Virus record (IMG/VR): IMGVR_UViG_3300006927_000082 | Location: 1-23,383 of that record | Source: a virus | Reading direction: 5' to 3' (one strand) | DNA length: 23,383 nucleotides | Shown here: piece after piece, positions 1 to 23,383 of the stretch | How positions within the stretch are numbered: position 1 is the stretch's first letter | Layout: the number at the start of each line of letters is the position of its first letter | Made by a program: the position numbers and the translations under genes | The notes under the pieces: model-generated | Told to the model about the DNA's origin: nothing | Database searches by the model: none | Seen by the model: only the letters and a program-made list of their open reading frames with translations

Positions 1-110
1 ATCATCGCTTTTGTAAGTCCAATATAAACAATGTGTTACGTAAATCGTTGAAAGAAACCCAAGAAATGCTGAAAAAACGTTTAGGATACCCCCATTATTG
101 CCTATATTAG
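1..110 (+). CDS. 3' end of an unidentified gene (partial)
   Basis: A frame is open from base 3 to a TAG at 108-110, giving about 35 codons with a lysine/arginine-rich helical stretch (…KSLKETQEMLKKRLG…) and ending in …YCLY. It probably represents the C-terminus of a gene that begins left of the window. The other two frames close within the first 30 bases. No family can be assigned from so short a piece, and chance openness is possible. Confidence 0.4.
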   Translation, partial: HRFCKSNINNVLRKSLKETQEMLKKRLGYPHYCLY

Positions 111-122
111 TAGTGTTAGGAT

Positions 123-203
123 ATGGCAGACATGATCACATCGAACCTCAAAAACGCAATCGAAAAAAACCTCGAAAAAGCGTTTACCATTTCGGCCATA
201 TAG
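123..203 (+). CDS. possible 26-residue peptide
   Basis: ATG at 123 opens 26 codons, ending at TAG 201-203, that encode an amphipathic, lysine-rich peptide (MADMITSNLKNAIEKN…). An AGGA lies only 2-3 nt before the ATG, which is a poor ribosome-binding spacing. The short gap between the incoming gene and the ATPase gene makes a small cistron plausible, but nothing else supports it. Confidence 0.25.
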   Translation: MADMITSNLKNAIEKNLEKAFTISAI

Positions 204-225
204 CGTAGATTTATAGTATAAGGTT

Positions 226-1224
226 ATGGCTAACAAGAACTCAAACAAAGGAACCACCTTGGCTATCGAAATTCATGCGGAACTTTCCTTCGACGACATC
301 AAGAGCAAGTTCGTCATCGAGCTCGTCTCTGACACAGGTCGTCACAAGGTCTACTCGCGGCCGAAGAAGGACGCCATCCTGAAGACATGGGATCGCGACT
401 TCCTCGATTCTCGCTTCGCCAAGAAGTTCGGCTTCACCTTCAACCCCGACCTGGTCGATCTGACCACCGGTCAGGACATTCCGAAGGAGGCCCTGGGCTC
501 GAAGAAGGCTCAGGCAACCGTCACGAAGCAGTCCAAATACGACATCAACCGCCGCTTCCAATTCGTCGAGGTAATGACGAATATGGTCTTTTCCGGCGAC
601 GCCAAGTCGGCGATCATCACCGGCGAAGGTGGCCTCGGAAAATCCCACACCGTCATGGCCCAGCTCTGGGCCGCTGGCAAGCAGGAAGGGCGAGACTACG
701 TCGTCATCAAGGGCTACATCACGCCCAAGGCCCTCTACCGTCTGATCCACGACAACGCTGACCGCACCATCATCATGGATGACTGCGACAGCAGCTTCAA
801 GGATCCGGTCTGCGCCAATATGATGAAGGCCATCCTTGAGGACAAGCCGATCCGGACCGTTTCCTGGCTCACGGACAAAGAAGATGCCGACCTGGAGTCG
901 ACGGTCACATTCCGTGGCCAGGTCATCTTCATCTCGAACATCCCTGAAGAGAAGTTCCCGCAGGCCTTGAAAAGCCGCGCAATGATGGTTGACCTCTCCA
1001 TGTCCATGCAGGACAAGATCGACCGGATGAAGGCCATCCTCTTCGACATCTCCCCGGAGATCGAAGGTCGTCGCCCTCGCGATCTGGCCATGGCCTTCTT
1101 GGAAGCCAACGCCGACCGCATGAGGGACTTCAACCTCCGCACCCTGGAGAAGGTCATCAAGCTGGCCCACGGTGCCGGTGAGGACTGGGAAGCGATGGCA
1201 GAGTTCATGACCTGCGAGGCCTAA
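226..1224 (+). CDS. AAA+/P-loop ATPase of unknown role
   Basis: This 332-residue protein carries a clear Walker A motif, GEGGLGKS (residues 133-140), a Walker B strand TIIMDDCD (181-188), a sensor-1-like VIFISNIP (233-240) and a following ALKSRA with a candidate arginine finger (R251). This order is that of an AAA+ or helicase-type ATPase core. Residues 1-110 form a separate N-terminal part with no recognised motif. The SD is weak (AAGG two bases before ATG 226), but there is no other Met before residue 118. Codon use is markedly C/G-ending compared with most of the window, which could reflect high expression or different origin. DNA-replication, packaging or host-takeover roles are all possible; the sequence does not decide between them. 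Confidence 0.85.
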   Translation: MANKNSNKGTTLAIEIHAELSFDDIKSKFVIELVSDTGRHKVYSRPKKDAILKTWDRDFLDSRFAKKFGFTFNPDLVDLTTGQDIPKEALGSKKAQATVTKQSKYDINRRFQFVEVMTNMVFSGDAKSAIITGEGGLGKSHTVMAQLWAAGKQEGRDYVVIKGYITPKALYRLIHDNADRTIIMDDCDSSFKDPVCANMMKAILEDKPIRTVSWLTDKEDADLESTVTFRGQVIFISNIPEEKFPQALKSRAMMVDLSMSMQDKIDRMKAILFDISPEIEGRRPRDLAMAFLEANADRMRDFNLRTLEKVIKLAHGAGEDWEAMAEFMTCEA

Positions 1225-1249
1225 GGGCCTTTCAGGTTCGTGACCCGAG

Positions 1250-1260
1250 AATTTTATCAT
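1250..1260 (+). repeat. intergenic AATTTTATCAT element, copy 1
   Basis: The 11-mer AATTTTATCAT lies between the ATPase stop and the SD of the next small gene. The identical 11-mer recurs at 6046-6056 and a 10/11 match at 4034-4044, each time just ahead of a ribosome-binding region. Function is unknown: it could be a promoter part, a translational operator or an mRNA processing site. Confidence 0.35.
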
Positions 1261-1283
1261 CGCGGTTTTCAGGAGGAAGTGAA

Positions 1284-1447
1284 ATGAAAGCAGTTATCAA
1301 ACCCACGGTCCGAAAGATCATGGTTGGAAATACGATCTATATGGATACTGGGTTGCAGGTAAGAAAGCTTTCATTCCAGTAAGATCAGAACAGGATGGTT
1401 ATGATACTATAGCCGCCATGGAGAAAAGCAATGAACGAGAATTATAA
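1284..1447 (+). CDS. small gene, probably read with a -1 frame change
   Basis: ATG 1284 sits 7 nt after a perfect AGGAGG (1271-1276), yet its own frame closes after 32 codons (TAA 1380-1382). The -1 frame is open from 1283 to TAA 1445-1447, has no start codon before 1419, and reads like real protein (…HGWKYDLYGYWVAGKKAF…). It ends 17 nt inside the next gene, a spacing typical of coupled phage genes. The simplest view is one gene of roughly 50-55 residues whose frame is broken by an indel, a sequencing error or recoding. No heptameric -1 slippery site is obvious. If the frame change is not real, only the 32-residue peptide 1284-1382 is made. No family recognised. Confidence 0.4.
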
Positions 1448-2126
1448 AGAAGAACAGGAGCGAAAAGCAAAGGTCTGTGTTAAGGCCATGGAGCAGTTCA
1501 CGAAACAAGTAACTCGGCAGTTGGTCTTGGACCATAACTTCGATGAAGCCGATATTGTTCATGAGGATATGACTGTATACCTCTATGGTGAGACTCAACA
1601 TTATGTTGGCATCTCTACTGTTGGCGGTATAAAGCTCTCCCAGAGATACGGGGCTGAGCGCATAAAGTTTGAGATACCACATTACGATGCCAAAAAAGGC
1701 ACAATCTTGGTGGCTATGTTTACCAAAGGTACTGGTCGAGGATCGGTAGGGAGGTATACATATACATCAAAGCGTGGTGAATGGAGTGCCGGAACTATCG
1801 CCACGGCCATCGCAAATCTGGTCACTCGTGAAACCAAAACTAAGGCTCGCCTAGATCTTGGCACCCGTCAAAGAACTTCAGCGAAAGCTTTACTTGATAC
1901 ACTCAGGGATTGTTTGGAACTCAAGCCGGAATCACGCCTCATGCCAATGGAGTCGTATAGTATCTCTTGGCCGAAGGATGACGTGCCTGTAACACCTGAG
2001 AATGTCACATTCACGTTTTCGCTTGAACACTTTCCTCTTGCAAAGGCTGAGGAGCTGATTGAACTGCTGAAGGCCTTTATGCCCGATATCGTTAAAGATG
2101 ATTTTGTTGAAGAAAAGGAGGAGTAG
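1431..2126 (+). CDS. unrecognised 231-residue protein
   Basis: ATG 1431 follows GGAGAA (1421-1426) at a good distance and overlaps the end of the preceding small frame. The 231-residue product is soluble-looking, with no signal peptide or membrane segment. Its N-terminal helix is charged, a middle part is rich in beta-type residues (around 45-110), and the end is strongly acidic (DDFVEEKEE). I see no catalytic motif and do not recognise the family. Codon use is the mixed A/T-leaning style of the rest of the window, unlike the ATPase upstream. Confidence 0.75.
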   Translation: MNENYKEEQERKAKVCVKAMEQFTKQVTRQLVLDHNFDEADIVHEDMTVYLYGETQHYVGISTVGGIKLSQRYGAERIKFEIPHYDAKKGTILVAMFTKGTGRGSVGRYTYTSKRGEWSAGTIATAIANLVTRETKTKARLDLGTRQRTSAKALLDTLRDCLELKPESRLMPMESYSISWPKDDVPVTPENVTFTFSLEHFPLAKAEELIELLKAFMPDIVKDDFVEEKEE

Positions 2127-2198
2127 GAGTAGTTTACAACAACCCGGAGATGTCTTATAAAAGCATGTAGTACACAACCCTATACGGAGGTTTCAAAA

Positions 2199-2672
2199 AT
2201 GGCAAAGCGAATCACAGCTCAGGTTCCTGAAAAGGATTCGAGCAAGAAGTGGCAGACAGTAGAAAAGGAAGTTACCCGCAAGGACCTTATGGCCCTCGCA
2301 ACAGATGTATCCCTCCTTCCCAAGGATTGGAAGGCCGCAGTTGGTGAAGCCAACTATATCGACTTCCATCTCGATAAGGAGTCCGGTGAAATCCTCGACC
2401 TGACAATTCGTTACAAGGATGAGGTCACCGAAAAGCAGACCGCTTTCTGGCAGTTTGTATTCGCCAATAACGAAGGCGCTCTCAAGGTTCTCAAGCTTCG
2501 TCAGTACCGTCCTTATACGAAGCGTGCTGAAGTAGCGGCTCACCTGGTCAGTCTCGTTGGTGAGATCGTTCACGTCGACCTGGAGGCGGATCGCCAGGAA
2601 AAGGCCGGTGAGCTCCTCGCCGCCCTGTCACAGCTCGGCTTCTCCCAGAAGACTGAGTCAACAACCAAGTAA
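2199..2672 (+). CDS. unrecognised 157-residue protein
   Basis: The gene has a strong SD (CGGAGG, 2186-2191) and is closed by a terminator about 20 nt after its stop, so it is the last cistron of the leftmost block. The protein starts MAKRITAQVPEKDSSKKW and is hydrophilic and mostly helical by eye. It has an alternating charged segment (IDFHLDKESGEILDLTIRYK, about residues 50-68) and a C-terminal helix with paired leucines. C-ending codons are frequent, which hints at good expression. No motif supports a functional call. Confidence 0.75.
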   Translation: MAKRITAQVPEKDSSKKWQTVEKEVTRKDLMALATDVSLLPKDWKAAVGEANYIDFHLDKESGEILDLTIRYKDEVTEKQTAFWQFVFANNEGALKVLKLRQYRPYTKRAEVAAHLVSLVGEIVHVDLEADRQEKAGELLAALSQLGFSQKTESTTK

Positions 2673-2692
2673 CAACAAGCCCTCCGAAGCAT

Positions 2693-2728
2693 ATAGCCCC
2701 TGGGAATCTTCTCCTGGGGGCTATTTTA
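2693..2728 (+). terminator. rho-independent terminator
   Basis: ATAGCCCC (2693-2700) pairs with GGGGCTAT (2717-2724); the loop side contains further partial pairing, and TTTT follows directly. It lies after the unrecognised 157-residue gene and about 30 nt before an ATATTTATA element, separating the left block from the neck operon. Confidence 0.85.
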
Positions 2729-2759
2729 GTATGCATTAGTCAATAGGCTCAATACCCTG

Positions 2760-2768
2760 ATATTTATA
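2760..2768 (+). promoter_or_regulatory. ATATTTATA element, candidate late promoter (neck operon)
   Basis: ATATTTATA lies 31 nt after the terminator's T-run and about 35 nt before the probable start of the neck gene. The same 9-mer, or 8 of its bases, recurs at 6031, 18770, 21308 and 22968, each ahead of a structural gene or operon. Its reverse complement contains the T4 late promoter word TATAAATA, but here all downstream genes run the opposite way. Function is inferred from position only. Confidence 0.5.
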
Positions 2769-2802
2769 TCGTCGATATGTATCTATCAATGGGAGAGCCG
2801 TT

Positions 2803-4029
2803 ATCGCATTCGAGAATTTTTTCACAATTCTAAGTCAAACCGGATCAGATGCAGCCTTTGCTGGAGTGTTTGGAACCACCGGGCAAACACTTTCATTATC
2901 TGCCAATCTGGGTTCACTCTCTGGTGAGGGTGAAGAGATTGTTAAGTGGGTTAGATATAGATTGGGTGAGCCAAAGCTCACTGTGGAGTTGGATAACCTA
3001 CAGATCTATTCTGCATTCGAAGAAGCCAACATCGAGTATTCATCGATCATCAATCGGTTCCTCGCTCGCAACTGGTTATCAAACTACCTTGGCTTGAATC
3101 GTGACTTCAGTACACAGGACTTCACCAATAAGCTACCTCATCAAACACTAGATTTTCTCATGAGACTGGCCAATCCATTCGCTTCCCATGCCAATGTAGG
3201 TGGTGTCCAGGACCCTCGCAAGGCCTATATCACAACCACAGCCGGCACCCACGACTATGATATCCATGACTTCATCGACAATGCTACTGGGAGTTCAGTT
3301 GATGCATATATCACATCGGTAGGTGGAGCTAGAGCCGATCTAAGAACGCTCTACCATACGGAACCATCAACGGTCTACAGGTATTATGACCCTTACTCTT
3401 CTGTGAATATCCTATCACAGGAGTTTCAGTATGAGTCGATCAGTAATGAAACCACATTCTATATCATGCCTATTTGGACAGACATCCTCAGGGCTGGTTT
3501 GCTCGAAACGAATGACAGGGTTAGAAGATCATCTCATACATTCAACATCTTTGGTTCAAGGGTAAGGATCCTGCCAGAGCCAGCGATTGGCTTGAAGATT
3601 TGGATGGACTACACCACTAGCATGGACCCATTCAATCCAGATAATTCAGTATCCGGCGGTGATCCATCAGTGACCGGTATCTCGAGTATCGCTAATATTC
3701 CATATACGAATATCAAATACGAGGACATTAACCAGTCTGGTAGGAGATGGATCAGACAGTTCACTCTTGGTGTCGCAATGGAGACACTGGGCAGAATTAG
3801 AAGAAAGTTTAGCACTATTCCTATTCCTGGGAATGAGGCTACCTTGGATGGAGACGCTTTGGTCTCTGAAGGATTAGAGAAACAGGACCAACTAAAGGAA
3901 AGCCTACGTGAAGAGCTCGAAGAAACAAGTAACCTGGCCTTGATGAGACAGGATGCAGAGATGGCAGATAATATAGAGCAGCAGTTGTCAAGAATTCCAG
4001 CTCCTGTCCCAATGATATTCTTCGGCTAA
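2803..4029 (+). CDS. neck (gp13-like) structural protein, atypical start
   Basis: The coding frame clearly extends upstream of the first conventional start (GTG 2866): codons 2803-2865 read IAFENFFTILSQTGSDAAFAG, continuous in style with the FGTTGQTLSLSANLG that follows. No ATG, GTG or TTG occurs in frame between the TGA at 2758 and GTG 2866. The best SD, GGGAGAG (2791-2797), lies 5 nt before ATC 2803, so I place the start there (408 residues). A motif of the type LGEPKLTVELDN…EEANIEYSS near the N-terminus resembles the helical region of T4-type neck protein gp13, and the gene precedes gp14- and gp15-like genes as in T4. The acidic/glutamine-rich helical C-terminus ends in a Pro-rich tail. 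The assignment as gp13-like is tentative; virion structural protein is safer. Confidence 0.75.
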   Translation: MAFENFFTILSQTGSDAAFAGVFGTTGQTLSLSANLGSLSGEGEEIVKWVRYRLGEPKLTVELDNLQIYSAFEEANIEYSSIINRFLARNWLSNYLGLNRDFSTQDFTNKLPHQTLDFLMRLANPFASHANVGGVQDPRKAYITTTAGTHDYDIHDFIDNATGSSVDAYITSVGGARADLRTLYHTEPSTVYRYYDPYSSVNILSQEFQYESISNETTFYIMPIWTDILRAGLLETNDRVRRSSHTFNIFGSRVRILPEPAIGLKIWMDYTTSMDPFNPDNSVSGGDPSVTGISSIANIPYTNIKYEDINQSGRRWIRQFTLGVAMETLGRIRRKFSTIPIPGNEATLDGDALVSEGLEKQDQLKESLREELEETSNLALMRQDAEMADNIEQQLSRIPAPVPMIFFG

Positions 4030-4033
4030 CACA

Positions 4034-4044
4034 AATTTTATCAC
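4034..4044 (+). repeat. intergenic AATTTTATCA element, copy 2
   Basis: AATTTTATCAC (4034-4044) matches the elements at 1250 and 6046 in 10 of 11 bases. It fills the short gap between the neck gene stop and the GTG start at 4051, where no good SD is seen, so it may influence translation of that gene. Confidence 0.3.
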
Positions 4045-4050
4045 TGGGTC

Positions 4051-4419
4051 GTGAAACACTTCTTTGAAGTAAAGTTCAACCTTGAAGAGGAAAACAACTG
4101 GCGCTGTGACTTTATAGAGGTTACAGCAGATAAGCCTATAGGTTTCATAGATGGTGGCTTTGCATGGACCAAGGATGGCATTAAATATGCAGAGTTATCT
4201 CAATCAGAACTGGACAAAAGATATAGAGGTAAAGGTCTTGGGCTCTTGATGTACGAACTCACGATTACTAGAGTTCTGGAATTCTGTATAGAATTTCATT
4301 CGTGTAAGGATAGGAATGAACATTCAGATGGTGTATGGCAGGCTCTGAATCGGAAGTACTACAATGTGGTTAAAGAAGGTAGGTATTGGAAGGTAACAAG
4401 AGAGAAGGGGATTTTATAG
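4051..4419 (+). CDS. small GNAT-like acetyltransferase
   Basis: The 122-residue product has the GNAT acetyl-CoA loop R-Y-R-G-K-G (residues 57-62, the R/QxxGxG/A motif) followed by LGLLMYELTITRVLE, the helix that normally packs behind the pyrophosphate-binding loop. The start is GTG 4051; no stronger start is available after the preceding stop. It is shorter than a typical GNAT domain of 140-160 residues, mostly lacking the N-terminal strands. It sits inside the neck operon and its TAG overlaps the next gene's GTG (TAGTG). Substrate is unknown. Such genes may modify virion or host proteins, but that is inference. Confidence 0.65.
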   Translation: MKHFFEVKFNLEEENNWRCDFIEVTADKPIGFIDGGFAWTKDGIKYAELSQSELDKRYRGKGLGLLMYELTITRVLEFCIEFHSCKDRNEHSDGVWQALNRKYYNVVKEGRYWKVTREKGIL

Positions 4420-4955
4420 TGCAGCCATTATTTTCATCAACGACAGGGAATAGCAATTACTCTCTGTTTGTGGGACCCAGAGAAGCACACCTTTGGAACC
4501 ACTACAATACCGAACTACTCGAAATAGTTGCAAAACAAAACTTCAACTATTGGCCAATCGAGACTAGTATGTCCGATACGGATGATATTTATGGTGAGGC
4601 TGAAAAGAAGATTCCTCGTCAGCCTATCAATGTATTCGGTTGGATCCTGCTGGACCAACCTGAAACTCAGTCAGGCCAATTTTCTACAGAGGTCAAACGC
4701 AAACTTGAGATTTACCTACACGTCGATAGGCTTACAGAAGTAGGGGTTCGAGCCAGGGTTGGAGACTTCGTCGAATGGGATAACCAATTCTTCGAAATCA
4801 CATCAGCCGTGGTTCCAAGCTTTGCTCATGGTCTGCCTGAGATTAAGGTAGGCGTGAATCTCGAGGCCATCTCTACCAGAGAGAATGTATTCAATCCAAG
4901 AGACGATAATGGATATGAAGACAGTAGAGACAACGATACAAGCAATCCTTACTAA
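4419..4955 (+). CDS. gp14: neck/head-completion protein, gp14-like
   Basis: The chosen start is GTG 4419, which overlaps the upstream TAG and follows AGAAGGGG (4403-4410) at a proper distance; a TTG at 4386 would lie inside the previous gene. The 178-residue protein contains DDIYGEAEKK (about residues 49-58), a stretch of beta-type sequence, VGDFVEWDNQFFEIT (about 113-127) and GLPEIKVGVNLEAIS (about 138-152). This order resembles T4-type neck protein gp14 and other head-closure proteins (gp14 in T4 is 256 residues). Position between gp13-like and gp15-like genes supports the call. The C-terminus is acidic and rich in Asp/Asn. Confidence 0.6.
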   Translation: MQPLFSSTTGNSNYSLFVGPREAHLWNHYNTELLEIVAKQNFNYWPIETSMSDTDDIYGEAEKKIPRQPINVFGWILLDQPETQSGQFSTEVKRKLEIYLHVDRLTEVGVRARVGDFVEWDNQFFEITSAVVPSFAHGLPEIKVGVNLEAISTRENVFNPRDDNGYEDSRDNDTSNPY

Positions 4956-4964
4956 GGGGTAGTT

Positions 4965-5252
4965 ATGGCAAAGGTATCAGACAGTAATGTTAATAGAGCG
5001 ATAGACCATGGTGCCGCAGACCAGATCAAAGCGTTCCAAGAAGAAGACGACAGTTTCATCCAGGTCATCGCGATTGTAGATGATCAAGGCAACCAAGTAG
5101 CACTCAGTGGTACTCCTTTGTTTGTATCATTAACCGGCGATGCTGATTCTGCTACGATCAACCCTTGGTCTGGTGCTATGGAAGTCAATCAGAAAAGCTC
5201 TAATCATCAGTATCAAGATGGATATCCCGAGGAAGAAGTAAATGGCAATTGA
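4965..5252 (+). CDS. small unrecognised protein in the neck operon
   Basis: ATG 4965 follows AAGGGG (4954-4959), and the 95-residue frame overlaps the start of the gp15-like gene by 11 nt, suggesting translational coupling. The middle (SFIQVIAIVDDQGNQVALSG) has strand-like alternation with an Ig-like or beta-sandwich flavour, and the end is acidic. It may be a minor virion or neck component, but no motif proves it. Confidence 0.65.
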   Translation: MAKVSDSNVNRAIDHGAADQIKAFQEEDDSFIQVIAIVDDQGNQVALSGTPLFVSLTGDADSATINPWSGAMEVNQKSSNHQYQDGYPEEEVNGN

Positions 5253-6030
5253 AAAATCCCCTGAAGTTACAACCATAGACATTGAGAGTATTGGACTTCT
5301 TGAGATAGACAAAGCGGTCCATGATTTCTTTAACGTCAAGAATTCGCTGAAGCTTAACAACAGAAAAGTTCCAGTACTTTTTGGTGCTTGGGAACGATTT
5401 GTTCAGATGCAAGGCAATAGAGATGATGATAACCTCAACTCTCTTAGGGACAAAAATGGAATGCTTAAGCTTCCCATTATATCCCTCAGGCGCGAAAGTA
5501 TCGAGCCATCAGAGGAACGATACCTCAAGAATACCCATGATGGTGAGACATCACTTAAGTTTACCACGAAGATAGCTGGAGCTCGCTTTGCTAATCGTAG
5601 AGTTCCATATACTGGTAGTTGGTTGGCTCCTACCAAGGTATACAAAAAGACCGACCCTGTCTATGAAGTTCATAGTTTACCATTCCCAAGTTTTGTTAAC
5701 ATCCCTTACGTGATTACCTTCTGGTCTTCATATGTGAAGCATGCCAATATGTTTCACGACAAAATATGGAAGGAGTTCCATCCAGAGGATATCAACTATA
5801 AAGGTCTCTTCTTCTATTCACACTTCGAATCATCTACTGATGAATCCAACATGGAAGACTTCTCGGCTGAAGAACGAATCATCAGACATACATTCAACAT
5901 GCAGGTACAAGGATACCTCATTGATAAGTCTGAGGTGAAAGTGGATAGAACAACTTCGAAATTCCATTTCGAGGAAAGACTAATAGACCTTGATGATGAA
6001 GTACGCGATAATGAAACTTCGTTCCTGTAG
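5242..6030 (+). CDS. gp15: tail sheath stabiliser / tail completion protein, gp15-like
   Basis: The 262-residue length is close to T4 gp15 (272). By eye the protein follows the gp15 pattern: a VPVLFGAWERFVQM segment near residue 43, a LKLPIISLRR strand near 74-83, and a segment with IPYVITFWSSYVKHANMFHD followed by KIWKEFHPE (about 153-181). A C-terminal strand, HTFNMQVQGYLID, also fits. In T4 gp15 caps the tail and joins it to the neck. The SD-like GAGGAAGAAG just ahead of ATG 5242 and the overlap with the 95-residue gene place it as the last gene of the neck operon. In T4 the small and large terminase genes would follow; here fibre genes do. Confidence 0.7.
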   Translation: MAIEKSPEVTTIDIESIGLLEIDKAVHDFFNVKNSLKLNNRKVPVLFGAWERFVQMQGNRDDDNLNSLRDKNGMLKLPIISLRRESIEPSEERYLKNTHDGETSLKFTTKIAGARFANRRVPYTGSWLAPTKVYKKTDPVYEVHSLPFPSFVNIPYVITFWSSYVKHANMFHDKIWKEFHPEDINYKGLFFYSHFESSTDESNMEDFSAEERIIRHTFNMQVQGYLIDKSEVKVDRTTSKFHFEERLIDLDDEVRDNETSFL

Positions 6031-6039
6031 ATATTTATC
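6031..6039 (+). promoter_or_regulatory. ATATTTAT element, candidate late promoter (fibre operon)
   Basis: ATATTTATC starts immediately after the gp15-like stop codon and 31 nt before the first fibre ATG. It is one of five similarly placed copies. No terminator hairpin is seen between gp15 and this element, so the fibre operon may also be reached by readthrough. Confidence 0.4.
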
Positions 6040-6045
6040 TTGAAT

Positions 6046-6056
6046 AATTTTATCAT
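6046..6056 (+). repeat. intergenic AATTTTATCAT element, copy 3
   Basis: The 11-mer is identical to 1250-1260 and lies just before AAGGAG (6058-6063), the SD of the first fibre gene. Here it directly follows the ATATTTAT element, so the two may act together. Confidence 0.35.
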
Positions 6057-6069
6057 CAAGGAGTAATGA

Positions 6070-8367
6070 ATGTCTTTCGAAAACGTCTCCACTCTTGCAA
6101 ACCAGGATCCGAATATATTAGTAGCGGAAACCATGGGTGCATCTGGTGTTATTGTAACAACCAGAATTGGAGTGAACGTTACCCCACAAGACAACGCAGT
6201 CATATCTATATCCGGTACGGATGATGTAGCGAAGATTCTCTCTATATCAGGAACTACTGGTGAGGCTCTCGCTGTGCTTAGTGGTGGACAGGTTACAATT
6301 GGTAGTATTGTTCCTGCTGATGCTACAACATACAAACTTCTAATTAACGGACAGGTCTGTGCTACTAGTGTAGACATTCCTGGTGTTTCACCATGGTGTG
6401 ATACTGGGTCTCAAGCTTGCATCGATGTCAAGGTGGGCATAGGGCTTGCTACAGAACCAGGAAATAACTTTGAAGTTTTAGGTTCTACAAGGTTATCGGA
6501 AGATCATTCAACCGTTGGCGAAATTGGTCAGATCAGGTTCTTTGGTTGTGATGATGGAAGTGCTCTGCAAACGTATGGTGGAATAGCGTATGAAGTAACC
6601 AACATGGCTGCAGGAACAGAGTGTGGCCAAATTCTATTTAAGGGTGCTGGTGGTGAAGTAGCTAGAATCACTGAAGCGGGCTGTCTTGGTATAAATGTGG
6701 CATCTCCAGCTGCTGCTATGGAAACTACAGGTGGTATTAGAATAGGTGCTGATAATGCAAATAACGTACTAGATGTTGTAGCTGGTTCAGCTCCATCTGG
6801 TGATTTGTATTGGGGTGATGATGCTGTAGTAGATGACTCCAACTTCTTGTCATATGGAATGGTTAGCATCTGTGCCCTTGGTGGGCTAACGGTTAATGGT
6901 GTGGGTGATTCTTTAGCCGAGACTGGCGATCAACCAGTTGCTCTTTGCAATCTATTGAATCCTGGCAATATTGGCACATATGCTGTCACATGTCTAACGG
7001 CTCAAGATGGTCTCTGCTCAAATGTTAGTATTGGTGGTGTCACTATAGTTAACTGTGATACAGGCTCTGCTCAAGCTATCATTAGATCGATATGTGCAGC
7101 AAGTGCCGGCAATATAACGGCGTCTGGGAACGCTGATGTATTGTGCTTTGGGGTAGCCAATGACTTTGCTGCGATTGCTTTGGGAACAGATGCCATGACA
7201 TATTCTCTTTGCCATTATATGGGAGCATGTTGTATTTGTGGTACCACAGCAGTTTGTTCGACAGGCTACATTTGCTCTGCTAATTTCTCAGCAGCGAATG
7301 GTTCGGGTGTATCACTATTAAAGTGTAATATGGCGGCCAACCCTTCCATCAGTTCGATTTGTATGCCTGTGGTTTTACTATGTGTTGGTTCGGCTTGCTG
7401 TTTCCCAATGTGTATTAAGTGCTCAGATGGATTTCACCCGCGAGCCTGCTGTCACGGTGCCTGGTTCCATTGGCGCGGCTGCGCCGGTGGCTGTCTTAGA
7501 GGTATGGTTAGATGTCACAGATGGTATGGTAGTGTTTCTAAGGCTTCCGGATCATTTGTAATTGACCATCCATTAGCTACAGACATTCCAAGCAAATATG
7601 ATGCGATGCATTTGGTCCATGCTTTCTCAGAAGGTCCCAAGCATGGAGTATTTTATGAAGGTAAGGGAATTACTGAGAACGGTATAGCAACAGTAAATCT
7701 ACCAGAATACTTTGAGTCTTTGGTACGAGAGGATGAAAGATATGTTCAGCTTACTGGATTAACGAACCCCGCTATAACAGTGAAGTCTGGTCCTATAAAT
7801 GGGGAGTTTGTTGTATGCATAGCTGAAGGTGATGATACTGAATTCTATTGGAGAGCTACTGCAGAAAGAAATGATAGTAACGTTATGAGTGATCGTTCAA
7901 CTGATGCTGAAGGCAGTTTAACCGTTGAAAGATGGAAACCATGGGTGGCAATTAAGGATCCAGAAGAAGTTATGAATATATTATCAACTAAGCAAGTAAG
8001 AGAATACATAGAGTACGAAGAAGACCGTGGTGCAGATGAGCCTAAGAAGTTCAATGCTAAGGCCAAGATAAGTAATATACGCGGTTTTAAGAGTACGAAG
8101 AAGGAGTCGCTTATCAGACTCGCGAGAAAAGGTAACCAGTCTCAACACGGTATGAGACTACCATCCGAAAGTATCTTCGTAGAGGATGGTACTGTATTAG
8201 CATTCAATATTAGACACAAGGTCAAACAGATAAGAGATCCAGAAGGTAACCTCATCACTCTACAAGAAATGAAAGATAAAGTGACTGATGGTTCTGCTGA
8301 AGTTCAAATATTTAAGCCATCTGTTGACCATGACACAATTTCATCCATGAGAGTAGTCGAATGGTAG
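6070..8367 (+). CDS. cysteine-rich tail fibre protein 1
   Basis: This 765-residue protein is the first of three paralogs. N-terminal repeats of tail-fibre type (…VGIGLATEPGNNFEVLG, 122-138; GCDDGSA, 159-165; GIRIGADNANNV, 222-233; LYWGD, 246-250) recur at nearly the same positions in the other two. Residues 381-482 hold 18 cysteines, several adjacent or CxC, and end in a Trp/His/Arg-rich stretch. A conserved domain then begins with GSFVIDHP (494-501) and includes HLVHAFSEGP, VFYEGK and EFYWRATAER; this domain type is common at the ends of T4-like marine phage fibres and baseplate proteins. The last 150 residues are a charged tail, different in each paralog. The start is ATG 6070 with SD AAGGAG. 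No signal or membrane segment; a receptor-binding role is inferred. Confidence 0.85.
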   Translation: MSFENVSTLANQDPNILVAETMGASGVIVTTRIGVNVTPQDNAVISISGTDDVAKILSISGTTGEALAVLSGGQVTIGSIVPADATTYKLLINGQVCATSVDIPGVSPWCDTGSQACIDVKVGIGLATEPGNNFEVLGSTRLSEDHSTVGEIGQIRFFGCDDGSALQTYGGIAYEVTNMAAGTECGQILFKGAGGEVARITEAGCLGINVASPAAAMETTGGIRIGADNANNVLDVVAGSAPSGDLYWGDDAVVDDSNFLSYGMVSICALGGLTVNGVGDSLAETGDQPVALCNLLNPGNIGTYAVTCLTAQDGLCSNVSIGGVTIVNCDTGSAQAIIRSICAASAGNITASGNADVLCFGVANDFAAIALGTDAMTYSLCHYMGACCICGTTAVCSTGYICSANFSAANGSGVSLLKCNMAANPSISSICMPVVLLCVGSACCFPMCIKCSDGFHPRACCHGAWFHWRGCAGGCLRGMVRCHRWYGSVSKASGSFVIDHPLATDIPSKYDAMHLVHAFSEGPKHGVFYEGKGITENGIATVNLPEYFESLVREDERYVQLTGLTNPAITVKSGPINGEFVVCIAEGDDTEFYWRATAERNDSNVMSDRSTDAEGSLTVERWKPWVAIKDPEEVMNILSTKQVREYIEYEEDRGADEPKKFNAKAKISNIRGFKSTKKESLIRLARKGNQSQHGMRLPSESIFVEDGTVLAFNIRHKVKQIRDPEGNLITLQEMKDKVTDGSAEVQIFKPSVDHDTISSMRVVEW

Positions 8368-10661
8368 ACATATCTAGATACAACATCAGACATAAAAGCA
8401 TATTAGGTGATATATTTGTGACAGATGTCACAGCAGGCCTTCCTAGCATAACTGGTGAGTTTATAGAGATTGGTGTTGATCGTGGTACTAAAATAGATTC
8501 ATTCGCTGCCACATCTCAATCTAATGCAGAATATCTACTCAGTGTAAGTGGTAGTAATGGCGACGTTCTTATGGTTATCACATCTGGCGGTCAGATGGCT
8601 ATTAATACCGACCCAATTGGTTCTTCAAAGCTATCAGTAAGTGGTGGTATGTGTATGGTAGCTTTAGCTGGAGCTGGAGGTAATGTATTCGCAGCTACTG
8701 GTGATGATATAAGTTATATAGGTGGTAATGCTGGTATAAGTGTAGCTTCACCACAGGATCAATTGGATATTGGTGGAGACGCTGCAGCTAGAACACACCA
8801 CTCCGGTGCCGGTGGTGTGAATGGTATATCAATAGCTGGTTGTGATGACGGTGGAGCAATAGAAGTATATGGTACTGTAAGTGGTATTGCTGACGCGGCC
8901 GCTGCTGGAGCAGAATGTGGTTCTGTAGTGTTCAGCGCTGCAGTAGCTGGTGCTGATGCTGAAGTTGCTAGAATAGATTATCAAGGCCAACTTGGTATAG
9001 GGACAATAACTCCCGGAGCCGCTCTAGATATTCAAGGTGCTCTCAAATTTGGAACGCTGGCCAATGCAGGTCACACTCTTAACACTTCGTCTGGTTCTAC
9101 TCCTACCTGTAATATATATTGGGGTGATAGGAGATTACTCTGTTCTTCAGAAGCACCTTCTACATTCATGTGCTGTATTGCAACCCCATGTGGACTTACG
9201 GGCGGCGGCAATGGCGGCGCTCTCACTATAGCTGCTGAAATTAAAGGCACAAATCTTGCTTCATATACAGTATGCTGTGTTATAGCTGGCACAGGTATAT
9301 CTGGGTCACAAGGCCCCGGCGCAGCAGCTACAATCGTGAATACGGATCGGGTTTCTAGTCAAAATATATATACCACATGGTGCGCGGCAGGTGTAGGTAG
9401 TGAGTCACCGGCAAGCAACAGTGATGTAATATGTTTTGCTAGAGGACTTGGTGTATGTATGACATTATCTGGCAATACTATTAGAGTATGTACATGTAAT
9501 CCATTGACTGTTTGTTGTGCTTGTGCGACGTGCTGTATTGGCGCTTGCAATTTGACCGCGCTTTGTTTCGTAGGTTGTGGTATTAATATCGCTGGTGCTT
9601 CATATAACTGTTACTGTACGTTCACAGGTAATTGTATTTTCATGTACTCTACCTACGCTACAGGCGGTGTTTGTGGATATTTCAAATTGTGTATGGGATC
9701 ATCGCAGTGTACCAACTGTGCAAGTCTTCAGTATTCGATTTGTGGTTGTAATGGTTGTACCATGCAGTGGCATGGCCGAGCAGTAGGATGTTCACGTCAT
9801 GATAACGGAAATTTCTGTTGTTTGATGAAGGGCAGTGGTTCATTCGTTATTAATCATCCATGCTGTGATAAGGAGAATCCAAACAAGTATAATGCTATGC
9901 ATTTGGTTCATGGCTTTGAAGAAGCGCCAGGCCTCACCGTCTTTTATGAAGGCAAAGCTGAGCTCTGCAATGGTATAGCGACAGTGAATATGCCATATTA
10001 TTTTGAATCTTTGGTTAGCTGTAAGCGAAATAGATATGTTCAGTTGACACCAATAAATGATTGGACTTCTATAACACCCGATAATCCAGGCTGTCCTGTA
10101 GAGAACGGTATATTGAATGTAAAGGGCGATAAGGATATTGAGTTCTATTGGAGAGTAAGCGGAGAACGCCAAGACGAAAGTGCTTTGGCAGGTGAAAATA
10201 AAGATGAAAATCATAATTATGATCCAGTTATGTGGAACAGTTGGTTAGGTATGAAAGAACCAGATGAATTCTTGAGCCTATTGACGAAGTCGGAGCTCAT
10301 AGAATGGATGAAGCAATATAAACATGATATCATATATGATACCACAAAGACTAAGAGCGAAATAATAGCTAAAATGGTAACTGATATGTCGCAAGATTTC
10401 GATGCTTTTGTGACATCGGGCCACGCCAATGATGATGATACTTTGACGTTGCTACATTGGGAATATACTAGAGAAATGTTTAATGGTGTACCTATTTATA
10501 ATGAGCATGGTGATGAAATCACATATGATGAATTAGTCGAATGTGTCAGAAAATGTGGTAAAGCAGGCCATGTCGTATTGAATAAGAAAAATAACAAGAG
10601 CAATAAAATACATAGAGCAGATTTCAAAAAAGATAAAGGGACAGCTAAACTAGATGGTTGA
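8361..10661 (+). CDS. cysteine-rich tail fibre protein 2
   Basis: ATG 8361 overlaps the end of fibre gene 1 (ATGGTAG), so translation is probably coupled. The 766-residue product shares the layout of its neighbour: GCDDGGA (160-166), GIGTITPGAALDIQG (212-226), IYWGD (252-256), then the richest cysteine block of the three, with 28 Cys between residues 341 and 502. Many are CC, CxC or CxxC. GSFVINHP (492-499) opens the conserved C-terminal domain (HLVHGFEEAP, VFYEGKAELCNGIATV, EFYWRVSGER). The final 150 residues hold two helical, lysine-rich stretches with a faint SAP-like look (TKSELIEWMKQY). Bacterial cytoplasmic cysteines would stay reduced, so disulfides or metal ions could form only late. 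Confidence 0.85.
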   Translation: MVDISRYNIRHKSILGDIFVTDVTAGLPSITGEFIEIGVDRGTKIDSFAATSQSNAEYLLSVSGSNGDVLMVITSGGQMAINTDPIGSSKLSVSGGMCMVALAGAGGNVFAATGDDISYIGGNAGISVASPQDQLDIGGDAAARTHHSGAGGVNGISIAGCDDGGAIEVYGTVSGIADAAAAGAECGSVVFSAAVAGADAEVARIDYQGQLGIGTITPGAALDIQGALKFGTLANAGHTLNTSSGSTPTCNIYWGDRRLLCSSEAPSTFMCCIATPCGLTGGGNGGALTIAAEIKGTNLASYTVCCVIAGTGISGSQGPGAAATIVNTDRVSSQNIYTTWCAAGVGSESPASNSDVICFARGLGVCMTLSGNTIRVCTCNPLTVCCACATCCIGACNLTALCFVGCGINIAGASYNCYCTFTGNCIFMYSTYATGGVCGYFKLCMGSSQCTNCASLQYSICGCNGCTMQWHGRAVGCSRHDNGNFCCLMKGSGSFVINHPCCDKENPNKYNAMHLVHGFEEAPGLTVFYEGKAELCNGIATVNMPYYFESLVSCKRNRYVQLTPINDWTSITPDNPGCPVENGILNVKGDKDIEFYWRVSGERQDESALAGENKDENHNYDPVMWNSWLGMKEPDEFLSLLTKSELIEWMKQYKHDIIYDTTKTKSEIIAKMVTDMSQDFDAFVTSGHANDDDTLTLLHWEYTREMFNGVPIYNEHGDEITYDELVECVRKCGKAGHVVLNKKNNKSNKIHRADFKKDKGTAKLDG

Positions 10662-12804
10662 TGTCACACTAAGATCCGGCGAAGCTATAAAGACCAAGAT
10701 AGTAGATAACGTTGTCTTAGAATTTGGACCGACGTCTGCTGCTACCTGGGCAGCTTTTGGTGTAGGTTCGCATGTAGCTGATGGAACCTTATCATTACTT
10801 TCGGTATCTGGTAATTCTGATAATACTAGGACCATGTCACTCAGTGGTAATGTAGGGCAGCAATTCGCTTTCTATCCAGAAGGCAAAGTTACAATTGGTG
10901 AGGCAGAACCTGCTGCCGGTATTGACTTTAATATAGAAGGTACGATGTCTGGTGATTCTGTAGATTTGCAGATCGGCCTATGGATTGATTGTTCTACATG
11001 GGTCCATCACACTGCCGGTTGTGTAGGTTTTGGTACTCAGGCTCCTCAGTCTAATGCTGATATCAGTGGTGATCTTAGAATTTCTACATGTCACTCAGGT
11101 TCTGCAGAACTTGGATCATACAAATTTATTGGTTGTGATGACGCTGGTGCTGTAGTGACATATGGTGCTCTTAAAGGCACAGCACAGGTTGTAACAGGTG
11201 GATCTGAGATTGGCGGTGTAGTCATACAGACAATCCAAGGTGGCGCACTTACAGACAGCGTAACGATTACAGACTGTGGTGTAGGTATTGGAACCACATG
11301 TCCATCTCAGAATCTAGATGTTCAAGGTGGAATAAGATTTGGAGCAGCAGGTGCAAATAATATCATTCACACATCTGCTGCTGCTGGGGCAGCAGGCACA
11401 GATCTATATTGGGGTGATCAGATACTTCTTGACGCTGGTAATGTTTCTTCATACGCTATTGGTTCAATAGTAGCTGGTGATGGAACTTGCGTGAGCAACA
11501 TAGGAGGAGCATATACTATTTGTGCCACAATTGGGCCCGGCGATGTTGTTACATGCGCTATGTGTTGTATTATATCATCTACTGGTATAGGTGGCGGTGG
11601 TGGTCCTGGTAATGTCGTTTTATGTAACACATCCAGAGGCTCGAGTCAAAACATATACAAGACAGTTTGTGTAGCAGGTAGTGGATCTTGTACGTTTACA
11701 GGGAATTGTGGTGTACTTCACTTTAGTAGTGCAGATGCAAACATGTGCGTCTGTGCGTCGTCTGATGTCGTAATGATCAGAAACTGCTGCGCCCATCATG
11801 CCGCTACTTTCTGTGCTGCATGTTGCATATTGTCACCTATTATTTGCGTAACAGGCACGATGACTGGTAATGGTTTGCAACTTACCGGTATCACAGATAC
11901 TTGTTCTACGTCTGGTGGTTGTTATATATTTGTCAAATGCTTCGGAACGTACGCATCGAAAGTCGTGCCTGACGGGCGCTTGCCGAGATCGACGACCGAC
12001 TCCATATTTGATATATATGATGGTGACGGCGCGATCATGTTTCAGGGCCGGGCACATTGCGACCCAAACCAGTGTGGATGGGGGATAAACTACCACTGGT
12101 GTAATGTATGTTTTACAGGCTCACTCTGTAAGCAATCCGGCTCATTCTTGATCAACCACCCATGCTGTAGTAAGGAAAATCCAAATAAGTTCAATACCAA
12201 GCAGCTTATCCACTCGATCGAAGAAGGCCCAAAACACGGTGTCTTTTACGAAGGGAAAGCAAAGCTAGAGAATGGTATAGCAACTGTAGAACTACCAGGG
12301 TATTTTCAGAAACTTGTACATAAGAAAGAATTGCCACTAATTCAATTAACTAGTTATGGAGAGTGGGCTCCTATCTTTGCAGGTGATCCTGAAGAGCCAG
12401 TCAACTGTGGCGTGATCACAGTCAAGACGGTACCATGTGGAAAGCAAGACGCTGAATTCTATTGGAGGGTAAGTGCTACAAGAGGTGACAGCCATATCAT
12501 GGATCATGCTAGTAATACAGATGAGCATGGTCTATTGATAACAGATATGTGGAAAAATCTAGGTGATATAGAGAACTTAGAAGAAGAATTGGCACCATTA
12601 ACCCTCGATGAAGTAAAGGACTTTGCATATCACAATTACTATACATCTAGAATGAAGAAGTATAGTAGCAGAGTTGAAGGCACCGAACCGATCATACTTG
12701 CATCTGTATTATATGCAATTGATCAGGCACAGTTTAAACAAGACGCGATCGATATTATATCGGCTTATGAGGATGATGGTTCTGTATTGTCTATAGTAAA
12801 CTAA
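10654..12804 (+). CDS. cysteine-rich tail fibre protein 3
   Basis: ATG 10654 overlaps the end of fibre gene 2 (ATGGTTGA). The 716-residue protein repeats the shared plan: GCDDAGA (160-166), VGIGTTCPSQNLDVQGGIRFG (210-230), LYWGD (251-255), a glycine run near 311-318, a cysteine-rich region (about 279-492) and GSFLINHP (496-503) with HSIEEGPKHGVFYEGK. Residues 430-470 (…DGRLPRSTTD…) are encoded by a GC-richer patch and contain few cysteines, unlike the same place in fibre 2. The C-terminal tail (LTLDEVKDFAYHNYY…) is shorter and unlike those of paralogs 1 and 2. It may form hetero-oligomeric fibres with them, or the three may be alternative adhesins. Confidence 0.85.
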   Translation: MVDVTLRSGEAIKTKIVDNVVLEFGPTSAATWAAFGVGSHVADGTLSLLSVSGNSDNTRTMSLSGNVGQQFAFYPEGKVTIGEAEPAAGIDFNIEGTMSGDSVDLQIGLWIDCSTWVHHTAGCVGFGTQAPQSNADISGDLRISTCHSGSAELGSYKFIGCDDAGAVVTYGALKGTAQVVTGGSEIGGVVIQTIQGGALTDSVTITDCGVGIGTTCPSQNLDVQGGIRFGAAGANNIIHTSAAAGAAGTDLYWGDQILLDAGNVSSYAIGSIVAGDGTCVSNIGGAYTICATIGPGDVVTCAMCCIISSTGIGGGGGPGNVVLCNTSRGSSQNIYKTVCVAGSGSCTFTGNCGVLHFSSADANMCVCASSDVVMIRNCCAHHAATFCAACCILSPIICVTGTMTGNGLQLTGITDTCSTSGGCYIFVKCFGTYASKVVPDGRLPRSTTDSIFDIYDGDGAIMFQGRAHCDPNQCGWGINYHWCNVCFTGSLCKQSGSFLINHPCCSKENPNKFNTKQLIHSIEEGPKHGVFYEGKAKLENGIATVELPGYFQKLVHKKELPLIQLTSYGEWAPIFAGDPEEPVNCGVITVKTVPCGKQDAEFYWRVSATRGDSHIMDHASNTDEHGLLITDMWKNLGDIENLEEELAPLTLDEVKDFAYHNYYTSRMKKYSSRVEGTEPIILASVLYAIDQAQFKQDAIDIISAYEDDGSVLSIVN

Positions 12805-12815
12805 ATGGGGTGTAA

Positions 12816-13952
12816 ATGAATCAGATTCAAATTGGTGAAGATAGCAAATGTTACATATTGATGCTGGCTGGCGGCCTTGGTGCTAGAATCATACAAACGG
12901 TTTTTATTAGGTCTCTTATCAGTAAGAGAAAGACCGATAGAAATAGTTGGCCCATCATAGTTGTAGATAATAGCCTTATTGGCTTTATGGTTTCAGAGGC
13001 CCTCAATGGTCATAACATTATGGGAACACAAGTACCAGAACCTCATCAACAATGGCCTCAAGATCCAGGAATCATGAAGGATGAAAAATTAGGCCAGCCA
13101 GAGCACCCCATTTTCTTAGATTCATGGCGCAAGAATTTCCAGCAATATGCTACTGGATCTGGTTCAGTCAATAGACTCATCAATAATAATTGGAAGAGAT
13201 CATATCAGATTGAATATGGTCATTCACTCAGCAAACTGATCCATGGCAATAAGTTGAAGGATAGCCCTAAGTCCTTTATAGGTAACCATTATGGAAAGGT
13301 TATGGATCTGAAGTATGACGGTGGAGTTCCCCTACTCAAGCGAACTCAAACAAACGCAGACCTACAGCAGCATCTAGATAAGCAAGATAAACCATTCGTG
13401 CTTGTTCATATGGGAGTAGATCGTAACCCACATGAATTTATGAGCGGTGTGAATTATAGAGTGCACAAAGTATGGTCCCTTGTAAGGTGGGCACAACTCG
13501 CAGAAAAGCTCAAGCACAAGTATAACTTCATCCAGGTTCATGCTAATCAGTATAATCCAGAAATTCCTGGATTCCAGACAGTGAAGGTCGATAACCTCAA
13601 TCCTGTTCTTCAAATACTTGAGCATCCGAAATGCGCATTCTATATGTCTATAGATAATTACCTTCCACACCTTGCAGCCAGTTTAAAGAAACCTGGAATT
13701 GTCTTATGGGGTAGTGTAAGCCCATATGTATGGGGATGGAAACACAACATCAATATCTGGAATAAGACATCTTGTCCTGATATAGCTTGTTGGAGACCTG
13801 GTCCATTTGATACAGATGAGAATGGTAAGATTTGGATATGTGATCATTATAGTTGCATGAAATCGATAGAGCTAGATCAAGTACTAGCTGAAGTAGGGAA
13901 AATGGAAAAGCTTATTGGTGAAGAGCCAGAGCAAAGGATGATATCTCTATAA
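12816..13952 (+). CDS. GT9-family (heptosyltransferase-like) glycosyltransferase
   Basis: The 378-residue protein starts 12 nt after fibre gene 3. It opens with a Rossmann-type GGLGARIIQTVFIRSL segment (about residues 19-34). It has the GT9 donor-site pattern YMSIDNYLPHLAASLKKPGIVLWG (around 276-299), which matches the usual 'D-x-x-x-x-H-x-A-a-x-x-x-x-p-x-v-x-l-w-G' block of ADP-heptose:LPS heptosyltransferases. After it come four cysteines, C320, C325, C342 and C347 (Cx4C-x16-Cx4C). A cysteine-bound iron 'finger' near the C-terminus is known in the TibC/AAH protein-heptosyltransferase branch of GT9-like enzymes, so a protein acceptor such as the adjacent fibres is a reasonable guess. LPS remains the alternative acceptor. 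Sugar donor and acceptor are not proven by the sequence. Confidence 0.75.
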   Translation: MNQIQIGEDSKCYILMLAGGLGARIIQTVFIRSLISKRKTDRNSWPIIVVDNSLIGFMVSEALNGHNIMGTQVPEPHQQWPQDPGIMKDEKLGQPEHPIFLDSWRKNFQQYATGSGSVNRLINNNWKRSYQIEYGHSLSKLIHGNKLKDSPKSFIGNHYGKVMDLKYDGGVPLLKRTQTNADLQQHLDKQDKPFVLVHMGVDRNPHEFMSGVNYRVHKVWSLVRWAQLAEKLKHKYNFIQVHANQYNPEIPGFQTVKVDNLNPVLQILEHPKCAFYMSIDNYLPHLAASLKKPGIVLWGSVSPYVWGWKHNINIWNKTSCPDIACWRPGPFDTDENGKIWICDHYSCMKSIELDQVLAEVGKMEKLIGEEPEQRMISL

Positions 13953-13966
13953 TAGGGTAGGTGTAA

Positions 13967-15760
13967 ATGTACGTACTAGGAATTAGTTGTGGACATGATG
14001 GTTCTGTCGCTCTCGTTAAAGATGGAAAGCTCAAAGCTTTCATAGCTACCGAGAGGCTCAATAGAGTCAAGAAGTCCAGAGGTGTCACCAAGGCAGGAAT
14101 CAAATACGTCTTGGACAAGGAAGGCATCAAACTCAAAGATGTCTCGATTGCTGCTGTTGTAAACTGGTTTTGGGATAGAGGCTCTGATAATATAGAGCTT
14201 TGGGATAAGACGGAGGATGACTTCTCTATCATAAAAGAACCTAGATCTGAAGAATATTTGTATGACGATTTTGTAGCATTCCATAATGATCCAAATATAG
14301 TAGCTCAAGGTCCTTATACTCTCAAGATAGGCAATCAATCGATGCCCTGTCTTCATGTAGACCATCACTTCGCACATTGCTCGTCCGCATATTATCTGTC
14401 ATCATTTGACAGAGCTTTGTGTGTGTCTGTAGATTTCTCAGACGGTATGGGTGCTAATCATTCTGCTTATTATTTTGATGATAAAATGCACATGTTCAGA
14501 AACTTAAGGAAGGGTGGGGACTTTGCTGTTGGTAGTTTCTATGGTCAGATATGTGACTATCTTGGATTCTATCCTTCGCTGACTGATGCTGGTAAAGTTA
14601 TGGCTCTGGCAGCCTATGGTAAAGTGAATAAGAAGGTGGTAGATGGGTTATCGTGGCCTGATGTTGTTCAGATGGGTGATATATTCCATGGTGATCAATA
14701 CAGGCATCTCCTCCTAAGATCTGGTGTCTCTAACATGCCAAATAGGACAGCATTCTTCCCTCAGTTGGAGGGTGAAGGTGGTATCGCCGATCCAGCCTGG
14801 AGAGATCCGGAGAAGTGGAAGAGTAAAGAAACTAAGGACATGGCAGCCAACGCTCAGCATATCTTAGAAACTAGCATCCACAATCTCATAGATAAGTTCC
14901 ATACAGAAATGTCTTCTGTTACAGAGAACTTGTGTTTGGCAGGTGGAACGATGTTGAATGTAGTTTCCAATGGCAAGTTACTCAATACATTCGAGAATAT
15001 CTTTATACCTCCAGCTCCAGGTGACGATGGCACATCAATCGGAGCAGCTATGTTCCTATGGGATCAGATAGAGAAGGATAGCAAGGGAGCACTTAATACA
15101 AGAACAGAACCACCTAAAAGACATATTCATACAGTCAACGAAGTGTTTGAAGGTGGGAAGACATATTCAGTTTCAGATATCAAGGATGCTATAATTGATG
15201 CAGAGAATGAAGGCTATGAAGTTTCAAAGTATACAAAGAAGTTACTATACAAAGCTGTTGCCAAGTTTCTCTCAGAAGGCAAGATAGTAGCTTGGTTCCA
15301 AAATGGTTCTGAGATAGGCCCAAGAGCTTTGGGTCATAGGTCTATATTGGCTGATCCAAGAGATAAGAATATGAAGGATAAACTCAATAAACTCGTTAAA
15401 CATAGAGAAGAGTTCAGACCCTTTGCTCCAGTCATATTAGATGAGCATGTAAATGATTGGTTTGATTTAGACAGATCCTCTCCATATATGCTATTTTCTG
15501 TTGATGCATTGAAGTCTGGTGAGATTCCTTCGGCTGTCCATGTTGATGGTTCAGCTAGAGTTCAGACGGTAGCTGAACCACACGTGTTGCACAGATTGCT
15601 TACTGCTTGGTATGATCTTACTGATGTTCCGATTCTCATCAATACATCATTTAATGTAAAGGGTGAGCCTATTGTAGAATCACCCGAAGATGCAGTGGCT
15701 TGCTTTCTTGGTACAGAAATTGATGTGTTGGTTATGCATGACTATGTGATAGTGAAATAA
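13967..15760 (+). CDS. O-carbamoyltransferase, NodU/CmcH/TobZ family, intact
   Basis: The 597-residue protein has the full two-domain plan. The Kae1/ASKHA-like domain begins MYVLGISCGHDGSVALV. It carries the HxxxH iron-site motif in DHHFAH (H133/H137), DAGKVMALAAYG (207-218), LCLAGGTMLNVV (322-333) and APGDDGTSIGAA (350-361). The YrdC-like C-terminal domain has GSEIGPRALGHRSILADPR (447-465), EEFRPFAP and NTSFNVKGEPIVE near the end. Such enzymes form carbamoyl-AMP from carbamoyl phosphate and ATP and pass the carbamoyl group to a hydroxyl, commonly of a sugar. Position directly after the glycosyltransferase suggests a glycan substrate. The stop overlaps the next ATG by one base. Confidence 0.9.
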   Translation: MYVLGISCGHDGSVALVKDGKLKAFIATERLNRVKKSRGVTKAGIKYVLDKEGIKLKDVSIAAVVNWFWDRGSDNIELWDKTEDDFSIIKEPRSEEYLYDDFVAFHNDPNIVAQGPYTLKIGNQSMPCLHVDHHFAHCSSAYYLSSFDRALCVSVDFSDGMGANHSAYYFDDKMHMFRNLRKGGDFAVGSFYGQICDYLGFYPSLTDAGKVMALAAYGKVNKKVVDGLSWPDVVQMGDIFHGDQYRHLLLRSGVSNMPNRTAFFPQLEGEGGIADPAWRDPEKWKSKETKDMAANAQHILETSIHNLIDKFHTEMSSVTENLCLAGGTMLNVVSNGKLLNTFENIFIPPAPGDDGTSIGAAMFLWDQIEKDSKGALNTRTEPPKRHIHTVNEVFEGGKTYSVSDIKDAIIDAENEGYEVSKYTKKLLYKAVAKFLSEGKIVAWFQNGSEIGPRALGHRSILADPRDKNMKDKLNKLVKHREEFRPFAPVILDEHVNDWFDLDRSSPYMLFSVDALKSGEIPSAVHVDGSARVQTVAEPHVLHRLLTAWYDLTDVPILINTSFNVKGEPIVESPEDAVACFLGTEIDVLVMHDYVIVK

Positions 15761-16908
15761 TGAAAGTCATTGGATTATATGGAGCTATAGGCTGGGATCT
15801 TTCCGAGGGTTGGATTCATGGCGGAGGAGCATCTTTGTGGATTGATGGTGAGCACTGTTGTTCGATAACCGAAGAGAGATTGACAAGGATCAAATTTGAT
15901 GGTTCTGAACCAATGGAGTCTATAAAGTATGTTCTTAACGAAGGTGATCTATCTAGATCTGATATAGACATTGTAGCATACTCAGGTTGTGCCCACTCGT
16001 TCAGATTGAAAGCGGCGATCAGTCGCAGGCTTACTAGATTATTTCCAAATGCTAAAGTCGTAGGTATAGATCATCATAGGGCTCATGCCTGTGCAGCATT
16101 CTATTCATCACCATTTGAAAAAGCGTCGGTACTTTCGTATGACGGTGCAGGATCTACGTTTCCTACAGCATTGAAGGGCGGGTTGGTTATGGATGATGAC
16201 GGATATGGCCCAGCGTATTTGTATGAGACAGGTTTGTATGCTCTTGGTGATAAGAGCACTGGGAAAATGTCCACAATATTCCATGCGAAACAAGGATTAA
16301 ATCTAGGGGTCTTCTCATTAAATGCGGGACAGGTATATAATACCTACTCCTGTTACATTTATAGAAGAATGTGCTCTGATGTGGCAGATAAGATAATGGC
16401 AGAAAACCCATACCTCTTAATGGAGATAGCGCCTGGTAAAGTAATGGGGTTGGCTGGTTACGGCGATCATACAAAGGTGGATCAACCATCTCCATTCCAT
16501 GTGACTGATGACGTATTCTACTTTCCTGAGATACTGTCTGTTGTTGAAGACATGGATGTGCTAAACCCATACAGCCCTCGTGATATAGCAGCTTGGCTTC
16601 AATACTCTTTTGAAGAGGGTATCTGTGAATGGCTAGAAACTATACCTGGTTCTCTGAAGGAGGACAATCTATGCATAGCAGGTGGTTGTGGCTTAAATGT
16701 TATAGTGAACAGGAAAATCATAGACAGAGGTATTTTCAAAGACTTGTATCTGTTCCCTGCAGCCAATGACCATGGGCTACCTTTCGGTGCGGCATGTGCT
16801 GTGATGGCAGATGAAGGCATAGATGTTACACCTCCAGAAAATGTAGCATTCTTAGGTAAACTGTATACTAACAAAGATGTAGAGGAAGCCATTGAATATC
16901 TCCTATAG
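15760..16908 (+). CDS. second carbamoyltransferase, N-terminal (Kae1-like) half
   Basis: The 382-residue frame covers only the first domain of the NodU/CmcH family. It starts MKVIGLYGAIGWDLSEGWIHGGGASLWIDGE in two readable pieces: the family's usual N-terminal 'G-x-x-H-D-s-a' is altered, and an insertion precedes GGGASLW. It keeps DHHRAHA (H105/H109), GKVMGLAGYGD, LCIAGGCGLNVIVN and NDHGLPFGAA. It ends at TAG 16906-16908 in the linker between domains, where intact members continue. The missing YrdC-like half is encoded in the +1 frame from 16892 with a 17-nt overlap. The two halves could be separate subunits, a frameshifted gene, or joined by recoding. Confidence 0.85.
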   Translation: MKVIGLYGAIGWDLSEGWIHGGGASLWIDGEHCCSITEERLTRIKFDGSEPMESIKYVLNEGDLSRSDIDIVAYSGCAHSFRLKAAISRRLTRLFPNAKVVGIDHHRAHACAAFYSSPFEKASVLSYDGAGSTFPTALKGGLVMDDDGYGPAYLYETGLYALGDKSTGKMSTIFHAKQGLNLGVFSLNAGQVYNTYSCYIYRRMCSDVADKIMAENPYLLMEIAPGKVMGLAGYGDHTKVDQPSPFHVTDDVFYFPEILSVVEDMDVLNPYSPRDIAAWLQYSFEEGICEWLETIPGSLKEDNLCIAGGCGLNVIVNRKIIDRGIFKDLYLFPAANDHGLPFGAACAVMADEGIDVTPPENVAFLGKLYTNKDVEEAIEYLL

Positions 16909-17455
16909 TAAATTAGATCTACTACCCATGATAGATATTGTGGCTTCTGATTTGGCTGATGATAAAATCGTTGGTTGGTTTCAAGGTAGATCAGAGTTCG
17001 GTCCCAGAGCCCTTGGCAATAGATCCATATTGGCTGATCCAAGAAATGATTGGGTAAAGGACCATCTTAACGATGAAGTGAAACATAGGGAATGGTGGAG
17101 ACCATATGCTCCTATTGTAATGGAGGAATATGTAAGTGATTGGTTTGATACAAATAGACCCTCACCGCATATGATGTTTTCTGCTATCTCTACACAACCT
17201 GATAAGGTTCCGGGCATTACGCACGAGGATGGAACTTCTAGATATCAGACTGTGAATAAGGAACAGAATGAAAGAGTATGGTTATTGCTAGAATCATTCA
17301 GAGTGTTAACAGACGTTCCTATGTTACTGAATACTTCTTTCAATGATAATGGAGAACCTATAGTAGAAACTCCTGAAGATGCACTTAGTACTTTTTTGAA
17401 TTTGAACATAGACGTATTAGTGATCGGTAGGTATTATTTTAACAAGGAGGAATAG
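16892..17455 (+). CDS. second carbamoyltransferase, C-terminal (YrdC-like) half
   Basis: The frame carries the second domain: KIVGWFQGRSEFGPRALGN then RSILADPR, EWWRPYAPIVMEEYV, YQTVN and NTSFNDNGEPIVETPEDAL. All the signature residues of a working C-terminal domain seen in the intact neighbour are kept, so this half is under constraint. The start could be TTG 16892, preceded by AGAGGAAG (16881-16888) at a short 3-nt spacing, or ATG 16928. The frame is +1 relative to the N-terminal half. It ends 2 bases before the GTG of the next gene, whose SD lies within its last codons. Confidence 0.8.
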   Translation: MNISYSKLDLLPMIDIVASDLADDKIVGWFQGRSEFGPRALGNRSILADPRNDWVKDHLNDEVKHREWWRPYAPIVMEEYVSDWFDTNRPSPHMMFSAISTQPDKVPGITHEDGTSRYQTVNKEQNERVWLLLESFRVLTDVPMLLNTSFNDNGEPIVETPEDALSTFLNLNIDVLVIGRYYFNKEE

Positions 17456-17456
17456 C

Positions 17457-17780
17457 GTGGTAGAAGAAAACGAATATGTAGAAAAACTAAAATCAAAGCA
17501 GCATGATCAAGAAAATACTCTGAACCAACTTTCTGCTTCAATTGGTCAGTTGGAAGTTCAGCTTGAACAAGCAAGAACAAATCTTCTTAGAAATCAAGGT
17601 GCTCTTCAAATGTTGAACATCATTATCAAGGAAGAATCACCTGAAGAAGAAGAGACCAAGGAGGGTGAAGATGAAACGCCAACACCTCCTAAGAAAAAGA
17701 AGCGACCTGCCAAAAAGGCGGCCAAAAAGAAAGTAGCATCAGCTGAAGAGGAAGAGGAAGAAGAAGACGAGGAACTATAA
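17457..17780 (+). CDS. charged coiled-coil protein with basic and acidic tails
   Basis: GTG 17457 follows AAGGAGG (17444-17450) at an ideal 6 nt. The 107-residue product has three parts: a probable coiled coil rich in Gln/Leu/Glu (about residues 5-58), a Lys/Ala/Pro-rich basic segment (PPKKKKRPAKKAAKKK, about 77-92) and a nearly pure Glu/Asp tail (about 95-106). It directly abuts the next gene (TAAATG). The basic segment recalls histone-H1-like tails, but low complexity makes any homology claim weak. It could be a scaffold or chaperone for the sugar enzymes or fibres; this is only inferred from its place. Confidence 0.7.
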   Translation: MVEENEYVEKLKSKQHDQENTLNQLSASIGQLEVQLEQARTNLLRNQGALQMLNIIIKEESPEEEETKEGEDETPTPPKKKKRPAKKAAKKKVASAEEEEEEEDEEL

Positions 17781-18689
17781 ATGAATGTCTTCATCTTAGG
17801 TGAAGCCACCATAGACAGGAATACCTTCCTTGATAAAGGGAAGGCCAAACTTGACACTGCTTATGGTGTGCCAGTGTATAGGGAGAGGTATTCTGTTGAT
17901 AGGCCAGGATCGGCAGCCAATGTAGCTCATCAGTTGGCTGTTATGTCTATGATGGATGCTTCTGAGGAGCGTTACAAAACACATCTGTTTTCAGCGTATA
18001 GCTATGGTTTAGAGCGACTTATTCACTCACAATGCACGCAAAACGCTATAGAGGTGTTATCACCCATGCAGATCGTTAAGGAGCGTTATTTCACCGAAGG
18101 GATCTGTGTCCTTAGGATGGATCGAGGACCTGAAGAAGTAGATTCATACAATTCATTTTGTATAGATCTAGATAGGTTGGTCGAAGAAGGGGACATCATA
18201 GTTTTGTCTGATTATGATAGAGGCTTTATCGATGAACATCTGTTTGGTATGGCTCTTCACTTGCAGGATAGCCGCAATGTAAAAGTCATCGTCGACGCAA
18301 AGAAGATAAAGCCTAATATGAAGGGTGCTTTCATTTTGAAGTGCAATGAAGATACCGCTCTAGATTATGCTGTTGATCATGTAGAGCTTGGCTTTGCCAC
18401 ACCTATGGATCAGATCATACATAATCTCGATGTAGACAATGTGATTGTTACTAGTGAAAGGGGTAGCTGGAGGAAAGCTAAAGGTGAAGGGGTTATTAAA
18501 GAGACTGCACATGCAGTTCGTGATCTTGATCTTGTAGATACCTGCGGCGCTGGGGATATGTTTATTGTAGGATTGGTAAGAGCACTTATTATGGGTGCCG
18601 ATATTACCTCGGCTGTTGGTGAAGGTCATTATCTAGCAGACATATCAACTACACATTTCGGAACCTATGAATTGGAACAAGAACAGTAA
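17781..18689 (+). CDS. PfkB-family sugar kinase, HldE/RfaE kinase-domain-like
   Basis: The 302-residue protein has the ribokinase/PfkB layout: VFILGEATIDRN at the start, RPGSAANVAHQLA (41-53, the GGAANVA substrate loop), KERYFTEGICVLRMD (100-114, like the RFLSRNQQLLRLD loop of HldE), VLSDYDRGFI (141-150), VIVDAKKIK (169-177), VTSERG and the signature DTCGAGDMF (253-261) with catalytic Asp D259. It best fits D-glycero-beta-D-manno-heptose-7-phosphate kinase. The C-terminal nucleotidyltransferase domain of bifunctional HldE is absent, so host enzymes would have to complete ADP-heptose. It starts right after the previous stop and ends the enzyme island at a terminator. Confidence 0.85.
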   Translation: MNVFILGEATIDRNTFLDKGKAKLDTAYGVPVYRERYSVDRPGSAANVAHQLAVMSMMDASEERYKTHLFSAYSYGLERLIHSQCTQNAIEVLSPMQIVKERYFTEGICVLRMDRGPEEVDSYNSFCIDLDRLVEEGDIIVLSDYDRGFIDEHLFGMALHLQDSRNVKVIVDAKKIKPNMKGAFILKCNEDTALDYAVDHVELGFATPMDQIIHNLDVDNVIVTSERGSWRKAKGEGVIKETAHAVRDLDLVDTCGAGDMFIVGLVRALIMGADITSAVGEGHYLADISTTHFGTYELEQEQ

Positions 18690-18691
18690 AG

Positions 18692-18711
18692 CCAGATAGC
18701 TATCAATCTGG
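18692..18711 (+). other. small RNA hairpin after the sugar-kinase gene
   Basis: CCAGAT (18692-18697) pairs with ATCTGG (18706-18711) over an 8-nt loop. It lies between the kinase stop and the main terminator hairpin and may protect the mRNA 3' end or assist termination. Confidence 0.4.
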
Positions 18712-18719
18712 TTCTCCAC

Positions 18720-18753
18720 GGTGCGGGGGTTAAAATTCCCTCGCACCTTTTTT
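18720..18753 (+). terminator. strong rho-independent terminator
   Basis: GGTGCGGGGG (18720-18729) pairs with CCCTCGCACC (18738-18747) with one G-T wobble over an A/T loop, followed by six T. It ends the fibre/glycan-enzyme block before the tail sheath operon. Confidence 0.9.
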
Positions 18754-18769
18754 GTGCGATTTCTGAACC

Positions 18770-18778
18770 ATATTTATA
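18770..18778 (+). promoter_or_regulatory. ATATTTATA element, candidate late promoter (tail sheath)
   Basis: An exact copy of the 9-mer lies 17 nt after the terminator T-run and about 135 nt before the sheath ATG. No gene lies between, so transcription starting here would give an unusually long leader. Confidence 0.5.
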
Positions 18779-18913
18779 GTGATCGGGAATGTAGGTCCTA
18801 AAGTAGATAGTCTAAGACATACCCGCCGCAGTACTAAGAGACTAACAATCGCAACGTACATTCGCTCCTAGCTTCAACGCTTCGACGAACGAACTTTATA
18901 GTGGAGAAAACAG
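18779..18913 (+). promoter_or_regulatory. structured 5' leader of the sheath gene
   Basis: About 135 nt without an ORF of note. GAATGTA (18787-18793) can pair with TACATTC (18857-18863), and inside it TAGTCT (18808-18813) with AGACTA (18839-18844), giving a nested two-helix fold. GTGGAG (18901-18906) is the SD just before ATG 18914. The other structural genes here have leaders of about 30-45 nt after the same promoter-like word. Confidence 0.35.
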
Positions 18914-21259
18914 ATGGCTAAAGTCGCCGTATCTCCGGGTGTGTACACCAAGGAGATCGATGATTCATTTCAGCCGGCTGCAGGAGGAGGTGCCATTGGC
19001 GCTGCCCTAATCGGACAGACCAAGAAAGGCCCAGCCTTCTCACCAACTATTGTCAGTAGCTTTGGCGAGTTTAAGGAAAGATTTGGTGGAACTGATCCAA
19101 GTCTGTATATGCCTTATGCTGCAAAAGCTTACTTGAGAAACGCAAGTACGTTGACTGTCACTAGGATCTTGGGTAGAGCAACTGCAGAATCCGGTAATTC
19201 GATTTTGCTAGCCTTCCCAACTACTGGTTCACTGTCAGCGGACGCAGCTACTCTGAGCGCAACCAACACAGTCCTTGGTGTGCTTAAGTTTAGGGGCGAT
19301 TTGGAGGAAGCACTACTTAGTGGTTCACCTTCAAACTTTACGCTTGCAATTCCTGGCAAGGGTGTTACTGCAACCAATCTTTCTATGACTGAAAGCAGCA
19401 ATAACTACATCGGCAAGATGCTTGGTACAGATCCTGTCGAATCCAAGGCCGGTGATACACTCACAGCCGTTTATGTAGACGCTGTCTACGACTACAAGGT
19501 TGGTGATATCACAGGTACCATTAGTGGTGCTGCTGCATTATCAGAGATGGCAAGCGCTACAGCAGAGTTTACCAACGTTACAGGTGGGTTCTCACCCGCT
19601 CAGTCAACCATGGTCGTATCACAAAACTATGGTGGAACTGTTCATAACCTGTTTGAGGTATTCACGCTGGCTGATGGAAATGGAGCAGAAAGAGAAATTA
19701 AGATTGGTATTACTCAGGTAGACCTTACAACCACAGCAGCTCCTGAATTTACGGTTGTTGTAAGAGCCTTTGGAGATAATGATCTAGATCCGGTAGTACT
19801 AGAGCAATTCACGGTTAACCTCTCACCATCTTCTAAGCAATTCATTGGAAGAGTAATTGGTGACCGTGAACCAGCCTATGACTTCACACAGACACCTCCA
19901 GAACTATTGTTCAACGGTGACTTTCCTAACAGATCCAAGTTTATTAGGGTCAAGGTTCAGGATGGTTTCCCAGCAGACGCTAGACCATCTGGATTCAAGG
20001 GTGTTCCTAAGTTCGACGGTGGTCCTGGTGTTCCTGACCTTCCAACGAAGCAGGATCATAGGAACCCAGCAGGGGCTGCAGTTGATGCCAACGTCTTTGC
20101 TGGTACTGACTTCTCAATTGGTGGTGTTGATGATAGGATCAAGAAGACAACGACAAGCGCTTCTGGTTCATCTTCCGCTGACCCAGGTATGCTGTTCGTA
20201 TCTTCTACTGCTGATTATTCTGGATCTGCTTCCCTCGCTGCCACTTACTTGATCATCGATCAGGTAGGAAGCAACAGTGGTAACTTTAGCTCGACCAATA
20301 AGCTTAGGTTTAGCTTCCCAGTATATGGTGGTTGGGATGGATACGATCCACGTACAGACAAGCTAACCAGTCTCAATGATGGTACTGTCTCGGCAGACTT
20401 TGTTCAGGCTATCGATATTCTTAGCAATGATACAGAGTATGACTTTAACTTGATCGCAGTTCCTGGTGTTCACTCATCCGGCGCTGGTCAGGTTCCTGAT
20501 AGAGTTATCGATATGGTTACCACTCGTGGTGATGCATTCTATATCTTGGATATTTCGGACGCTACAACAACTGGTAGTGGTCTCGCTCTATCAATTGCAG
20601 CTGCACAGTCAGAGGTTGATAAGTATGATACCAACTACGCAGCTACATATTACCCATGGGTACGTGTTAATGACGTAGATAATGACAGAATCGTTTGGGT
20701 ACCACCTTCTGTCGAAGTACTATCCGCATATGCTTTCAATGATAGAGTAGCTCAGCCTTGGTGGGCACCAGCCGGCTTTAATAGAGGTGGTGTAGAAAAC
20801 GTCATCGAAGCAAGACGTAGACTCACTCAAGGTCAGAGAGATGATCTTATCAGCAAAAACGTTAACCCAATCGCTACATTCCCAGGTCAGGGAATTGCAG
20901 TCTGGGGTCAGGATACACTTCAGAAGAAGGCTTCACTCCTATCTAAGGTGAACGTTAGAAGGATGCTTCTTGAGGTCCGTAAGACAATCGCTGGATTCTC
21001 AAGGCTCTTCGTATTCGAACCTAACAACCCATCGGTTCGTAGAAGGCTGGAGACGATGATCAATAACTACCTAACAGAAGTTCAGGCAGCTAATGGTCTA
21101 ACAGAATTCAGAGCTACCTTGGATGAATCGACGACTACACCTGATCTCATCGATAGAAATATGATGAAGGGTGTTATCGCCTTGAAGCCAACCGCCGCAG
21201 CAGAAATCATTTTGCTCGACTTTAGCGTGAATTCAAGTGGTGCTGTATTCGATGAATAA
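18914..21259 (+). CDS. gp18: contractile tail sheath protein
   Basis: The 781-residue product has the classic sheath start MAKVAVSPGVYTKEID, then GGGAIGAALIGQTKKGPA and FGGTDPSLYMPYAAKAYL (about residues 24-80). The conserved C-terminal fold includes GIAVWGQDTLQ, VNVRRMLLEVRKTI, FEPNN then RRRLETMINNYL, and GVIALKPTAAAEIILLDF. The N- and C-terminal arms mesh neighbouring subunits in the contractile tube. It is longer than T4 gp18 (659), as in other relatives with extra surface domains in the middle (about 110-420). Codons are cleaner and C-richer than in the fibre genes, as expected for an abundant virion protein. The start is supported by GGAG at 18903-18906. Confidence 0.95.
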   Translation: MAKVAVSPGVYTKEIDDSFQPAAGGGAIGAALIGQTKKGPAFSPTIVSSFGEFKERFGGTDPSLYMPYAAKAYLRNASTLTVTRILGRATAESGNSILLAFPTTGSLSADAATLSATNTVLGVLKFRGDLEEALLSGSPSNFTLAIPGKGVTATNLSMTESSNNYIGKMLGTDPVESKAGDTLTAVYVDAVYDYKVGDITGTISGAAALSEMASATAEFTNVTGGFSPAQSTMVVSQNYGGTVHNLFEVFTLADGNGAEREIKIGITQVDLTTTAAPEFTVVVRAFGDNDLDPVVLEQFTVNLSPSSKQFIGRVIGDREPAYDFTQTPPELLFNGDFPNRSKFIRVKVQDGFPADARPSGFKGVPKFDGGPGVPDLPTKQDHRNPAGAAVDANVFAGTDFSIGGVDDRIKKTTTSASGSSSADPGMLFVSSTADYSGSASLAATYLIIDQVGSNSGNFSSTNKLRFSFPVYGGWDGYDPRTDKLTSLNDGTVSADFVQAIDILSNDTEYDFNLIAVPGVHSSGAGQVPDRVIDMVTTRGDAFYILDISDATTTGSGLALSIAAAQSEVDKYDTNYAATYYPWVRVNDVDNDRIVWVPPSVEVLSAYAFNDRVAQPWWAPAGFNRGGVENVIEARRRLTQGQRDDLISKNVNPIATFPGQGIAVWGQDTLQKKASLLSKVNVRRMLLEVRKTIAGFSRLFVFEPNNPSVRRRLETMINNYLTEVQAANGLTEFRATLDESTTTPDLIDRNMMKGVIALKPTAAAEIILLDFSVNSSGAVFDE

Positions 21260-21265
21260 TTGATT

Positions 21266-21289
21266 GGGGCCTCTTCGGAGGCCCCTCTC
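21266..21289 (+). terminator. GC-rich UUCG hairpin after the sheath gene
   Basis: GGGGCCTC (21266-21273) and GAGGCCCC (21278-21285) enclose a TTCG tetraloop, a very stable hairpin. The tract after it is TCTCAAAA rather than a T-run, so termination may be partial, letting some transcripts continue into the tube gene, or the hairpin may protect the sheath mRNA. Confidence 0.65.
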
Positions 21290-21307
21290 AAAAGTTCGTT
21301 TACCTGA

Positions 21308-21316
21308 ATATTTATA
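21308..21316 (+). promoter_or_regulatory. ATATTTATA element, candidate late promoter (tail tube)
   Basis: An exact 9-mer copy lies between the UUCG hairpin and the tube gene, 36 nt before ATG 21353. This again gives the order hairpin, element, structural gene. Confidence 0.5.
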
Positions 21317-21352
21317 GACGTATTGCATACTGAACTTTTTTGGAGATAAAGC

Positions 21353-21847
21353 ATGGCACAGCCCTTTGAAGTCAATACAATGTTGGCTGATGCGTACGAA
21401 CCGAAGCGAGCTAATAGATGGCTCTTTCAGTTTGATGACGACACAATTCCAACATTCATTGCGCGTGTTGCTTCAAAACCTAACCTGACTGTTGAACCTG
21501 TCTCGATCGACTTCATGAACACGAAGAGGTATATCGCTGGCAAGTTTGAGTGGGGTACAATCACTCTCGGACTATATGATCCGATCGCTCCTTCAGCATC
21601 ACAAAAAGTGATGGAGTGGGTAAGACTTTCTTATGAAAACCTATCCGGCCGTGCTGGATATGCTGCTTTCTATAAGAAGAACTTCTCATTGCTTTCCCTT
21701 GATCCTGTCGGTGCTCCTGTTGAACAATGGGATATTCAGAGTGCTTGGGTAACAGAAGCTACATTTGGCGATCTGGATATGGCATCTTCCGAGTTGCAGC
21801 AGATCGACATCACAATTAGAATGGACCGTTGCGTATTGAGGTATTAA
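21353..21847 (+). CDS. gp19: tail tube protein
   Basis: At 164 residues it matches T4 gp19 (163). It starts with MAQPFEVNTMLADAYEPKRANRWLF in outline. It has the tube-fold segments FIARVASKPNLTVEPVSIDFMNT (about 36-58), RYIAGKFEWGTITLGLYDPI (59-78) and a C-terminal ELQQIDITIRMDRCVLRY. It polymerises as hexameric rings inside the sheath. SD TGGAG (21340-21344) lies 8 nt before the ATG. It follows the sheath gene as in nearly all contractile phages. In T4 the portal gene would come next; here a gp26-like gene follows. Confidence 0.95.
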   Translation: MAQPFEVNTMLADAYEPKRANRWLFQFDDDTIPTFIARVASKPNLTVEPVSIDFMNTKRYIAGKFEWGTITLGLYDPIAPSASQKVMEWVRLSYENLSGRAGYAAFYKKNFSLLSLDPVGAPVEQWDIQSAWVTEATFGDLDMASSELQQIDITIRMDRCVLRY

Positions 21848-21865
21848 ACAAGGAGTAAAGGTTAA

Positions 21866-22726
21866 ATGGTAGATGAAAAGAAGAAAGATGTAGTAGTTGA
21901 TTTCACATCAGCAGGTGGACAAGCAGAAGCACCAGAAGATTTAGCGAGAAAGGTTGCAGCCGAACCCAGAGATGAAGTACCTACAGATCTGGTAGCGCTA
22001 CCAACAAGAGGATTGCTATACGGCAATGATAACCCCTTGTTCAATACCAATAGTGTTGAAATTCGTCATATGACTGCAGCAGAGGAGGATATTCTCACGT
22101 CAAGGAGCCTTCTCCGTTCAGGAGAGGCGATTGATATGGTATTGAAGAACTGCTTAGTAAATAAGCTTCTTGATCCTAAGATGCTTTATGGTGGTGATAA
22201 AAATGCAATCATGATCTCGCTTCGAGTTAGTGGTTATGGTCCTGAGTATCCAATTGATGTAGTCTGTCCAGAATGTAACGAACAGTCTAGATATCAGTTT
22301 GATCTTTCAGCTCTTGAAGTTAGAGAACTTGAACTCGAACCCGTTGAACCGGGTAAGAATGAATTTGAGTTTGAACTACCTACATCTAAATCGGTAGTAC
22401 ATTTCAAGTATCTTACGTCCAAAGAAGAAAAGGATATGAAGGATGAACTTGAAGCTATTAAGAAAAGACAGGGTTCCCCTATTGACAAGACTGTAACTAC
22501 CACTCTCAAGAAACAAGTCGTTTCAATCGACGGTGATATCACTCCAGCAACCATTTATAAGCTCATTGATAGAATGCATGTTAGAGATTCTAGAGAGCTT
22601 AGGAAGTTCATTGAAAAGAATGAACCTGATGTCATTATGAAACAGCAATTTGCATGTAACTCTTGTGGAGCGGCGAATGAGGTGGACGTTCCTATAACGC
22701 CCGAATTTTTTTGGCCTGACATCTGA
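21866..22726 (+). CDS. gp26: gp26-like baseplate hub / tail assembly protein, zinc-motif
   Basis: The 286-residue protein has the family pattern LPTRGLLYG (45-53), EIRHMTAAEEDILTSRSLL (65-83), ISLRVSGYG (117-125), then two CxxC pairs, C134/C137 and C264/C267, which can form one zinc site. It resembles the gp26-like baseplate hub subunits of T4-like marine phages. AAGGAG (21850-21855) precedes ATG 21866. The gene ends EFFWPDI-stop, with a run of seven T at 22706-22712 fifteen bases before the stop codon ends. A +1 slip there would extend the protein through a second frame (22713-22931), so this gene may make two products, like lambda G/GT-type tail assembly chaperones. Confidence 0.8.
   Translation: MVDEKKKDVVVDFTSAGGQAEAPEDLARKVAAEPRDEVPTDLVALPTRGLLYGNDNPLFNTNSVEIRHMTAAEEDILTSRSLLRSGEAIDMVLKNCLVNKLLDPKMLYGGDKNAIMISLRVSGYGPEYPIDVVCPECNEQSRYQFDLSALEVRELELEPVEPGKNEFEFELPTSKSVVHFKYLTSKEEKDMKDELEAIKKRQGSPIDKTVTTTLKKQVVSIDGDITPATIYKLIDRMHVRDSRELRKFIEKNEPDVIMKQQFACNSCGAANEVDVPITPEFFWPDI
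22706..22712 (+). promoter_or_regulatory. seven-T slippery site for +1 frameshifting
   Basis: In the gp26 frame the run reads TTT TTT TGG. After a one-base forward slip the P-site codon is again TTT, so tRNA-Phe can re-pair perfectly. The stop of the zero frame follows four codons later. Recoding is inferred; a plain sequencing or mutation error in the homopolymer is the alternative. Confidence 0.55.
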
Positions 22727-22931
22727 GAGTAAGTTCACTTACGTATATGAAGAAATCTTCAATTGCGTCTATCACGGCAAGGTTGGAACATTTTGGGAAG
22801 TATACAGAATGCCAGTATGGTTGAGGAAATGGTGGATTCAAAGACTCAATAAAGAAACCGAAGCAAAAACGCCAGCACCCACACCAGGAAATCAAAGAAT
22901 GCCAGGGATGCCTCCAATGCCCGGTATGTAA
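22713..22931 (+). CDS. probable +1 frameshift extension of the gp26-like protein
   Basis: This frame has no ATG, GTG or TTG before ATG 22809, yet the codons before that point look strongly coding (LTSESKFTYVYEEIF, then VYHGKVGTFWEVYRMP). A +1 slip of the tRNA on TTT 22709-22711 to TTT 22710-22712 would fuse …PEFF to GLTSES…, giving a 354-residue product. The segment VYRMPVWLRKWWIQRLNKE looks like the conserved end of tail/baseplate assembly proteins, and the tail is Pro/Met-rich (…MPGMPPMPGM). Start at ATG 22809 would yield only 40 residues and lose the first half of the conserved part. Confidence 0.65.
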   Translation, partial: GLTSESKFTYVYEEIFNCVYHGKVGTFWEVYRMPVWLRKWWIQRLNKETEAKTPAPTPGNQRMPGMPPMPGM

Positions 22932-22938
22932 ATACAAC

Positions 22939-22978
22939 TATCCTCAGGTAGATTCGTCTATCTGGGGATATTTATTTT
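22939..22978 (+). terminator. rho-independent terminator
   Basis: Fourteen bases (22939-22952) pair with 22957-22970, with two G-T wobbles, over a TTCG loop, followed by TTTATTTT. It closes the tube/gp26 operon. Confidence 0.85.
22968..22976 (+). promoter_or_regulatory. ATATTTAT element overlapping the terminator
   Basis: ATATTTATT begins in the last bases of the terminator stem and runs into its T-tract, 27 nt before ATG 23003. It is the fifth member of the series and shows how compactly the terminator and element are arranged. Confidence 0.4.
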
Positions 22979-23002
22979 AGCTAGCTACTAAGGAGGGATT
23001 TC

Positions 23003-23248
23003 ATGAAACAATTTATTGAGCGTCAAGGCGATCGCTATATGATCAGTGAAGGTATTTTCAAGTTCATAAGTGGTGTTTTATCAGGTAAAGTAGATATCGC
23101 TGCTACAGATGATAAAAAGCTTAGTGCTAAAGGCAAGGAGCTTAAGATCGCTATCAAAAATATCGAATCGGAAGTAGAAAAGGCCGCACGCAAAGCAGGC
23201 CTGTCCGTTGAAGATTATATCCAGAAACAATACGGCTTCGATCTATAG
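23003..23248 (+). CDS. small unrecognised protein, 81 residues
   Basis: AAGGAGG (22990-22996) lies 6 nt before ATG 23003. The product (MKQFIERQGDRYMISEG…) is mainly helical, with a lysine-rich centre (DDKKLSAKGKELKIAIKN) and a C-terminal VEDYIQKQYGFDL. No motif is recognised. Its place after gp26-like and ahead of another tail-region gene suggests a small baseplate or tail assembly protein, by context only. Confidence 0.75.
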   Translation: MKQFIERQGDRYMISEGIFKFISGVLSGKVDIAATDDKKLSAKGKELKIAIKNIESEVEKAARKAGLSVEDYIQKQYGFDL

Positions 23249-23256
23249 AATAATAC

Positions 23257-23383
23257 ATGGCAAAATCTGATGTAAGATCCGTAGCTCAAGAAGTAGCCCA
23301 GCAGGAATCTTCCCTGTTTGGGAAGGGAGCGGGCGCTTCGATTGCTGATCAGTGGAGAATCATGGCTGAAAAGCAAGCAGATG
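23257..23383 (+). CDS. 5' end of an unidentified gene (partial)
   Basis: ATG 23257 opens a frame that stays open to the window edge: MAKSDVRSVAQEVAQQESSL then FGKGAGASIADQWRIMAEKQ. It starts 9 nt after the previous stop with no clear SD, so it may be coupled to the gene before. The helical, Gln/Ala-rich start would suit a tape-measure or baseplate protein, but 42 residues are not enough to tell. Confidence 0.6.
   Translation, partial: MAKSDVRSVAQEVAQQESSLFGKGAGASIADQWRIMAEKQAD

Follow-up and report, generated by a model that had tools for sequence, protein, structure and literature searches.

Tail assembly chaperones made by frameshifting are well known, and cases in the +1 direction exist. 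In lambda (gpG/gpGT) and P2 (gpE/E+E′), a gene between the tail tube and tape measure genes yields a short product and a C-terminally extended long product through a −1 shift. For the haloarchaeal myovirus HSTV-2, the tail assembly chaperone shift was reported as very likely +1 (PMC5009743), and the training set of PRFect, mainly chaperone-based, holds 350 forward cases (PMC10885494). T4 is listed as the exception to the widely conserved tail-chaperone frameshift (PMC5009743). Two papers cite Vladimirov, Gautam and Davidson 2022 (Virology 566:9) on T4-like tail assembly chaperones. One states that some T4-like phages do not frameshift but encode a short chaperone gene and a longer fusion gene (PMC10885494); the other attributes to the 2022 study −1 signals of the poly-T kind in chaperone genes of T4-like phages (PMC12846349). 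Judging from these citing papers, part of the family-wide picture given below has probably been published there already. In the literature, the main text of Vladimirov 2022 aside, we found no description of the +1 class, of its site UUU UUU UGG C or of the change in direction reported here.

We analyzed a marine phage contig of 23,383 nucleotides (IMG/VR record IMGVR_UViG_3300006927_000082, hereafter the window), in which one gene would give rise to both T4-type chaperone forms through a +1 shift, whereas T4 uses two full genes and no shift. The comparison with T4 rests on family: gp26 and gp51 belong with the window protein to PF12322 and phrog_150, gp26 corresponding to the short form and gp51 to the long form with the same C-terminal extension. 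The window resembles lambda and P2 in design and position, though their shift is −1, and HSTV-2 and the PRFect forward sites in direction, the +1 shift in those chaperone genes being likewise a prediction.

A gp26-family gene with a second open frame

The tail genes and the elements of the putative shift are as follows:

18914–21259, + strand: tail sheath protein (phrog_23, E=5.3e-70; PF04984, E=2.6e-14)
21353–21847, + strand: tail tube protein, gp19-like, adjoining the chaperone gene on its 5′ side (phrog_4542, E=5.3e-27; PF06841, E=6.5e-7)
21866–22726, + strand: short-form tail assembly chaperone gene, zero frame, gp26-like (profile matches to PF12322 and phrog_150)
22706–22715, + strand: predicted shift site TTT TTT TGG C, with post-shift codon GGC (sequence; 95 relatives)
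22713–22931, + strand: +1-frame C-terminal extension, 72 amino acids plus stop, equivalent of the gp51 C-terminus (open frame, omega, profile match)
22724–22726, + strand: zero-frame stop TGA, three codons past TGG (sequence)
23003–23248, + strand: small ORF of 81 amino acids separating the chaperone gene from the tape measure gene (not confidently assigned to any Pfam or PHROG family)
23257–23383, + strand: first part of a probable tape measure gene that runs off the contig (from the identical contig L002 and related phages)

The 286-residue zero-frame protein matched Pfam T4_baseplate (PF12322; E=3.3e-19, 69.9 bits against a cut-off of 24.5) and PHROG 'baseplate hub' (phrog_150; E=3.8e-23), both of which are also matched by T4 gp26 and T4 gp51. 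T4 gp26 ends with the Pfam domain, at ...LKEFFELL, and gp51 runs about 50 residues past it. These shared families, together with a profile match between the extension and the gp51 C-terminus, assign the predicted short form to the gp26 type and the long form to the gp51 type. We argue the homology from Pfam, PHROG and extension profiles because hhalign comparison of the whole long form with single T4 sequences gave only short, weak matches. Among solved structures, no convincing relative was found by sequence and a PDB fold search returned no significant match; baseplate hub and hub assembly proteins of the T4-like kind are among the top-ranking viral folds.

The order sheath, tube, chaperone, small ORF, long ORF is that of a tail assembly chaperone locus. 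In L002 the probable tape measure protein reaches at least 822 amino acids and carries a tape-measure-like VGEAGPEMIVPF motif; it had no match in PHROG, and in related isolates the equivalent ORF bears a tape measure annotation. The original prediction had likened the arrangement to chaperone frameshifts but placed it in a T4-like baseplate gene. The design stands and the baseplate assignment does not: located between the tail tube and tape measure genes, this gene would by its position itself encode a tail assembly chaperone, as gp26 and gp51 are, rather than being a baseplate gene that copies the design. We infer the chaperone role from gp26/gp51 homology, synteny and the 2022 study as known through its citations.

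Other parts of the window also drew our attention. Three consecutive long cysteine-rich ORFs (6070–12804; 765, 766 and 716 amino acids) resemble tail fibre paralogs that have a C-terminal part in common, GSF.I.HP...H..EGP..GVFYEGK; a scan of the first of them gave no Pfam match. Between these fibre-like genes and the sheath gene lies a sugar-modification-like cassette (12816–18689) with a weak glycosyltransferase family 9 match, a PfkB-type kinase and two carbamoyltransferases, Nol-like by PHROG. The second carbamoyltransferase (15760–17455) is split into overlapping ORFs for the N-terminal (15760–16908) and C-terminal (16892–17455) domains, in a +1 relation near CTC CTA TAG TAA. Two further assemblies have the same sequence over this region, as does a third where covered, so one faulty assembly does not account for the split; it could reflect two genes, gene decay or a further recoding site.

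The zero frame of the chaperone gene closes with GAA TTT TTT TGG CCT GAC ATC TGA, the T7 run occupying 22706–22712. The +1 frame is open from 22698 to a TAA at 22929–22931 and reads GLTSESKFTYVYEEIF...PMPGM up to that stop; from 22713 it reads GLTSESKFTYVYEEIFNCVYHGKVGTFWEVYRMPVWLRKWWIQRLNKETEAKTPAPTPGNQRMPGMPPMPGM. From 22698 onward, in the window and in the identical sequence of L002, no ATG, GTG or TTG occurs in this frame 5′ of the ATG at 22809, which encodes the Met of 'MP', well inside the conserved domain at its middle. The sequence thus agrees with the original prediction, in which the +1 frame stays open between the T7 run and 22931 and lacks a usable start before 22809. In the third (−1) frame a stop follows the site after a few codons, an arrangement other than that of a canonical −1 shift.

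Conservation of the site and of the extension

To place the site in its family we used a collection of about 160 loci, gathered in three scans by gp26 similarity to the window. Its own profile located the extension in 158 loci: 152 have it in +1, 3 in −1 and 3 in frame 0 after a TAG, proportions that apply to the gp26-similar clade rather than to the whole family, in a set that includes a few duplicate contigs. The site is conserved in about 150 related loci at protein identities as low as roughly 30–40%, and the nearest other relatives, about 40–50% identical, carry TTTTTTTGGCC or a close variant with an open +1 frame. Cultured isolates with the site include Flavobacterium phage immuto, Microcystis phage Mel-JY01 and Rhodothermus phage RM378. 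The T7 site and the whole gene are, moreover, identical in four other IMG/VR assemblies (L002–L005). Given this identity and the retention of the site among relatives and isolates, the T7 run is, on sequence grounds, neither chance nor an assembly error.

Across 95 non-redundant +1 loci the site is nearly invariant, as UUU UUU UGG C with occasional UUU CUU UGG C. Codon 1 is TTT in 91 of 95, against 70.2 ± 4.0 expected from Phe codons elsewhere in the same genes (760 TTT, 238 TTC). Codon 2 is TTT in 88 loci, CTT in 6 and TTC in 1; when it encodes Phe it is TTT in 88 of 89 (65.8 ± 3.9 expected), and when it encodes Leu it is CTT every time. The TTT excess is above 5 s.d. at each codon, although these counts share ancestry and are descriptive rather than strict probabilities. 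Codon 3 is TGG in 91/95, and the post-shift codon is GGC in 88 and GGT in 3, giving Gly in 91/95. The base 3′ of the slip codon is T or C without exception, so that the set as a whole reads UUU_Y or CUU_U; the homopolymer that the original prediction expected in homologs is kept or replaced by this equivalent. The re-pairing P-site codon is therefore conserved beyond the need of the protein. Past the site, the zero-frame tail is short and variable, its stop falling 5–8 codons beyond the start of the site. Start codons are lacking downstream in many loci, as had also been anticipated: before the domain core, 39 of the 95 loci have no ATG, GTG or TTG, and 62 have no ATG.

Selection on the extension was measured past the zero-frame stop, in pairs whose extensions differ at 3–25% of nucleotides. 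Differences at +1-frame codon positions 1, 2 and 3 numbered 381, 233 and 1048, with a median omega of about 0.12, which shows that purifying selection acts on the extension as a protein. In profile–profile comparison, the +1 extension matched the −1-frame extensions of other phages plus the T4 gp51 C-terminus (E=4.3e-11, probability 97%). What had been proposed as a second domain fused to the gp26-like protein is thus a conserved protein segment, which this match refines to the C-terminal extension of T4 gp51. The extension of one relative gave a weak match to phrog_634 (E=0.029). Modelled alone, the extension forms three predicted helices (pLDDT 77.6); the gp26 part, modelled separately, reached a pLDDT of 86.5.

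Proposed mechanism and competing explanations

Taken together, the conserved site, the conserved open frame and the selected extension support the proposed fusion by a +1 shift, which is very probably a real programmed frameshift. We hold it highly probable that one gene supplies both T4-type chaperone forms by a +1 slip at UUU UUU UGG C. Most ribosomes would stop at the TGA and release the short, gp26-like form. In a fraction, peptidyl-tRNA-Phe on UUU would move to the overlapping UUU and re-pair there, with UGG still waiting in the A site; GGC would be read next, yielding the long, gp51-like form, which has an additional helical domain at its C-terminus. The lambda gpG/gpGT pair suggests roles for the two parts: the common portion would coat the tape measure protein, and the extension would bring in tail tube subunits. 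A modest shift rate, sufficient for a minor product, would be the likely design. We infer the ribosomal nature of the slippage, its efficiency and the exact codon.

Peptidyl-tRNA slipping +1 onto an overlapping codon is also how prfB (CUU UGA C), Ty1 (CUU AGG C) and bacterial UUU_Ynn sites shift. UUU_Ynn is especially +1-prone in bacteria, and in Ty1, whose post-shift codon is GGC as in the window, abundant tRNA for that codon promotes the shift (PMC5009743); UUU UUU UGG C and UUU CUU UGG C are consistent with both rules. The CTT found at codon 2 in 6/95 loci is the shift codon of prfB. The waiting codon differs, however, being a stop or a rare Arg codon in prfB and Ty1 but a sense codon, UGG (Trp), here, kept in 91/95; nor did we find an upstream Shine-Dalgarno-like stimulator, such stretches occurring in only 22/95 loci and not being conserved. 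Downstream RNA structure in the 95 loci was no stronger than in control stretches (mean z −0.40 versus −0.45), and none was conserved.

Several other explanations would also account for a long form, and the variants of the site bear on most of them. Polymerase stutter at the T7 run could generate mRNAs one base shorter or two bases longer that encode the long form, and a homopolymer of 7 is indeed present in the window and most relatives. Fifteen loci, however, have TTTCTTTGG and four have TTCTTTTGG, runs that are short for polymerase slippage, and Firmicute phages have TTCTTTCG and similar short runs; the short-run variants still obey the tRNA re-pairing rule UUU_Y / CUU_U, and −1 relatives carry standard ribosomal heptamers, all of which makes transcriptional slippage very improbable. 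A −2 ribosomal shift, reportedly suggested for phage Mu, would reach the same final frame, and seven T permit perfect re-pairing of tRNA-Phe with a product one Phe longer. We consider it very improbable, because it pairs badly at TTT CTT TGG and TTC TTT TGG, where +1 pairs well, and because conservation tracks the base 3′ of the slip codon.

Two separate genes, with a stand-alone extension started within the +1 frame, would fit the cyanophage records in which gp51 is annotated separately, and in three relatives (L039, L045 and L072) the downstream ORF does have its own ATG. This reading nevertheless seems highly improbable for the window, which itself belongs with the loci lacking any start before the domain core; it also leaves the conserved slip site unexplained, and in T4 the extension is joined covalently to the rest of gp51. 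Some sequencing technologies do make errors in homopolymers, but a sequencing or assembly error, or a decayed gene, has a probability close to nil here: the run is identical in four other assemblies, about 150 loci as well as complete isolate genomes show the same frame relation, and the extension is under purifying selection. A +1 ribosomal slip thus remains our preferred reading.

One gene family, several routes

In the cyanophages, KVP40, phiM12, HTVC008M, phiW-14, RaK2 and Atu_ph07, the same gene has a homologous extension at the same Phe-Phe position, but in the −1 frame at U UUU UUY rather than in +1 at UUU (U/C)UU UGG C. The −1-frame extension follows U UUU UUC or U UUU UUU in S-PM2, P-SSM2, HTVC008M, phiM12, KVP40 and phiW-14, and U UUU UUC in RaK2 and Atu_ph07. 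In the first six, it coincides with small genes annotated as 'gp51' or hypothetical. Five stand-alone 'gp51' annotations (NC_006883 7217–7390, NC_006820 151190–151363, NC_020484 16366–16503, NC_027204 75330–75491 and NC_005083 186612–186779) look like −1-frame gp26 extensions and probably need correction. Weaker +1 cases, with extensions not matched to the profile, are RM378, with TTT TTT TGG A and an open +1 extension, and the Firmicute phages SP-15, LIS04 and GXN1, in which the +1 frame is open past Phe-Phe.

Within the gp26-similar clade, L089, L111 and L130 have the extension in −1, at the standard −1 heptamer A AAU UUC. L039 (3780–4130), L045 and L072 form a small derived group, the only homologs observed in which the extension has a start codon of its own. 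Their chaperone ORF terminates at a TAG, past which the extension follows in the same frame; either restart or stop readthrough is possible there. In a tree of 116 proteins the frame labels need five changes. The −1 trio forms a fully supported clade, nested inside the +1 group, that has switched to −1 at A AAU UUC. T4 gp26 and gp51 group together, adjoining the −1 phages; the tree is a quick one, with long branches for T4, RM378 and RaK2 and unsure deep joins.

The putative routes at this Phe-Phe pair are +1 at UUU (U/C)UU UGG C, −1 at U UUU UUY, −1 at A AAU UUC, a TAG followed by restart or readthrough, and duplication of the whole gene in T4. We lean towards a history in which one family has kept the same two products while recoding changed repeatedly at a single Phe-Phe pair, UUU UUU UGG C being a dedicated, widespread +1 cassette and the two T4 genes descending from a frameshifting ancestor.

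Annotation pipelines miss the predicted shift, and isolate genomes list the extension separately or only in part. In many T4-like relatives, the putative recoding site lies exactly at the junction where T4 splits the job between gp26 and gp51, and gene duplication would explain why T4 is an exception to the chaperone frameshift. With its +1, −1, split and duplicated forms, this one gene offers a natural test set for how recoding is exchanged under selection for a fixed product.
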